Part shown: one piece after another, positions 1 to 64,000 of the stretch
Numbering within the stretch: position 1 is the stretch's first letter
Layout of the letters: each line of letters opens with the position of its first letter
Origin: Euzebya rosea
GTDB taxonomy: Bacteria; Actinomycetota; Nitriliruptoria; Euzebyales; Euzebyaceae
Length of the DNA: 64,000 nucleotides
Reading direction: 5' to 3'
NCBI RefSeq assembly: GCF_003073135.1
Contig: NZ_PGDQ01000015.1
Location: 62,001 to 126,000, forward strand
Notes under the pieces: model-generated
Databases searched by the model: none
Told to the model about the DNA's origin: nothing
Seen by the model: the letters and a program-made list of their open reading frames with translations, nothing else
Program-made: the position numbers and the translations under genes

Positions 1-263
1 TGCGTTCGACCTCGCGTGGGGCGGTCCATCGCACCCGCGCTCGGGCCGTGTGTGGCATCCACGCCCGATGGGGGCGGGCTTGCCGCACGCGGGCTCACCC
101 CGTGTGGGATCGACCGCCCATACAGGGGGGCAATGCGCACGCCGTGTTCGGGTGCCTCGGTCGGGCGCCCACCTGATTCGGGACTGACCCAGCCCACCCC
201 ATAGACTCACTTGTCCCTGCGCCGACGCCACGGCGTGGGCCGGACAACCCTCTAGGGAGAGCT

Positions 264-2033
264 GTGGAGCGCATCGAGAAGGTCGGCGTCGTCGGCTGTG
301 GAACCATGGGATCGGGCATCTGCGAGGTGGTCGCCCGCGGCGGCCGCGCGGTGCAGTTCGTCGAGATCAACGACGAGATGGTCGAGAAGGGCCTCAGCCG
401 GATCCGCAACTCCCTCCAGCGTGCGGTCGACCGCGACAAGCTCGGCGCGGAGGAGATGGAGGAGATCCTCGACCGGATCACCGGCCACACCGACTTCGCC
501 GTGCTGTCCGACAGCGACCTCGTCATCGAGGCGGTCCCCGAGCAGCTCGACATGAAGCAGAAGACCTTCGAGCAGCTCGACGCGGTCCTGCGGCCCGACG
601 CGATCGTCGCGACCAACACCTCCTCCCTCGGGGTCATCGACGTCGCGGTCCACACCAAGCGGCCCGACCGCGTCCTCGGCTTCCACTTCTTCAACCCGGC
701 CCCCGTCATGGAGCTGGTGGAGATGATCACGACGGTCGTCACCAACCCCGAGGTCGTCGAGCTGGCCAAGGCCTTCGCGACCGAGCTCGGCAAGACCCCC
801 GTCGTCGTCCGCGACCGCGCCGGTTTCATCGCCAACCTGCTGCTGTTCCCCTACCTCAACCAGGCCGTCGGCATGGTGGAGGAGGGCTACGCGACCCGTG
901 AGGACATCGACGCCGCCATGCGGTTCGGCTGCGGCCACCCGATCGGCCCGATCGGCCTCGTCGACCTGATCGGCATCGACTCCACCAACTCCATCATGGA
1001 GCGCATGTACGAGCAGTTCGGCGACGTGCGCTACGCCCCGCACCCGATCATCCGGCAGCTCAAGACCGCCGGCTTCATGGGTCGCAAGTCCGGCCGTGGC
1101 TTCTACACCTACGAGAAGCCCAACTCCTCCCGCCTGGCCCCCGACGACGCCAGCGACGTCACCCCGATCGACCCCGACTCCATCGCCAGCTGGGGCACCA
1201 TCGGCGTGCTCGGCACCGGCACCATGGCCTCCGGCATCGCCGAGGTCTGCGCCAAGGCCGGCTACGACGTCATCGTTCGCGGCCGCAGCGTCGCCAAGGC
1301 CGAGTCGGCGAAGGCCGCTGTCGGCACGTCGCTGCAGCGCATGGTCGACAAGGGCCGCATGGAGGCCGACGCCGCCGAGGAGGCCCTCGGCCGCATCAGC
1401 GTCACCGACGGCCTGGCCAGCTTCGCGGAGTGCGACATCGTCATCGAGGCCGTCGCCGAGCTGATGGAGGTCAAGCGTCCCCTCTTCGAGGAGCTCGACC
1501 AGATCACCAAGCCCGACTGCGTGCTGGCCACCACCACCTCCTCCCTGCCGGTCATCGAGATGGCCATGGCCACCAACCGGCCCGAGAAGGTCATCGGCCT
1601 GCACTTCTTCAACCCGGCCGCCATCATGAAGCTCGTCGAGGTCGTGCCGACGGTGCGGACCGACGACACGACGCTGATGCAGGCCCGCGCGATCACCGAG
1701 AAGCTCGGCAAGCACGGCGTGCTCTGCGGCGACCGGGCCGGCTTCATCGTCAACGCGCTGCTGTTCCCCTACCTCAACGACGCCACCCGGATGCTGGAGG
1801 ACGGCTACGCCACCGCACCCGAGATCGACACGGCGATGAAGCTCGGCTGCGGGCATCCCATGGGGCCGTTCGCGTTGATGGATATCGTGGGTCTCGACGT
1901 GACCCTGGAGATCTGCCGGGCGCTGTACGCGGAGTTCCGTGATCCGGGCTTCGAGCCGGTCCCGCTGCTGGAGCACATGGTGAGCGTCGGATATCTCGGC
2001 CGCAAGGTCGGCCGAGGCTTCTACACGTACTAG
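264..2033 (+). CDS. Tandemly fused 3-hydroxyacyl-CoA dehydrogenase
   Basis: Predicted NAD-dependent oxidation of 3-hydroxyacyl-CoA to 3-ketoacyl-CoA in beta-oxidation, cytoplasmic. The 589-residue protein holds two complete 3HCDH units in tandem. Unit 1 (about 1-290) has the nucleotide-binding GCGTMGSG near the N terminus, the TNTSSL strand and GFHFFNPAP with the catalytic His. Unit 2 (about 300-589) repeats these as GTGTMASG, TTTSSLP and GLHFFNPAA. Each unit ends in a C-terminal domain closing with GRGFYTY. A single-unit enzyme is about 285 residues, so this is a duplication and fusion. Both catalytic His motifs look intact. The GTG start is chosen for the purine-rich AGGGAGAG just upstream and because the Rossmann strand starts at residue 5. 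Unlike FadB there is no crotonase domain. Confidence 0.93.
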   Translation: MERIEKVGVVGCGTMGSGICEVVARGGRAVQFVEINDEMVEKGLSRIRNSLQRAVDRDKLGAEEMEEILDRITGHTDFAVLSDSDLVIEAVPEQLDMKQKTFEQLDAVLRPDAIVATNTSSLGVIDVAVHTKRPDRVLGFHFFNPAPVMELVEMITTVVTNPEVVELAKAFATELGKTPVVVRDRAGFIANLLLFPYLNQAVGMVEEGYATREDIDAAMRFGCGHPIGPIGLVDLIGIDSTNSIMERMYEQFGDVRYAPHPIIRQLKTAGFMGRKSGRGFYTYEKPNSSRLAPDDASDVTPIDPDSIASWGTIGVLGTGTMASGIAEVCAKAGYDVIVRGRSVAKAESAKAAVGTSLQRMVDKGRMEADAAEEALGRISVTDGLASFAECDIVIEAVAELMEVKRPLFEELDQITKPDCVLATTTSSLPVIEMAMATNRPEKVIGLHFFNPAAIMKLVEVVPTVRTDDTTLMQARAITEKLGKHGVLCGDRAGFIVNALLFPYLNDATRMLEDGYATAPEIDTAMKLGCGHPMGPFALMDIVGLDVTLEICRALYAEFRDPGFEPVPLLEHMVSVGYLGRKVGRGFYTY

Positions 2034-2038
2034 ATTGT

Positions 2039-2081
2039 GGGGCCAGACACACAACCCGTGGTCGACCACCACGAAGGCCCC
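2039..2081 (+). terminator. Nested hairpin after the dehydrogenase gene
   Basis: Outer arms GGGGCC (2039-2044) and GGCCCC (2076-2081) enclose an inner hairpin CGTGGT/ACCACG (2057-2073). It starts six bases after the stop codon, so a terminator or RNA-processing structure is plausible. There is no U-tract. Confidence 0.4.
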
Positions 2082-2101
2082 TGTCGAGGAAGTCGATTGA
2101 C

Positions 2102-2407
2102 ATGAGCAAGGGTGCGCGCCGCAAGCGCAAGTCACGGCCATGGCAGAACCCCGAAGCGCTGCAGGACATGGCTCACATCTACTCGCGGTCCCAGATCGAC
2201 CCGGACATGCAGCTGGACGGCTACGACGTCCAGAACGTGCCGGCCGAGCGGGCGGAGAAGGACTACATCTGTCCTGACTGCGGGAACACGATCCCCGAAG
2301 GCGAGGCCCACGTCGTGGTCTGGCCCCACGGGGATCCCGACCTGCGCCGCCACTGGCACCGCTACTGCTGGCGCATCGAGGTCGGCCGCAGCGACGGGGC
2401 GGCGTGA
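2102..2407 (+). CDS. Small conserved protein with a probable zinc site
   Basis: 101-residue protein of unknown function. The N terminus is strongly basic (residues 1-15). A likely metal site is formed by CPDC (C57, C60) followed by HWHRYC (H84, H86, C89), giving a one-knuckle zinc-ribbon pattern. No signal peptide or membrane segment is seen. Its stop overlaps the GTG start of the SDR gene by four bases (GTGA), so the two are probably translationally coupled. I do not recognise a named family. The basic tail and knuckle would allow nucleic-acid binding, but that is a guess. Confidence 0.75.
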   Translation: MSKGARRKRKSRPWQNPEALQDMAHIYSRSQIDPDMQLDGYDVQNVPAERAEKDYICPDCGNTIPEGEAHVVVWPHGDPDLRRHWHRYCWRIEVGRSDGAA

Positions 2408-3162
2408 GCCAGGACCGCAGGGTCGCGCTGGTCACCGGCGCGTCCAGGGGTATCGGGGCGGCCACCGCCATCGCGTTGGCTGCCGACGGCTACGACGTGG
2501 CCCTCGCCTCCCGCACCGTGGAGGATCTCGAGACGGTTGCCGCGCAGTGCGGTGAACACGGCGCGCGCACGCTGGTCGTGCCGACCGACGTGATGGAGGA
2601 GGCGCAGGTCCGGCATGCCGTGACCCACACCGCCGCAGAGCTCGGCCGGCTGGACGTGCTGGTCAACAACGCCGGCTGGAACTCCTTCATGGTGCCGATC
2701 ACCGAGATGCGCTCCTCCGGGTGGGAGAAGGGGCTGACCCTCAACCTCACCCAGGCGTTCTGGGCCACCCAGGAGGCCGGCAAGCTGATGACGGCGCAGG
2801 GCTCCGGCTCGATCGTCAACGTGTCGTCGGTCGCCGGTGCCGGGTCCTCGCCCGGAATGGCCCACTACGGTGCCGCCAAGGCCGGCCTGATCAGCCTGAC
2901 CGTCAACGCTGCCATGGAGATGGGCCACGCCGGCGTGCGCGTCAACGCCGTCGCGCCGGGCTGGGTGAAGACCGACATCTCCAAGTTCGCGTGGACCGAC
3001 GACGACACCGAGAAGGCGTTCGTCCAGCGGGCACCGATCCAGCGGTGGGGTGTGCCGCGCGAGGTCGCCGACGCCATCGTCTTCCTGGCCGGCGACAAGG
3101 CGTCCTACATCACCGGTCAGACGCTGGTCATCGACGGCGGGCTGACCCTCAACACCTTCTGA
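2404..3162 (+). CDS. Short-chain dehydrogenase/reductase
   Basis: Classical SDR oxidoreductase, 252 residues, cytoplasmic, using NAD(H) or NADP(H). Seen directly: the cofactor-binding TGASRGIG (residues 11-18), NNAG (88-91), catalytic Ser142, and the YGAAK motif with Tyr155 and Lys159. The C-terminal YITGQTLVIDGG strand is typical of FabG-like enzymes. The substrate cannot be told from sequence; the closest functional class is 3-oxoacyl-ACP/CoA reductase-like. The GTG start overlaps the preceding gene by GTGA. Arg14-15 after TGAS would favour NADPH, which is an inference. Confidence 0.9.
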   Translation: MSQDRRVALVTGASRGIGAATAIALAADGYDVALASRTVEDLETVAAQCGEHGARTLVVPTDVMEEAQVRHAVTHTAAELGRLDVLVNNAGWNSFMVPITEMRSSGWEKGLTLNLTQAFWATQEAGKLMTAQGSGSIVNVSSVAGAGSSPGMAHYGAAKAGLISLTVNAAMEMGHAGVRVNAVAPGWVKTDISKFAWTDDDTEKAFVQRAPIQRWGVPREVADAIVFLAGDKASYITGQTLVIDGGLTLNTF

Positions 3163-3307
3163 GGGACGTTCGGTCGAGCTGACCGGACCACCCCATTCCC
3201 GGGGGGTCGCACGAGCGCGATAGCCTTCGGGTCGATTCACCGTCCGACCGGGTCGGTTGCTCCCCGGAGCCAGCCTGCCCAGACCAGAAACGCGGGGCAC
3301 ACACAGC

Positions 3308-4240
3308 GTGAGCGGAAGCCAGCACAAGAAGCAGGAGAAGGCTCGCCGGCAAGCAGAGCGCGAGAAGGCTCGCCAGGCGGAGCGTCGTCGCAACCAGATG
3401 ACCGCGATCGCGGTCGTCGCGGTGCTGGTGCTCGGCGGCATCCTCGTCGCGGCCACCGTGATGGACCGCCGGTCGCAGGACGACGACGTCGCCGACCTCG
3501 CGAGCGAACTGGCCAGCGAGCTCGAGGCGTCCGCCAGCGAAGCCGTCGAGGACGGGTCCGAGGCACCCAGCGAGGACGCCGAGCCCGCCACGATGGTCCC
3601 CGACGACCCCGCGGTCGAGCCCGGTGAGGCCGTCGACTCCGGCCTCGAGCCGGTCATCGACGACCGTCCCGTCGCCTGCGACGCCGAGGAGCCGTCCAAC
3701 GTCGCCGACACCCGCCCGCAGTTCCCCGGTGGACCGGCGGACGTGCTGGAGGAGGGGGTGGACTACGTGGCCGTCGTCGAGACGTCCTGTGGCACCGTGA
3801 CCCTCGACCTGCTCGAGGACGACGCCCCCGAGACCGTCAACTCCTTCGTCTTCCTCGCCCAGCAGGGCTTCTTCGACGGCCTGGAGATCTTCCGCAACGC
3901 CACCAGCATCGGCGCCCTGCAGACCGGTGGTGGCGACCAGACCAACACCTGGAGCATCGGCTACAGCCTGCCCGACGAGCTCGGCCTGGCCGAGTCCGAC
4001 GGCTACCCCGTCGGGTCCGTGGCGATGGCCAACGCCGGCCCCAACACCGGTGGCAGCCAGTTCTTCTTCGTCTACAACGAGCTGTTCGACACCGCGTTCG
4101 ACCAGCAGCGTGCCTACAGCGTCTTCGGCCAGGTCACCGAGGGCCTCGACGTCCTCGAGGAGATCGGGGCCATCGCCGCCGAGGGCGAGACGCCCACCGA
4201 GCGCGTGTACATGGAATCCGTCACCGTCCAGGAGCAGTAG
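3308..4240 (+). CDS. Membrane-tethered cyclophilin-type peptidyl-prolyl isomerase
   Basis: Predicted cis-trans prolyl isomerase anchored in the membrane with the catalytic domain outside. The basic N terminus is followed by one membrane segment (about residues 31-52), an acidic Asp/Glu/Ala-rich linker (about 55-110) and a cyclophilin domain (about 150-310). Cyclophilin signatures visible are NSFVFLAQQGFFDGL, MANAGPNTGGSQFF and VFGQVTEGLDVL. The usual FHRV segment is altered to FRNA, but the Arg is kept and LQTGGGD follows, so activity is plausible but not certain. The GTG start is chosen over an upstream in-frame codon at 3257 because the conserved part begins there. The soluble cyclophilin gene follows after four bases. 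Confidence 0.88.
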   Translation: MSGSQHKKQEKARRQAEREKARQAERRRNQMTAIAVVAVLVLGGILVAATVMDRRSQDDDVADLASELASELEASASEAVEDGSEAPSEDAEPATMVPDDPAVEPGEAVDSGLEPVIDDRPVACDAEEPSNVADTRPQFPGGPADVLEEGVDYVAVVETSCGTVTLDLLEDDAPETVNSFVFLAQQGFFDGLEIFRNATSIGALQTGGGDQTNTWSIGYSLPDELGLAESDGYPVGSVAMANAGPNTGGSQFFFVYNELFDTAFDQQRAYSVFGQVTEGLDVLEEIGAIAAEGETPTERVYMESVTVQEQ

Positions 4241-4244
4241 GGCC

Positions 4245-4751
4245 ATGGCCGACCACTACGCCGAGCCCGAGCAGGTCCTCGATGACGCGTCGCGCCACTC
4301 GGCGACGCTGTCCACCTCGATGGGCGACATCTCCCTGCAGCTGTTCTCCAACGAGGCGCCCGTCGCGGCCAACAGCTTCGCCTTCCTGGCCGGCAAGAAG
4401 TTCTTCGACGGCACGATCGTCCACCGGGTCGTCCCCGGCTTCGTGATCCAGATGGGCGACCCGACCGGCACCGGGACGGGTGGGCCGGGCTACCGCTTCC
4501 CCGACGAGCTCGCGTCGGCCCGCAACCGCGGGTACGAGCGCGGCACGCTCGCGATGGCCAACGCCGGCCCCAACACCAACGGCAGCCAGTTCTTCATCTG
4601 CCTCGACGACGTCGGCCTGCCGCCGAACTACACCGTCTTCGGGCAGGTGACCGACGGCATGGACGTCGTCGACGCCATCGCGAAGACCCCGCTGGACGGC
4701 GAGCGACCCCGCGAGGACGTCGTCGTCGAGTCCGTGCGGATGGCCGAGTAG
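4245..4751 (+). CDS. Cyclophilin-type peptidyl-prolyl cis-trans isomerase
   Basis: Cytoplasmic-type prolyl isomerase of 168 residues with no signal peptide. It has a complete cyclophilin core: NSFAFLAGKKFFDG, VHRVVPGFVIQMGD with the catalytic Arg, MANAGPNTNGSQFFI and YTVFGQVTDGMDVV. It begins four bases after the tethered cyclophilin, and the two form one unit. The ATG follows the GGAG-containing end of the upstream gene, which can serve as ribosome-binding site. It resembles mycobacterial PpiA-like proteins in size. Confidence 0.92.
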   Translation: MADHYAEPEQVLDDASRHSATLSTSMGDISLQLFSNEAPVAANSFAFLAGKKFFDGTIVHRVVPGFVIQMGDPTGTGTGGPGYRFPDELASARNRGYERGTLAMANAGPNTNGSQFFICLDDVGLPPNYTVFGQVTDGMDVVDAIAKTPLDGERPREDVVVESVRMAE

Positions 4752-4762
4752 CCGACCCGGGA

Positions 4763-5740
4763 CTACCCCTCGGTCGAGGAGGCGCGGGCGGCGATGCGTC
4801 GGCGCTGCGGCCCGACCGTGGCAGCGGGATCGGCCGCGGAGGCGAAGCCGGCGCGGAACACCGACCAGCGGGTTGCCGCCGCGCCGGCCAGCATGCCGAG
4901 CGCGCCCACGCGACGAGCCAGCCGCCCGCCGCGCCCCGACGGGGCAAGCGCGACCAGGGCCGACCCGGCGGCGGTTGCCGCCGTCGCGATCCCGGCCCAC
5001 CGGGCCGAGTCGCCCTCGCGGTAGGGGCCGGCCACGTCGTCGTCCAGCGCCCGGTGCATGCGCTCGGTGGTGACCAGCTCCGCCAGTCCGCCGGCGACCG
5101 CCACCGCACGGGCCGCCGGGTCCGTGGGGTCGACCAGCACCGCGGCCGCCCCGCTGGACATCGTCGAGCTGGCGGCGAACACGGCCGGCAGCGTCCGCTC
5201 GGCCTGGTGCCACACGGGCACGGCGGTGTTGGTCAGCAGCACCGCGGTGTAGGTGGAGAGCGCCGGACCCAGGCCTGCCGCCGCGGCGCCGGCGACGCGA
5301 CGGAGCCGGGGGAACCAGCCGAGCGCCTCCAGGCCTGCCGCACCGATCGCGGCCGGGGCGTAGAGCGCGAGGATCCAGGAGCCGACGCTCATCGGCGAGG
5401 TCGGCTTGAGGACCCGCAGCATGTGGTGGAACCGTTCGGGACGGCCGAGGTCGCGGATCAGCAGCGGCGGGCTGGTGGCGACCGCTCCTGCGGCGACCAG
5501 GCGTGCCGTGCGGGCCAGCGTCGTCCTCCCGGTGGCCTCAGCGACCGCCGCCAGCACCGACGACGCACCGGCGGTCCCACCGACGAAGAAGTAGGCGGGC
5601 ACCTCCCACGTCCACACCGGTGCCTTGACGATCGGCAGGTCGTAGTAGCTGCGCGGTTCGGCGTCGGGGACGACCGATCCGCGACCGCCCCGCACCCTGG
5701 GGCGGCGCGTTCCCGCGCCGTCCTGCTGCGCACGGCTCAT
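4763..5740 (-). CDS. NrfD-like membrane anchor subunit of formate dehydrogenase
   Basis: Predicted integral membrane subunit (325 residues) that passes electrons from the iron-sulfur subunit to the quinone pool. The N terminus is cytoplasmic-like and includes YYDLPIVKAPVWTWEVP, typical of the NrfD/PsrC family, followed by roughly eight hydrophobic segments. RDLGRPERFHHMLRV and KPTSPMSVGSW are further NrfD landmarks. The ATG overlaps the end of the Fe-S subunit gene by four bases (ATGA), giving the order catalytic, Fe-S, anchor. The anchor is NrfD-type rather than the haem-b FdnI type, as no conserved His pairs for haem stand out. Confidence 0.85.
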   Translation of the reverse strand: MSRAQQDGAGTRRPRVRGGRGSVVPDAEPRSYYDLPIVKAPVWTWEVPAYFFVGGTAGASSVLAAVAEATGRTTLARTARLVAAGAVATSPPLLIRDLGRPERFHHMLRVLKPTSPMSVGSWILALYAPAAIGAAGLEALGWFPRLRRVAGAAAAGLGPALSTYTAVLLTNTAVPVWHQAERTLPAVFAASSTMSSGAAAVLVDPTDPAARAVAVAGGLAELVTTERMHRALDDDVAGPYREGDSARWAGIATAATAAGSALVALAPSGRGGRLARRVGALGMLAGAAATRWSVFRAGFASAADPAATVGPQRRRIAARASSTEG

Positions 5741-6729
5741 CGGGACGCCCTCCGGCCGGCGACGAGCACCGCGCCGGCGATCCCCGCGACCATGACCGCG
5801 GCTGCCCGGGCCGCTGCCCGCCACATGTCCGGCAGGTCCTTCGTCGTGGCGATCGGGTCGGGCGGCAGGCCGTAGACCTCGGGGTCGTCGAGCAGCAGGA
5901 AGAACGCGCCGCAGCCGTCGACGCCGTTGGCGGTGTCCTCGCCGTACAGCTGGGCCCCCGGCAGCCCGGCGGCGACGACCTCCTCCAGGCGATCCCCGGC
6001 GGCCGCCCGCATGTCCTCCCAGGTGCCGAACATGATGGAGTCGGTGGGACACGACTGGGCGCACGCCGGCGTCATGTCGCCCTTCATGCGGTCGTAGCAC
6101 ATGGTGCACTTGAAGGCGCGACCGTCGTCGGGTCGGCGATCGACCACGCCGTAGGGACATGCCGGCACGCAGTAGCCGCAGCCGTTGCAGATGTCGTCCT
6201 GCAGGACCACGGTGGCGAACTCGGTCTTGAACAGCGCACCGGTCGGGCAGACGTCGAGGCACGCGGCCGTGGTGCAGTGCTTGCACACGTCGGAGGCCAT
6301 CAGCCAGCGGAAGTCGCCGGCGCCCGCGGCGGCGTCGACGGCCAGCGCGATCCCGTCGGCGTCGGCACGCGTGAGGTCCAGCTCCTGGGGATCCCCGGCG
6401 AACCCGCCGGTACCGACCGCGCTGAGGTCGGGGCCCTGCTGGCCGGCCGAGACGAACGCCCCGTCGGCACCCTGCCGGCGGATCTCGGGCAGCCGCTGCT
6501 CGACGAACTTCACGGCCCGCCAGCTCTCGCTGCCCAGGCCGCCGGTGTTGTCGTAGGAGAACCCCGTCAGCTCCAGCGGGGTGGACGGCACGTCGTTCCA
6601 CTCCTTGCAGGCCACCTCGCAGGCCTTGCAGCCGATGCACACGGTGGTGTCGGTGAAGAACGCCATGCGCGGCCGGTCGTCGTCGTAGCCGACGGTGGCG
6701 GGGGAGGAGGTGTAACGGCTGGGGTTCAT
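5737..6729 (-). CDS. Formate dehydrogenase iron-sulfur subunit
   Basis: Four-cluster ferredoxin-like electron-transfer subunit, 330 residues. The first Cys group is CIGCKACEVAC (C31, C34, C37, C41). It is followed by CKHCTTAACLDVCP, CNGCGYCVPACP and the CTMCYDRM ... CAQSCP group, matching FdnH/HybA-type subunits with four [4Fe-4S] clusters. A hydrophobic segment near the C terminus (about 305-325) could be a membrane anchor like that of FdnH. The start overlaps the stop of the catalytic gene (ATGA) and the end overlaps the anchor gene, so the three are coupled. Formate oxidation is inferred from the partner's Sec motif. Confidence 0.92.
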   Translation of the reverse strand: MNPSRYTSSPATVGYDDDRPRMAFFTDTTVCIGCKACEVACKEWNDVPSTPLELTGFSYDNTGGLGSESWRAVKFVEQRLPEIRRQGADGAFVSAGQQGPDLSAVGTGGFAGDPQELDLTRADADGIALAVDAAAGAGDFRWLMASDVCKHCTTAACLDVCPTGALFKTEFATVVLQDDICNGCGYCVPACPYGVVDRRPDDGRAFKCTMCYDRMKGDMTPACAQSCPTDSIMFGTWEDMRAAAGDRLEEVVAAGLPGAQLYGEDTANGVDGCGAFFLLLDDPEVYGLPPDPIATTKDLPDMWRAAARAAAVMVAGIAGAVLVAGRRASR

Positions 6730-9700
6730 GGCCGGTCGCTGCCTGACGGGTCGGCGGGCTGCTGGTCGGTGGGTGATCGGTCCGTGGGGTCCCCGTCGGC
6801 GGTCGGATCGCGACCGTCCCGTTCGGCGTGGCGGCGGACGAGGTCCCGCCGGGCGGGGCCGCGGGGACGCCGACCCGGACGGATGTCGCAGGTGGCCGCC
6901 TTCACCTCCTGGATGTGCACGTTGGGGTCCAGCGCCAGGGCGAACAGGTCGTTGGCGGCGTCACCGGTGCTCAGCCCCCGGAACCCCCAGTGGTAGGGCA
7001 GGCCGATCTGGTGGATCTCCCGCCCACCGACCCGCAGCGGCTGCATGCGCTCGGTGACCAGCACGCGGGCCTCGATGGCGGCCCGGGCGCTGATGACGGT
7101 CGCCCACCCGCCGTTGGCAAGGCCCCGCTCCGCGGCGAGGGCGGGGGAGACCTCGCAGAACATCTCCGGCTGCAGCTCCGACAGGTGGGCGACGGAGCGG
7201 CTCATCGCCCCCGCCGTGTGGTGCTCGGTCAACCGGTAGGTGGTCATCACGCAGGGGTAGGCATCGGCGTCCTGCCCGCTGCCGTGGGAGACGTTCTCGG
7301 GCCGGTCGAACCGTTCGCGCATCGGGTTGGCCTGCTGGCGGTACATGGCGTTGCGCACGGGTGACTCGTGCGGTTCGTAGTGGGTCGGCAGCGGCCCGTC
7401 GACCACCCCGCGCGGCACGAACAACCAGCCACGACCGTCGGCCTGCATCACGAACGGATGGTCACCACCGATGGCTGCCTCCGCCGTCGCACCCTCGGGC
7501 GGGACGTAGTCCGGCGGCTTGTCGCCCTCGAAGTCGGGCACGTCGTGCCCCGTCCAGCGGCCCTGCTCGGCGTCCCACCAGACGTAGGCACGATCCGCCG
7601 ACCACGGGTTGCCCTCGGGGTCCGCCGACGCCCGGTTGTAGAGGATCCGACGGTTCGACGGCCACGCCCAGCCCCATTCCGGCGCCACCCACGACTGCTC
7701 GTTGCCCGGACGGCGACGTCTCGTCTGGTTGACCCCGTCGGCGTAGCAGCCGGTGTAGATCCAGCAGCCCGCCGCGGTCGATCCGTCATCGGCCATCTGG
7801 GTGTAGCTGGACAGCGGCTGCCCGTCGGCGTCCCACCCGTTGATCTCGCGCAGCACCGCGTCGGCCGACGGGTCGTCGTGGGGGCCCTCGGTCGGGTAGT
7901 CCCAGGTCAGGTGGCGGATCGGCTGGTCGCGCTCGAGCTCGCTGTCGGCCAGCTTCGCCTTGATCCGCAGCCCCAGCTGATGGGCGAACCAAAGGTCGCT
8001 GCGGCAGTCACCCTGCGGCTCCACCGCCCGGTCGTGCCACTGGAGCAGCCGCTGGGTGTTGGTGAAGGTGCCGTCCTTCTCCACGTGGCTGGCGGCTGGC
8101 AGGAAGAACACCTCGGTGCCGATGTCGGTGGTGACCATCTCGCCGGTCTCGACCTCGGGGCCGTCCTGCCAGAACGTTGCCGACTCGATCAGCTGGAAGT
8201 CGCGCACGACCAGCCAGTCCAGCTGGGCCATGGCCATCCGGTGCAGCCCCGAGTTGGCGTTGCCGACCGCCGGGTTCTCACCGATGACGATGTAGCCCTC
8301 GACGTCGCCGTCGAGCATGTCCAGCACCGTGCGGTAGGCCGAATGGTCACCGGTCAGCCGCGGCAACCAGCCGAACCCCCAGTCGTTGTCGGCTGTGGCC
8401 GCGTCGCCGAACCAGGCCTTCTGCAGGCTGACCAGGTAGTCGCGCATGTTCCCCCAGAACCCGGCGGTGGCGGCGTTCGCCTCGACATGGCTGGACAGGT
8501 CGGAGGACGTGGAGGCCTGCGGCATCGGGATGTAGCCGGGCAGGATGTTGAACAGCGTCGGGATGTCGGTGGACCCCTGGATGGACGCGTGGCCACGCAG
8601 GGCCAGGATGCCGCCGCCGGACACCCCGATGTTGCCCAGCAGCAGCTGCACGATGGCGGCGGTGCGGATGTACTGCACCCCGACGGTGTGCTGCGTCCAG
8701 CCGACGGCGTAGCAGAAGGCGGCCGCCCGGTCGGGGGTGCCCGTGGACGCCAGCGCCTCGGCGACCCGGAGGAACGTCTCGCGTGGCACGCCGCACACCT
8801 CCTCCACCATCTCGGGGGTGTAGCGGGCGAAGTGGCGGCGCAGGACCTGCATGACGCACAGCGGGTCGGTGAGGGTGGGGTCCTCGTGGGGCGGGTTGCC
8901 GCCCTCGAGCTCGCCCCCGTGCGCGCCGGCCCGTTCGGTCTCGGCGGCCGTGGAGTCACGATCGCCGGCCGCACCGGCGGCGGTCATGCCGCGGTACTGC
9001 CAGCTGGCGGTGTCGTAGGTGCCGGTCTCGGGGTCCCAGCCGGAGAACAACCCCTCGATGTCGGGCTGGTCTTCGCCGCCGTCCTCGGTGTCGAGGAACG
9101 ACTCGTCCAGCAGCGTCGCGGCGTTGGTGTAGCGCTCGACGTACTCGCGGAACCACTGCTCGGTGGTCAGCAGGTGGTTGACGATCCCGCCGAGGAAGGC
9201 GATGTCGCTGCCGGCGCGCAGCGGCACGTGGATGTCGGCCACGGCGCTGGTCCTGGTGAACCGCGGGTCGACGTGGATGATCGTCGCGCCACGCCGCTTG
9301 GCGTCCATCACGTGCTGGAACCCCACCGGATGGCACTCGGCCATGTTGGAGCCCTGGATCACCACCACGTCAGCGTTGGCGAGGTCCTGCAGGAAGGTCG
9401 TGGCACCGCCACGCCCGAACGACGTCCCCAGACCGGGGACGGTGGAGGAGTGTCATATCCGGGCCTGGTTCTCGACCTGGATGGCCCCGAGCGCCGTGTA
9501 GAGCTTCTTGAGGAGGTAGTTCTCCTCGTTGTCGAGGGTGGCCCCGCCGAGGTGCGCCAGCCCCATCGTGCGCCGCAGCGGCACGCCGTCGTCGTCGCGG
9601 TCCTCCCACGTGCGGGCACGGGTCGCGATCACCCGGTCGGCGATCATGTCCATCGCCACGTCGAGGTCGAGGTCCTCCCAGTCCGTGGCGTGCGGCGGGC

Positions 9701-10022
9701 GGTACCGGACCCGTGTCTCCCGCAGCGGCGAGTCCAGCATCGTGCGGGTTGCCGCACCCTTGGGGCACAGCTTGCCGCGCGAGATCGGCGAGTCGGGGTC
9801 GCCCTCGATCCGCAGGACCTCCCCGTCCCGGACGTGGACCCGCTGCCCGCAGCCGACGGCGCAGTAGGGGCAGATCGACTGCACGACCCGGGCGGCATCC
9901 TCGGTCCGGGGCCGCCGGGCCGCCGACGCCGCCGACTGGGCGGCACGTCCGCGACCGAGCAGGTCGCCGGTCCGGATCTGCCGGGCGACCGGCCACGCGT
10001 CGAGGAGCTGGAGCAGTCTCAT
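6726..10022 (-). CDS. fdhA: Formate dehydrogenase catalytic subunit, selenoprotein (in-frame UGA)
   Basis: Molybdopterin-dependent formate dehydrogenase, 1098 residues if UGA at 9453-9455 is read as selenocysteine (residue 190). The N-terminal part has a [4Fe-4S] site, CPYCAVGC and then LCPKG. Reading UGA as Sec joins QARI-U-HSSTVPGLGTSFGRG, the FDH active-site motif in which Sec is followed by His; E. coli FdnG has Sec at a similar position. The frame continues unbroken to 6726 through molybdopterin-domain motifs such as GSNMAECHPVGF. A perfect SECIS-like hairpin follows the UGA. There is no Tat RR motif at the N terminus, so the subunit may face the cytoplasm. The start is the ATG giving MRLLQLLDAWPV; an upstream in-frame codon at 10079 is an alternative. 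An automatic caller would split this gene at the UGA. Confidence 0.95.
9421..9455 (-). promoter_or_regulatory. Selenocysteine UGA codon with SECIS hairpin
   Basis: UGA occupies 9455-9453. Eighteen bases later (minus strand) comes the loop GGTCT (9434-9430), closed by a perfect seven-base stem CGTCCCC (9441-9435) and GGGGACG (9429-9423). The E. coli fdhF element has the same GGUCU loop at the same 18-base distance from its UGA. SelB binds this loop in E. coli. The bulged U of the E. coli stem is not seen here. Confidence 0.9.
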
Positions 10023-10061
10023 GGTGCGTCGCCGACCCTCCCACGTCGTGTGGCCGGCGTC

Positions 10062-10082
10062 AACGTGCGCCGACCGCACGTT
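10062..10082 (-). terminator. Inverted repeat between the FG-GAP/CWB2 gene and fdhA
   Basis: Perfect eight-base arms AACGTGCG (10062-10069) and CGCACGTT (10075-10082) around CCGAC. It lies between the stop of the CWB2 gene at 10110 and the fdhA start at 10022. It could terminate the upstream transcript or act as an operator for the formate dehydrogenase operon. There is no U-tract. Confidence 0.4.
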
Positions 10083-10109
10083 TCTGACGCCGAGGATGCG
10101 GACGGCTCG

Positions 10110-13100
10110 TCACTCCGCGAGCAGCCGCCGCAGCCGGGTCTCCAGGGTGTCCGACAGGGCTGCGGACCCACCGATGAGGACCAGCTCGGCGACCTCGTCG
10201 CGGTGGGTGCCGACGAAGCCGAGCAGCTCCTCGGCCCGGTCGTTCGTGTCGCCGTCGGCCAGCAGCAGGACACTGCCGGTCCCGACCGCCGCGCTCGCGG
10301 CCAGCGCGTCGGGGAACCGCCTGCCGGTGGCCACCCAGACCCGGCGGGGCGACGTCCCGGCGTCCACCGCCAGGTCGGCCACGATCCGGGCGGTGGAGTA
10401 CCGGTCGGTCCCGCTGACGCGCAGGGTCCGGGCGCCGGTGTCGCGGACCTGCTGCTCGGCGTCGACCGACACCGCGGAAGGCCCACCGAGGACCAGGACG
10501 GACGTGGGGGACAGTGTCCTCAGGGCGTCGAGCGTGCTCGGCGACAGGCCGTCGGTCGCCGCGAGCAGGATCGGGTGCCCGTCGGCCGCCCCGTGGGCAG
10601 CGGCGACGACGGCGTCGGACCACCCCTGCTCGGGGTCGGGGTGGGTGCCGCGGACGACCGCCACGCGTGAGCCGTCGCCCCCCTCCGCCACGACGCGCTG
10701 CGCGATCAGCCCGGCCGTGGCGAACCGGTCGCTGCCGGCGAGGCGTTCCACGGCCAGGCCGGCAGCACGCAGGTCGGCGTCCACCCGGGCCGAGAGGGCC
10801 TGCTCGCCGCCCAGCAGCACGGCCCGGGTCGCCCCCAGTCGGACGATCTCGGCGGCCGTGTCGGCCGACAGGCCGTCCCCGGCCGTCAGCAGCAGGGAGG
10901 CGTCCATCATGGCGGCCAACGGGCCGCCGGCGATGGCGTCGGGCCACGCGTCGGCGCGTGCGACGACCACCGTGGATGCGGTCTGGCGGGTTGCGGCCGA
11001 GAGCGCGGCGGCCGTCGCCGTCCGCGACGGTCCCGCCACGCGGCTGATGGCGACGGGGTCCGGGTCGGACCACAGCAGCCGGCCGTCGGCGCCCGCACGG
11101 GCGGCCGTGAGGGTCATCGGGACGTCGCCGAAGACGGCGAAGGACTGGACCAGCAGGTCCACGCCGTCGCCCGCGCCGTCGAGGTCGCCGGCCGGCTCGA
11201 TGGTGGTGAACCCGTCGGGCACGCCGGGCACCGTCCAGCGGACCGCACCGCCGTCCAGGGCGAACACATCGGTCCCGGTCGCGTCGGCGTCGGTCCCCCC
11301 GCCGGCGCCCTCGTCGCCGTCGCCGCTGTCGCCGTAGCCGAACGCGACGTCGAAGCCGAAGTCGATGACGACGGCCTCGGCCCCACCGTCGCCGTCGACG
11401 TCGCCGAGGACGGTCAGGTCGGCGAAGATCGGGAGGTCGCGGGTCAGCAGCGTCTCGCCGTCGTCACCGGCTTCCACCAGCAGCAGGCTGGTCTCCGTGC
11501 CGGACTGGGGGTCGTAGTCGAACCCCATCAGGACGACGTCGTCGGTCCCGTCGCCGTCGGCGTCCGCCGCGCGACTGTCGTACCAGAACGTGGTTCCCTC
11601 GGTGACGGTGGTCAGCAGCTCGTCGCCGTCGTCGCCGGCGAGACGGATCAGGTGCAGCTCACCGGACTCCTCGCCGGTGTCGCTGTCGTAGGTGAACACC
11701 TGGCGCCGCAGGACGATGTCCTTGCCGGCGACGCCGTCGATGGGGGTGGTCGCCACCAACGAGACGCCGTCGCTGTAGGCGTCCCCGTCGACCGTCGGAG
11801 CGGTCCAGGTCCACAGCTGGCTGCCGTCCGTGGCGTCGAGCACGGTCAGGTGTGGCCGGGACGACTCGGGGTCGGAGGAAGCGGACCGGTCGGTGACGAG
11901 CACGTCCACGGCGCCGTCGCCCGTCAGGTCGCCGGGTGCACGCGCACCGACCGACTCCGACAGGACCTCGTGGGACCAGGCCGTCGACAGGTCAGCGCCG
12001 TCGAGCAGCAGGACGTCGTGGTGGGCACGCGTGCTCGTTTCCTGGCACTGCAGCTGGATCAGCAGCTGGGTGCACGTCCGGGATCCGTTCGCCCCGTGGG
12101 TACGGGTCACCAGCACGTCGGTCAGGGCGTCCCCGTCGATGTCGGGCACGGGCACGGCGTGCAGGACGGTGCCCTGTCCCGACTCCGCCAGCTCGCGGAT
12201 CGTGGTGCCGTCGGCGCCGTCGACCAGCAGGATCGTCGACGCCCCCTCGAAGGACTGTGTCTCCGTGGTCGTCACCGGGCCGGGGAACGTCCCCGTGCGT
12301 TCGGCATCGCTGGACTCGGTGTAGGTCGTCCGCGTGCTGATCAGGTCGAGCGCGGCGTCCCCGTCGAGGTCACCGGACGCGAGGAAGGTGAGGGGGAAGT
12401 TGGAGGACTCGATCCGGTAGGTCTCCCCACCGGTGTCGACGTCCCAGCTGTAGGTGTAGCTGACGTGCCCGTCGACGGCGTCGCGCCACAACGACGTGCC
12501 GGTGGCACCGCTGAGCATGCTGACCTCCCAGGTGACGGACTCCACGAACTCGTCCCGGCAGGAGGTCTCGTCGCAGTGGCCGGATCCCGCGTACTCGGTC
12601 AGGCCGACACCGGTGGCCAGCAGGTCACGACGACCGTCGCCGTCCACGTCGGGCACGGCCTGCAGCAGCGTGCCGACCAGCCCGTCCGGCTGCGGTGCGA
12701 TCCACAGCGGCGCGCCGTCGACCCCGCTGAGCGCGACGAGCGTGACCCCCGCCGCGTCGAAGGTCAGGGTCACGATGTCGTCGTGGCCGTCACGGTCGAG
12801 GTCGCCGATCGGGAACGTGTCGGACCCGTCGTCACCGCCGTACACCACACCGACCGGCATCCCCATCTGCGCCCAGGCGCCGTCCCGGTTCCCGGCCGCG
12901 GTGCCGTCGTCGCTGCCGTCACCGTCCGCCACGTCGGCCGCCGGCCGCGGGGCCCCGTCGACGGTGAGGACGCGGCCCTCGACGTCGCCGGCCCGCACCG
13001 CGAGGTCCAGGAGCGCCGTCGCGACGGGGCCGTCGCCCGCTGCCGCTCGGGCGTCCCGCAGGCGTTGTGCGTCGGTCGAGGGGGACAGGACGGAGGTCGA

Positions 13101-13238
13101 CCGGTGCTCCATCGTGGGTGCGGTGGACCCTGCACGTGCTGCAGGGGCCGCGGCGAGCAGGAGCAGCAGCACGGTGAGCCCGGCGAGGCCACGGGCGGCT
13201 GGCCGGGCAGCCGGCCGGGCGGAGGGGGGCAGGGACAC
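10110..13238 (-). CDS. Secreted FG-GAP repeat protein with CWB2 cell-wall-binding repeats
   Basis: Large exported surface protein of 1042 residues. A Sec signal peptide (about 1-36, ending AAPAARA) is followed by many Asp-rich FG-GAP/VCBS-like motifs, for example VDGDGRRDLL, DIDGDALTDVLV, DADGDGTDDVVL and DVDGDGGAEAVV. These are calcium-binding beta-propeller blades, about residues 120-690. The C-terminal third (about 730-1042) holds three CWB2 units with the typical SRVAG/ERLAGSDRFATA/LRVSGTDRYSTA starts and AVLLGG or LVLGGPSAVS strands. CWB2 units anchor proteins non-covalently to the cell wall. The start is GTG. The ligand of the propeller is unknown. Confidence 0.9.
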   Translation of the reverse strand: MSLPPSARPAARPAARGLAGLTVLLLLLAAAPAARAGSTAPTMEHRSTSVLSPSTDAQRLRDARAAAGDGPVATALLDLAVRAGDVEGRVLTVDGAPRPAADVADGDGSDDGTAAGNRDGAWAQMGMPVGVVYGGDDGSDTFPIGDLDRDGHDDIVTLTFDAAGVTLVALSGVDGAPLWIAPQPDGLVGTLLQAVPDVDGDGRRDLLATGVGLTEYAGSGHCDETSCRDEFVESVTWEVSMLSGATGTSLWRDAVDGHVSYTYSWDVDTGGETYRIESSNFPLTFLASGDLDGDAALDLISTRTTYTESSDAERTGTFPGPVTTTETQSFEGASTILLVDGADGTTIRELAESGQGTVLHAVPVPDIDGDALTDVLVTRTHGANGSRTCTQLLIQLQCQETSTRAHHDVLLLDGADLSTAWSHEVLSESVGARAPGDLTGDGAVDVLVTDRSASSDPESSRPHLTVLDATDGSQLWTWTAPTVDGDAYSDGVSLVATTPIDGVAGKDIVLRRQVFTYDSDTGEESGELHLIRLAGDDGDELLTTVTEGTTFWYDSRAADADGDGTDDVVLMGFDYDPQSGTETSLLLVEAGDDGETLLTRDLPIFADLTVLGDVDGDGGAEAVVIDFGFDVAFGYGDSGDGDEGAGGGTDADATGTDVFALDGGAVRWTVPGVPDGFTTIEPAGDLDGAGDGVDLLVQSFAVFGDVPMTLTAARAGADGRLLWSDPDPVAISRVAGPSRTATAAALSAATRQTASTVVVARADAWPDAIAGGPLAAMMDASLLLTAGDGLSADTAAEIVRLGATRAVLLGGEQALSARVDADLRAAGLAVERLAGSDRFATAGLIAQRVVAEGGDGSRVAVVRGTHPDPEQGWSDAVVAAAHGAADGHPILLAATDGLSPSTLDALRTLSPTSVLVLGGPSAVSVDAEQQVRDTGARTLRVSGTDRYSTARIVADLAVDAGTSPRRVWVATGRRFPDALAASAAVGTGSVLLLADGDTNDRAEELLGFVGTHRDEVAELVLIGGSAALSDTLETRLRRLLAE

Positions 13239-13266
13239 GACGACTCCGAGGGGCGGTCGAGGACAT

Positions 13267-13284
13267 GGACGGTTCGGACCGTCC
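13267..13284 (-). promoter_or_regulatory. 18-bp palindrome upstream of the FG-GAP/CWB2 gene
   Basis: Perfect seven-base arms GGACGGT (13267-13273) and ACCGTCC (13278-13284) around TCGG, 28 bases before the GTG start at 13238. A minus-strand TAGGAC (13286-13281), a possible -10 box, overlaps the palindrome, so an operator role is plausible. An RNA hairpin in the leader is the alternative. Confidence 0.4.
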
Positions 13285-13387
13285 TACGCTTCGACAGCCC
13301 CCCCGGTTACGAAGTTGTGTGACCGGTGGTGCAGTTCCTGCATCGATCGCAGCGTCGTCGGTCGCCGCACGGACCCGTCGACGGGGA

Positions 13388-13448
13388 GTGACCCTCGCGG
13401 GATCACAGTGACCCTGGCGGGATCACAAATGACCCTCGCGGGATCACA
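13388..13448. repeat. Three tandem 19-20 bp near-palindromic repeats
   Basis: Copies at 13388-13407, 13408-13427 and 13430-13448 share (G)TGACCCTCGCGGGATCACA. Copy 2 has G for C at one position. Each unit is itself nearly palindromic (GTGA..CCC..CG..GGG..TCAC). The third copy contains the TGA stop of the MBL-fold gene. The array sits 150 bases upstream of the CWB2 gene start and reads as an operator cluster or a small intergenic repeat. Confidence 0.65.
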
Positions 13449-14073
13449 GGGTGGCGGACTGGCCCCAGTCGAGGGCGATCAGCTCGATGCCGTCGTCGGC
13501 GAGCACACCCCCGGCCATCCCAGCGATGAACTCGCGACCGGAGGAGGAGAGGTAGAAGTCGTGGATCGGGACGACCTGCTGCGGTGCCAGCCGACGGGCG
13601 AACGCGACGCTTGCCGTCGTGGACCCCCACGGCACCAGCAGCGGGAGGGCAAGCACGGGCGCGGTGGTCGCCGGCTGGTAGCTGTCCCCGGGGTGGGTGA
13701 ACAGCCCGTCGATGGTCCAGGCCCGGTTGGGTGGCCTGGCGCCGGAGGGCACCTGCTCGTGCACGACGTCCTCGACGCTCGTACCGGCCGGTGCGGTGGT
13801 GTCCACGGGGATGTCGTGGGTGGCCAGCAGGTCGGCGACCGACTGCGGCCCGTGCACGACGACATCGGTGCCCCGGTCCAGCAGCCAGCGGACGAAGTCG
13901 GGGTGCACGTGGTCGCCGTGCTCGTGGGTGATCAGCACCCGCTGCACGTCACCGATGCTGTCCAGGTCGATCGCGCCGGAGGTGAAGGTGAAGAACCCGG
14001 GGTCGAACAGCGTCGTCCCGTGGTCGTCGGTCACCGTCAGGCAGGAGTTCGTCAGCCGGCGAAGCGTGGCCAT
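13444..14073 (-). CDS. Metallo-beta-lactamase-fold hydrolase
   Basis: 209-residue cytoplasmic protein with the metal-binding THEHGDHVHPDF motif (HxHxDH) near residue 50 and later GDSYQP and PIHDF segments that can supply further ligands. The compact size and the start MATLRRLTNSC, with a beta-strand carrying LFDPGFF, match UlaG/YcjX-like MBL proteins whose substrates are unknown. The ATG is chosen because the first beta-strand follows at once; the open frame upstream overlaps the next gene and codes nothing similar. Its stop codon lies inside the tandem repeat array. Confidence 0.8.
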   Translation of the reverse strand: MATLRRLTNSCLTVTDDHGTTLFDPGFFTFTSGAIDLDSIGDVQRVLITHEHGDHVHPDFVRWLLDRGTDVVVHGPQSVADLLATHDIPVDTTAPAGTSVEDVVHEQVPSGARPPNRAWTIDGLFTHPGDSYQPATTAPVLALPLLVPWGSTTASVAFARRLAPQQVVPIHDFYLSSSGREFIAGMAGGVLADDGIELIALDWGQSATL

Positions 14074-14102
14074 GTCGCGTGTCCTCCGGTGGTCGGGGTC
14101 CG

Positions 14103-14483
14103 TCAGTCGTCGCGGTCGTCGGTGACCTCGAGCGGGGGCAGGTCCTCCAGCGACACGGACTCCCGCTTGATGCCGCGCTCGTAGTCCTTCATCCGCTTGG
14201 GGTAGCCGACCTTGCGGGCCTCGTACAGCGGCACGCCGGCGTCCTCGCAGATCTTGCTGGCCTGCTTGGCGTGCTTGACCGGTCGGCGCAGGTACTCGCC
14301 GTCCCAGGCGACCAGCAGCAGCGTCATCGCGTAGACCGCGGTGGGAGGTTCGATGAACCCCTCGACGCCCTCGTGGGTGGCGAGGAACTCCTTGAGCTCG
14401 CTGATCGCCTTGCCGCTCGGCCCACCGGTCGAGGGCACGTCGTCGTCGCCCTTGCGCCGCTTGAACCGGTCGAACAGTCCCAC
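14103..14483 (-). CDS. Conserved hypothetical protein
   Basis: 126 residues, mixed charged and soluble. The N terminus MGLFDRFKRRKG is a basic amphipathic start seen in small peripheral proteins. A central helix-rich block (about 35-100) has several aromatic and basic positions, and the tail is acidic. I recognise no catalytic motif and no family. The GTG start is placed eight bases after a minus-strand TAGACT (14497-14492) that would suit a leaderless transcript, but this box overlaps the TAG stop of the epimerase gene, so chance is possible. Confidence 0.7.
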   Translation of the reverse strand: MGLFDRFKRRKGDDDVPSTGGPSGKAISELKEFLATHEGVEGFIEPPTAVYAMTLLLVAWDGEYLRRPVKHAKQASKICEDAGVPLYEARKVGYPKRMKDYERGIKRESVSLEDLPPLEVTDDRDD

Positions 14484-14494
14484 GCTCGCGGAGT

Positions 14495-14956
14495 CTAGGG
14501 CTGGGGATGCCCCGACGCAGCGCCGGGCGGGTCGTATGGCCGCCCCTCCAGCGTCGGGTCCTCCACCAGCTCCACCAGCACGCCCATGGCGTGCTTGGGG
14601 TGGAGGAAGGCCACGGTGCAGCCGCGGCTGCCGGGTCGGGGGTGGTCCTCGACCAGCCGCACGCCGATGTCCTGCAGCTCCTTGAAGGTGGCCTCGATGT
14701 CGGCCACGCCGTAGCCGATGTGGTGCACACCCTCGCCGTTGCGCTCCAAGAACTTCGCCACCGGCGAGTCGTCACGCGTCGGCGTCAGCAGCTGGATGAA
14801 CGACGGGCCGATCGCCAGCAGGGCCTCGGCGACGCCGTCGGTCTCGATGGTCTCCCGATGCGCCACCTCCGCCCCGTACAGGCGCTCGTGGAACGCGATG
14901 GCCGCCTCGAGGTCCTCGACGGCGTACCCGACATGATCGATTCGTTGCAGCTTCAT
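14495..14956 (-). CDS. mce: Methylmalonyl-CoA epimerase
   Basis: Interconverts (2R)- and (2S)-methylmalonyl-CoA in the propionyl-CoA to succinyl-CoA pathway, cytoplasmic. The 153-residue protein is a pair of VOC/glyoxalase-fold modules: IDHVGYAVEDLEAAIAF (His8 as metal ligand), FIQLL with acidic positions, VHHIGYGVADIEA and a C-terminal GVLVELVE with the Glu ligand. Length and motifs match known epimerases. The ATG overlaps the stop of the upstream gene by one base (TGATG), so it is the downstream member of that operon. MeaB at 20.5 kb belongs to the same pathway. Confidence 0.9.
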   Translation of the reverse strand: MKLQRIDHVGYAVEDLEAAIAFHERLYGAEVAHRETIETDGVAEALLAIGPSFIQLLTPTRDDSPVAKFLERNGEGVHHIGYGVADIEATFKELQDIGVRLVEDHPRPGSRGCTVAFLHPKHAMGVLVELVEDPTLEGRPYDPPGAASGHPQP

Positions 14957-15645
14957 CAGGAGGGAATCCTTGCACGTTGTTCGTCGCCGACCGATTCGGT
15001 GATCCAGGCGAGCTCCTCCTCGAGGCCCTCGGCGCGGGCCACGGTGACGGCGTCGGCCAGCCGATCGTCGTCGAGCAGGGCCACGACCTCGTCCAGCCGA
15101 TCGGGATCCTCCAGGTACACCGCGATGCGGAGGATCGCCTCGGTGGACAGCGCATCGACGGTGGCGACCAGCGCGGGGCTGGAGATGCCGCCGACGAAGT
15201 CGGCCATGACCAGCCACTCCTCCCGAGCGGCAAGCTCGCGGCCGACGTCGGCGACCACACGGGCCGGCAACGACTGCACGAGGTCGTCCACGACGCGGGG
15301 GTCGATCTCCTCGGCGACGTCGGCGAGGAAGCCGGCGGAGAACCGGCCGGACAGCTCCACGGCCTTCTGCGGCGGGGTGACGGCGGTGGTGCGGGCGGCC
15401 AGCACCGGACCGAGGGCGTGCTCCGCCAGCTTGGCCGCCAGCGGCGCCGGCACGAAGTTGGCGACGTTGGCCGCACGCTGGAAGGCGTCGCGGCCCTCCT
15501 CGAACAGCCGCTCGGCGATGCGGTCGCGCAGCGTGCGGAGGTCCTCCACGGGCAGGCCCGACAGCGGTTCCAGCCGGTCGGGGTCGACCTTCAGCAAGCG
15601 CGCGAGCCGCAGCAGCTCCAGGTGGGCGGGGTCGAACCGGCTCAC
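14956..15645 (-). CDS. Conserved alpha-helical hypothetical protein
   Basis: 229 residues, soluble, strongly helical, rich in Ala, Leu, Asp and Glu. Regularly spaced short helices (EIDPRVVDDLVQSLP, VGRELAAREEWLVMAD, VDALSTEAILRIAVYLEDPDR cut into pieces) give it the look of a superhelical repeat protein, faintly like the N-terminal domain of MgtE; that likeness is weak. No catalytic residues are seen. The GTG start overlaps the previous gene by GTGA and the stop overlaps mce by one base. Translation is therefore probably coupled with methylmalonyl-CoA epimerase, but a shared function is not proven. Confidence 0.75.
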   Translation of the reverse strand: MSRFDPAHLELLRLARLLKVDPDRLEPLSGLPVEDLRTLRDRIAERLFEEGRDAFQRAANVANFVPAPLAAKLAEHALGPVLAARTTAVTPPQKAVELSGRFSAGFLADVAEEIDPRVVDDLVQSLPARVVADVGRELAAREEWLVMADFVGGISSPALVATVDALSTEAILRIAVYLEDPDRLDEVVALLDDDRLADAVTVARAEGLEEELAWITESVGDEQRARIPS

Positions 15646-15893
15646 GGCAGGATCACCCGCTTGACCACACCACGGAGGGGGCGGGGGACCAGCCGCAGGG
15701 CATCGTCGATGGCCTGCACCAGGTCGGACTCCTGGCCCCTGCGGGCGTCGACGACCAGGCCGGCCAGGTCGTCGACGACGGCCTGGTCCAGCGTGGCCAG
15801 CGATCCGGGCGGGGGTTGGCCGAGCGCGTCGCGGAGCGCCGACAGGTCGGCCGACCCGGGGGCGGTGTCGAGGTCGTCGTCGGTGGGAGGCAT
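15642..15893 (-). CDS. Small hypothetical protein, first gene of the epimerase unit
   Basis: 83 residues. The N-terminal 30 are acidic and Pro-rich, and the rest forms two predicted helices with a basic end (LVPRPLRGVVKRVILP). No known motif. It overlaps the next gene by four bases (GTGA), which supports it as real. The ATG at 15893 has a GGGAGG-like stretch just upstream. It may be a partner of the helical protein encoded next; this is inferred only from coupling. Confidence 0.6.
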   Translation of the reverse strand: MPPTDDDLDTAPGSADLSALRDALGQPPPGSLATLDQAVVDDLAGLVVDARRGQESDLVQAIDDALRLVPRPLRGVVKRVILP

Positions 15894-15949
15894 CGGCGCA
15901 TCGTCTCGTGCAGCGTCCGCGTGGGCCAACTCTGCGTCGCATCGACGGA

Positions 15950-15955
15950 TACCGT
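15950..15955 (+). promoter_or_regulatory. -10 box TACCGT, probable leaderless transcript
   Basis: TACCGT fits TANNNT and ends seven bases before the ATG at 15963, so transcription would begin at or next to the start codon. No Shine-Dalgarno is present in the gap. Confidence 0.5.
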
Positions 15956-15962
15956 GGGTGCC

Positions 15963-16493
15963 ATGGCGGCGTGGCGGACGGGCGGCAGGACGGTCGGGCT
16001 GGTGTTCGTGCTGCTGGCGATCGCGTGCGGTGGGGGCGGCGACGGCGACCCGGTGGCCGACGGCGTCGAGGTGCCCGCGACGTTCGCCACCGACATCGCC
16101 AGCGAGCTGCTGGCCCCGCTGGAGGGGCTCGGCGAATGCGGCGAGCAGCCCGAGGCGGTGGCACCGGTGGACAGCGTCGAGGGGCTGCACCTGCCCGACG
16201 GTGCACGGCTGACGGCGGTCAGCCAGGACGGCCCGCTCGTGCAGGTCGAGGGCTGGGTGCCGCTGACCCCCATCGGCGTGCGGGCCGACTACGTCAGCGC
16301 CGCCAACCTCGAGGTGCTGGAGATCATCAACGTCGAGGACGAGATCTGGGAGTCCGAGACCCTCGTCACCGACGGACAGCACCGCCTGTTCGTCAAGGCG
16401 CAGGGGATCTGCCGGACCGAGTCGATCTTCGTCGCCCTGATCACCGCCGAGGACGGCTCGCCCCCGGCCCCGCTGGGACAGGACGGCGGCTGA
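15963..16493 (+). CDS. Putative lipoprotein
   Basis: 176-residue exported protein. A basic start, a hydrophobic stretch (about 8-20) and Cys followed by GGGG form a lipoprotein signal (LLAIAC), so it is likely lipid-anchored outside the membrane. The mature part is acidic and predicted to be beta-rich; two later Cys could form a disulfide. I do not recognise a family. The start is the ATG immediately before the signal; a -10-like box ends seven bases upstream. Confidence 0.75.
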   Translation: MAAWRTGGRTVGLVFVLLAIACGGGGDGDPVADGVEVPATFATDIASELLAPLEGLGECGEQPEAVAPVDSVEGLHLPDGARLTAVSQDGPLVQVEGWVPLTPIGVRADYVSAANLEVLEIINVEDEIWESETLVTDGQHRLFVKAQGICRTESIFVALITAEDGSPPAPLGQDGG

Positions 16494-16531
16494 CGCAGGA
16501 ACGTGGGCATCCGGCGTCGAACCCCCCGGCC

Positions 16532-17974
16532 ATGCGCCTTCGCCTGGTCCTCCTCGCCCTCACCGCTGCCCTGCTGGGCAGCGTCCTGCCCGTGGCCGTC
16601 GCCGGCGGTGACGACGTCGCCTGCGTGGACCTCGTGCCCGAGCCGATCGGGTTCGCCGAACGGGTCGTCATCGACCCGGACCGGGCGGGTGGGGAACCGG
16701 TGGCCGTCGTCGGCCACGACGGCTCCCTGAACGTCTCGGCCCACGCCGGGACCACCCACCTGTACAAGAACCCCGACGCCCTCGGCGGCGTGGACGACTT
16801 TGCGGTCGGCTACACCAACCAGGTGCTGAACTGGCGCTCCGTCGACGGTGGCCGGACGTGGGACTACATCGGCCTCGCCGGGCTGAACACCGGCCCGCAC
16901 TCCGCCACCTCCACCGGGTTCTCCGACCCCGACTACGCCATCGACCAGGCCGGCAACATCTACAACACCGAGATCGACCTGGCGAACGTGTCGGTCTTCG
17001 CCTCGCTGGACGACGGGCAGAGCTACGCGCTGGCCAACCCCGAGGCCACCTCGGGCGACCGGCCGTGGCTGGCGGCGCTGGAGGACGGCGAGGTCTTCCT
17101 CTACGTCAACACCGCCCGGCAGCTGTGGCGCTCGACCGACCACGGCGTGACCTGGCTGCCCATCGGCGTCAACGTGCCGATCAACGCCAAGCCCTACCCG
17201 GACCCGACGAACCCCGACGACGGCCTGATCGGCCCGGTCGGCCGCAGCTCGATCGCGATCACCGCCGACGACGGCGAGTCGTGGATGGTCCACCAGGGGC
17301 CGACCCTGCGCAGCGGCACCCAGTTCTTCGACACCGGCCTGGCCGTCGACGCCGTCGGCAACGCCTACCGGGCCACCGCCGGCCAGGACGGCGACGGGGG
17401 GTACGTGGACTTCGGGTACTTCGACCGGGACACCGAGACGTGGGGCGAGGTCAGCCAGATCCCGCTGCCCTTCGAGGGCCGTGCGATGTGGTCGTGGGTC
17501 ACCGCCGGCGACGAGGATCGGGTCAACGTCAGCTGGATGATGAGCCCGGCCGACGACCCCCGCTCCTTCCACCTGGTCAGCGCCACCACGCTCAACGCGA
17601 CCGGCACCACGGTCACCTGCCCCGACGGGACCACGGCGTTCGTCCCGCCGCAGTGGAGCGTCGCCGTCGCCACCCCCGATCCCATCCACGTCGGCGCGGT
17701 CTGCCTGTCGGGGACGACCTGCAACCTCAACACCGGCGAGGGCGGCGACCGCCGGCTGGGCGACTTCTTCACCACCGAGGTCGACCCGCAGGGGCGCGTC
17801 TTCCTCGTCAGCGCCGACACGACGCTGGAGAGCCCGCTGGGCGGACCCAAGCCCGTCGGCAACCCGATCTTCGTGCTGCAGGACGAGGGGCCGCTGCTGT
17901 ACGAGACCCCCCGCGAGGTGCGCGACACCCGCTGCCTGACCCCGACGGCCGGTACCCCCCTCTGCCAGCGCTGA
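16532..17974 (+). CDS. Secreted BNR/sialidase-like beta-propeller protein
   Basis: 480 residues with a Sec signal peptide (about 1-24, ending VAVA). The body carries Asp-box (BNR) type motifs, for example SVDGGRTWDYI, SLDDGQSYA, STDHGVTWLP and TADDGESWMV, each SxDxGxxW-like, spaced 35-60 residues apart. This is the pattern of a six-bladed sialidase-fold propeller. The sialidase Arg triad and RIP motif are not obvious, so the enzymatic function is open. Two cysteine pairs near the C terminus suggest extracellular stability. The ATG is taken because the signal follows directly. Confidence 0.82.
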   Translation: MRLRLVLLALTAALLGSVLPVAVAGGDDVACVDLVPEPIGFAERVVIDPDRAGGEPVAVVGHDGSLNVSAHAGTTHLYKNPDALGGVDDFAVGYTNQVLNWRSVDGGRTWDYIGLAGLNTGPHSATSTGFSDPDYAIDQAGNIYNTEIDLANVSVFASLDDGQSYALANPEATSGDRPWLAALEDGEVFLYVNTARQLWRSTDHGVTWLPIGVNVPINAKPYPDPTNPDDGLIGPVGRSSIAITADDGESWMVHQGPTLRSGTQFFDTGLAVDAVGNAYRATAGQDGDGGYVDFGYFDRDTETWGEVSQIPLPFEGRAMWSWVTAGDEDRVNVSWMMSPADDPRSFHLVSATTLNATGTTVTCPDGTTAFVPPQWSVAVATPDPIHVGAVCLSGTTCNLNTGEGGDRRLGDFFTTEVDPQGRVFLVSADTTLESPLGGPKPVGNPIFVLQDEGPLLYETPREVRDTRCLTPTAGTPLCQR

Positions 17975-17987
17975 CCGGATCGGTCAG
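17971..17987. terminator. Palindrome holding both stop codons of convergent genes
   Basis: CTGACCG (17971-17977) and CGGTCAG (17981-17987) pair around GAT. The plus-strand TGA and the minus-strand TGA both lie within the arms. It could terminate in both directions. Three bases per arm are forced by the two stop codons, so the evidence is modest. Confidence 0.45.
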
Positions 17988-18556
17988 GGGCGGTGGCCGG
18001 TGCGGCGCAGCTGCACTGCGTCGACGAAGGCGGGATGGACGTCGCGCAGGGTCGCGCCGCCGTCGTCCTCCGGCCAGCCCCGCACGCCGATGTGCCGGCC
18101 GGTCCAGAACATGCCGACCACCATCAGGTACAGCCCGACGACCAGGGCCATGACGAGCATGCCGCCGGCCCGCGAACCGATCAGCCACAGGCCGACGGCC
18201 ACCCAGGTGAGCAGCAGCGCCGCGAGGATGACCCCGAGCCGGCGACGGCGCAGCGCCACGATCCGGTCGTGCACGCTCGGGGACAGCGGCACCCGCCCGG
18301 TCACACCCCGGCTGGTCACGATCGGCACGGCCACCGCGCCGACCATCCACCAGGACGCGAGCGGCGCCCACGACGTGGTGGCCATCGCGGCCAGCAGCAG
18401 CAACGCGAGGGGCAGCCACGCCCACGAGGGCGACCGGGCGAACCAGACCGGGGTCGGCAACGCGTCGTGCCGACCCGTCCGGGCGCAGACCAGGGGCAGG
18501 TCCCCCGCGAGCTCCTCTGCGTCGATCCGGAGCAGCGAGGTCGTCGTCTCGCTCAC
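17984..18556 (-). CDS. Four-segment membrane protein
   Basis: 190 residues with four hydrophobic segments (about 45-65, 68-85, 108-125, 130-150) and soluble ends. The N-terminal region has DLPLVCARTGRHD, echoing LPARCAKTGERC in the protein encoded just upstream. The two are therefore probably diverged relatives with a common Cys-containing N-terminal module. The GTG start overlaps the stop of that gene by GTGA. No catalytic motif is seen and function is unknown. Confidence 0.72.
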   Translation of the reverse strand: MSETTTSLLRIDAEELAGDLPLVCARTGRHDALPTPVWFARSPSWAWLPLALLLLAAMATTSWAPLASWWMVGAVAVPIVTSRGVTGRVPLSPSVHDRIVALRRRRLGVILAALLLTWVAVGLWLIGSRAGGMLVMALVVGLYLMVVGMFWTGRHIGVRGWPEDDGGATLRDVHPAFVDAVQLRRTGHRP

Positions 18557-19110
18557 GTGTCCGACGCGGTGGCGCCGGCCGTCCCGATCAGGGCGTCCAG
18601 CGACGGCTCCTGCAGGACGGGGTCGGGGTCCGGGCGTTCGGTGACCCGTTCGGCCGCCGTGACGAAGTCGTCGTGCACGTGGTCGAGGTGCAGCCACTCG
18701 CCCGTGGTGTCGGCCCGCACGGTGACCGCCCAGAGGGTGCCCACGACCGCGACGACGACCTTGGTCACGACCGTGGCCGCCAGGGCCGTCATCGCAACGG
18801 TCTGGAGCAGGCCGGACGTGGTCAGCGCGAGCAGGACGAGCACGACGACGGCCACCGAGGTGACGTCGCGGGTCCGCCGCAGCAGGTAGTGCACGCGGGC
18901 CACCGACGGCAGCATGCTGACGATCACCGGCAGGGGCTCCGCCGACGCCGTCCGGGGCCACAACCGCGCCCAGGTCGCCCATTCGAGGGCCGGTGGCAGG
19001 TCGGAGGTGCGCAGCTGCACCCGGTTGATGCACCGCTCGCCCGTCTTGGCGCAGCGGGCGGGAAGCGACCCTCTGCCGCCCTCTTCGGTACCGACCCAGA
19101 CTGCTGACAT
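18553..19110 (-). CDS. Membrane protein with Cys-containing N-terminal module
   Basis: 185 residues. The N-terminal soluble part (about 1-70) includes LPARCAKTGERC, a CxxTGxxC knuckle, then two long hydrophobic segments (about 80-105 and 110-135), then an acidic tail (about 140-185). It is translationally coupled (GTGA) to the related gene downstream. The two Cys could bind metal or form a disulfide. Not recognised as a named family. Confidence 0.72.
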   Translation of the reverse strand: MSAVWVGTEEGGRGSLPARCAKTGERCINRVQLRTSDLPPALEWATWARLWPRTASAEPLPVIVSMLPSVARVHYLLRRTRDVTSVAVVVLVLLALTTSGLLQTVAMTALAATVVTKVVVAVVGTLWAVTVRADTTGEWLHLDHVHDDFVTAAERVTERPDPDPVLQEPSLDALIGTAGATASDT

Positions 19111-19178
19111 TGCAACGGGATCCTATCCCCATCAAGAATGGTCCTCACGAGCCCGCCTCACCCACCAGGGAGAACCAC

Positions 19179-20360
19179 ATGCAAGATGTCGTCATCGTCG
19201 GCTACGCCCGGACCCCCATCGGGAAGTTCCAGGGTGGCCTGTCCTCCCTGACCGCCATGGACCTCGGTGGTCGCGCCATCGCCGCCGCCCTCGAGCGGGC
19301 CGGTGTGGCCCCCGAGCAGGTCGACCAGGTCTACATGGGCCACGTCCTGCAGGCCGGCCAGGGCCAGATCACCGCTCGCCAGGCCGCGGTCAAGGCCGGC
19401 ATCCCGATGCACGTCCCGGCCACCACCATCAACAAGGTGTGCCCCTCCGGCATGTCCGCGATCGGGCTGGCCCGCCAGACCCTGATGCTCGGCGAGGCCG
19501 ACGTCATGGTCGCCGGCGGCATGGAGTCGATGTCCAACGCCCCCTACGTCCTGCCGAAGGCCCGCAGCGGCTACCGGATGGGGCACGGCCAGATCATCGA
19601 CTCGATGGTCCACGACGGCCTCTGGGATGCCTTCGAGCACGTCCACATGGGTGAGGGCTCCGACGCCAAGAACACCGAGTACACCATCGCCCGCGAGGCG
19701 CAGGACGAGTGGTCGGCCATGTCCCACGAGCGGGCGGTCGCCGCGTGGAAGGACGGGCGCTTCGACAACGAGGTCGTGCCCGTCGAGGTGCCCCAGCGCA
19801 AGGGCGACCCGCTGGTCGTCGAGCAGGACGAGGGCATGCGTCCCGGCACCACCGCCGAGTCGCTGGGCAACCTGCGTCCGGCGTTCACCCGCGACGGGAC
19901 CATCACCGCTGGCAACGCCTCGCAGGTCTCCGACGGCGGCGCCGCGCTGGTGCTGACGACCGCCAGCAAGGCCGAGGAGCTGGGCCTGACCCCGCTCGGC
20001 CGCATCCTGGCCTACGGCACCGTCGCCGGTCCCGACCCGTCGCTGCACCACCAGCCGGCCGACGCCATCCGCAACGCGGCCGCCAAGGTCGACCTGGACC
20101 CGTCGGGCCTGGACCTCTACGAGATGAACGAGGCGTTCGCGTCGGTGGCGATCCACTCCGCCGGCCTGCTCGGCGTCGACAGGACCAAGGTCAACGTCAA
20201 CGGCGGTGCGGTGGCGCTCGGCCACCCCATCGGCTGCACCGGCGCCCGCATCACCATCAGCCTGCTCAACGAGCTTCGCAACCGCGGTGGCGGCACCGGC
20301 GCCGCGTCGCTGTGCGGCGGCGGTGGCCAGGGCGACGCCCTGATCGTCGAGGCGCTGTAA
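19179..20360 (+). CDS. Acetyl-CoA acetyltransferase (thiolase)
   Basis: Cleaves 3-ketoacyl-CoA with CoA, or condenses two acetyl-CoA; cytoplasmic. The 393-residue protein has all thiolase signatures: NKVCPSGM with nucleophile Cys88, NVNGGAVALGHPIGCTGAR with the second Cys, and MNEAFASVAI. The final GGGGQGDAL is also typical. Length and motifs fit the biosynthetic/acetoacetyl type as well as beta-oxidation types, so chain-length preference is unknown. The ATG has AGGGAGA six to twelve bases upstream. A strong hairpin follows the gene. Confidence 0.94.
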   Translation: MQDVVIVGYARTPIGKFQGGLSSLTAMDLGGRAIAAALERAGVAPEQVDQVYMGHVLQAGQGQITARQAAVKAGIPMHVPATTINKVCPSGMSAIGLARQTLMLGEADVMVAGGMESMSNAPYVLPKARSGYRMGHGQIIDSMVHDGLWDAFEHVHMGEGSDAKNTEYTIAREAQDEWSAMSHERAVAAWKDGRFDNEVVPVEVPQRKGDPLVVEQDEGMRPGTTAESLGNLRPAFTRDGTITAGNASQVSDGGAALVLTTASKAEELGLTPLGRILAYGTVAGPDPSLHHQPADAIRNAAAKVDLDPSGLDLYEMNEAFASVAIHSAGLLGVDRTKVNVNGGAVALGHPIGCTGARITISLLNELRNRGGGTGAASLCGGGGQGDALIVEAL

Positions 20361-20372
20361 CCCACGTCCCCT

Positions 20373-20407
20373 CCGTGCGCAGCGGTCACCCCGACCGCTG
20401 CGCACGG
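20373..20407 (+). terminator. Strong hairpin after the thiolase gene
   Basis: Perfect 15-base arms CCGTGCGCAGCGGTC (20373-20387) and GACCGCTGCGCACGG (20393-20407) with loop ACCCC, starting 13 bases after the thiolase stop. There is no U-tract, as is common in GC-rich actinobacteria. Confidence 0.8.
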
Positions 20408-20469
20408 TCGCGTTCCACCCCGCATGACCCCACGTCGTGTGCCACCCGTGTGACCCCACCCGGAGCCCC

Positions 20470-21417
20470 ATGCCCCTCGACACCGCGGACCTCGTGGACC
20501 GGCTGCTCGCCGGCCAGCGACGAGCCCTGGCCCGCGCCCTCAGCACCGTCGAGGACGGCGACGACGAGGCGCTGCGTGCGATCGTGGCGGCCCTGCACCC
20601 GCGTACCGGCGGCTCGCACCTGATCGGCCTGACCGGGTCGCCGGGGGTGGGGAAGTCCACGCTGACCAGCGCGGTCACCCAGGCGATGCGGTCCCGGGGG
20701 CTGACCGTGGCGGTGCTGGCCGTCGATCCCTCCTCACCCTTCTCGGGGGGTGCGCTGCTCGGCGACCGGGTGCGGATGGCCGACCATGCCGTCGACGACG
20801 GCGTCTACATCCGCTCGATGGCCACCCGCGGCCACCTCGGGGGGTTGTCGTGGGCCACCCCGCATGCCCTGCTGGTGCTCGAGGCCGCCGGGTTCGACGT
20901 CGTCATCGTCGAGACGGTGGGGGTCGGACAGGCCGAGGTCGAGATCGCCAGCATCGCCGACTCCACCGTGGTCGTGCAGGCCCCCGGCATGGGCGACGCC
21001 GTGCAGGCCGCCAAGGCCGGGATCATGGAGATCGCCGACATCCACGTGGTGAACAAGGCCGACCGCGACGGCGCGCAGCGCACCCTGCGGGACATCCGCG
21101 GGATGCTCGACATGGCACCACCGGGGGAGTGGACGCCGCCGGTCGTGGCCACGACGGCCGCCACCGGTGAGGGTGTCGACGCGCTGGTGGAGGGGTTGCT
21201 CGCCCACCGCCGCTGGTCGCTGGAGTCCGGCCGCCACCTGCGGCACCGCCGCGCGGCCGCACGGGTGCAGGTCCGCGAGATCCTGCTGGCCCAGGTCCGG
21301 CGGCGCATGGCCGGACTGGACGAGGGGGAGGCGTTGGAGGCCGTCGTCGCGGCGGTGGCCGCGCGCGACATGGACCCCTACACCGCCGCGGACCGCCTGC
21401 TGGCCGAGATCGGCTGA
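20470..21417 (+). CDS. meaB: MeaB-family GTPase (methylmalonyl-CoA mutase chaperone)
   Basis: G3E GTPase that protects and reloads adenosylcobalamin on methylmalonyl-CoA mutase; cytoplasmic. 315 residues. Walker A GSPGVGKST (56-64), then DPSSPFSGGALLGDRVRM, the ETVGVGQ switch motif and NKAD for guanine binding, in MeaB order. The C-terminal helical region matches the family dimerisation arm. The ATG is chosen at the first MPLDTADLVDRL. The mutase itself is not in the window; methylmalonyl-CoA epimerase lies 5.5 kb away. The 3' end overlaps a convergent gene by 40 bases. Confidence 0.93.
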   Translation: MPLDTADLVDRLLAGQRRALARALSTVEDGDDEALRAIVAALHPRTGGSHLIGLTGSPGVGKSTLTSAVTQAMRSRGLTVAVLAVDPSSPFSGGALLGDRVRMADHAVDDGVYIRSMATRGHLGGLSWATPHALLVLEAAGFDVVIVETVGVGQAEVEIASIADSTVVVQAPGMGDAVQAAKAGIMEIADIHVVNKADRDGAQRTLRDIRGMLDMAPPGEWTPPVVATTAATGEGVDALVEGLLAHRRWSLESGRHLRHRRAAARVQVREILLAQVRRRMAGLDEGEALEAVVAAVAARDMDPYTAADRLLAEIG

Positions 21418-23000
21418 CCGTCCTCGTCGAGCGCGACGCCCCGACCGGGAAGCGCCCGGCTGACGAGCGCTCGTCCAGCACCGCGGGCGGGGTCGGCCAG
21501 TGCCCGGCGGGCACGACGCATCGTCGCCGCCGGCACCGTGCCGGGGCCCGCGACCAGCGTGGCCGCCAGCAGGGCGGTCGCGAGCAGGAACAGGACCGCG
21601 GCGATCTCAGGGGCGCCGTCACCGGCCAGACGCGGCAGGTCGAGGTCGATGCCCGGGCGGCGCCACGTCCGGCTGCCGTCGTTGACGACGGCAGCGAGGA
21701 GCAGGCCGTTGGTGGCCATCAGCACCGCGGGCACCAGCGTGGCGGCGATCCGTCCGACGCGGCCTGCAGCGGCCAGCAGCACCACGATCGCGGTGGCGAC
21801 GACCGCCATGCCGCCGATGCCGTAGCGGCCGTGCAACGACCCGCCCGAGGCGTGGAACTCCAGCGCGGCCAACGCCAGGAACGCCACCAGCACCCCGCAG
21901 GCCGTCCAGCACACCACGACGGGGTTGCGACGCAGGCGGACGTCCCAGCCGCGCCGACGTACGGGTGACCGGCGCGGTCCGCGCACCCATCGGGCAAGGC
22001 CGAGTCCGGCCCCGACCAGGCCCGCGACCAGCACGGCCTCGGTCAGGTCGGCGCGGAGCCCGCCCGCCCAGTGCCCCGTGGTCAGGTCGGCCAGCATCCG
22101 GTCCCACAGGCGCAGCCACACGACACGGCTGCCGAGCAGCGTCGCGAGGGGCTCGTTGAGGTCACGCTGGAACTTATCCAGCAGCCACGTGGAGGCGGTC
22201 GGGTCGCCGTAGCGCACGACGTTGCCGATCCAGAAGGCGGCAGGGGGGATCACGGCAAGCGCCCAGAGGGCCTGCCGCGGTCGCAGGCGCGGGCGGTCGA
22301 CCTGCGCGGTGCGCCACCACCCGTAGGCCACGAGCGCCCACATCAGCCCGATCGCCGGCAGGACGGTCACGCGGGTCAACCCGCCGACGGCCGTCAGCAG
22401 CGCCAGGAGGGGAAGGGTGCGTCGCCCGGGACCCCGCAGCGCGGTCTCGACCCCCAGCAGCAGGCAGCACGTGGTCATGGCGAACCCGGCCGTGTCGTTG
22501 AAGACCACGCCGGCGAGGTGGGACAGGGTCGGTGTGACCGCCACGGTCGTGGCGGCCAGCGCACCGACGGCGTGGGGTCCCCAGCGCCGTCGTGCGCGCC
22601 CACGGACGGGCTGGGCCAGGCGGCCGGCCAGCACCCCCGTCGCCCACACGCCGAGCACCAGCCAGGCGGTGGACACGAGCCTTGCCAGCGCCATGCCGCC
22701 GCCGCGGCCGATCAAGCCGTCGCCGATCCACAGGGCGGTGCCCTGGAGGGCGTAGGGCAGCGGGGGGTGGTTGGCGGTCCAGATGTCGAGGCGGCCCTGC
22801 CGCCCCTGGTCACGCTCCCAGTACAGCCGCTGGGCCAGTCCGGGCTGGCGCAGGTCACGCGGGATGGGGTCGTCGATGGACGGCACCCGGCCGTGCTCGA
22901 CCAGCTCGGTGGCGTAGGCGACGTGGGCGGTTTCGTCCACGGGCCAGAAGGTCGGCACCACCACGAGGTGGGCGATCCCCAGGAGTGCGGCCAGCACCAT
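21378..23000 (-). CDS. Multi-spanning membrane glycosyltransferase-like protein (GT39/ArnT class)
   Basis: About 540 residues with some ten hydrophobic segments. The first loop has PVDETAHVAY, with an acidic pair after the first membrane helix as in GT39/PMT and ArnT-type lipid-linked sugar transferases. A large loop carries IWTANHPPLPYAL, where HPP near the membrane is typical of this class. The function would be transfer of a polyprenyl-linked sugar to an envelope acceptor, which is inferred. The ATG at 23000 is used. A TTG at 23027 lies eight bases after a TACTAT box and could be a leaderless start. The C terminus is basic and overlaps meaB by 40 bases. Confidence 0.75.
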   Translation of the reverse strand: MVLAALLGIAHLVVVPTFWPVDETAHVAYATELVEHGRVPSIDDPIPRDLRQPGLAQRLYWERDQGRQGRLDIWTANHPPLPYALQGTALWIGDGLIGRGGGMALARLVSTAWLVLGVWATGVLAGRLAQPVRGRARRRWGPHAVGALAATTVAVTPTLSHLAGVVFNDTAGFAMTTCCLLLGVETALRGPGRRTLPLLALLTAVGGLTRVTVLPAIGLMWALVAYGWWRTAQVDRPRLRPRQALWALAVIPPAAFWIGNVVRYGDPTASTWLLDKFQRDLNEPLATLLGSRVVWLRLWDRMLADLTTGHWAGGLRADLTEAVLVAGLVGAGLGLARWVRGPRRSPVRRRGWDVRLRRNPVVVCWTACGVLVAFLALAALEFHASGGSLHGRYGIGGMAVVATAIVVLLAAAGRVGRIAATLVPAVLMATNGLLLAAVVNDGSRTWRRPGIDLDLPRLAGDGAPEIAAVLFLLATALLAATLVAGPGTVPAATMRRARRALADPARGAGRALVSRALPGRGVALDEDGQPISASRRSAAV

Positions 23001-23092
23001 TGCCGGCCACAGGTGTCGAATGTTCAACGATGCCGATAGTAGGCACGTCGAGGCGGCCCGGGAACGGGCCGGTTGGCCGAGGGGGAAGGTGC

Positions 23093-24604
23093 CTAGCGGG
23101 TGTGGCGGCCGTGGATCAGCTTCATGGCCTGCTCGGCCAGCCCGAAGATCCATCCGGGACGCTGGAAGCTGGCGAACTCCATGCCGAGGTCCAGGCGTCG
23201 CTTGGTGATCGCGCGGGCCTGGGTGAACTCCTTGAGGCCGTCGGCGCCGTGGATGCGCCCGAAGCCCGACTCGCCACGGCCGCCGAAGGGCAGCTCGGGA
23301 AGGGCCGCGAAGCGCAGGACGCTGTTGACGCTCACCATGCCGCAGTTCAGCTGGCGAGCCAGGGCCATGCCGCGACGCTTGCTGAAGACCGTCGCACCGA
23401 GCCCGTAGGAGGAGTCGTTGGCCTGCCGGACCGCGTCGTCCATGTCGGACACCCTGACGATCGGCAGGATCGGCCCGAAGGTCTCCTCGGTCATCAGGGA
23501 GCTGTCGAGCGGCACGTCGGTGACCACGACCGGGTCGACGTAGGGGTCGCGGATGGACTCGAGGCCCCCGACGACGGCCCGTGCCCCACGGTCGAGGGCG
23601 TCGGTGACGTGGCGGCGGATGATGTCGATCTGCGACGGCATGGTGATGGGGCCGTAGTCGGCCTCGTCGTCGTCGCCGGCGCGGATGCCCTGCGCCTGCG
23701 CGACCACCTCGTCGACGAAGACGTCGTGCACGTCGGTGTGGACGTAGACGCGCTCCACGCCGGCACAGGTCTGCCCGCCGTTGGCGCAGCCACCCCACAG
23801 CGCCGCCTCGGCGGCCTTGGTGAGGTCGGCGTCGGCGTCCACGAGCATGGCGTCCTTGCCGCCGCACTCCATGACGACCTTGGTCAGGTTCTCCGCGCAC
23901 GCGGCCATGACCTTGCGGCCGGTGGCGGCGGACCCGGTGAAGGCCAGCACGTCGATGCCCGGGTTGGCGCACAGCGCCGCGCCGGTTTCGCCCTTGCCGG
24001 TGATGACCTGCAGGACGGGTTCCTCGTCGACGACCTCCGCGAACAGCTCGGCCAGCCGCACACCGACCCCGGTGGTGTACTCCGACGGCTTGAAGACCAC
24101 GGCGTTGCCGGCGGCGAGGGCGTAGGAGATCGAGCCCATCGGCGTGTGCAGCGGGTAGTTCCACGGCCCGATGACGCCGACGACGCCGGCGGGCAGGTAC
24201 TCGAGGTAGCCGACGTGGTCGATCTGCAGCGGCGTGCCCCCGACCCGCCGCGGCTTCATGATCTTCGCGGCGTTGCGTGCAGCCCAGTCGAGGTGGTCGG
24301 TGACCAGCAGGATCTCGAGGAGGGCGTCCTCGTGCGGCTTGCCGTTCTCGACGTGCATCAGCTCGCACAGCTGCTCGCTCTGCCGGGCGATCAGGCCCTT
24401 CCAGGCCAGCAGGCGGTGCTTGCGCCCGTCGAACCCGAGGTCACGCCACCAGGCCGCTGCGGCGCGGGACCGGATGACGGCGTTGTCGACGTCGGCTGCC
24501 GAGTGGACGGGGTAGGTGGCGATCGTCTCGCCCGTGGCGGGGTTGAGCGACACGAACGTGTCGTCGATGTGCAGGTCCCTGGCGGTGTCGGTCGAATCGG
24601 CCAT
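23093..24604 (-). CDS. Aldehyde dehydrogenase
   Basis: NAD(P)-dependent oxidation of an aldehyde to the acid. 503 residues, cytoplasmic. Visible motifs: PWNYPLHTPMGSI, KPSEYTTG, GSAATGRKV for cofactor binding, MECGGKD with the general-base Glu, and GQTCAG with the catalytic Cys; the C-terminal PFGGRGESGFG is also conserved. The set fits the class 3-like succinate-semialdehyde/fatty-aldehyde group. The ATG at 24604 has GAGGAG 12 bases upstream; in-frame ATGs at 24649 and 24652 are alternatives. An imperfect palindrome in the upstream region may bind a regulator. The substrate is not determined. Confidence 0.92.
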   Translation of the reverse strand: MADSTDTARDLHIDDTFVSLNPATGETIATYPVHSAADVDNAVIRSRAAAAWWRDLGFDGRKHRLLAWKGLIARQSEQLCELMHVENGKPHEDALLEILLVTDHLDWAARNAAKIMKPRRVGGTPLQIDHVGYLEYLPAGVVGVIGPWNYPLHTPMGSISYALAAGNAVVFKPSEYTTGVGVRLAELFAEVVDEEPVLQVITGKGETGAALCANPGIDVLAFTGSAATGRKVMAACAENLTKVVMECGGKDAMLVDADADLTKAAEAALWGGCANGGQTCAGVERVYVHTDVHDVFVDEVVAQAQGIRAGDDDEADYGPITMPSQIDIIRRHVTDALDRGARAVVGGLESIRDPYVDPVVVTDVPLDSSLMTEETFGPILPIVRVSDMDDAVRQANDSSYGLGATVFSKRRGMALARQLNCGMVSVNSVLRFAALPELPFGGRGESGFGRIHGADGLKEFTQARAITKRRLDLGMEFASFQRPGWIFGLAEQAMKLIHGRHTR

Positions 24605-24687
24605 GCGCGCGTGCGGCTCCTCGGGCGTGGGGTGGGGCGTGCTGCTCATCATCGGGCACCCACGTCGTCGGCACACGACGAACGCAT

Positions 24688-24711
24688 GAGTGAACAGTGA
24701 TAAGTCAACTC
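24688..24711 (-). promoter_or_regulatory. Imperfect palindrome upstream of the aldehyde dehydrogenase gene
   Basis: Arms GAGTGAAC (24688-24695) and GTCAACTC (24704-24711) flank an AT-rich centre; six of eight positions pair. The minus strand of the right arm contains TTGACT, a good -35 match, so a repressor here could block a promoter. The stretch is clearly less GC-rich than its surroundings. Confidence 0.5.
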
Positions 24712-24796
24712 TCCCAGCACACGGGCAGGAGTGTCAAGGCCGACCGGCCAGCCCCCCGGTCGCGGTCCCGAGCCGGCCCGTCAGTCGACGGGCCTG

Positions 24797-25228
24797 TCAG
24801 TCGAACAGGCTGTCGATGCGGACGCGAGCGCGGGCCCGGGCGGCCTCACGGCGTGGCGTCGTCGGACGGTGCCGCTGCAGGTGGTACCCGTCGACGTCCC
24901 GACGGATGGCGATGCGTCCCTCGGCCGGCGTCGGGTGCACCACCGCCGCGGCATCCAGCCAGATGGCGTCGTCCCCATCGCGCAACGCGGCGGCGGTCGA
25001 GACCCAGCCGTCCTGCCCGACCACGAGCGCGCCGACGGTCGTCAGGGTCCGACGCGGGGTGGCCAGTAGGCTGCCCTCGACGCTGTCGACGGCGTCGAAG
25101 GCCGCCCAGATGTCCTCGGGCAGGTCGACGGCGGCGAGCGAGGTGTCGGCGTCGACGACGAGCGGGGCGCCGCCGCTCCAGCGCGCGAGCAGCAGTCCGA
25201 AGGCTGCGACGATCAGCAGTTGGACCAT
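24797..25228 (-). CDS. Small membrane-anchored or secreted hypothetical protein
   Basis: 143 residues with an N-terminal hydrophobic segment (about 2-18) acting as signal or anchor. The remainder is soluble and contains two beta-rich stretches and a basic Arg-rich tail. No known motif. The ATG at 25228 is preferred because AGGAG lies nine bases upstream; ATGs at 25237 and 25285 are in frame. It is transcribed after the kinase gene, separated by about 113 bases. Function unknown. Confidence 0.65.
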   Translation of the reverse strand: MVQLLIVAAFGLLLARWSGGAPLVVDADTSLAAVDLPEDIWAAFDAVDSVEGSLLATPRRTLTTVGALVVGQDGWVSTAAALRDGDDAIWLDAAAVVHPTPAEGRIAIRRDVDGYHLQRHRPTTPRREAARARARVRIDSLFD

Positions 25229-25341
25229 GGCCGGCATCTCCTGGGGTGCGGGGGCTGTAGTCCTTGATCGGATGCCGGCATGCATGCCTTAGCGCTCCGA
25301 CGTCGATCGACGCCATCGGCTGCGGGCGTCCTGCCCCACGG

Positions 25342-26766
<1,425 letters not shown>

Positions 26767-26788
26767 GGCTGCCCAGTCTTGCGCGAAA

Positions 26789-26814
26789 CGCCGGCCGGTG
26801 TGGGAGGGCCGGCG
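26789..26814 (-). terminator. Hairpin between the DsbA-like gene and the kinase gene
   Basis: CGCCGGCC (26789-26796) pairs perfectly with GGCCGGCG (26807-26814) across a ten-base loop. It lies after the DsbA-like gene and just before the kinase start, so it is a plausible terminator separating the two units. Confidence 0.45.
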
Positions 26815-26899
26815 ATGTCCGGCGGTTCGGTGGCCGACGGTTGTCGGGTTCCTGCGACGGGCGGCCCGTTTGCCGACACGCGTCCGGGGTGGGCAGCGC

Positions 26900-27466
26900 T
26901 CAGACGGCGGCGGCGAGGGCGCGGACCTGGTCGGTGTCGAGCAACCCGGGCACGAGCGTGCGGCTGGCCAGGATCACCGGTACGCCACCGACGCCGTCGC
27001 GACGGTGGGTCGCCATGAGTCGCCGTCGCGACGCCAGGGCCACGCGGTCGCTCAGCAGGTCGCCGACCGCCGTGCGGTCCAGCCCGGCGTCGTCGGCGAT
27101 GTGGACGAGGGTCTCGATGTCGTCGATCGTGCGCTGCTGCTCCCAGAAGGCCCGGTAGACCGCGAGGCGCAGCTCGTGGGCCCGTTCGGTCGTCTCACCG
27201 TGGGCCAGGAGCACGTGTGCAAGCCCGGTCGGCGGCAACGACCGGGGACGACGCAGCGACAGGCCCTCGGCCGCCGCCACCGGGGTCAGGCGGTCGATCA
27301 CGGCCAGCGTGTCGAGGTCGACGGGCATCGCCATGTCGATCCCGATGGCCTCGAAGCCCTCGAAGGCGATCGGCAGCCCCTCCCTGGCGAGGGCGGTCAG
27401 GCGCATCACGGCCACGGCGGCCGCCGGGGAGGTCGGGTCGTGGAACAGGGTCACCGCGTCGCTCAT
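26900..27466 (-). CDS. DsbA/FrnE-like thioredoxin-fold protein lacking the CxxC motif
   Basis: 188 residues resembling cytoplasmic DsbA-family (FrnE, 2-hydroxychromene-2-carboxylate isomerase) proteins. The N-terminal strand TLFHDPTSPAA stands where FWDxxCPxC is expected; no Cys remains. The helical insertion (about 70-145) and the C-terminal GVPVILASR, with a VPV element near the cis-Pro loop, fit the fold. Redox activity is therefore unlikely; isomerase- or binding-type roles are possible. The ATG at 27466 is chosen because the first beta-strand begins at residue 4. Confidence 0.7.
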   Translation of the reverse strand: MSDAVTLFHDPTSPAAAVAVMRLTALAREGLPIAFEGFEAIGIDMAMPVDLDTLAVIDRLTPVAAAEGLSLRRPRSLPPTGLAHVLLAHGETTERAHELRLAVYRAFWEQQRTIDDIETLVHIADDAGLDRTAVGDLLSDRVALASRRRLMATHRRDGVGGVPVILASRTLVPGLLDTDQVRALAAAV

Positions 27467-27525
27467 GCCACCCATCATGGGGGAACCCGCACCATCGGCG
27501 GCCCGTCGTTCGTCCAAGGCCTGCG

Positions 27526-29430
27526 ATGGTTCGCGGTTTCCCCTTCATCTCAGCGCGCGCGGCTGCCGCTCTGTCCCTCCTGGGACTGCTGGTGGCCGCA
27601 CTCGTCGTGCCCGCGTTCGCGTCGGAGTGGGCGGTGGTCGGCGGCGGCCCCGCTGATCCCGCGGCGTGGCCCTCGACGGTCGCGCTGATCCGGGCCGACG
27701 CGTCCGACGACGTGGCCGGACAGTTCTGCACCGGAACTGCCGTCGCCGAGGACCTCGTGCTGACGGCCGCCCACTGCTTCTCCTCGATCACGGGCGAGCA
27801 GTCGCGCACCGCATCCGACGTGCGGGTGGTGGCCGGACGGGCGGACCTGACCGACCGCAGCGTGGGCACGGACCGGCTGGGCGTCGACCTGTACGTGCAC
27901 CCCGACTTCATGGCCGCCAACCACCACAACGACGTGGCCCTGCTGCGCGTCGATGCACCCCTCCACGTGCCCGTCCAGCGGCTTGCCGAGGCCGGCAGGG
28001 CCACGCCCGATCCCGACACGGTCGGCGTCATCCTCGGCTGGGGGCGGACGGGGTCGGGGCCCGAGGCCTCGTCCTCGTCGACCGCGGTGCTGCACGAGGC
28101 CCATGTGCCGATCGTCTCGGCGGCCTCGTGCGCCGACGCCTTCGACCCCTCACCCGATCCCTCCCTGCACATCTGTGCCGGGGGCGGCGGGACCGAGGAC
28201 GATCCCCGACCCGACGCCTGCCGCGGCGACTCGGGCGGTCCGCTGCTGTTCCCGGTCGCCGACGAACCCGCCGAGCAGTTCGGCATCACCGCCTTCGGGT
28301 CGCCCCAGTGCGGCGTGGGCCAGCCCGGCGTGTACGCCAGCGTCGCCGCAGCCCGCCCGTTCATCGACGACGTCATCGCCGGCAACGTGGGACCGACCGT
28401 GCCCGAGGACGACCCCACGTTGGTCGACCGGGTCGTGCGCGTGGCGGCCGACTCGACGACGACGACGTCGCCGATCGAGCAGGCCGTGGCGTCCTCTCGC
28501 GCGGTCTTCGCCGAGGCCAGCAGCGACGTGGCCGTCATCACCCGCGACGACGCGTTCCCCGACGGGTTGGCCGGCAGCGCTCTGCTCTACGGCCGTGGAC
28601 CGCTGCTGTTCACCTCCTCCCGGGGCCCCCTGGCCGACGCGACCCGGCAGGAGCTCCGCCGTGCGCTTCGCCCCGGCGCCACGGTGTACGTCCTCGGCGG
28701 CCGGGCGGCCGTCCCGGAGGAGGCCGTCGAGGCGGTGCGCGCGGAGGGATTCGTCCCGGTCCGCCTCGCCGGTGACAGCCGCGAGACAACCGCGGTCGCG
28801 GTCGCCGACGAGGTCGTCGCCCGCTACGGCAAGGACAACCGACCCCCGTTCGGCACGGTCGTGCTCGCGACGTCCGGGGCGTGGCCGGACGCCGTGCTGG
28901 CCGGGCAGCTGTCGGTGTGGTGGGGCTACCCGATCCTGCTGGTGCCGGCCGACCGGATGCCGGAAGCGGTGGAGGCCGCCCTGCGGCGCATGCAGGTCGA
29001 CCGCCTGCTCGTCGTCGGTGGCCCGTCCGCGGTCAGCGACACGGTGGTCGACGTGGCCGCCCGGGTGAGCGGCGCCGATGAGGTCCAGCGGCTCGCGGGT
29101 GCCAGCCGGGCCGAGACCGGCAGCCAGATCGCGGCGTTCCATCGCCTGGAGCTCGCCGCGCGTGGACAGGCCCCTCCCGACACCGCGGTCGCCGTCAACG
29201 TGCGTCGCGACGACGGGTATGCCCACATCCTCTCCGCCGTGCCGATCGTCGGCGCCACGGCCGGGGTGTTCGTGCCGGTCGAGGGCGAGCACGGCGACGT
29301 CCTGCCGGGCCTGGTCGAGCTCCGCATCTGCGGCATGGGTGCGCAACCCCTCGCCGTCGGCGGCCATGACCTGATCACCGACGACGTGATGACCCGGGTC
29401 GCCCGAACGCTGGGGCAAGCAGCCTGCTGA
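27526..29430 (+). CDS. Secreted trypsin-like serine protease with CWB2 cell-wall-binding repeats
   Basis: 634 residues. A signal peptide (about 1-31, ending AFAS) is followed by an S1 protease domain (about 35-290): TAAHCF with the His, HNDVALLRV with the Asp, and CRGDSGGP with the catalytic Ser. All three residues are present. Cys pairs suggest disulfides. The C-terminal half (about 330-634) holds CWB2-like units (FPDGLAGSALL, VYVLGGRAAVP, RLAGDSRETTA, LVVGGPSAVSDT, RLAGASRAETG). It is thus a protease held on the cell wall. Neither pro-peptide cleavage site nor substrate can be assigned. The ATG precedes the signal directly. Confidence 0.9.
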   Translation: MVRGFPFISARAAAALSLLGLLVAALVVPAFASEWAVVGGGPADPAAWPSTVALIRADASDDVAGQFCTGTAVAEDLVLTAAHCFSSITGEQSRTASDVRVVAGRADLTDRSVGTDRLGVDLYVHPDFMAANHHNDVALLRVDAPLHVPVQRLAEAGRATPDPDTVGVILGWGRTGSGPEASSSSTAVLHEAHVPIVSAASCADAFDPSPDPSLHICAGGGGTEDDPRPDACRGDSGGPLLFPVADEPAEQFGITAFGSPQCGVGQPGVYASVAAARPFIDDVIAGNVGPTVPEDDPTLVDRVVRVAADSTTTTSPIEQAVASSRAVFAEASSDVAVITRDDAFPDGLAGSALLYGRGPLLFTSSRGPLADATRQELRRALRPGATVYVLGGRAAVPEEAVEAVRAEGFVPVRLAGDSRETTAVAVADEVVARYGKDNRPPFGTVVLATSGAWPDAVLAGQLSVWWGYPILLVPADRMPEAVEAALRRMQVDRLLVVGGPSAVSDTVVDVAARVSGADEVQRLAGASRAETGSQIAAFHRLELAARGQAPPDTAVAVNVRRDDGYAHILSAVPIVGATAGVFVPVEGEHGDVLPGLVELRICGMGAQPLAVGGHDLITDDVMTRVARTLGQAAC

Positions 29431-29435
29431 CGTCG

Positions 29436-29466
29436 CGACGGGCCCGCCGTGGTGGCGGGCCCGTCG
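29436..29466. terminator. Strong hairpin between convergent genes
   Basis: Thirteen-base perfect arms CGACGGGCCCGCC (29436-29448) and GGCGGGCCCGTCG (29454-29466) with loop GTGGT. It lies between the protease gene (plus) and the acyl-CoA dehydrogenase gene (minus), so it probably terminates both. There is no U-tract. Confidence 0.82.
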
Positions 29467-29488
29467 AGGATGCTGGGTTGAGCCGTGG

Positions 29489-30490
29489 CTAGCCGAAGAC
29501 GAGGTCGGCGATGCGACCGCGGTGCCACGACGCCGTCCCGTAGGCCCCCTCCAGCGCCTTGCCGCGCTTGAGCCACAGGTGCAGGTCGTGCTCCCAAGTG
29601 AAGCCGATGCCACCGTGGGCCTGCAGGGAGTTGGTGTTGGCCGTGCGCTCGGCGTCGGAGGCGAAGGACTTCGCGACGCTGACCGCCTCGACCCGGTCGT
29701 CGGTGTCGTGCTGGACGGCGTAGGCGGCGTACCAGGTCGCGGCGCGTGAGGTCTCGACCTCGAGCACCGTCTCGGCCAGCAGGTGCTTGACCGCCTGGAA
29801 CGACCCCACGGGACGGCCGAACTGCTCGCGCTCCATGACGTAGGCGACGCTCATCTCCAGCACCTGCTGCCCGATGCCGTTGAGCCAGGCCGCCGTGGCG
29901 GTGGCCGCCCGGTCGAACGCCCGCGCCGCGGCTGCCGGATCGTCGGTGAGGAGGGTGTCCGGACCGGTCGTTGCCGTGACGGTGAAGACCCGGCGGGCGC
30001 CGTCGAGCGACGCCTGCGGGGTGGCCTCGAACTCGGTGGTGAGGTGCAGGGCACCGTCCACCTCGACCAGCAGCGCGTCGGCGATGTGGGCGTCGGCGAC
30101 CAGCGGCGCGCCGCCGAGCTGGACCGTCACCACGGCCTCACCGGCGGCGATCTTCGGCAACCACTCCGCCTTCAGCTCCTCCGAGCCGTAGTCGGCGATG
30201 GTCGGCGCGGCGACGGCAGCGACCTCGAGGAACGGTTCGGGCAGGTTCGCCCGTCCGGCTTCCTCCAGGAGGAGCGACATGTCGACGTCGCCCATGCCGA
30301 GGCCACCGTGCTCCTCGGGGATGGCCACGCCGACGAAGCCGGTCTCGGCCAGCTGCGCCCAGCGCTTGGGGTCACGGCCGGTCTCGGACTCCCACGCCTC
30401 GCGGACGACGGAGGCCGGGTACTCGCCGGTCAGGAACTCACGTGCACCCGACGCCAGGTCCTTGGCGTCGTCGGTGAAGTCGAACTGCAT
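29489..30490 (-). CDS. Acyl-CoA dehydrogenase, small subunit type
   Basis: FAD-linked first step of beta-oxidation. 333 residues, shorter than the usual 380-400. GFVGVAIPEEHGGLGMG in the N-terminal helical domain and QAHGGIGFTWEHDLHLW near the C terminus are clear family signatures. It lies nine bases downstream of a full-length acyl-CoA dehydrogenase gene, with its own AGGAGG ribosome-binding site. Such a 330/390 pair is what is seen in mycobacterial FadE pairs that form alpha2beta2 enzymes for bulky CoA substrates; this assignment is by analogy. No catalytic Glu can be assigned with confidence. Confidence 0.9.
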   Translation of the reverse strand: MQFDFTDDAKDLASGAREFLTGEYPASVVREAWESETGRDPKRWAQLAETGFVGVAIPEEHGGLGMGDVDMSLLLEEAGRANLPEPFLEVAAVAAPTIADYGSEELKAEWLPKIAAGEAVVTVQLGGAPLVADAHIADALLVEVDGALHLTTEFEATPQASLDGARRVFTVTATTGPDTLLTDDPAAAARAFDRAATATAAWLNGIGQQVLEMSVAYVMEREQFGRPVGSFQAVKHLLAETVLEVETSRAATWYAAYAVQHDTDDRVEAVSVAKSFASDAERTANTNSLQAHGGIGFTWEHDLHLWLKRGKALEGAYGTASWHRGRIADLVFG

Positions 30491-30499
30491 GGTGGCCTC

Positions 30500-31672
30500 C
30501 TACTTCCCAGCCACACGCGGTTCCTTGGGCAGCCCAAGGACGCGCTCGGCGATGATGTTCTTCTGGATCTGCGTGGTGCCGGCGTAGATGCACGCCGCAC
30601 GCGAGTACCAGTACTTCTTGTGCCAGGTGCCGTGGTCGACGGCGGCGTCGGCCTCGGGCGCCAGCTCGGCCAGCGGGCCCATGACGTCCATCCCGGTCTC
30701 GAAGATGTCGCGCTCCATCGTCGACCAGAACAGCTTGTTGAGGCTGGCTTCCGGCCCGACGGGTTTGCCGTTGGTGATGGAGGTGAGGGTGCGCTGGCCG
30801 TTGCGGCGGAACACCTGGTTGCGGACGTGGAGGGCGGCGATGCGGTCGCGGACCTTGGGGTCGTCCTGGGCACCGACGCTGCGGACGATGTCGACGAGGC
30901 CGTCGAGGTCCTTCTGGAAGCGGACGTGGCTGCCGAGGCCCGTGCCACGTTCGAACGACAGGGTCGTCATGGCGACCTGCCAGCCGTTGTCGACGCCACC
31001 GACGACGTTCTCGGCGGGGACCCGGACGTCGTCGAAGAAGACCTCGGCGAACCCGGCGTCGTTGTTGATCTGGTTGATCGGACGGACCTCGATGCCCGGA
31101 GTGGACATGTCGATCATCAGGTAGGTGATGCCCTTGTGCTTCGGCACGTCGGGGTTGGTCCGGACGAGGGTGAAGATCCAGTCGGCGAAGCGGCCTCCGG
31201 AGGTCCAGATCTTCTGGCCGTTGACGACGTAGTGGTCGTCCTCGAGCACCGCCGTCGTGCGGATCGCGGCCAGGTCCGAGCCGGCGTCGGGCTCGGAGAA
31301 GCCCTGGCACCAGATGTCCTCACAGGACAGGATCCCGGGCAGCCACTGGGCCTGCTGCTCGGGGGTGCCGTGGACCATGAGCGTCGGGCCGGCAAGGCCG
31401 AGGCCGAGGGTGTTGATGCGCTGCGGACCGTTCGCCCGTGCGTACTCCTCGGCGAAGACCGCCTGGGTCATGAGGTCGGCGTCACGGCCACCGAAGGCCT
31501 TGGGCCAGTGGATCGCGGCGTAGCCGGCGTCGAAGAGGGCGCGCTCCCAGGCCCGGTACAGCTCGAACTCCTCCTTGCCCTTGACGGGAGGCAGGTCGGG
31601 CACGTTGGCGGCCAGCCAGGTGGACACCTCCTCGCGGAAGGCCTGCATCTCTGGCGTTTCTCGGAGGTCCAC
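30500..31672 (-). CDS. Acyl-CoA dehydrogenase
   Basis: 390 residues, cytoplasmic flavoprotein. GYAAIHWPKAFGGRDAD, CQGFSEPDAGSDLA for FAD/substrate contact, GQKIWTSGG and TTQIQKNIIAERVLGLP are classical family motifs. It is the first gene of a two-gene operon with the 333-residue relative, most likely its partner in a mixed tetramer. The GTG start has AAAGGAT at a proper distance. The region upstream holds a good -35/-10 pair with a perfect palindrome just after the -10, so the operon is probably repressed by a TetR-type regulator. The ligand and substrate are unknown. Confidence 0.93.
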   Translation of the reverse strand: MDLRETPEMQAFREEVSTWLAANVPDLPPVKGKEEFELYRAWERALFDAGYAAIHWPKAFGGRDADLMTQAVFAEEYARANGPQRINTLGLGLAGPTLMVHGTPEQQAQWLPGILSCEDIWCQGFSEPDAGSDLAAIRTTAVLEDDHYVVNGQKIWTSGGRFADWIFTLVRTNPDVPKHKGITYLMIDMSTPGIEVRPINQINNDAGFAEVFFDDVRVPAENVVGGVDNGWQVAMTTLSFERGTGLGSHVRFQKDLDGLVDIVRSVGAQDDPKVRDRIAALHVRNQVFRRNGQRTLTSITNGKPVGPEASLNKLFWSTMERDIFETGMDVMGPLAELAPEADAAVDHGTWHKKYWYSRAACIYAGTTQIQKNIIAERVLGLPKEPRVAGK

Positions 31673-31689
31673 TACGATCCTTTCAGGTC

Positions 31690-31736
31690 AACTGACTCTG
31701 GTCAGTTTGTATACCCCTCGCGGGGTGCTCGCCCAA
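31690..31736 (-). promoter_or_regulatory. Promoter and operator of the acyl-CoA dehydrogenase operon
   Basis: Minus strand: -35 TTGGGC (31736-31731), 17-base spacer, -10 TATACA (31713-31708), then the perfect palindrome AACTGACTCTGGTCAGTT (31707-31690) covering the expected transcription start. The seven-base arms AACTGAC/GTCAGTT flank TCTG. A second small dyad ACCCC/GGGGT lies in the spacer. This placement suits repression by a TetR-family dimer; the regulator is not in the window. Confidence 0.75.
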
Positions 31737-31791
31737 TCCCGTTTCGGTCGACGGTCAGGGTTGAGACCGGGTATCCCGTCGGGACGCTCGC

Positions 31792-31797
31792 TACCGT
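31792..31797 (+). promoter_or_regulatory. -10 box TACCGT before the NmrA-like gene
   Basis: TACCGT ends six bases before the ATG at 31804 and would place the transcription start on that codon. No Shine-Dalgarno is seen. An in-frame GTG at 31798 is therefore less likely as start. Confidence 0.45.
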
Positions 31798-31803
31798 GTG
31801 GCC

Positions 31804-32619
31804 ATGCCGGTCATGGTCGTGGGAGTCGAGAACGTCGTCGGTCGTCGTGCCGTGGAGCTGCTGGTCCCTCGCGGAGGTGAGGTACGCGTCTTCGTGCAGG
31901 CTGCTGCGACGGACGGTGTCGAGGAGGAACGGCTGGCCGACCCCGATTCCTTCCGAGCCATGGGCTGCAAGGTGGCGCACGGGTTCCTCGACGACGAGGC
32001 CCACCTCGAGACCGCCCTCGAGCAGGTCCACACCGTCCTGCTGCTGGCCGGCCGTCCGACGGACGATCCGGACGTGTACCTGGACCGGGCAGCGACCGTC
32101 ATCAGCGCGGCCATCGGTGCGGGGTGTCGACGGCTGGTGCTGCTCAGCGACCTGGCGGTGACGGAGTCGGGAGGCAACCCGTGGCTCGAGGCGCTCGCCG
32201 AGGCGGAGTCGTTGGCTGCCGACGCGCCGATGGAGTCGGTCGTGCTCCGCTCCGCCCTGCTGTACGGGCACGACGACCCGTTGACCGTGGCGCTGGCCGC
32301 AGGCGCGGCAGGGGAGGGGGCGTCGGGTGCCCACTGGCCGATCGCTGCCGACGACGTGGCCATGGCTGCGGTGCTGGCCGACGCCGAACGCGAGCTGGAC
32401 ACATCCCTGCATGTGGTCGTCGACGTTGCCGGACCGGTCCGGGTGACGACCGCGGAGCTCGCCGCCGCGTTGGCGGACGTGGTGCCCGCGGAGGACGGCG
32501 AGCCGCTTCCGCCCGCCGCCCTGGACCTGGTGCACCGGGAGGTCGAGCGTCCCGACGGTGCGCTCGGCGTCAGCGGCGCGATGCTCGAGGACTTCGGCGC
32601 CTCCGTGGGCCAGCGGTAG
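31804..32619 (+). CDS. NmrA/atypical-SDR-like NAD(P)-binding protein
   Basis: 271 residues, cytoplasmic. Starts with a Rossmann strand MVVGVENVVGRRAVELL, in which the usual GxxGxxG is altered to GVENVVG. It continues with LEQVHTVLLLAG, AAIGAGCRRLVLLSDLAV and SVVLRSALLYG, the order of strands in NmrA-like atypical SDRs, which lack the YxxxK pair. Sensor or reductase roles both occur in the family. It is divergent from the acyl-CoA dehydrogenase operon, with 131 bases between them. Confidence 0.75.
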   Translation: MPVMVVGVENVVGRRAVELLVPRGGEVRVFVQAAATDGVEEERLADPDSFRAMGCKVAHGFLDDEAHLETALEQVHTVLLLAGRPTDDPDVYLDRAATVISAAIGAGCRRLVLLSDLAVTESGGNPWLEALAEAESLAADAPMESVVLRSALLYGHDDPLTVALAAGAAGEGASGAHWPIAADDVAMAAVLADAERELDTSLHVVVDVAGPVRVTTAELAAALADVVPAEDGEPLPPAALDLVHREVERPDGALGVSGAMLEDFGASVGQR

Positions 32620-32989
32620 AACCCGAGCTGGGGGACCGGCCGGTCTCGCCGACCGATCCCGCCCACACAGCCGCGTAGGTCGTGGAGCCGGGGCCCGGCC
32701 GGCCTCGATCGATCCTTCCCCACAGAGCTGCGTTGGTCGCACCTCGTGGCGACAATGCGGTGGGTGGTCGGGCTGCAACTAGGCGAGACATCCCCGCCCA
32801 GCCCGCTGTTCCGCGTGGCCGGCCGGCCTGCCTCCGCACCATCCACCGCTGCGGGACCACCTCTCCAGGCTCCCTGACCTGGACCGAGCAGGGGTCAGAT
32901 CGACGAGATGACTGCGGGTCGGCCGGGCGAACGGTCGACGTGGAACGGTTGTGGGCAGCCCGAGGGCCCCGCCGGCGGCGGGGTGCGGG
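32620..32989. repeat. 370-bp convergent intergenic region with a degenerate tandem repeat
   Basis: No gene is supported here. Two imperfect copies lie about 58 bases apart (32635-32682 and 32694-32739), both reading CCGGCCGG, CTCG, CGATCC, CCCACA, GCG, GGTCG in order. A short GGGTCAGATCG occurs twice as well (about 32892 and 32986). No promoter or clear hairpin with a tail is visible. It may be a decayed sequence. Confidence 0.5.
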
Positions 32990-34876
32990 TCAGATCGGTA
33001 GTCGTCCATCGCCGGGATCGTCCCGGTCCGTGCCAGTCCGATCCGGGGAGGTCCGACCTGGGGCCGTCCGGCCCGGGACGGTCTGGCCCGAGGACCGTGC
33101 CGTCCGGTCGGGTCCTGACGTGGTGGTCTGGTCGGGAATGCTGGGTCTGGGGTTGTCGTCGGGAAACCGGGTGGTCCGGGTGACGGTCTCACCGTCGCGG
33201 GTGCGGGTGATGGTGACGGTGCCGGTGGGCAGGTCGAAGGTCAGCAGCCAGCCGTCGTGGTGCACCGCGTTGTGATGATGGCGGCACAACGGCACCCCGT
33301 TGTCCTGATCGGTCGGCCCGTCGTGACGCCACCACTGGACGTGATGCAGGTCCGTCCAACCGATCGGCCTGCCACACGGCGTCCGATCCTCGACCGGGAA
33401 CCCACACCCACCGAACAACAACTTGGCGGCCGTGTGCTGGGCTGTCGTCCACGCCCTGGTGGTCCGACCGATGTCCAACGGCATCCCCCGCGCATCGATC
33501 ACCGCCCGGGTCAACCGGGCATCACACGCCAACCGCCGGGCCGTCTCCGGAGAGACCACCGTGCCGAACCCCCCGACCCCCGCGACCTCTGCCTCACCAG
33601 TCAACGTCGTCAGCGGGACGGTGATGGTGACGTGGGGCTTGATGCCCCGCGACGTGGGCAGCTCACCCGCCTGCAGCCCGGCGGTGATCAGGTCGAGGAA
33701 CGCGTCGTAGCGACGCTGCTCGGGGGTGCGTCGCTCGTCCTCGGGGGTGTTGGGCGGGTCGAACACATGGGCCGCCTCCAGGCCGGCGTGGAGGAGCTCG
33801 CGGTCGGTGTCGGTCAGCACCACCCGCAGCACCGTCTGCCCGGTGATCCGATCCGACCCGAACGTCACCGATCGGCGGGCCCGCTGCGCCGCGGCAGCAC
33901 GCTCCAACGCCGCCACATCAGCAGCCCGCAACATGTTGGCCTCGGTCCGCACCCGATCCGGCGACGCCCCCGCCACCGCCGACTCCAACAACGCCTCCCG
34001 GCGGGCCCTCCGGGCCGCCTCGTCCGCCGCCGCCTGTACGGCGGCCCGTTCGGCCCGTTCGCGGGCGAGCTGCTCCTCCCGAGCCGCGGCCTCGCGGGCC
34101 AGCCGCATCCGCTCCGCCAACGTCGCGGCCTCCGCCTGTGCCCGCTCATCAGCCAGACGACGCTCCTGACGAGCACGGTCCTCCTCAGCAGCCCTAGCGC
34201 GGGCGGCGGCGTCCTGATCGGCCGCCTGCTTCTCCGCCGCCGCCACCAACCCCGCCGCATGATCCCGCGAGATCACCCCCGCCTGCAACCGGTCCAACAC
34301 CTCCCCATCGTCAGCCAGGCCGACCGCCAGACGCACCTCACGTGCCGCCGTGGCCCCCGACAGGCCGAACACCCCCGCCACCCACGCCGACAACGACACC
34401 GCACCATCGCACTCAGGCAGACCAGCCACATCCGCCGCCACGATCCCCCGCAAACGCGCCGCCGACAACGCCGCATCCACCCCCGCGAGGCCCTCCATCG
34501 CGCGACGGACCGACCCCGGCTCGACAGCGCCCGAACCACCGTCGCCGGCCACCCCCGAGGCGGTGCCAGCAGCCATGCCCGCCAGCCAGTCGTTCAACCG
34601 GCCCAGGACCCCCAGCGCCTCACCCACCAACACCACCGGATCACCCTCCCCACCGGCACCCTCCGGACCGCCGAGCCCCCCAGCCCTGCCATCCGGCGGC
34701 TGACCAACCGTGTAGTCCGCCCCGTCCTCCCCCGCCAGCCACACCTCGGGCACCCCACCACCCGATGCCGGCAGCTCCTCCGCGAGGTAGGCGACGACGT
34801 CCTCCTCCGCAAGCCACACTTCCGCCAGCCGGCCACCCCACCAGGTCGGCCCGGCCTCCTCCACCACCGTTGCCAT
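32990..34876 (-). CDS. DUF222/13E12-type HNH endonuclease-like protein with coiled-coil insertion
   Basis: 628 residues, cytoplasmic. The DUF222 (13E12) region begins around residue 80 and is split by an Ala/Glu/Arg coiled coil (about 213-300), then resumes. A C-terminal HNH motif follows (about 485-535): GCGFPVEDRTPCGRP, DLHHV and LCRHHHNAVHH, with Cys and His that bind metal and cut DNA in related HNH nucleases. A Thr/Arg/Pro-rich tail ends the protein. The ATG has a perfect GGGAGGAGGTG 9-12 bases upstream; longer in-frame starts lack this. Mycobacterial 13E12 genes are DNA-damage induced, and this gene shares its promoter type with recA. Its target is unknown. Confidence 0.88.
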   Translation of the reverse strand: MATVVEEAGPTWWGGRLAEVWLAEEDVVAYLAEELPASGGGVPEVWLAGEDGADYTVGQPPDGRAGGLGGPEGAGGEGDPVVLVGEALGVLGRLNDWLAGMAAGTASGVAGDGGSGAVEPGSVRRAMEGLAGVDAALSAARLRGIVAADVAGLPECDGAVSLSAWVAGVFGLSGATAAREVRLAVGLADDGEVLDRLQAGVISRDHAAGLVAAAEKQAADQDAAARARAAEEDRARQERRLADERAQAEAATLAERMRLAREAAAREEQLARERAERAAVQAAADEAARRARREALLESAVAGASPDRVRTEANMLRAADVAALERAAAAQRARRSVTFGSDRITGQTVLRVVLTDTDRELLHAGLEAAHVFDPPNTPEDERRTPEQRRYDAFLDLITAGLQAGELPTSRGIKPHVTITVPLTTLTGEAEVAGVGGFGTVVSPETARRLACDARLTRAVIDARGMPLDIGRTTRAWTTAQHTAAKLLFGGCGFPVEDRTPCGRPIGWTDLHHVQWWRHDGPTDQDNGVPLCRHHHNAVHHDGWLLTFDLPTGTVTITRTRDGETVTRTTRFPDDNPRPSIPDQTTTSGPDRTARSSGQTVPGRTAPGRTSPDRTGTDRDDPGDGRLPI

Positions 34877-34922
34877 CGTCGCGTTCACCTCCTCCCGGAA
34901 TCCAGTTCTCGATGTCCCGATC

Positions 34923-34945
34923 AACCTACGCGGGGGGTGTGACAT
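34923..34945 (-). promoter_or_regulatory. DNA-damage-type promoter of the HNH gene
   Basis: Minus strand ATGTCA (34945-34940), 11 bases, then TAGGTT (34928-34923). The mycobacterial recA P1 promoter (RecA-NDp, PafBC-dependent) has TTGTCA, 11 bases, TAGTGT. The -10 is 46 bases before the ATG, leaving room for the strong ribosome-binding site. Confidence 0.7.
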
Positions 34946-35088
34946 CGGGTCCTCGGCCAGCACCGTGCACGGTCCCGCCGGCGCTGCTCGAACCGCTCCC
35001 GAGGGCGTCATCCGCTTGGCGACGCCGGCCCCGCCGGCCCGTCCGACTCCACCCGTTGTCCACGAGCGGCCGTCACTCCAACGGGGCG

Positions 35089-35111
35089 ATGTCACACCCC
35101 TCCGGCATCAT
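35089..35111 (+). promoter_or_regulatory. recA promoter, same architecture as the HNH gene promoter
   Basis: ATGTCA (35089-35094), 11 bases, CATCAT (35106-35111). The first 14 bases, CGATGTCACACCCC, are identical to those of the divergent HNH promoter. ATCGGGA and GAGAAC follow in both leaders. No LexA box of the GAAC-N4-GTTC kind is seen. Confidence 0.7.
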
Positions 35112-35152
35112 CGGGAACCAAGAACGAGAACCAGGAGAAGGGCTTCCACATC

Positions 35153-36217
<1,065 letters not shown>

Positions 36218-36306
36218 GCACCGGCCTGCCCGTCGCGTGGCCCGGGTGCCCCACCGGGGGTGCCCAGGCTCCCGGGCTCAGGTGGCCGAGTATGCAGCTG
36301 CCGGGC

Positions 36307-38778
36307 TCAGGCCGGGCAGGACTGGCCGGCCCAGGAGGGGTCGGTGGCATCGGCCACACCCTCCGGGACCGGCATCCGTTCGAGCGCCCCGGCCCCGGGG
36401 CCGAGCCCGCGGTAGGCGATCCTCGACCCGCCGTCCGCCGGGTCGTCGAGCTGGACGACCAGCACGTCCCCGCAAGGCGACACGTCGGCATCCTTCACCG
36501 ACGCCCCCGGCGGCATGGCCACCTCGATGTCCTCCGTCGTCCCGGGCCGACGGACGTAGACCCGCTCGGCGCCGGAGCGGTCGCTCGACCAGATCAGCTC
36601 GCCGCTCGCCCCGAACGTGGGGTGGAAGTCGCTGGAACCCGGCTCACCCGCAGCCAGCACGACCTCGCCGTCGGGCAGCTGCACCCAGATGTCCAAACCC
36701 TCGGCGGTGTTGACGTGGAAGGCGATCGCCTCGTCGACCGGTGACACGGCAGGGCGATTCAGCACTGACGGACTACCGCCGGAGTCGATGCGTGCGGACA
36801 GCCGCAGCGGGGTGATGGTGCCATCCAGGTCGGTCACGAAGAGGTCCCGTCCGCCGAGGTCATCGGGCGCCGAGAACACGATCCGCTGGCCGTCGGGGAA
36901 CCACGCGGGGTCGGAGTGCGAGGGTCCCTCGGTGATGACCCGGCTGGCCCCGGACTCCAGGTCGACCAGCACGAGTCGACCGTCCTGCACGGCGAGCACC
37001 GCCTCGTGCCCCGGCTGCCACCCCGGCTGGCCGTTGCCCGGACCGGTCACCTCCAGGACCTCCTGCGCGTTGCTGCCGTCGGCGGCCGAGACCCATACCC
37101 GACCGTCGCCCACGAACGCAATCCGTCCCTGCTGCGCAGCAGGGACGGAGGAGGTGGCTGGGGCGGTCGCCGAGGGATCCGCGGACCCCGTGTCGCCCAC
37201 GTCGTCTGCGGGGTCCCCCGCCGAGGAGTTCGCGCCGTCGGACCCAGCAGCCCCGGTCGCCCCGTCAGCCCCGTCGCCCCCGGACACGCCGGCCGCCTCC
37301 CCGGAACCGTCAGCTTCATCCGACACGGGCTGCAGCCCCGCCTCCCCCGGCTCTGCCTCCGACGGGGAGGCCACCGCGGTCTCCGACGAGGTCCCGGCGT
37401 CGGCGCTGTCGTCGCCGCCGGATCCGAGGAGGAAGGCGACCACACCGACCACGACGGCGAGCAGGACCAGCAGCAGCACGATGACCCACGTGCGGCTGCT
37501 CGACCCTGACCCCCGACCCGCCTGGTACGCGTTCGGCGGCAGGCCCGGTGGCAGGCCCGCGGGACCTCCACCCCACCCCTGTCCCTGCAACGACCGGCCG
37601 GATGGATCCAGCCCGGCCGGAAGCCCGCCCTGCTGGTGGGGAGGCTGCTGGTACGCCCCCGAACCCGGCACCCCCGACCCCGACGCCGGACCAGCCACCC
37701 CCGATGCGCCACCACCGGGCGTCCCCGATGGAGACTGCGACGACGCCGCCTGCGACGGACGTGTGGACGCCGACGTCTGGGAGGCGCGCAGCTGCTCGGG
37801 AGAGATGACCGTCGTGACCGGCGCCGGACCGGAGTCGTCCTGGTCGGGTGTGTCCTCGGCAGGCGCCTTCGTGGGCGCCGACCCCCACCCGGACGCGATC
37901 GGCGGCGTCGAGCGAGGCACCGGCAACCCCAGCGCCTCGGCTGCGGCATCGACGAACGCCGTGCACGACGGATACCGATCCTCGGCCTTCTTGGCCATCG
38001 CCTTGGCCAGCACCGCGTCCGCCGCGGCGGGGAAGCGGCCCTTGGACTCCCGGCTGAGCACGGGGATGGGATCGGAGAGGTGGGCGGTCAGCAAGGACAG
38101 GTTCGACCCGCCGGCGGGCAGGTAGGGCGGCAGGCCGACGATGCACTCCCACAGCACGCACGCCAGGGAGTACTGGTCGCTCGCCGGCACGGCCTTGCCC
38201 TCGATCTGCTCGGGCGCCATGTACAGCAAGGTCCCGACGAACTGCCCGGTGCGAGTCACCGTCGCCGCCGCGTTGTGCTTGGTCAGCCCGAAGTCGGTCA
38301 GGTAGACCCGCGTCCGCCCGTCCCCTTTCTCCTCCCAACCCTGGAGGAGGATGTTCGCCGGCTTGACGTCACGGTGGGCGAGGCCGATGTCGGACGCCGC
38401 GTCGAGGGCCTCGGCCACCGCACGGCAGATCAGCACGGCGTCGGCGGGCTCGAGCGGTCGATCCCGTTCCTGCAGCACCCGCTCGAGGTCCGGCCCGTCG
38501 ATGTAGGTCATCACCAGGTACGGCAGGCCGTCCTGCTCGCCGGAGTCGAACACCTGGGTGATGTTGGGGTGGTCCAGGGAGGCGGCGCCCTCGGCCTCGC
38601 GGTCGAAGCGGGCCCGGAACTCCTGCTCCTTGGCGAACGTGCGGTTCAGCGTCTTGATCGCCACGCGCTTGCCGAGGGTCAGATGGCGTGCCTCGTAGAC
38701 CACACCGACCGCGCCGCGTCCTGCGACCCGGACGATGCGGTAGCCCCCGATCTCGTGACCGGCCGGCAGCACGTCCAT
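36307..38778 (-). CDS. Transmembrane Ser/Thr kinase with extracellular TolB/WD40-like beta-propeller
   Basis: 823 residues. Kinase domain about 10-275: glycine loop AGRGAVGVVYEA, Lys42, HRDVKPANI, DFGLTK and APEQ. A Gly/Pro/Ser-rich linker leads to a membrane helix near residue 435-455 (VIVLLLVLLAVVVGVVAFLL). Outside, an acidic Ala/Ser/Asp-rich spacer precedes a C-terminal domain (about 545-820) with PD40-type strands: GRIAFVGDGRVWV, DPAWFPDGQRIVF, DLFVTDLDG and HPTFGASGELIWSSDRSG. These are TolB-like propeller blades, so the receptor part may bind protein or wall polymer. PASTA repeats are absent. TAGTCT lies seven bases before the ATG. Confidence 0.9.
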   Translation of the reverse strand: MDVLPAGHEIGGYRIVRVAGRGAVGVVYEARHLTLGKRVAIKTLNRTFAKEQEFRARFDREAEGAASLDHPNITQVFDSGEQDGLPYLVMTYIDGPDLERVLQERDRPLEPADAVLICRAVAEALDAASDIGLAHRDVKPANILLQGWEEKGDGRTRVYLTDFGLTKHNAAATVTRTGQFVGTLLYMAPEQIEGKAVPASDQYSLACVLWECIVGLPPYLPAGGSNLSLLTAHLSDPIPVLSRESKGRFPAAADAVLAKAMAKKAEDRYPSCTAFVDAAAEALGLPVPRSTPPIASGWGSAPTKAPAEDTPDQDDSGPAPVTTVISPEQLRASQTSASTRPSQAASSQSPSGTPGGGASGVAGPASGSGVPGSGAYQQPPHQQGGLPAGLDPSGRSLQGQGWGGGPAGLPPGLPPNAYQAGRGSGSSSRTWVIVLLLVLLAVVVGVVAFLLGSGGDDSADAGTSSETAVASPSEAEPGEAGLQPVSDEADGSGEAAGVSGGDGADGATGAAGSDGANSSAGDPADDVGDTGSADPSATAPATSSVPAAQQGRIAFVGDGRVWVSAADGSNAQEVLEVTGPGNGQPGWQPGHEAVLAVQDGRLVLVDLESGASRVITEGPSHSDPAWFPDGQRIVFSAPDDLGGRDLFVTDLDGTITPLRLSARIDSGGSPSVLNRPAVSPVDEAIAFHVNTAEGLDIWVQLPDGEVVLAAGEPGSSDFHPTFGASGELIWSSDRSGAERVYVRRPGTTEDIEVAMPPGASVKDADVSPCGDVLVVQLDDPADGGSRIAYRGLGPGAGALERMPVPEGVADATDPSWAGQSCPA

Positions 38779-38785
38779 GCCCTAG

Positions 38786-38791
38786 AGACTA
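38786..38791 (-). promoter_or_regulatory. -10 box TAGTCT of the propeller-kinase gene
   Basis: Minus strand TAGTCT ends seven bases before the ATG at 38778. There is no ribosome-binding site in the gap, so the mRNA is probably leaderless. Confidence 0.55.
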
Positions 38792-38839
38792 GTGGCGGGG
38801 CCGGATCGATACGCCGATGGGTGACAAGTCATCAAGTCG

Positions 38840-39652
38840 TCACTTCGTGATCGACCCGGCGCCGGAGACCTCGTTCGACTGCCGACCTCGCCGCACCAAC
38901 CGCACGCCGGCGGTGACCAAGAGCACCGCGAACGCCGTCTGCAGGATGTCGGCGGGCAGGCGCTGGGCCAGCAGGCCGCCGAGCAGCCCTCCGGCGATGC
39001 CGCCGGCCCCGACCGTCAATCCCGCACGCCACCGGGTGTACCCGTTCCGTCCATGACGCCACGCACCGACGATGGCGGTCGGGATGATCACGGCGAGGGA
39101 CGTCCCCTCCGCCAGGTGCTGGCCGAACCCGAAGCCCAGGACCATCGCCGGCACCATGACCACGCCGCCGCCGACCCCGAGCAGGGCCGACAGCAGCCCG
39201 GTGGCAAGCCCCGTGACCAGCAACCCGGCCAGCGCCAGCGTCGTCAGCGACACCACGCCGTCCTCGCCACCACCACCGGGCAGCACCAGCCGAACGGCCA
39301 TCAGCAGCATGAAGACGCCGAACACCACACGCAGGCGGTCCGCCGGGATGCGCCGCATCACCTCGGCCCCACCGATCGCACCGGCGAGCGAGCCGACGGC
39401 CAGCGCTGCCGCAGCCGGCCAGGACACCGCGCCGTCCATCGCGAACGGCAGCAGGGCAGCAGGGGCGGTCACGATGATCGCGGCAAGGCTGGTCGCGTGC
39501 GCCTGGTGCTGGCCCAACCCCGCAACCAGGACGAGGCCCGGCACCAGCACGATCCCCCCACCGACGCCGAACAGGCCAGCCATCACCCCGGCGAGCAGCC
39601 CGAGGGCGAGCGCGCGGGACAGGGGGAAGTCACGTGGGGCGGCGGCGGTCAT
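38840..39652 (-). CDS. TSUP (TauE/SafE) family membrane transporter
   Basis: 270 residues with eight predicted membrane segments in two homologous halves. Each half begins with the family signature: GVMAGLFGVGGGIVLVPGLV near residue 20 and GLLSALLGVGGGVVMVPAMV near residue 150. TSUP carriers move sulfite, sulfoacetate, taurine or other organic anions; the substrate here is unknown. The ATG at 39652 starts MTAAAPRDF and precedes the first segment. The gene lies 61 bases upstream of the propeller-kinase gene on the same strand and ends before it. Confidence 0.88.
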   Translation of the reverse strand: MTAAAPRDFPLSRALALGLLAGVMAGLFGVGGGIVLVPGLVLVAGLGQHQAHATSLAAIIVTAPAALLPFAMDGAVSWPAAAALAVGSLAGAIGGAEVMRRIPADRLRVVFGVFMLLMAVRLVLPGGGGEDGVVSLTTLALAGLLVTGLATGLLSALLGVGGGVVMVPAMVLGFGFGQHLAEGTSLAVIIPTAIVGAWRHGRNGYTRWRAGLTVGAGGIAGGLLGGLLAQRLPADILQTAFAVLLVTAGVRLVRRGRQSNEVSGAGSITK

Positions 39653-39772
39653 CGATGGGCGACGGTACCGGAGGGTGCCCGCGACCCCACAGCCGGCCCC
39701 GGTGTGGGTCGCGCCCCTGCTCGCCCGTAGACTCCACCGTCGACCACCTGAGCCGCTACCCCTGGAGACCCC

Positions 39773-40546
39773 GTGGGCGAGTTCGTCACCGTCACAACCG
39801 ATGAGCACGGCGTGGCCACGATCCGGCTGGATCGTGCCCCCGTCAACGCGCTGAACCCCCAGATCTGGGCCGAGCTCCGCGAAGCCGGACAGCTCTGCAC
39901 CGATGACAACGACATCAAGGCCGTCGTCATCTGGGGCGGCCCCAAGGTCTTCGCCGCGGGCGCCGACATCAAGGCCATGCGCGCCATGGACTTCCAGGAG
40001 TTCTTCGCCGCCGGCGGGGGCCTCCAGGAGTCCTTCAAGACCCTGGCCCGCATCCCGAAGGTGACCATCGCCGCCGTCAACGGCTACGCGCTCGGCGGTG
40101 GCTGTGAGCTGTCGTTGACCGCCGACTTCCGCTACGCCGCCGACAACGCCAGGTTCGGGCAGCCCGAGATCAAGCTCGGCCTGATCCCGGGCGCCGGCGG
40201 CAGCCAGCGGCTGACCCGCCTGATCGGCGTGTCCAAGGCCAAGGAATGGGTCTACGGCGGCGAGATGTACGACACGGCGACCTGCGAACAGCTGGGCCTG
40301 GTCGACCGGGTCTATCCGGCCGACGAGGTCTACGACCGCGCCGTCGAGGCGGCCCGCGCCTACGCCAAGGGCCCCTACGCGCTGCGCATGGCCAAGAAGG
40401 CCATCGACGAGGGCATCGAGATGGACATCGACTCGGCCCTTCGCCTCGAGACCACCCTGTTCACCGCCTGCTTCGCCACCGACGACCAGAAGCTGGGGAT
40501 GGACGCCTTCATCGCCAAGGGCGCCGCGGAGTTCACCCAGCGCTGA
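39773..40546 (+). CDS. Enoyl-CoA hydratase/isomerase
   Basis: Adds water to trans-2-enoyl-CoA in beta-oxidation. 257 residues, crotonase fold. [10 protein letters not shown] gives the first oxyanion-hole strand. [20 protein letters not shown] has the second, with the Glu of the crotonase active site. [20 protein letters not shown] supplies the second Glu. All match true hydratases. GTG start with GGAG seven to ten bases upstream. It heads a run of plus-strand genes (methyltransferase, acyltransferase) with short gaps; a shared pathway is not evident. Confidence 0.94.
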
Positions 40547-40593
40547 ACCCGGCGCAGTCCCCGGTCCAGACCACCCCCACCCAAGGAGCCCCC

Positions 40594-41520
40594 GTGGCCG
40601 CCGAACCTGCCAGCCCGATCGACCCGCGTGAGGCGAACATCGTCTACCACGACTGGGAGGCCGGAACCTACGACGACAAGTGGTCGATCAGCTTCGACGA
40701 ACGCTGCATCGACTACGCCGTCGGCCGGTTCGCCAAGGCCCTGCACGGCCGCCCCCGGGCGTTCGAGAAGGTGCTGGAGGTCGGCACGGGCACGGGGTTC
40801 TTCCTGCTGAACCTGGCGCAGGCCGGCTTCGTGGGCGAGGCGCACGCCACCGACATCTCCGAGGAGATGGTGAAGGTCTGCGTGGAGAACGGGCGCCGGC
40901 TGGGGATCGAGGTGCACGGCAAGCCTGCCGACGCCGAGGCCCTGCCGTACCCCGACAACACCTTCGACTTGGTGATGGGCCACGCCTTCATCCACCACGT
41001 CCCCGACCTCGACACCGCCTTCAGCGAGTTCATGCGGGTCCTCAAGCCCGGCGGCCGCCTCGTCATCGCGGGCGAGCCGACCTACCTCGGTGATGCCGTC
41101 GCCAACCAGTTCAAGCGGATCGCACGGGTCGGTGTGAAGACCGCCGCCGCCCTCTTCGGCCGCGACCGTGTCCTCAAGGCACCCGAGCAGATGCCGGCAG
41201 AGGAGATGGAGGCGGCTGCCCTGGAGTGGCACGTCGACCTGCACATCTTCACCCCGACCGAGCTGCAGGACCTCGCGCTGAAGGGCGGCTTCCACGAGGT
41301 CGAGACCTTCACCGAGGAGCTGACGGCCAACTGGTTCGGCTGGCTGACCCGCACGGCCGAGGCCATGCTCGCCGACGGCATCCTGCCCGACCGCTACCCG
41401 CTCGTGGCCTACCGTGCGTGGAAGTCGTTGTTCTGGGTCGACGAGCACGTCCTGCGCCACGTCGTGCCCAAGGACCTCTTCTACAACGCCATCCTGACGG
41501 CCGTGAAGCCGAAGGGCTGA
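40594..41520 (+). CDS. Class I SAM-dependent methyltransferase
   Basis: 308 residues, cytoplasmic. The SAM-binding motif VLEVGTGTGFFLLNL lies around residue 58, ATDISEEMV as motif II, DLVMGHAFIHHV and VLKPGGRLVIAGEP as motif III. The fold and PDNTFDLVMGHAFIHHVPDLD fit the Methyltransf_11/UbiE-like group. A further C-terminal helical part (about 200-308) is not typical of small methyltransferases. AAGGAG five bases before the GTG supports the start. The downstream acyltransferase gene begins after 11 bases. The substrate is unknown; a lipid or sugar is possible. Confidence 0.87.
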   Translation: MAAEPASPIDPREANIVYHDWEAGTYDDKWSISFDERCIDYAVGRFAKALHGRPRAFEKVLEVGTGTGFFLLNLAQAGFVGEAHATDISEEMVKVCVENGRRLGIEVHGKPADAEALPYPDNTFDLVMGHAFIHHVPDLDTAFSEFMRVLKPGGRLVIAGEPTYLGDAVANQFKRIARVGVKTAAALFGRDRVLKAPEQMPAEEMEAAALEWHVDLHIFTPTELQDLALKGGFHEVETFTEELTANWFGWLTRTAEAMLADGILPDRYPLVAYRAWKSLFWVDEHVLRHVVPKDLFYNAILTAVKPKG

Positions 41521-41531
41521 CGCGGCCACCC

Positions 41532-42458
41532 ATGGCCGCCGTGCCGCAGCTGCCCCCACCGCCGGACGGACCCGGCGGCCGAACCGACGTGCACGCGCCC
41601 GAGGGCCTGCCCGCCGCGACCGACACGCCGACGGAGCTGTCGGAGGCAGATGCCCGCGAGCTGGCCGGTGAGCTCGCCCAGCAGGCTGCCGACACCGCGG
41701 TCCGCGCCGCGATCGCGCGGGAGGCGACGATCCGGGCCACCCACCTGGCCTCCGACGCCGGCGTCGACGTCCCCGTCCCGCCCCTGCCGAGCCGCACCCG
41801 CTGGGGCTGGCGACGGGCCCTGGAGTTCGGTGTCCGGCGCCGCATGTACACCCCCGAGTACCTGGCGCTGTACTCCCGCTTCCTGGCCCATCGCCTGCGC
41901 CAGCCGCAGGTGCGCATGGGCGGCATGGTGTTCTTCGGCCGTCGGGTCGAGCTGAAGGCCCGGCCGGGCCACGGGGTGCTGGACCTCGGCGCCTGGTGCT
42001 GGATCGGCGACGCCAACAAGCTGCGCGCCCACGAGGGCAACCTGCGGCTTGGGCCCAAGGTCGTGATGGGCCGCGACAACGTCATCAACACCTACCTCGA
42101 CATCGAGATCGGGACCAACGCCCTGCTGGGCGACTGGATCTACGTCTGCGACTTCGACCACATCTACGACCGCCTCGACGTGCCCATCAAGGCGCAGGGC
42201 CTGGTCAAGACCCCGGTCCGCATCGGCGCGGACGTGTGGGTGGGGGAGAAGGCCTCGATCCTCCGCGGCGCCGACGTCGGCTCCGGGTCGGTGGTCGCCA
42301 GCCAGGCGCTGGTCAAGGACACCATCCCGCCGTTCTCCATCGTGGTCGGCACCCCCGCTCGGGTGATCCGGTCCCGCCTGCCGCAGGGCATGACGGTGGA
42401 GGAGGGACTCGCGCTGCAGCGTGCCGGCCACCCGATCCCCGGCGACCCCCTGGAGTAG
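41532..42458 (+). CDS. Left-handed beta-helix acyltransferase (isoleucine-patch type)
   Basis: 308 residues. The C-terminal half (about 150-285) is a left-handed beta-helix built of hexapeptide-like turns, with the VGTPARVIRSRL ending typical of the xenobiotic acetyltransferase group. A long loop carries DFDHIYDRLDVPIKAQG, whose His is the usual catalytic base. The N-terminal 100 residues are helical and Ala-rich, an unusual extension. CoA-dependent transfer to a hydroxyl of a sugar or lipid is inferred. The ATG lies 11 bases after the methyltransferase gene, so they probably share an mRNA. Confidence 0.83.
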   Translation: MAAVPQLPPPPDGPGGRTDVHAPEGLPAATDTPTELSEADARELAGELAQQAADTAVRAAIAREATIRATHLASDAGVDVPVPPLPSRTRWGWRRALEFGVRRRMYTPEYLALYSRFLAHRLRQPQVRMGGMVFFGRRVELKARPGHGVLDLGAWCWIGDANKLRAHEGNLRLGPKVVMGRDNVINTYLDIEIGTNALLGDWIYVCDFDHIYDRLDVPIKAQGLVKTPVRIGADVWVGEKASILRGADVGSGSVVASQALVKDTIPPFSIVVGTPARVIRSRLPQGMTVEEGLALQRAGHPIPGDPLE

Positions 42459-42551
42459 GCCGGCCCCGAAGCAGCCGGCGCGCGTCGCGTCGAGGGCGAG
42501 TGAAGTTCCCCGCGCGGCAGGAAATCCGGCGGCGCCGTCGAACCAGTCAGC

Positions 42552-44075
42552 ATGCGCTACGCCCGTCTGCTGCTTGTTGCCCTCTTCGTCCTCGCGTTGC
42601 TGCCCGCCGTCCAGGCCGGCGCGGCCGTCCTCGACCTCGCCGACGTCCTCGAGGCGCGGGAGCTCGCCTCCGGGCCCTCCGAGGACCTGACCGCCTCGGC
42701 CAACATGTCCCACGTGGCGAACCTCCAGTGGGAGGACTCGTTCCGCCGCGCGGGCGGGCGCACCATCGACACCCAGGGCGGCACCGACGTGGAGTTCGCC
42801 ACGATCGACGGACGCGACTACGCCGTGGCCGGCACCTACCAGAACGGCCTGCAGATCCTCGACGTGACCGACCCCGAGGCGCCGACGCAGGCGGGCTGGT
42901 ACCACTGCGACATCCTCCAGGGCGACGTCCAGACCTTCACCCGCGAGGACGTCGACGCCGACGGGAACGCCTACACCCGGCACCTGGTCACCTACACCGC
43001 CGACTCCGGCTACACCGCCAGGCCCTCGGCGTGCTTCAACGACATCAACGCCGCCCCCGGCATCGGCACGCTGATCATCGACATCACCAACCCCGCCGAG
43101 CCGCGCAGCGTGTCCCACATCACCTTCGCCGGTGGATCGCACAACCAGACCATCCACCCCGACGGCAACTACCTCTACAACTCCAACTCCGGCGGCTGCG
43201 GTGACTGCATCGAGGTCATCGACATCACCGACCTCGAGAACCCCCGCATCCACACCAGGCTCCCGATCGGCACGCTGGACGACTCCCACGACCTGACGTT
43301 CAACGCCGACGGCACCCGGGCCTACTCTGCCGCCATCAACGGCACCGTCATCATCAACACCGAGGACCCGGCGGCCCCGTCGGTCATCACGACCATCTTC
43401 GACCCGGCCGTCACCCTCCACCACCAGTCCGACCCGGTGACCATCGGCGACCGCGAGTTCGTCGTCATCAACGACGAGCTGGCCGGTGCCGGGGGCAACG
43501 AGGTCTGCCCCGGCGGCGGCCTCCACGTGTGGGAGATCACCGGCGACATGGAGGACAACCCGGTCAAGGTCGGCGCCTTCTTCACCCCCGAGCTGACCGT
43601 CCGCGAGGGCGCCGGCACGGGCCTCGGCGGCACGGTGACCTGCACCAGCCACGTCTTCCGGATCTACCCGGAGCAGGAGAAGCTCGTCATCGGCTGGTTC
43701 GGCGCCGGCGTGCACGTGATCGACATGTCCGGCCTCGCCGACCTCCCCGTCGGCGGATCGGTCGGCGTCGCCGGCCAGTCCATCGGTGCCGGCATGGTCG
43801 AGGTCGGCTTCGCCCGCTTCGCCGACTCCGACACCTGGTCGGCGAAGGTCATGGACTGGGACGAGGACGGCTCGGCGTACATCTTCGCCGACGACCAGAC
43901 CCGCGGCTTCGACGTGTACCGCTTCGACAACACCGCCGAGACCGCCGAGAACCCGGGCACCTGGCTGACGCCGGCCGACGCCCAGCTGCGCCTCGACACC
44001 CTGCTCGCCAGCGGCTTCCAGCCGAAGCAGTACCTGATCTGCGACCTGACCCTCGGCCGGGCGCAGCTCTCCTAG
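42552..44075 (+). CDS. Secreted LVIVD-repeat beta-propeller protein
   Basis: 507 residues with a Sec signal peptide (about 1-24, ending VQAG). It contains LVIVD-type motifs: LQILDVTDPEAP, TLIIDITNPAEP, IEVIDITDLENP and TVIINTEDPAAP, each strand followed by a turn, as in bacterial propeller proteins of unknown ligand. His-rich segments, for example GGSHNQTIHPDG and LHHQSDP, might bind metal. It belongs to a group found with choice-of-anchor or LVIVD names. The start is the ATG directly before the signal. It is followed by a 66-base gap that holds TATGCT, probably the -10 of the next gene. Confidence 0.82.
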   Translation: MRYARLLLVALFVLALLPAVQAGAAVLDLADVLEARELASGPSEDLTASANMSHVANLQWEDSFRRAGGRTIDTQGGTDVEFATIDGRDYAVAGTYQNGLQILDVTDPEAPTQAGWYHCDILQGDVQTFTREDVDADGNAYTRHLVTYTADSGYTARPSACFNDINAAPGIGTLIIDITNPAEPRSVSHITFAGGSHNQTIHPDGNYLYNSNSGGCGDCIEVIDITDLENPRIHTRLPIGTLDDSHDLTFNADGTRAYSAAINGTVIINTEDPAAPSVITTIFDPAVTLHHQSDPVTIGDREFVVINDELAGAGGNEVCPGGGLHVWEITGDMEDNPVKVGAFFTPELTVREGAGTGLGGTVTCTSHVFRIYPEQEKLVIGWFGAGVHVIDMSGLADLPVGGSVGVAGQSIGAGMVEVGFARFADSDTWSAKVMDWDEDGSAYIFADDQTRGFDVYRFDNTAETAENPGTWLTPADAQLRLDTLLASGFQPKQYLICDLTLGRAQLS

Positions 44076-44141
44076 GAGTACCGCCTATGCTCCCGGGCGG
44101 CACGCGCAAGGCGTGTCGCCCGACACAGCGATGAGGAGCAG

Positions 44142-45230
44142 GTGAAGGAGCAGGCACCCCAGGGCAGGACCCGCCGCGCGGGACGGGTGCTGTTCGGCGA
44201 CGAACGACGCATCGGCCTGTGGATCGTGCCGCTCATGGCCATCGTCACCCTCGCCGGTGCGGTCGTCGCCGCTGGCGTCACGATCCTGGTCTACAACCAG
44301 CGGGTCGAGGCGCTCCGCGAGGAGGTCGGTGGGGCCTCCGCTGCCGCCGACGAGGCCCGCGGGGAGATCGAGCGGCTCGTCGAGGACTACCGGGTCGAGC
44401 TCGGCCTGGCCGAGCCCCCCGACGGGGAGGAGGAGTCGGCTCCCACCGATCGCGGCCCGACCGACGCCGGCATCTTCGCCGTCGCCGGCCCCCGGGCTGT
44501 CGGCAACGCCTTCGCGTTCTTCTCCGACGACTCCCAGACCTTCCTCGTCACCACCACGACCGTCGTCGGCACCGCCACCCAGGTGGAGGTGTACCTGCCG
44601 TCCGGCCGCACCCCGGGCACGGTGCTGGCGACCGACGACGCCGTCGACCTGGCCACCATCCGCATCGACGTCGGCGGCATCGTGCCGCTGCGCTGGCGCG
44701 CCCCGCTGGAGTCGGTCCAGCCGGGAACGAGGGCTCGCATCCTCGGGGTGGCCGGGCCGGACCTCCCGGCCGATGTCCCCGTGACCGTCGCCGGGGTCGG
44801 CGGCCGGGTCCTGCTGCTGGACGGCAACCTGTCCTCCTACCTCTCGGGTGCCCCGGTGATCGACGGCAACGGCTTCGTCATCGCCGTGGCCAGCAACGTC
44901 TACCGACCCTTCGGACCCGTCGAGTCGACCCTGCTGCACGTCCCGCCCATCCGGGCGGTCTGCGAGACGCTGGTCAGCTGCGCCCCCGAGGACCTCGGTG
45001 GCCAGCCCCCGCTCGGCCCGGCGCCGACGGCGGTTCCGGCACCCAACTCGGTGCTGCCCCCGCCACCACCCCCTCCCGCGCCGCCGCCACCCCCTCCAGC
45101 GCCGCCGCCTCCGCCGGTCACGCCGACGGCCACGCCGACCCGCACGCCGACGCCGGCACCCACGCCGACGCCGTCGGACACCACCGGCCCCCCGACCCCA
45201 CCGAGCGCCTCGCCGGCCCCCAGCGGCTGA
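44142..45230 (+). CDS. Membrane protein with degenerate trypsin/HtrA-like domain
   Basis: 362 residues. The N terminus is cytoplasmic and basic, one membrane segment lies at about 27-52, a short coiled coil at 53-85, then a domain (about 105-275) with HtrA-like order: FLVTTTTVVG in place of the LTAAHVV strand (no His), DDAVDLATIRI with the Asp, and LSGAPVIDGNGFVIAV, which keeps Ser-Gly-x-Pro. The catalytic His is missing, so a binding rather than a proteolytic role is likely. The tail (about 285-362) is Pro/Thr-rich. GTG start with GAGGAG upstream. It is convergent with the TPR-kinase gene, three bases apart. Confidence 0.78.
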   Translation: MKEQAPQGRTRRAGRVLFGDERRIGLWIVPLMAIVTLAGAVVAAGVTILVYNQRVEALREEVGGASAAADEARGEIERLVEDYRVELGLAEPPDGEEESAPTDRGPTDAGIFAVAGPRAVGNAFAFFSDDSQTFLVTTTTVVGTATQVEVYLPSGRTPGTVLATDDAVDLATIRIDVGGIVPLRWRAPLESVQPGTRARILGVAGPDLPADVPVTVAGVGGRVLLLDGNLSSYLSGAPVIDGNGFVIAVASNVYRPFGPVESTLLHVPPIRAVCETLVSCAPEDLGGQPPLGPAPTAVPAPNSVLPPPPPPPAPPPPPPAPPPPPVTPTATPTRTPTPAPTPTPSDTTGPPTPPSASPAPSG

Positions 45231-45239
45231 CGGTCAGCC
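45225..45239. terminator. Palindrome across the two stop codons of convergent genes
   Basis: GGCTGAC (45225-45231), G, GTCAGCC (45233-45239). Both TGA stops lie in the arms, a layout also seen at 17971-17987. Bidirectional termination is possible; the stops themselves force part of the pairing. Confidence 0.4.
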
Positions 45240-48200
45240 CCGCCCGAGGGATCGCAGTCGTTCGTCGGCGTGCTCGGCCAGGTCCGGATCGGCGGACTTG
45301 AGCACCCGTCGCCAGCAGGCCGCCGCCGCCTCGGTGTCCCCGAGCGCCCGGTGCACGTCACCCATGACCAGGAGGGTGGGCTCCATCTGATCCGGACCCC
45401 CCGCGTCGAGGGCGGCCTTCGCCGCATCCATGGCCTCGGCCGCCCGACCGGCACCCAGCAGGACCTGGGCGATGCGACGCAGCGGCTCGGGGTCCGCCGG
45501 CGCGTGGTCCCGCCAGCGTTCGTAGAGGTGCCGGGCCTCCTCGGGACGTCCCTCGTCCTCGTACAGCTCCGCCAGCCCGACCAGGGCCGTGACGGCGGCT
45601 GGACCACCGCCGTCGGCGACCTGCCTGATCGTCCGGCGCGCGTCGTCCTCGCCGAGCCGAAGGCGGGCATGGGCGTGGAACAGCTGCGCGTGGTCGAGGA
45701 CCACCGGGTCGTCCACTGACTCCAGCAGCTGTCCGAGCGCCGTCACGGCCATCGGATCATCGCCTTCGTCGACGTAGGAGAGGGCAGCCTCCAGCAGCAG
45801 GTCCTCGCGGTCACCCAGCGTTGCCCGTTCGGCCGCTCGCAGGAACGCCTGACGCGCGCTGTCGTGCTCGCCCACACGGCGGTGCAGCGCCGCCCGGGTC
45901 CGCATCACCATGACGAAGGCGTCGGTGTCGACCTCGGCCCGCGCGGCCGCACGCACGAGCAGCTCCTCGGCAGAGGCCTGCTCGCCACGTTCGGCGAGCT
46001 CCTCGGCGAGGATCGACATGGCCCGGGCGCTGACCTGGACCGACCGTGCCTCGCCGGCCGTCTCCAGCAGCGTTCGTGCGCGGGGCCAACGGCCCTTCAT
46101 CAGCATGGCCTCGGCCAGGCCCACGCTGGCCTCCGGGGCGAGGGCCCAGTCGCCGGACGCGATCGCGCGACGCAGGTGGGCCTCGGCCGCGTCGATGTCG
46201 CCGGTGACCAGGGCCCGACGCCCGAGGACGACCTGTGCATGACGGGATGCGGTCGGGTGTCCCACGGCGAGTGCCTCGCGGAGCAGGCGGTCGGCCCGTT
46301 CGTCGTCACCGTCGGCCTCGGCCAGCAGGCCCAGGACGAGGAGCCGTTCGGCCCGGTGCTCGGGCCCACCACGGTCCAGGGCTCGTTCGAGCAACGCCCT
46401 GGCCTTCACGGGATCACCCGCATCGGCCAGCAGCTGGGCCGCGACGGCCTGCAGTGCCGCGCCGTGCTCGGTGGCGTAGGCAGCGAAGAGCGGTTCGAGG
46501 GCCGCCTCGACCCCGGCTCGGTCGTTGCGGGCCGCCGCGAGCGCGGCCCGGCCGTAGGCGAGGATCGGCCGGTTCGCGGGATGGCGCCCGAGGTCCTCCG
46601 CCGTGCGCAACCAGCCCTCGGCTGCCGACAGGTCGCCGCGGCCGGCCAGCTCGGCGGCCTCCAGGACCCCCGCGAGCGGAGCCGCGACGGGATGGCCACC
46701 GTCGACCAGCCGGCGGGCCATCGCCGTCGCCACCTCGGCGTCGCCGAGGTCCCGGTGGAGCGCCTGCAGCTCCAGGAGCGCGATCGCCACGGGCTCCGGC
46801 GGGAAGTCCCCGTCGACGACACGCCGGTAGCAGGCGATCGCACGATCCGGGTCGACCCGTTCGGCGCAGTTGCCCTGCACGATGATCGCCAGCCCGGCCG
46901 TCTCGACGTCCTTGGCCTCGAACTCCACGCGCGTGCTCACCGCCTCGGCCCGGGCAAGGTTGCCCGTCGCGAGGTCGAGCGCCGCCCCCAGCAGCAGCGC
47001 CCCCTGCCCCTGCCCGTCCGGCAGGTCGGCAGCGGTCCGGATGACGTCGCGTGCCACGTCCTCCTCGCCCATGCGTTGCAGCAGGTCGGCGTACTCCGCG
47101 AGCAGGTCGCCACGTGCCTCCCCGGGCCACGCGCTGGCGCGGGCCAGGCTGGTCATCGCCCCGTCGGGGTCGCCCATCGCCGCCAGCAGCCTGCTGAGGG
47201 TGATGGCGGCGTGCTCCCGCGCCGGGCCGTGCTCGGTGACGAGCGGCCGCAGGTGGCCGATCGCGGCACCGACGTCGCCCCGGGCCGCCTCGATCTCGGC
47301 CAGGCCGACGCGGGCCCGGTCGGCCACCATCCCGTTGTCGTCGTCCGCCAGCTCGGCGAGCAGCTGCTCGGCGCTGGGGACGTCGCCGGTCAGCCACCTG
47401 ACCCGGGCCTCCTCCAACCTCGCGAGGCCCGGGACGGGCACGGTCGCCGGGCCGGATGCGATCGGAGGGCCGTCGGTGGCCTCGCCCGCAACCCTCGTGG
47501 GCGGCGACGGACCCACGGCATGGGCCGTCGGCAGCGGGCCCGGCTGGACACCACGCTGCAGCAGCCGCGTGGGGGACAACCCGAGGGTTGCCTGTGCCTG
47601 CTGGAGGATCCGACCGAAGGTCGCCGCGTCAGGCGGCCGGTCCGCTGGTGCCCGCGCCAGCCCGGCGGTGACCGCCTCCTCCACGACCGGCGGGACGCCC
47701 ATCTCCTCCAGCGACGGCAGCTCGTCGTTGAGGATGGCGTACATCGTCTGGATCATCTCGGGCCGTCGGTATGCCGGGCTGCCGAGCAGCGCATGGTGGA
47801 GCGTGGCGGCCAGCGACCACAGGTCGGTGGCCGGGGTCACGGCCCCGTCGAAGGCCTCGGGCGCCATGTAGGCGACGGTGCCGAGCAGACCACCCTGCAC
47901 CGTGAGCTGGCGGGTCTGCTGGGTTCGGGCGATCCCGAAGTCGGCCAGCTGTGGCTCGCCGAACTCGTCCAGCAGGATGTTGTCGGGCTTGATGTCGCGG
48001 TGCACGATGCCGGCGTCGTGCGCGGTGGCCAGCGCCCCGCACAGCTTCACCCCGACGTCGAGGACCTCCGGCACGTCCAGGCGGGTGCTGGAGGCGATGC
48101 GGCCGGCCCAGTCCCCACGGTCGAGGAAGGCCATCACGATGTAGCGGTGGCCCGACTCGGTGGTGCCAGCTGCGTGGACGGTGACGATGTGCGGGTGGCT

Positions 48201-48383
48201 GGACAGGCCGCCGAGGACACGGCGTTCGCGCTCGAACCGGCCGATGTCCTCCTCGCTGGCCCGGGTGTCGTGGAGCACCTTGATGGCGACCTCGCGCTGG
48301 AAGTCGACCTGCCACGCCCGATAGACCGTCCCGAAGGCGCCCGAACCGATCTCGGACAGCCGCTCGAACCCAGCCAGCTTCAC
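45234..48383 (-). CDS. Cytoplasmic Ser/Thr kinase fused to a long TPR-like solenoid
   Basis: 1049 residues. Kinase domain about 5-265: GSGAFGTVYRA, Lys35, HRDIKPDNILL, DFGIART and APEAF. A Pro-rich linker (about 300-330) leads to a very long helical repeat region (about 335-1049) of 34-residue TPR-like units, for example YADLLQRMGEEDVARDVIR, LLADAGDPVKARALLERAL and LYEDEGRPEEARHLYERW. No membrane helix. The repeats probably recruit protein partners or targets, as in AfsK/PknG-like kinases with TPRs. Starts at GTG, seven bases after the -10-like TAGCAT. The convergent neighbour is the degenerate trypsin-fold membrane protein. Confidence 0.9.
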   Translation of the reverse strand: MKLAGFERLSEIGSGAFGTVYRAWQVDFQREVAIKVLHDTRASEEDIGRFERERRVLGGLSSHPHIVTVHAAGTTESGHRYIVMAFLDRGDWAGRIASSTRLDVPEVLDVGVKLCGALATAHDAGIVHRDIKPDNILLDEFGEPQLADFGIARTQQTRQLTVQGGLLGTVAYMAPEAFDGAVTPATDLWSLAATLHHALLGSPAYRRPEMIQTMYAILNDELPSLEEMGVPPVVEEAVTAGLARAPADRPPDAATFGRILQQAQATLGLSPTRLLQRGVQPGPLPTAHAVGPSPPTRVAGEATDGPPIASGPATVPVPGLARLEEARVRWLTGDVPSAEQLLAELADDDNGMVADRARVGLAEIEAARGDVGAAIGHLRPLVTEHGPAREHAAITLSRLLAAMGDPDGAMTSLARASAWPGEARGDLLAEYADLLQRMGEEDVARDVIRTAADLPDGQGQGALLLGAALDLATGNLARAEAVSTRVEFEAKDVETAGLAIIVQGNCAERVDPDRAIACYRRVVDGDFPPEPVAIALLELQALHRDLGDAEVATAMARRLVDGGHPVAAPLAGVLEAAELAGRGDLSAAEGWLRTAEDLGRHPANRPILAYGRAALAAARNDRAGVEAALEPLFAAYATEHGAALQAVAAQLLADAGDPVKARALLERALDRGGPEHRAERLLVLGLLAEADGDDERADRLLREALAVGHPTASRHAQVVLGRRALVTGDIDAAEAHLRRAIASGDWALAPEASVGLAEAMLMKGRWPRARTLLETAGEARSVQVSARAMSILAEELAERGEQASAEELLVRAAARAEVDTDAFVMVMRTRAALHRRVGEHDSARQAFLRAAERATLGDREDLLLEAALSYVDEGDDPMAVTALGQLLESVDDPVVLDHAQLFHAHARLRLGEDDARRTIRQVADGGGPAAVTALVGLAELYEDEGRPEEARHLYERWRDHAPADPEPLRRIAQVLLGAGRAAEAMDAAKAALDAGGPDQMEPTLLVMGDVHRALGDTEAAAACWRRVLKSADPDLAEHADERLRSLGRG

Positions 48384-48390
48384 GGGGTGG

Positions 48391-48396
48391 ATGCTA
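48391..48396 (-). promoter_or_regulatory. -10 box TAGCAT of the TPR-kinase gene
   Basis: Minus strand TAGCAT ends seven bases before the GTG at 48383, with no purine-rich ribosome-binding site between, so the mRNA is probably leaderless. Confidence 0.5.
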
Positions 48397-48496
48397 GACC
48401 ACGGGCCCGTCGGTCGGCTCGGGGATCCGGGATCCGGAGGTGCGGTGCACCGGGCGTCGACGTCTCGACCCCCTCGACCTGACAGACTCGTGTCCG

Positions 48497-49234
48497 ATGA
48501 CCGACGTGACGGCCACCACCGCCGGCCCGCTTGCCCTGGTCGGCAGCGGCGAGTTCCTGCCGGCCATGGCCGACGTCGATGCCGGCCTGCTGGACGGGCG
48601 ACCACGCCGGGTCGCCGTCCTGCCGACCGCGGCGGGGCCCGAGGGCGACCGCAGCGTCCGACGCTGGTTCGACCTAGCGCACCGGCACTACGCGGGGCTC
48701 GACGCCGAGGTGGTCGAGGTCGACGTGCGCGACCGTGACGCGGCGATGGACCACCGGTTCGTCGACCTGCTCGACGGTGTCGGGTTGGTCTACCTGTCGG
48801 GTGGCAACCCCGGGCACCTCGCCGACAGCCTGCGAGGGACACCGCTCGGCGAGGCGATCGCGGCCACATGGCGGGCCGGGGCGGCGCTCGCCGGCTGTTC
48901 GGCCGGGGCGATGGCCCTGGGCCGAACGACCCTGACGATGCGCACCCACCCGGTTGAGGGGCTGGGGCTGGCTGGCCCCGTGGCCACCATCCCGCACTTC
49001 GACCGCTTCGGGTTCGCCCGACGGATCGCCGGCGCGGTGTCGTCGCTGGTGATCGACCGGGGCGAGACGATCGTCGGCGTCGACGAGGACACCGCCGTGG
49101 TGTGGTCGCCGACCGACGGTGGCTGGCGGGCGATGGGGGCAGCGAAGGTCTGGCTGGTCACCCCGTCGGGAGGCCGAGGGCAGGGGCATGGCCACGGCGA
49201 GCGCGTACCGCTGCCGGAGCCTGCCGCAGCCTGA
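48497..49234 (+). CDS. Peptidase S51-like protein (peptidase E/cyanophycinase class)
   Basis: 245 residues, cytoplasmic, no signal. LVGSGEFLPAM at the N terminus, VYLSGGNPGHLADSL, and the nucleophile elbow AGCSAGAMALG with the Ser are signatures of the S51 family. The family includes dipeptidase E and cyanophycinase; DEDTAVV near the C terminus adds a conserved acidic spot. The substrate is uncertain. CAGACT ends eight bases before the ATG. The last 77 bases overlap the convergent histidine kinase gene, so the C-terminal 25 residues (Gly/His-rich) may be poorly constrained. Confidence 0.85.
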   Translation: MTDVTATTAGPLALVGSGEFLPAMADVDAGLLDGRPRRVAVLPTAAGPEGDRSVRRWFDLAHRHYAGLDAEVVEVDVRDRDAAMDHRFVDLLDGVGLVYLSGGNPGHLADSLRGTPLGEAIAATWRAGAALAGCSAGAMALGRTTLTMRTHPVEGLGLAGPVATIPHFDRFGFARRIAGAVSSLVIDRGETIVGVDEDTAVVWSPTDGGWRAMGAAKVWLVTPSGGRGQGHGHGERVPLPEPAAA

Positions 49235-50693
49235 CCGCGAACGTCGCGCCGCCACCGAGTGTGTCCGACAACGCGATGTCCCCGCCGTGCGCCTCGACGA
49301 TGGACTGCACGATCGACAGGCCCAGCCCGCTGCCGCCCGACGCCCGGGTGCGGGACTCGTCGGCGCGCCAGAACCGGGCGAACACCTGGGCCCCCACGTG
49401 GGAGGGGATGCCGGGCCCGTCGTCGCTGACCCGCACCACGACGTGGCCGTCGTCGATGGCGGTCACGACCCGGACCGTGGTCCCGTCGGGCGTGTGTTGC
49501 ACGGCGTTGTCGACGAGGTTGCCGACCACCTGTCGCAAGCGGTCGGCGTCGCCGATCACGACCGCACCGTCCACCACGTCCAGCGCCACCCGGTGGTCCT
49601 CGTGGGCCACGCGGGCGTTGCGGACCACGTCGGCAGCGACGACGGACAGGTCGACGGGCGCGGCGTCCAGTGGGCGGCCGCGGTCGGTACGGGCCAGGAG
49701 CAGCAGGTCGTCCACCAGCCGCCCGAGCCGCGCGGCCTCCTGCTCGGTGGCCGACATCGCGTCGTCCATGGCGGCGCGATCGGCCAGCCCACCGAGCCGG
49801 TACAGCTCGGCGTAGCCCCGGATCGTCGAGGTGGGGGTGCGCAGCTCGTGGGAGGCGTCGGCGACGAAGCGGCGCAGCCGTTGCTCGGTCGCGTCCTTGT
49901 CGGCAAAGGCCTCCTCGATGGTCTCCATCATGCGGTTGAGGGCCTTGCCCAGCTGGTCCGCCTCCGTCCGCGAGTCGCCGTGCGACACACGATGCGACAG
50001 GTCGCCGTCGGCGATGACCGTGGCGGCCCGGGTCATACGACGCAGGGGCGTCACACCCAACCGCACGACCGCGCCGATCACGAACACCAGCACGAGCGCC
50101 GCACCGGCCGTCGCGGAGGCCACCACGACGGCGAGCCGGCCGGCAGCGGCGTCGACGTCATCCAGCGGCAGGGCGATCAGGCGGAGCCCGTCGTCGTCGG
50201 GGGTGGCAACGACACGGACGCGGTACCGGACGCCCGACGGGTCGCTGTCGACGGTGACCAGCGTCCCGTCGGGCTCGTCGATGTCGGCCACCGCCGCGGC
50301 CACCTCCTCGACGTCCGGACCGGGGTGCTCGTCACCGAAGGTGGGTCGTGAGACGGTCGTCACCGTGCCATCGACGCCGAGGACGCCGATCCACACCGGG
50401 GTGGGTGCCCGGTCCTCGGCGTCCGCGGCGGTGGCCTCGGGGTTGCTCGCCACGTCCTCGGGCAGCGTGGGTAGCGCGGGCACCTCGGGCAGCTCGGGAG
50501 GCAACGCCCCCTCCGGTCGGTTGGTCCCCTGCGGGGCGATGCCGAAGCGGCCGAATCCGCCGAGGCCCAGGAGCTGCTCGTCGACCTGATGCATCAGGTG
50601 CTCCCGGGTGGTGGTGACGGTGATCCAGCCGGCTGCCGCCAGCGCCACCACCACGACCACCATCCCGGCGACGAGCCGGGCGCGCAGGCTCAC
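49158..50693 (-). CDS. Sensor histidine kinase
   Basis: 511 residues. Two membrane segments (about 5-28 and 190-215) bracket an outside sensor region with a Pro/Glu-rich patch. HAMP follows (about 215-270). The HisKA motif VADASHELRTP carries the phospho-accepting His, and the catalytic domain has NLVDNAVQHTP (N box), DDGPGIP (G1), FARFWR (F) and SGLGLSIV (G2). It autophosphorylates and passes the phosphate to the coupled OmpR-type regulator, whose stop codon overlaps this GTG start (GTGA). The divergent exporter operon is the likely target; signal unknown. Confidence 0.95.
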   Translation of the reverse strand: MSLRARLVAGMVVVVVALAAAGWITVTTTREHLMHQVDEQLLGLGGFGRFGIAPQGTNRPEGALPPELPEVPALPTLPEDVASNPEATAADAEDRAPTPVWIGVLGVDGTVTTVSRPTFGDEHPGPDVEEVAAAVADIDEPDGTLVTVDSDPSGVRYRVRVVATPDDDGLRLIALPLDDVDAAAGRLAVVVASATAGAALVLVFVIGAVVRLGVTPLRRMTRAATVIADGDLSHRVSHGDSRTEADQLGKALNRMMETIEEAFADKDATEQRLRRFVADASHELRTPTSTIRGYAELYRLGGLADRAAMDDAMSATEQEAARLGRLVDDLLLLARTDRGRPLDAAPVDLSVVAADVVRNARVAHEDHRVALDVVDGAVVIGDADRLRQVVGNLVDNAVQHTPDGTTVRVVTAIDDGHVVVRVSDDGPGIPSHVGAQVFARFWRADESRTRASGGSGLGLSIVQSIVEAHGGDIALSDTLGGGATFAVRLRQAPAAVRARRGHAPALGLPTG

Positions 50694-51376
50694 GGGTTCT
50701 CACGCAGGACGTACCCGACCCCGCGGATCGTGTGGATCAGCTTCGGGTCGTGGCCGTCGTCCAGCTTGCGGCGCAGGTACCCGATGTAGGTCTCGACCAC
50801 GCCACCGTCGCCGTTGAAGTCGTAGCGCCACACTTCGTCGAGGATCTGGGCCTTCGACATGACCCGTCCGGCGTTGCGCAGCAGGCAGCGCAGCAGGTTG
50901 AACTCCGTCGCCGACAGGTGGACGGGTGCTCCGGCACGGGTCACCCGATGGGCCGCCTCGTCCATCTCCAGGTCCGCACACGACAGCTGCTGGCCCGTGG
51001 GCACCGCGCCGGCCCGCCGCAGGACCGCGGTGATCCTGGCGACCAGCTCCTCCAGGCTGAACGGCTTGGTCAGGTAGTCGTCCCCGCCGATCGTCAGGCC
51101 GTGGACACGGTCCTCGAGGGCATCACGAGCGGTCAGGAACACCGTGGGGACCGCGATGCCGCGGGCACGCATGCGGCGGCACACCTCGAAGCCGTCGATG
51201 TCGGGCAACATGACGTCCAGCACCGCGGCGTCGGGTGTCGTCCGCTCCAGCGCCCGCAACGCCTCGAGGCCGGATCCGACCCCCTCGACCCCGAAGCCGT
51301 GGTGCCGCAGGGCTGCCACGAGCATGGTGCGCAGGTTGTCCTCGTCGTCGACCAGGAGCAGGTGTTGTGCCGTCAT
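50690..51376 (-). CDS. OmpR/PhoB-family response regulator
   Basis: 228 residues. The receiver domain (about 1-120) has LLVDDEDNLR with the acidic pair, AVLDVMLPDIDG with the phospho-Asp, and LTKPF with the Lys. The winged-helix DNA-binding domain (about 135-228) ends VVETYIGYLRRKLDDGHDPKLIHTIRGVGYVL in pieces typical of the OmpR family. It is coupled to the kinase gene by a four-base overlap. CATGCT ends eight bases before the ATG, a possible leaderless -10. Two similar sequences in the divergent promoter region are candidate binding sites. Confidence 0.96.
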   Translation of the reverse strand: MTAQHLLLVDDEDNLRTMLVAALRHHGFGVEGVGSGLEALRALERTTPDAAVLDVMLPDIDGFEVCRRMRARGIAVPTVFLTARDALEDRVHGLTIGGDDYLTKPFSLEELVARITAVLRRAGAVPTGQQLSCADLEMDEAAHRVTRAGAPVHLSATEFNLLRCLLRNAGRVMSKAQILDEVWRYDFNGDGGVVETYIGYLRRKLDDGHDPKLIHTIRGVGYVLRENP

Positions 51377-51404
51377 GGGTCGACAGCATGCGCGGCGATC
51401 CTGG

Positions 51405-51459
51405 GAGTTCCCTGAGAGTCCGCCGTGCGCCGGCCGTGGGTCCGCGAGTTCTCGGAAAG
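51405..51459. promoter_or_regulatory. Two direct repeats, candidate response-regulator sites
   Basis: GAGTTCCCTGAGAG (51405-51418) and GAGTTCTCGGAAAG (51446-51459) agree at 11 of 14 positions and are 41 bases apart, near four helical turns. They lie between the regulator gene and the exporter operon, so control of both is plausible. OmpR-type regulators bind direct repeats. Confidence 0.55.
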
Positions 51460-51512
51460 CTCTCGTGTTCGTCCCAGCCGGGCCTCAGACGGGCGCCGCA
51501 GCATCCCGCGGC

Positions 51513-52244
51513 ATGAGCACTCCCACACCATCGTCGACCGTGACCTGCCGGGACACGCGAAGGCGCGTCCCCCGCTTCCTGGTCCCGCTGCTGGCCCTCG
51601 CCCTCGTCGCCTCTGCGTGCGGCGGCGGGGACGACCCCGCTGCCGCCGAGGGCGTCGCGTCCCTCGTGTCGGCCGACGTCGCCGCAGACACCGAGTCCGA
51701 CATCGGTACCGCCGCGGAGGAGGAGGTCACGGAGGAGGACCTGCTGGACTGGGTGGAGTGCATGCGGGGGGAGGGCATCGACATCGACGACCCCACCGTG
51801 GACGCCGACGGCAACCTCACCCTGGCCCCGCCCGGCGGCGGCGACCGTCCCGAGCCCGGTGAAGCCGGTGCTGACGTGACGGCCGGTGGCGGACGGGACG
51901 ACGCCGGCCGCCAGGAGGCCTTCGACGTGTGCGGCGAGCCGCCGCTGCAGCGGGGCGGGTTCGAGTTCAGCGACGAGGACCTGACCGCGTTGCAGGACCA
52001 GGCGCTCGTCTTCGCCCAGTGCATGCGCGACCTCGGCCACGACGTCGCCGACCCGACCCTCGACGGGGGTGGCGGTCCCGGCGGTGGCTTCGGCCAGATG
52101 TTCGCGGGCCTCGACCGCGCCGACACAACCGTCCAGGCCGACCTCGAGACGTGTCAGGCCACCGCCTTCGGCGAGGACGGCGCGCCGTTCGGCGCCGGGC
52201 GCGGCGCGGGTGGCCCGAGCAGCGCAGGCGGGCAGGGACAGTGA
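51513..52244 (+). CDS. Lipoprotein with internal CMR-type repeat, first gene of the exporter operon
   Basis: 243 residues. A signal (about 12-35) ends LVASAC with Cys as lipid-anchor site, followed by GGG. The mature part contains the same short unit twice: [18 protein letters not shown] and [18 protein letters not shown], with the Cys-Met-Arg and DPT kept. The linkers are acidic and Gly-rich. Lipoproteins of this CMR type are common beside MacB exporter genes in actinobacteria; function unknown. Its TGA overlaps the adaptor start by one base (TGATG), so the two are translationally coupled. Confidence 0.85.
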
Positions 52245-53317
52245 TGCGCCGGCTGCTCGTCATCCTGCTCGCCGTGGTCGGCGGGCTGTCCGCCGTGGGC
52301 TACGCGATGGCCACCCAGGCCGACAGCCCGTCCGACACCGCCGAGGACGCGACGGTCGGGGCCACGCCCCCGGCCACCACCGAGGTGGTTGTCCGCGACA
52401 TGGTCGCCACCGAGGAGCTGCAGGGCACGCTCGGCTACGGCGAGTCCAGCACCCTGGTCGCCGCGGCCGAGGGGGTCGTCACGTCCGCCGCGACCGTCGG
52501 GACCGTCCTGCAGCCCGGCGACGTCCTGGTGGCCGTCGACCTCGAGCCGACCGTCCTGCTGGCCGGCGCCATCCCGATGTTCCGCGACCTCGACACCAGC
52601 GTGGAGGACGGCCCCGACGTCCAGCAGCTCGAGGAGTGGCTGGTGGCGTCCGGCCACGCTGCCGACCTCGACCTCACCGTGGACGAGACCTTCACCAGCG
52701 TCACGGCCACGGCGGTGGAGGCATGGGAGACCGCCCTCGGTCGCCTCGACCCCGACGGCGAGGTGGGCGTCGCCGACGTCGTCTTCACCACCGGCACGGT
52801 CCGGGTGGACAGCGTTGCTGCCGACGTCGGCAGCCGCGTCCAGGCCGGCAGCGAGCTGTTGTCGGCGACCGGCACGGAGCTGGTCGTCGCCGTCGACCTC
52901 GACACCGACGACCTCGACCAGCTGCCGCTGGGGGCCACCGTGGACCTCGAGCTGCCCGACGGCACGCCCACGACCGGCACCGTGGCCACGATCGGCGTCG
53001 ACGCGGAGTCGACGACCGACACCGAGACCGACACGACCAGCGACCCGTCGGTGCCCGTCATCATCACCCTGGACGACCCGACGGCGACCGACATCGAGGC
53101 CGGCACGGTCGCGGTGACGGTCGAGACCGCCCGGGAGGACGACGTCGTCGCCGTCGACGTGACGGCCCTGCTGGCGCTCGCCGAGGGTGGCTACGCCCTG
53201 GAGGTGGTGGACGGCGGCAGCACCGGCCTGGTCGGCGTCGAGGTCGGCACCTTCGCCGACGGGTTCGTCGCGGTCACCGGCGTCGAGCCGGGCACCAGCG
53301 TGGTGGTGCCGTCGTGA
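52244..53317 (+). CDS. HlyD/MacA-like adaptor with embedded peptidoglycan-binding-like domain
   Basis: 357 residues. One N-terminal membrane segment or uncleaved signal (about 4-22). The body has the barrel-sandwich/lipoyl strands of periplasmic adaptor proteins ([24 protein letters not shown] and [13 protein letters not shown]), interrupted at about 120-180 by a PG_binding_1-like helical unit ([13 protein letters not shown] ... [16 protein letters not shown]). The N-terminal lipoyl half and C-terminal half thus surround a wall-binding-like insert. It probably links the MacB permease to the cell wall. A GTGA overlap leads to the ATPase gene. Confidence 0.85.
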
Positions 53318-54027
53318 CCGCACTCGTAGACGGGCCCGAACCGGTCCTCGAGCTGCGCGGGGTCACCAAGGCCTACCCGGGCGATCCGCCCACCAGGGTC
53401 CTGCACGGCATCGACCTGACCGTCCGTCGCGGCGAGCTGCTGGCCATCGTCGGCCCGTCCGGGTCCGGCAAGTCGACGCTGCTGAACCTGACCGGCACGC
53501 TGGACCGACCGACGGAGGGGACGGTGGTCGTGACCGGCCACGACGTCGCCACCCTCCGCGACGCCGATCTGTCCGCTCTCCGCGCCCGCGAGATCGGCTT
53601 CGTCTTCCAGCAGTTCTTCCTGCTGTCGGGGCTGTCCGCGGTCGACAACGTCGCCGACGGGCTGCTCTACACCGGCCTGCCCCTCCGCGAACGTCGCCGA
53701 CGTGCCGCCGAGGCGTTGGAACGGGTGGGCCTGGCCCACCGCCTGGACCACAACCCCGAGACGCTGTCGGGTGGCGAACGCCAGCGCGTCGCCGTCGCCA
53801 GGGCCCTCGTCGGCCGACCCTCCGTGGTCCTCGCCGACGAACCCACCGGCAACCTCGACTCCCGTTCCAGCGCCGCCATCGTGGCGCTGCTACACCAGCT
53901 GCACGAGGAAGGGTCGACCATCGTGGTCATCACCCACGACAGGGAGATCGCGGCGTCCCTGCCGCGCCGGATCGAGATCCGCGACGGCAGCCTGGTCGTG
54001 GACTCCGCCGTGGCAGGGGTGGCGTGA
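53314..54027 (+). CDS. ABC transporter ATPase, MacB/LolD type
   Basis: 237 residues, cytoplasmic ATPase subunit. Walker [11 protein letters not shown]-loop [16 protein letters not shown], signature [15 protein letters not shown], Walker [13 protein letters not shown] and the H-loop His in ITHD are all intact. FQQF with NLD fits the MacB/LolD/FtsE family that moves substrates out of the membrane mechanically. It overlaps the adaptor gene by GTGA and the permease gene by TGATG, giving one coupled set. Confidence 0.96.
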
Positions 54028-55253
54028 TGCGACTCCGCCCGTCGCGCCGCCGGACCACCGTCCCGGCCAGCGCCCTGCATGTCGCCGACGTCGTCCGCGT
54101 CGCCACCGTCGGGCTGCGGTCCCGACGGATGCGCACGGCCCTGTCGGCGCTGGGCATCGCCATCGGCATCGCCGCCATGGTCGCCGTCCTCGGCATCTCC
54201 GAGTCCTCGCGGGCCGACCTGCTGTCGGAGCTCGACGACCTGGGCACCAACCTGCTGAGCGTGCAGGCCGGCATCGGGTTCGGCCTGGGCGCCGACGACG
54301 CCGTCCTGCCCGACACCGCCGACGCCATGCTCTCCCGCATCGGCCCGGTCGAGTCGGTGTCGTCGGTGACGTCGGTGACCGCCACGGTCCACCGCAACGA
54401 CCTCGTGCCCGAGGACCTGACCGGCGGCATCAGCGTGAAGGCCGCCGACACCGACCTGCTGGACACCCTCGTCGGCACCGTCGCCGACGGCGAGTGGCTC
54501 GACGCGGTCCGCAGCGACCTGCCGGTGACCGTCCTCGGTGCCGTCACCGCCCAGCGGCTGGGCATCGACGACGTCAGCGACGGCGTCCGCATCTGGCTGG
54601 GCGAGCAGTGGTTCACCGTCATCGGCATCCTCGACGAGCTGCCGCTGGCCCCCGACATCGACCGGTCCGCCATCGTCGGCACCGGCATCGCGGCGTCCCT
54701 GCTGGAGGCCGACATCACCCCCGAGGTCATCCACCTCCGGGTCGATCCCGAGCTGGTCGACGACGTCCAGGCGGTCATCCCCGCGACCACCAACCCCGAG
54801 AACCCCGACCAGGTGGAGGTGTCCCGGCCGAGCGACGCCATCGAGGCCCGGGCGGCCGCCAGCGACGCGTTCACCTCCCTCTTCCTCGGCCTCGGCGCCG
54901 TCGCGCTGCTCGTCGGTGGTGTGGGCATCGCCAACGTCATGGTCATCTCCGTCCTCGAACGGCGGTCCGAGATCGGCCTGCGCCGGGCGCTCGGCGCCAC
55001 CCGGCGGCACGTCACCATCCAGTTCCTCGGCGAGTCCCTGGTCCTGTCGGGCCTCGGGGGCCTCCTCGGCGTCGCCCTCGGCGTCGGGGTCACCATCGCC
55101 TACGGCACCTTCCGCAGCTGGCCCGTCGTGATCCCCAGCGTCGCCGTGGCCGCCGGCCTCGGTGCCGCCCTGTTCATCGGCGCGTTCGCCGGCCTGTACC
55201 CGGCGCTGCGCGCGTCCCGCCTGTCACCAACCGATGCCCTGAGGACCGTCTGA
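54027..55253 (+). CDS. MacB-type ABC transporter permease
   Basis: 408 residues, four membrane segments with a large outside domain between segments 1 and 2. LRSRRMRTALSALGIAIGIAAMVAV at the start is the MacB/FtsX signature. C-terminal GVGIANVMVISVLERRSEIGLRRALGATRRHV and the ending LYPALRASRLSPTDALRTV are equally typical. The outside domain (about 60-270) is the MacB_PCD core. Together with the ATPase and adaptors it forms a probable exporter or envelope mechanotransmission complex. Its substrate is unknown. A second adaptor gene follows after one base. Confidence 0.95.
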   Translation: MRLRPSRRRTTVPASALHVADVVRVATVGLRSRRMRTALSALGIAIGIAAMVAVLGISESSRADLLSELDDLGTNLLSVQAGIGFGLGADDAVLPDTADAMLSRIGPVESVSSVTSVTATVHRNDLVPEDLTGGISVKAADTDLLDTLVGTVADGEWLDAVRSDLPVTVLGAVTAQRLGIDDVSDGVRIWLGEQWFTVIGILDELPLAPDIDRSAIVGTGIAASLLEADITPEVIHLRVDPELVDDVQAVIPATTNPENPDQVEVSRPSDAIEARAAASDAFTSLFLGLGAVALLVGGVGIANVMVISVLERRSEIGLRRALGATRRHVTIQFLGESLVLSGLGGLLGVALGVGVTIAYGTFRSWPVVIPSVAVAAGLGAALFIGAFAGLYPALRASRLSPTDALRTV

Positions 55254-55254
55254 C

Positions 55255-56982
55255 ATGCCCACCATCGAACACGTCCCCTCGTCGACGTCCCGTCGCGTCG
55301 TCCGGGTGCTGGCCGTCCCCGTCGTCCTCGGCGTGGCCTGGGCGGCCCTCGGCACCAGCGCGGTCTCCGGGGCGGCCGAGACGACCGTCGGCGACGCTCC
55401 GGGCCCCGTGGCCGTCGCCGAGGCCGCCGAGCTCGTCGTCGACGCGACGCTGGACGGCACCGTCGAGCGTGCCGACGAACGCACGTTGACCGTCGGCGGT
55501 GGCGTCCTGGCCGTCCCGGTGTCGACCGACGACGGGGCCGTCGCCGCGGGCCAGGCCGCCGTTGCCGGACAGCGCGGGCAGAAGACGGCGCAGGACACCA
55601 CGGACGACCCAGCACCGGTGCCGGCCACCACGTCAACCGCCACTGAACCCGCCACCAACGAACCGGCCGCCACGGGGCCTGCCGACGCTCCGGCGGCCGC
55701 CGAACCCACGCCCACGCCGACGGTCGACCCGGCGCCGACGACCACCACGCCGCCGGTCGACCCATCGCCGACGGCCACGGCGGAGTCGGCGCAGACGGAG
55801 GAGCCCGCACCTCAGCCCACCCCGTCGGAGCAGGCCTGCGTGCCCGACACTTCGCCGTCAGCAGAACCGGAGGTCGATCCGACGCCGACCCCCGACCCGA
55901 CGCCGACCGCGGAACCCGAGTCACTGCCCACGGACACCGGCGACATCAACGACACCAATGACGTCGACTGCGAGGACGCGGACGCAACTGGCCGGCCCGA
56001 CGACTCGGCAGGTGACGCGCAGGACGGTGATGCCGGCGGCGGCGGCGACCGCACCGGTGGCCAGGCCGCGGGGACGTCCACCCCGCCCGGGGGCGGGACC
56101 GGTGGCACCGGCGGCGTCGTCGAGGCCGGCGCGGGCGTGGCCGCCGGCGGTGCGACGCTGACGTCGATCGCCGGGGTGGGCGAACGCCTGGACCTCGGCA
56201 GCGTGGCATGGACGCTGGACGCCGAACCCGTCGTCGTCCTGATCGGCGACGGGGTCTGGTACCGCGACCTCGACACCGACGCCGACGACGGCGACGACGT
56301 CGCGCTGCTGGAGGCCTCGCTGGTCGCGCTCGGCTACGGCGACGACGACCTGACCGTCGACGCCACCTACACCGCGGCCACCGCCAGCGCAGTCGAGGCC
56401 TGGGAGGCCGACCTCGGACGCACCGACCCCGACGGCGTTGTCACCACAGACGAGGTGTTCCTGCTCGACGCGCCGGCGACGATCCTGCGCCACGACGCCA
56501 TCGTCGGAGCCAGCCTGTCCTCGGGTGCCTCGGTGCTGAGCGTCGGCGGCCAGCAGCAGGTCGTCGTGGTCCCCGCCCCCGCCGACGAGGCACGGGACTG
56601 GGAGGTCGGCACCGCCGTCACGCTGCTGGTCGACGACCACGAGGTCGGCACCGGCGTGGTCTCGGCCCGCAGCAGCGCCGTGGAGGGCGGCACCGTCGAC
56701 GCGGTCGGCACCCGCACCCTGCACGTCACCACCGACCTGGACCTGTCGGACCGGCCCGACGGTTCGGCCATCACCGTCAGCCGGATCGCCGACGGTGCCG
56801 TCGCCGCGGTCACGGTCCCCGTGGCCGCGCTTGTCGCCGACCCATCCGGCACCCCCGCGGTCAGGGTCGTCGACGACACCGGCGACACCCTCGTGCCGGT
56901 CACCGTCGGCCTCTTGGCCGACGGCCGGGTCGAGATCACCGGCGGCATCGATGCCGGCGTGGAGGTCCGGTTGCCCGGCTGA
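55255..56982 (+). CDS. Second adaptor-like protein with peptidoglycan-binding-like domain and Pro/Thr/Glu-rich spacer
   Basis: 575 residues. A membrane segment or signal at about 14-38. A first lipoyl-like half at about 45-100 is followed by a Pro/Thr/Glu/Asp-rich spacer (about 105-275) of low complexity. A second adaptor portion has a PG_binding_1-like unit at about 340-400 (DGDDVALLEASLVALGYG ... AVEAWEADLG) and strands like those of the first adaptor (VSTD, VTVPVAALVADPSGTPAVRVV). It is a longer homologue of the protein at 52244. The spacer could span the wall. No stop overlap, just one base from the permease gene. Confidence 0.82.
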   Translation: MPTIEHVPSSTSRRVVRVLAVPVVLGVAWAALGTSAVSGAAETTVGDAPGPVAVAEAAELVVDATLDGTVERADERTLTVGGGVLAVPVSTDDGAVAAGQAAVAGQRGQKTAQDTTDDPAPVPATTSTATEPATNEPAATGPADAPAAAEPTPTPTVDPAPTTTTPPVDPSPTATAESAQTEEPAPQPTPSEQACVPDTSPSAEPEVDPTPTPDPTPTAEPESLPTDTGDINDTNDVDCEDADATGRPDDSAGDAQDGDAGGGGDRTGGQAAGTSTPPGGGTGGTGGVVEAGAGVAAGGATLTSIAGVGERLDLGSVAWTLDAEPVVVLIGDGVWYRDLDTDADDGDDVALLEASLVALGYGDDDLTVDATYTAATASAVEAWEADLGRTDPDGVVTTDEVFLLDAPATILRHDAIVGASLSSGASVLSVGGQQQVVVVPAPADEARDWEVGTAVTLLVDDHEVGTGVVSARSSAVEGGTVDAVGTRTLHVTTDLDLSDRPDGSAITVSRIADGAVAAVTVPVAALVADPSGTPAVRVVDDTGDTLVPVTVGLLADGRVEITGGIDAGVEVRLPG

Positions 56983-56996
56983 CCCGGTCCGCCGGC

Positions 56997-59171
56997 TCAG
57001 CCGCCCCCGTCGTCGGGGTCGTCGTCACCGTCGCGGCCGAGCAGGCCGCCGACGATGCCGCCGTTGGGACCCGGTGGGTCGTCCGCCGGCGGCGGTGGAG
57101 GCGGTGGTGGGGGCACGGTCGTCGGGGGAGGCGGTTCGGGCGCGGCCGACGGCTGGGGCACCGTGGGAACCGGCGCCGGCGCAGGTCGGGGTGGCTGGGG
57201 GTTGGTGACCAGCGACGAGGGGCCTCGCGGTGGCGTCGGGTTGTCCCCGTCGCGTTCGTCGCCCTCGCCCGGCTCGGGGAACTCGCGCGGTTCCACCCCC
57301 TCCAGCAGCACCGGGGCGAGGTCGGCCCAGATCGTGGCCGGCAGCTGCCCGCCGTAGCAGGCCGCCGAGCAGCCCGGCAGGTTCCGCAGGGGGATGTCGC
57401 CGTCGATGTGGCTGACCATCACCGACAGCGCCAGGTCGGGCGTGTAGCCGACGAACCACACCTGCGCGGAGTCCGACGTCGTCCCGGTCTTGCCGGCCTG
57501 GGGGATGCCGATGTCGGCACGCCGGCCCGTCCCGCCGTCGACGACGTCCTGCAGCGCAAGGTTGGCTCGGCGGGCCACGCCGGGCGCCACGGCCCGGTAG
57601 CAGCGTCCCAACGCGCCGGGATCGTCGGCGACGTCCCAGCCCTCCGCGCCCATACGGCGGGACCACTGCTCGACGTCGTCGGGGTCGGGCTGACGCGGAT
57701 CCGGCGGGAGCAGCGCCTCACCGTCCGGGCCCGTGACCTCCAGCACCAGCCGGGCAGGGCAGGCCACCCCGTCGTTGGCCAGCGTGCCGAAGGCGCTCGC
57801 CATGTCCAGCGCGGTCACCGACGAGGTGCCCAGCACCTGGGTCAGGTCGTTGTCGCGCAGCGTGGACCGGACCCCGAGCCGGGTCGCCATCTGCGTCATC
57901 GGACCCGACCCGACCGCCTCGGCCACCTGCGCGAACACGGTGTTGACCGAGCTGGCCGTCGCCTGCCGCAGCGAGCACCGGCCGCCGCAGCCACCGCCCC
58001 GCGGGCTCCAGTCGCCGATCGTGATCTGCCCGGGCGCGGCCCACGACGACTCCAGGGTGTAGCCCTGCTCCAGCGCGGCCGCCAGCGCGAAGACCTTGAA
58101 CGTCGACCCCGACGGGCGACCGTAGTCGGGGTTCAGCGCCAGGTCGACCTGGGAGACCTCGAACCCCCGTCCCGACCATGCCGCCAGGACGTCCCCGGTC
58201 GTCGGGTCCAGCGCGACCGCGGCCGGTTCGAACCCGACCTCCTCCGGCAGGTGGTCCACCATCTCCCGCTCCAGGGCCCACTGCTGGTCCAGCTCCACCG
58301 TGGCGGTGATCTGCAGGCCGCCCTTGTACAGCAGGTCCGGCCCGTAGGCGTCCAGCAGCTGGCGGCGGATCTCCTCCACCAGGTACGGCGCGGCCGGCGC
58401 GGAGTTGGTGGCGGGCACGATGCCGAGGGGTTGCAGCCGCGCGGCGTCGGCCGCCGCCTGCTCGACGAAGCCGTACCGCACCATCTCGTCGAGCACCCGG
58501 TTGCGTCGCTCGAGGGTGCCCTCGGGGTCGTCGATGGGGGAGTAGTCGGCCGGTCGCCCGAGCGTCTGGGCGATCGTGGCCGCCTGCGCCAGGTCCAGCT
58601 CGGCCGCCCCGATCCCGAAGTAGGTGACCGCGGCCGCTTCGGCGCCGTAGGCCCCCTCGCCGAAGTAGGCACGGTTCAGGTAGGCCTCGAGGATCTCCTC
58701 CTTCGACAGGTCCTTCTCCAGCTGCACCGCGAGCACCGCCTCGCGGATCTTGCGGCTGAACGTGCGCTCGGACCCGGTGAAGGCGTTCTTCACGTACTGC
58801 TGGGTGAGGGTCGAGGCACCCTCGCGGATCTCCCGCTCGGACACGTTCTGCCACACCGCACGCACGACGCCGAGCGGATCGACGCCCTGGTGGTCGTAGA
58901 AGCGATGGTCCTCCGTCGCCAGCACGGCGTCCTGCAGGAACGGCGAGATGGCCGCCAGCGGGACGTACTGGTGCTCGACCTCCGCGGCGAACCGGTACCA
59001 CGGGGTGCCGTCGCGGTCGAACAGCGACGACGGGCTGCCGAGCTCGCGGGCGGGCGGCAGGCGCCACTCGGTGTTCAGGGCGAGGTAGCCGGCCCCCACC
59101 AGCAGCAACGCCACGATCGCGATCGTCGTGGTCAGCGCGATCGCCAGACGCAACACGAACCGTCGGATCAC
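56997..59171 (-). CDS. Class A penicillin-binding protein (transglycosylase/transpeptidase)
   Basis: Bifunctional peptidoglycan synthase, 724 residues, membrane-anchored. One membrane helix (about 8-30). GT51 domain: ATEDHRFYDHQGVD, EGASTLTQQYVKN and LNRAYFGEGAYG. Transpeptidase domain: SGSTFKVF (SxxK Ser), SSVN (SxN) and KTGTT (KTG) in order. A C-terminal Pro/Gly/Asp-rich tail follows (about 640-724). Both activities look intact. GTG is chosen at 59171: a TACACT box ends eight bases upstream, and the longer in-frame reading adds unconvincing residues. The divergent GNAT gene shares the promoter region. Confidence 0.93.
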   Translation of the reverse strand: MIRRFVLRLAIALTTTIAIVALLLVGAGYLALNTEWRLPPARELGSPSSLFDRDGTPWYRFAAEVEHQYVPLAAISPFLQDAVLATEDHRFYDHQGVDPLGVVRAVWQNVSEREIREGASTLTQQYVKNAFTGSERTFSRKIREAVLAVQLEKDLSKEEILEAYLNRAYFGEGAYGAEAAAVTYFGIGAAELDLAQAATIAQTLGRPADYSPIDDPEGTLERRNRVLDEMVRYGFVEQAAADAARLQPLGIVPATNSAPAAPYLVEEIRRQLLDAYGPDLLYKGGLQITATVELDQQWALEREMVDHLPEEVGFEPAAVALDPTTGDVLAAWSGRGFEVSQVDLALNPDYGRPSGSTFKVFALAAALEQGYTLESSWAAPGQITIGDWSPRGGGCGGRCSLRQATASSVNTVFAQVAEAVGSGPMTQMATRLGVRSTLRDNDLTQVLGTSSVTALDMASAFGTLANDGVACPARLVLEVTGPDGEALLPPDPRQPDPDDVEQWSRRMGAEGWDVADDPGALGRCYRAVAPGVARRANLALQDVVDGGTGRRADIGIPQAGKTGTTSDSAQVWFVGYTPDLALSVMVSHIDGDIPLRNLPGCSAACYGGQLPATIWADLAPVLLEGVEPREFPEPGEGDERDGDNPTPPRGPSSLVTNPQPPRPAPAPVPTVPQPSAAPEPPPPTTVPPPPPPPPPADDPPGPNGGIVGGLLGRDGDDDPDDGGG

Positions 59172-59179
59172 CGCCGTCG

Positions 59180-59185
59180 AGTGTA
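59180..59185 (-). promoter_or_regulatory. -10 box TACACT of the penicillin-binding protein gene
   Basis: Minus strand TACACT ends eight bases before the GTG at 59171, without a ribosome-binding site. Used here to decide the start. Confidence 0.5.
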
Positions 59186-59260
59186 TGACTAGTCCGGATC
59201 GTCTCCGACCGGACGGTTGGCCGCTGTCCGGACGTGGGCACGTTAGGTGCTTGCTACAGC

Positions 59261-59266
59261 TACCGT
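59261..59266 (+). promoter_or_regulatory. -10 box TACCGT of the GNAT gene
   Basis: TACCGT ends eight bases before the ATG at 59275. The gap TTCTCCTG contains no Shine-Dalgarno, so the transcript is probably leaderless. The divergent PBP promoter lies 76 bases away. Confidence 0.5.
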
Positions 59267-59274
59267 TTCTCCTG

Positions 59275-60207
59275 ATGAACGACCTTCGCCGTTCCGACAG
59301 ATCCCCTTCCCACCCCGACGAGGACCCTCGTTCGGTCGACGAGGTGCGCCTGCGCGACGGGTCCCGCATGTGGGTCCGTCCCATCCGCCCGACCGACCGC
59401 AGGCGGATCGAGGAGGGGCTGCAGCTGCTGTCGCCCCGGTCGCGCTACCTGCGGTTCCACAGCGCGGTCCAGCGGCTGTCGTCCTCGCAGCTGGACTACC
59501 TGACGCAGGTCGACCACCACGACCACGAGGCGCTGATCGCGCTGGACCCCGACATCGAGGGGGCGCCGGGGATCGGCGTGGCGCGCTACATCCGCCTGGC
59601 CGACGACCCGACGATCGCCGAGGCGGCCGTCACCGTGCTCGACGACTACCAGGGCCGGGGGATCGGCACGACCCTGCTGGGCAAGCTCGAGCCGCTCGCG
59701 TGGGAGCGCGGCATCCGGACGTTCCGCAACTACGTGCTGGCGGAGAACAAGGCCATGCTGGAGATCTTCGCCCAGCTCGACGGCACGTTCGTGCGCGAGG
59801 AGGCCGGCGTCTATCGCGTCGACGTGCCCATCCCCGAACCCGACGCCGAGCAGCCCGACACCCCGGCCGGGAAGTGGATCGCCAGCGTGGCCGCATCCCA
59901 GCCGGCCGACATGCATGCGTGGGCGTACCCGTTCGGCTGGCTCGTCGAGCGTGCCGACGATGCGGTCCGCCAGCCCCTGCGGATGATCCGCCGGCTGGTG
60001 GAGGAGGGCGCTGAACGTGTCGACGGGGTCCTCAAGGACCGGGCGCTGAAGGACCGGACGCTGAGGAACCGGACGTCCGACGAGGACGCGGTCGCAGCCA
60101 CCGCCGAACCCGAGGACCAGCATCGCCGGACCGATGATCGGTCCGGCGACGCGTCGACTCCCCGTGACACGGGGGACGAGGACGGGGTCAGAACTCCGTC
60201 AGCGTGA
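59275..60207 (+). CDS. GNAT-family N-acetyltransferase with C-terminal extension
   Basis: 310 residues, cytoplasmic. N-terminal GNAT domain (about 20-190): LRDGSRMWVRPIRPTDRRRI, AVTVLDDYQGRGIGTTLLGKL with the acetyl-CoA pyrophosphate loop QGRGIG, and ENKAMLEIF. This matches the acetyltransferase unit seen in Pat-type lysine acetyltransferases, but there is no cyclic-nucleotide or CoA-ligase-like domain. The rest (about 190-310) is charged and ends acidic. Protein or small-molecule acetylation is possible. The last 20 bases overlap the convergent PPC gene. Confidence 0.85.
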   Translation: MNDLRRSDRSPSHPDEDPRSVDEVRLRDGSRMWVRPIRPTDRRRIEEGLQLLSPRSRYLRFHSAVQRLSSSQLDYLTQVDHHDHEALIALDPDIEGAPGIGVARYIRLADDPTIAEAAVTVLDDYQGRGIGTTLLGKLEPLAWERGIRTFRNYVLAENKAMLEIFAQLDGTFVREEAGVYRVDVPIPEPDAEQPDTPAGKWIASVAASQPADMHAWAYPFGWLVERADDAVRQPLRMIRRLVEEGAERVDGVLKDRALKDRTLRNRTSDEDAVAATAEPEDQHRRTDDRSGDASTPRDTGDEDGVRTPSA

Positions 60208-61381
60208 TCTCGTAGGGCCCGTAGCCGCTGGCGAACGCCGTGGCGACAACCGTGTAGGTCCCCGGCTGGTCGATGGTGTACTCCAGCCGGGCGTTGAGCC
60301 CCTCGCCGCCGTCGTCGTCCTGGGCGACCTCGGTGCCGTCCGGGCCGATCAGGCGCAGCAGGGGGTCGGTGCGCTCGTTGGTGCCGACCATGTCGATGCG
60401 GATGCGCTGGCCGACGACGCCCTCGTACTCGTAGGAGATCTCCGGCACGGCCTCCGACAGCTCGTCGGTGTCGGTCAGCACCGACGGGAAGGTCAGCGTG
60501 ATCTCGAACGGGCCGGTCGTGCCGGCGAAGGAGGTGGCCTCGATCCGGTACTGCCCGTCGGCCGGCAGCGTCGTGGAGATCCGGGAGTTGCGGCTCTCGG
60601 AGAAGTCGAAGTCGTCGTTCTCCTCGACGAGCGCTCCCGACGGGTCGTAGAGGCGCAGCACGGGGTCGAGGCTGTCGGCCAGGGCGATCATGGAGATCTC
60701 CACGGCCGCGCCAGAGGTGGCGTCGAAGAAGAAGTCGACCGACGGGGCGGCGCTGGTGATCTCACCGTTGGCGCTCTCGCCCATTGACATGTCGTCGGAT
60801 CCGCCCGGCGGGGCAGCCGGTGCGGTCGTGGCCTCGGTGGCCTCGGGGATCGACGGCGCGGGGGGTGGGGTCGGTGCGGGCGGCGCCGGCGGCACCTCCT
60901 CCGACGTGGCCTCCGTGGCCGGATCGGTCGCCGCCTCCTCCGTGGTGGCCGCCTCGGTCGCCTCGGTGGCGTCCTCGGTCGAGGCCTCGGTCGTGGCCAC
61001 GGCCACGGGTTCGTCGTCGTCTCCGCTGAGCAGGAAGAACGCGCCGACGCCGCCACCGATGATCACCAGCGCGGCGATGATGCCGAAGATGATGGGGGCG
61101 TTGCTCTTCTTGGGGGGCTGGAAGTCACCGCCGCCGAAGCCGGGAGGGCCACCGAAGCCGGGAGGTCCACCCGGAGGGGGACCGCCGAAGCCCTGCGGGG
61201 GCTGCCCACCGGGCGGCTGCTGGCCCCCCGGGGGCTGGCCGCCGAATCCCTGACCGCCGAAGCCGGGCGGGGGCCCGCCGAAGCCGGGTGGTTGCCCGCC
61301 GGGTGGCGGTGGCTGGCCTGCGGGGTCGTACCCCCCTTGCGGGGGCTGCTGCCCGAACGGTGGCGGTGGCTGGTTCGACAC
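60188..61381 (-). CDS. Membrane protein with Pro/Gly-rich N terminus and two PPC-like domains
   Basis: 397 residues. The first 95 are a Pro/Gly/Gln-rich low-complexity tract of PPGG, GFGG and QPPG units, likely cytoplasmic. One membrane helix (about 105-127) leads to an acidic Thr/Glu/Ala-rich spacer (130-190). Two PPC-type beta-sandwich domains follow (about 200-295 and 300-397), shown by VEISMIALADSLDPVLRLYDPSG and IDMVGTNERTDPLLRLIGPDG and their paired YRIEATSFAG/YTVVATAFASG strands. PPC domains usually ride on secreted proteases; here there is no protease. GTG start with GAGAGG upstream. Confidence 0.8.
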   Translation of the reverse strand: MSNQPPPPFGQQPPQGGYDPAGQPPPPGGQPPGFGGPPPGFGGQGFGGQPPGGQQPPGGQPPQGFGGPPPGGPPGFGGPPGFGGGDFQPPKKSNAPIIFGIIAALVIIGGGVGAFFLLSGDDDEPVAVATTEASTEDATEATEAATTEEAATDPATEATSEEVPPAPPAPTPPPAPSIPEATEATTAPAAPPGGSDDMSMGESANGEITSAAPSVDFFFDATSGAAVEISMIALADSLDPVLRLYDPSGALVEENDDFDFSESRNSRISTTLPADGQYRIEATSFAGTTGPFEITLTFPSVLTDTDELSEAVPEISYEYEGVVGQRIRIDMVGTNERTDPLLRLIGPDGTEVAQDDDGGEGLNARLEYTIDQPGTYTVVATAFASGYGPYEITLTEF

Positions 61382-61507
61382 GTGATACCTCTCTGTCCCT
61401 CTGGGCGGGTGCGCCCAGTGCGCAACCTGCCGCGTATGGACCGCCAGTGCAAGGTGGCGTCACGGCCGCAAGGGATTCAGAAGGATTGCGCTGAGGACCC
61501 GGCCGCG

Positions 61508-63124
61508 TCAGGTCCGCGGTGCCGCGATGACCCCCGGGACGCCGGCCCCGACCGGGTCGTCGACATGGGCCAGCTCCGCCAGGTCCCGGCCCGCGCAGGC
61601 CTGCTCGAACCGCGCCAGATGGGTCTTGACGCGCTCGACCGCGTACTGGGGGGACTGCTCCCGGGCGATCATGAACGGCCAGTCCGACGCCTGGAGCATC
61701 ACCAGCTGTCGCCACGCCGCGTCGCGCGACGGACCCGCGGGAAGGGTCAGGAACCGTGCCTCGGCATCGCGGATGGCCGACCAGATCCAGCGGGTCTCGT
61801 CGGTCACCCATGCCGCATGGCCCTTGCCCCAGCCCCACGAGGACTCCGGCAGCGCCAGCCGGGTCGTCGGCGGCTGGTCGTCGAGGCGGCGCCGCAGCGT
61901 CGTCGGCTGCACGTTGGGGGCCGCGGCCAGTCCGCGCAGCACCGCCTCCAGCCACTGCGGGCCCTCGTACCACCAGTGGCCGAACAGCTCGGTGTCGTAG
62001 GCCGCGACCACGGTGGCGCCGTCGGGTCGTGGGTCGAGGTGGCGGCGGACCAGCGCGACGAAGTCCTCGGCGTGGGCACGAACCCGCTCGGCGGCGACCT
62101 CGGGCCGGTACGGCTGCTTGGACAGCGACGTGGTGTCGGTGACCCGCCAGGACTTGAAGCCGCCCTCGAGGTCGATCATGTGGAAGTCGCGGTACCACTC
62201 GTCGGCCGGGTACCCACCATGGGGGTTCCACACCGCGTAGGAGACCGCCAGGTTGCGGCCGAACGCGGCGACGTCGGAGTCGCCGATCCAGACCGGTCCG
62301 TCCAGCACGTCGAGGGGGTCGCCGACGGGGTGCATGACCCCGGCGAGGGTCGACCAGTCCCGCTGCGGCGCACCGGCGGCCCGGGCCAGGGTCGGGCCGT
62401 CGAGGACGAGGTGGTCCACGCCGGCCTCGGCCCAGAACGCCTCCAGACCCGGCAGGTCGGCCTCGGAGGGACGAAGGATCGGGGTGCCGTCGGGCATGAC
62501 GTGCTGCGGTGGTGCCGTCGGGTCGCCCACCCGGCCGGCGGGCCGGTAGCCGCACTCGGGGGTCCACACGCCGGTCGGGCGGTGGCCGAACAGCCGCTCG
62601 CCCGTCGCCAGCCCGTCGGCGATCTGGCCACGGATCAGGTCGGGGGAGTCCATCAACGGCAGGTAGGGGTGGGTGGCCGGCCCGCCGAGCAGCTCGATCA
62701 CGCCGGCGTCGGCGAGGCGGGCCAGGGGGGCGACCAACCCCTCGGCCAGCAACCCGTCCTCGAGCTGCTCCAGCAGGCGGGACTGGCGGGCCCAGTGATG
62801 GGTCCACACCGCCCCGAGGGCGGCCTTGTCGTGGACCGGTGCGGCGGACCGGGTCCACTGCAGGTCCAGCAGTCGACGGCCGAGCCAGCCGTGGAACTCG
62901 CCCAGCAGGTACGGGTCGGCCATCTGCTCGGCCAGCACCGGGGTGATGCCGAGCGTCAGCAGGTCACGGTGCCCGTCGGCCGCCAGCCGCTCCAGCACGT
63001 CGATCAGCGGCAGGTAGGACTCCGACCACGACTGGAACAGCCACTCCTCGCCCACCGGGAAGGTGCCGTTGCGTCGGAACCAGGGCAGGTGGCTGTGCAG
63101 CACGAACGCCACGGACCGGCTCAT
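61508..63124 (-). CDS. GH57 1,4-alpha-glucan branching enzyme
   Basis: Adds alpha-1,6 branches in glycogen-like glucans, cytoplasmic. 538 residues, near the usual 520-560. VLHSHLPWFR at the start is the first GH57 region. GVWTPECGYRPAG carries the nucleophile Glu, and AAYDTELFGHWWYEGPQWL carries the Asp and the aromatic cluster. GFKSWR and GWGKGHAAWVT are additional branching-enzyme marks. Functions of related proteins include glycogen or methylglucose lipopolysaccharide synthesis. The ATG gives MSRSVAFVLHS, so the barrel starts at once. No GH13 branching enzyme gene is near. Confidence 0.9.
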   Translation of the reverse strand: MSRSVAFVLHSHLPWFRRNGTFPVGEEWLFQSWSESYLPLIDVLERLAADGHRDLLTLGITPVLAEQMADPYLLGEFHGWLGRRLLDLQWTRSAAPVHDKAALGAVWTHHWARQSRLLEQLEDGLLAEGLVAPLARLADAGVIELLGGPATHPYLPLMDSPDLIRGQIADGLATGERLFGHRPTGVWTPECGYRPAGRVGDPTAPPQHVMPDGTPILRPSEADLPGLEAFWAEAGVDHLVLDGPTLARAAGAPQRDWSTLAGVMHPVGDPLDVLDGPVWIGDSDVAAFGRNLAVSYAVWNPHGGYPADEWYRDFHMIDLEGGFKSWRVTDTTSLSKQPYRPEVAAERVRAHAEDFVALVRRHLDPRPDGATVVAAYDTELFGHWWYEGPQWLEAVLRGLAAAPNVQPTTLRRRLDDQPPTTRLALPESSWGWGKGHAAWVTDETRWIWSAIRDAEARFLTLPAGPSRDAAWRQLVMLQASDWPFMIAREQSPQYAVERVKTHLARFEQACAGRDLAELAHVDDPVGAGVPGVIAAPRT

Positions 63125-63241
63125 CGGCGAGGACGTCCGCGGTCGACGGGCGCGCGATCGATCGGCCCGTGGGGGAGGCGGCGCGGGGAAGGCATGGACA
63201 TCGGAGGGTAACCCGGACGACCCTCGGGCCCGATTCCGGGT

Positions 63242-63997
63242 TCAGCGCGTCGAGGCGCGGGAGGCCGACGGGGTCGTGCCGAACGCCCTGCGGAACTGCC
63301 GGCTGAGGGTCGCGGCGTCGGTGAAGCCCCAGCGGAACGCGATCGTCGTGATCGTGGTGTCGTCCATCGCGGGGTCGGCCAGGTCGGCGCGCACCCGCTC
63401 GAGCCGTCGACGGCGGATGGTCGAGGCCACGGTGCTGTCGGTCTCCGCGAACGCCGTATGCAGCCAGCGGGGCGACACCCCCAGGCGGTCGGCGATGTGG
63501 CCGGGCGACAACGACGGGTCGTCCAGCGAACCCTCGATGATCGAGACGGCCGCCCGGACCAGCCGATCGTGTCGCGTGCCGGGGCCGTCCCCGGGCCGCA
63601 CCGCCCGGCGGAGCAGGTCCAGTGCGACGTCGACCACGAACCCGGCCTGTGCCGCCGGGACCTGGCGGGCGAGCCCCGCGAGGGCGCGCATGTGGCTGGT
63701 GAGCAGGCCGGTCATGGCCCGCGTCGCCGGGAGGTCGATCGGACCCGGCGACACCCCGCGCAGCCGATCGGCGGGGAGCAACAACGTCAGCTTGTGCAGC
63801 GGCTCGATGACCCGGAACGACGCGGGAAGGCCCGACCGCCACAGCAACGCGTCGCCGGCCCGCAGGTCCACGGCCACGTCGCCCTGACGGACCTGTTCGC
63901 GACCCTCCAGCACGACCAGCAGCCCGACGTGTTCGTCGTCGACCCCCGTCCGCAGGGGCCGCCGTCGCCCGGCCAGCAGGCCGCTGTGGCATTCCAC
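63242..63997 (-). CDS. AraC-family transcriptional regulator, N terminus probably outside the window
   Basis: 251 residues visible. N-terminal sensor-like beta domain (about 20-100: VVLEGREQVRQGDVAVDLRAGDALLW) resembles the AraC_binding_2/cupin-like region. The C-terminal AraC DNA-binding domain (about 150-251) has two helix-turn-helix units: LSPGHIADRLGVSPRWLHTAF and ITTIAFRWGFTDAATLSRQFRRAFGTTPSA. Family members are usually about 300-320 residues and the frame is open to the window edge, so the GTG at 63997 may be internal. Its target is unknown; GH57 is downstream on the same strand. Confidence 0.85.
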   Translation of the reverse strand: MECHSGLLAGRRRPLRTGVDDEHVGLLVVLEGREQVRQGDVAVDLRAGDALLWRSGLPASFRVIEPLHKLTLLLPADRLRGVSPGPIDLPATRAMTGLLTSHMRALAGLARQVPAAQAGFVVDVALDLLRRAVRPGDGPGTRHDRLVRAAVSIIEGSLDDPSLSPGHIADRLGVSPRWLHTAFAETDSTVASTIRRRRLERVRADLADPAMDDTTITTIAFRWGFTDAATLSRQFRRAFGTTPSASRASTR

Positions 63998-64000
63998 GAG

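Follow-up and report, generated by a model that had tools for sequence, protein, structure and literature searches.

A selenocysteine-containing formate dehydrogenase operon in Euzebya rosea

Formate dehydrogenases (FDHs) that contain selenocysteine (Sec) are a well-known class and are common in actinobacteria. Several comparative-genomics papers catalogue bacterial selenoproteins with FDH among them. In Actinomycetospora chiangmaiensis, which encodes three Sec-FDH systems, the removal of formic acid is selenium-dependent, and Sec-FDH, SelA, SelB and SelD have been reported to be expressed (PMC7176365). The FDH1 system of A. chiangmaiensis DSM 45062 comprises a Sec-containing FdhA of 1078 residues, FdhB and FdhC, with a permease, selA and selB nearby (PMC7176365). 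The locus described here, which lies in a 64,000-nucleotide stretch of Euzebya rosea DNA (the window), resembles FDH1 in encoding a Sec-containing FdhA together with FdhB and FdhC (Table 1). A literature search found no paper linking Nitriliruptor to Sec-FDH.

Table 1. Features of the fdhABC locus, in window coordinates.
Feature	Position	Strand	Basis
fdhA, FDH catalytic alpha subunit, 1098 residues, Sec190	6726..10022	-	NF041513, Pfam, phmmer against 1kqf_A
UGA read as Sec190, followed by His	9453..9455	-	aligned with the Sec of FdnG; homologue codons
SECIS hairpin, 7-bp stem CGUCCCC/GGGGACG, loop GGUCU	9423..9441	-	comparison across homologues
fdhB, iron-sulfur beta subunit	5737..6729	-	Fer4_11 and other 4Fe-4S models
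fdhC, NrfD-type membrane subunit	4763..5740	-	NrfD PF03916, E 1.2e-14

Translation of the fdhA frame, which spans 1099 codons, reveals stops only at codons 190 and 1099, both of which are TGA, the latter being the true end of the gene. A preliminary description of this DNA had proposed a single frame split solely by the first of these codons, with QARI before it and HSSTVPGLGTSFGRG after it; both statements are borne out by the translation, in which VENQARI precedes the TGA and HSSTVPGLGTSFGRGGATTF follows it. The two sides of the codon share a common coding signature, GC at codon positions 1/2/3 being 0.741/0.508/0.947 before the TGA and 0.673/0.502/0.957 just past it. The stretch 9452-6726 lacks a usable start where it opens, since no start codon occurs after the TGA until the GTG at 9368; it is accordingly not a gene in its own right but simply an open frame. 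Apart from the TGA at codon 190, the 1098 codons of fdhA contain neither a stop nor a frameshift, and the decay downstream of the UGA that had been named as a sign against a selenoprotein is absent.

The read-through protein scored 1867.4 bits against the NCBIfam model NF041513 (formate_DH_Act; cut-off 1400) over residues 7-1066, which upholds the initial assignment of the protein as a formate dehydrogenase, and 932 bits against TIGR01553 (FDH-N alpha; cut-off 814). It contains the three molybdenum oxidoreductase domains Molybdop_Fe4S4, Molybdopterin and Molydop_binding of Pfam. Its best match in the PDB by phmmer is 1kqf_A, the FdnG of E. coli (E 7.7e-214), and residue X of 1kqf, which is Sec, sits opposite the fdhA TGA in the alignment. 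The proposal that the UGA occupies the active-site Sec position of FDH, followed by His, is therefore correct. The ATG start of fdhB overlaps the stop of fdhA, the two genes sharing four bases (ATGA), and the same four-base overlap joins fdhB to fdhC. FdhB scored 163 bits against TIGR01582 (FDH-beta), below the cut-off of 334.7 for that model. Among 80 related loci fdhA is adjoined by a beta-subunit homologue in 73 and by an NrfD-type homologue in 70. No twin-arginine (RR) motif was seen when the N-terminus of FdhA (MRLLQLLDAWPVARQIRTGDLLGRG) was read by eye, and the catalytic subunit therefore probably faces the cytoplasm. Directly upstream of fdhA, at 10110-13238 on the minus strand, the window encodes a 1042-residue protein with three cell wall binding repeats 2 (PF04122). 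A tRNA-Val (gac) lies at 27987-28074 on the plus strand, and no other tRNA was found in the window.

The codon at the Sec site was compared in 80 homologues drawn from species genomes, which display 61-71% identity to FdhA. TGA is present in 72, TAG in three and TGC (Cys) in five. In the genomes nearest Euzebya rosea, TGA occupies the site in all 15 of the homologues retrieved (41-94% identity), including the two nearest of them, which are 94% and 75% identical. A Cys codon in all close relatives, which had been put forward as evidence against Sec, was not observed. The TGA cannot be a chance feature, given its alignment with the Sec of E. coli FdnG and its retention by 72 of the 80 homologues. 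The three TAG carriers, from Goekera (L063:4562), Blastococcus (L067:4565) and Geodermatophilus (L077:4565), are all Geodermatophilaceae and retain an intact SECIS. In this family a tRNA-Sec with the anticodon CUA has been reported (PMC5330540), and TAG at the fdhA Sec site matches the reported recoding of Sec to UAG. The Euzebya rosea genome itself encodes further FDH homologues (L103-L105); the nearest of these to fdhA, L103, contains Cys, and the others could not be aligned there. Related genomes encode a second and distant family of FDHs (L128, L129 and L131; 30-40% identity) that also displays TGA at the Sec site and a hairpin with a GGUCU loop; one of these genomes belongs to the same genus as Euzebya rosea and does not contain the present fdhA.

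The SECIS hairpin was tested by comparison because Rfam, at gathering thresholds, gave no match in the window. Counted from the U of the UGA, the hairpin begins 14 nt downstream. In the codon alignment, 98.7% of the 79 Sec (TGA or TAG) sequences can form every pair of its 6-bp core, and none of the Cys sequences, only five in number, can do so. Of the 3145 positions in the gene that were scanned for hairpins this one ranks first; the runner-up, which overlaps it, reaches 40.5%. Stem pair 3 is seen as C-G, U-G, U-A and G-C, and pair 6 as C-G and G-C. The changes on both sides of the stem at these two pairs all fall at wobble positions, such that the protein and the stem are preserved together. 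Among 222 conserved positions, synonymous diversity is lowest at proline codon 196, which contributes bases to three stem pairs, and the loop in every Sec sequence is GGUCU, AGUCU or AGUUU. The SECIS of E. coli fdhF likewise has a GGUCU loop. Folding energy alone is unconvincing for the hairpin in this GC-rich DNA, with z of -2.7 for the 21-nt element, 0.02 for 41 nt and -0.1 for 61 nt. A genome search with one narrow, family-specific pattern found no second copy of the SECIS and its flanking motif. In distant FDH families (L121, L128, L129 and L131) a TGA is retained, and a similar hairpin bearing a GGUCU or AGUUU loop was noted by eye.

The genome of Euzebya rosea (5.5 Mb in 40 contigs; completeness 97.6%, contamination 1.4%) contains all four genes of the Sec decoding machinery for which a search had been suggested. 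On contig C9 selA and selB scored 449.7 bits and, with parts joined, 308.7 bits, respectively, and selD on contig C2 scored 381.9 bits, all three above cut-off. SelD displays the Cys form of the active site (GAGCGCK). The tRNA-Sec (selC), identified by ARAGORN on contig C6 at 65 bits, has the anticodon TCA (UCA). The sulfur-transfer accessory gene fdhD is located on contig C10 (160 bits). Between selA and selB lies a gene (L137:3923-6091, minus strand, contig C9 of this genome, G000) whose product was identified by eye as a ClC-like channel protein carrying CBS domains; the gene is in the same orientation as selA and selB, overlaps the start of selB and was seen near fdhA in none of the 80 related loci.

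One or both of selA and selB occur no more than 4 kb from fdhA in 20 of the 80 related loci. Among the 41 related genomes in the matches listed, a selA match is present in 21 of the 22 with a TGA-bearing FDH homologue versus eight of the 19 without (Fisher p 3e-4, not corrected for kinship); in G018 and G023, which count among the 21, selA is only a partial or split match that falls short of the family cut-off. The single genome with a TGA-bearing homologue and no selA match, G019, is 78% complete. In G018 a TGA-bearing fdhA (C17:70983-74237) occurs together with a selA split into two frames (C20:345521-346817), and no tRNA-Sec scored above the threshold used. This pattern could reflect sequencing frameshifts and a missed tRNA or, alternatively, decay of the Sec trait.

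Taken together, fdhABC is almost certainly the operon of a membrane-bound, Sec-containing actinobacterial formate dehydrogenase in which Sec is inserted at the UGA of codon 190. By analogy with the families to which these proteins belong, tRNA-Sec(UCA) would be charged by SelA using selenophosphate from SelD, and SelB would bind the SECIS hairpin and bring the charged tRNA to the ribosome, which would insert Sec at codon 190 rather than stopping. Sec190 is predicted to ligate the molybdenum (or tungsten) of the bis-molybdopterin cofactor and, with the adjacent His, to act in formate oxidation. Electrons would then probably travel by way of the iron-sulfur clusters in FdhA and in FdhB to reach the NrfD-type subunit and, from there, the quinone pool.

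A stop codon does break the frame, and the locus might on that ground be a pseudogene in which a nonsense mutation truncated a once Cys- or Sec-containing enzyme. Such an origin is very improbable in view of the 1098 codons free of any other stop or frameshift, the presence of this TGA both in 72 of 80 homologues and in the nearest relatives, the constraint on the SECIS and the intact sel genes; it was rejected on the conservation of the TGA and its hairpin across genera. That an error in sequencing or assembly made the TGA from a Cys codon (TGC or TGT) is extremely unlikely. Homologues with TGC exist (5/80), but the same TGA occurs independently in dozens of genomes, including those of the 94% and 75% identical homologues, and the hairpin present here is missing from the Cys homologues; the sharing of the TGA by independent genomes led to the rejection of this explanation. 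Genome-wide reassignment of UGA, for example to Trp or Gly, in place of local recoding is likewise exceedingly improbable. No support for it was found, the genome encodes SelB and a dedicated tRNA-Sec(UCA), and fdhA itself ends in TGA, as both the point where the family match stops and the ATGA shared with fdhB indicate; it was rejected as TGA serves as a stop in the same gene.

The selenoprotein reading of the split frame means that annotation should treat fdhA as a single gene encoding 1098 residues. The initial observation was correct but ordinary, the system being of an already known kind, and what is new is the identification of one more member only. Our understanding of selenocysteine decoding is unchanged by this finding; what is gained is a clean collection of homologues with Sec, TAG-encoded Sec or Cys, across which the SECIS hairpin tracks the Sec codon. 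It is conceivable, if doubtful, that the entire Sec machinery, spread over several contigs, is kept in this lineage for the single selenoprotein FdhA, because no second SECIS-like motif was found and the nearest homologue in the genome has Cys; the motif searched for was one narrow pattern, with which other selenoproteins remain compatible.

NCBIfam holds a model, NF041513, that spans the entire read-through protein: FdhA residues 7-1066 align with positions 3-1065 of its 1067, thus over the full length, and apart from a C-terminal tail of ~30 residues past the model nothing of note distinguishes the protein. FdnG/FdoG of E. coli (1kqf) have the same domains, and their Sec-His site reads NQARV-U-H, against NQARI-U-H here. 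Unlike the exported FDH-N of the FdnG type, FdhA, as read from its sequence, has no twin-arginine motif. The membrane subunit is of the NrfD type, unlike FdnI, which is a cytochrome b. TGA-bearing homologues are present in three other Actinomycetospora species (L085-L087). The arrangement differs from that of A. chiangmaiensis FDH1 in that selA and selB (C9), selC (C6), selD (C2) and fdhABC (C15) are located on separate contigs. Where FDH1 lists a permease beside selA, Euzebya rosea has the ClC-like channel gene between selA and selB.
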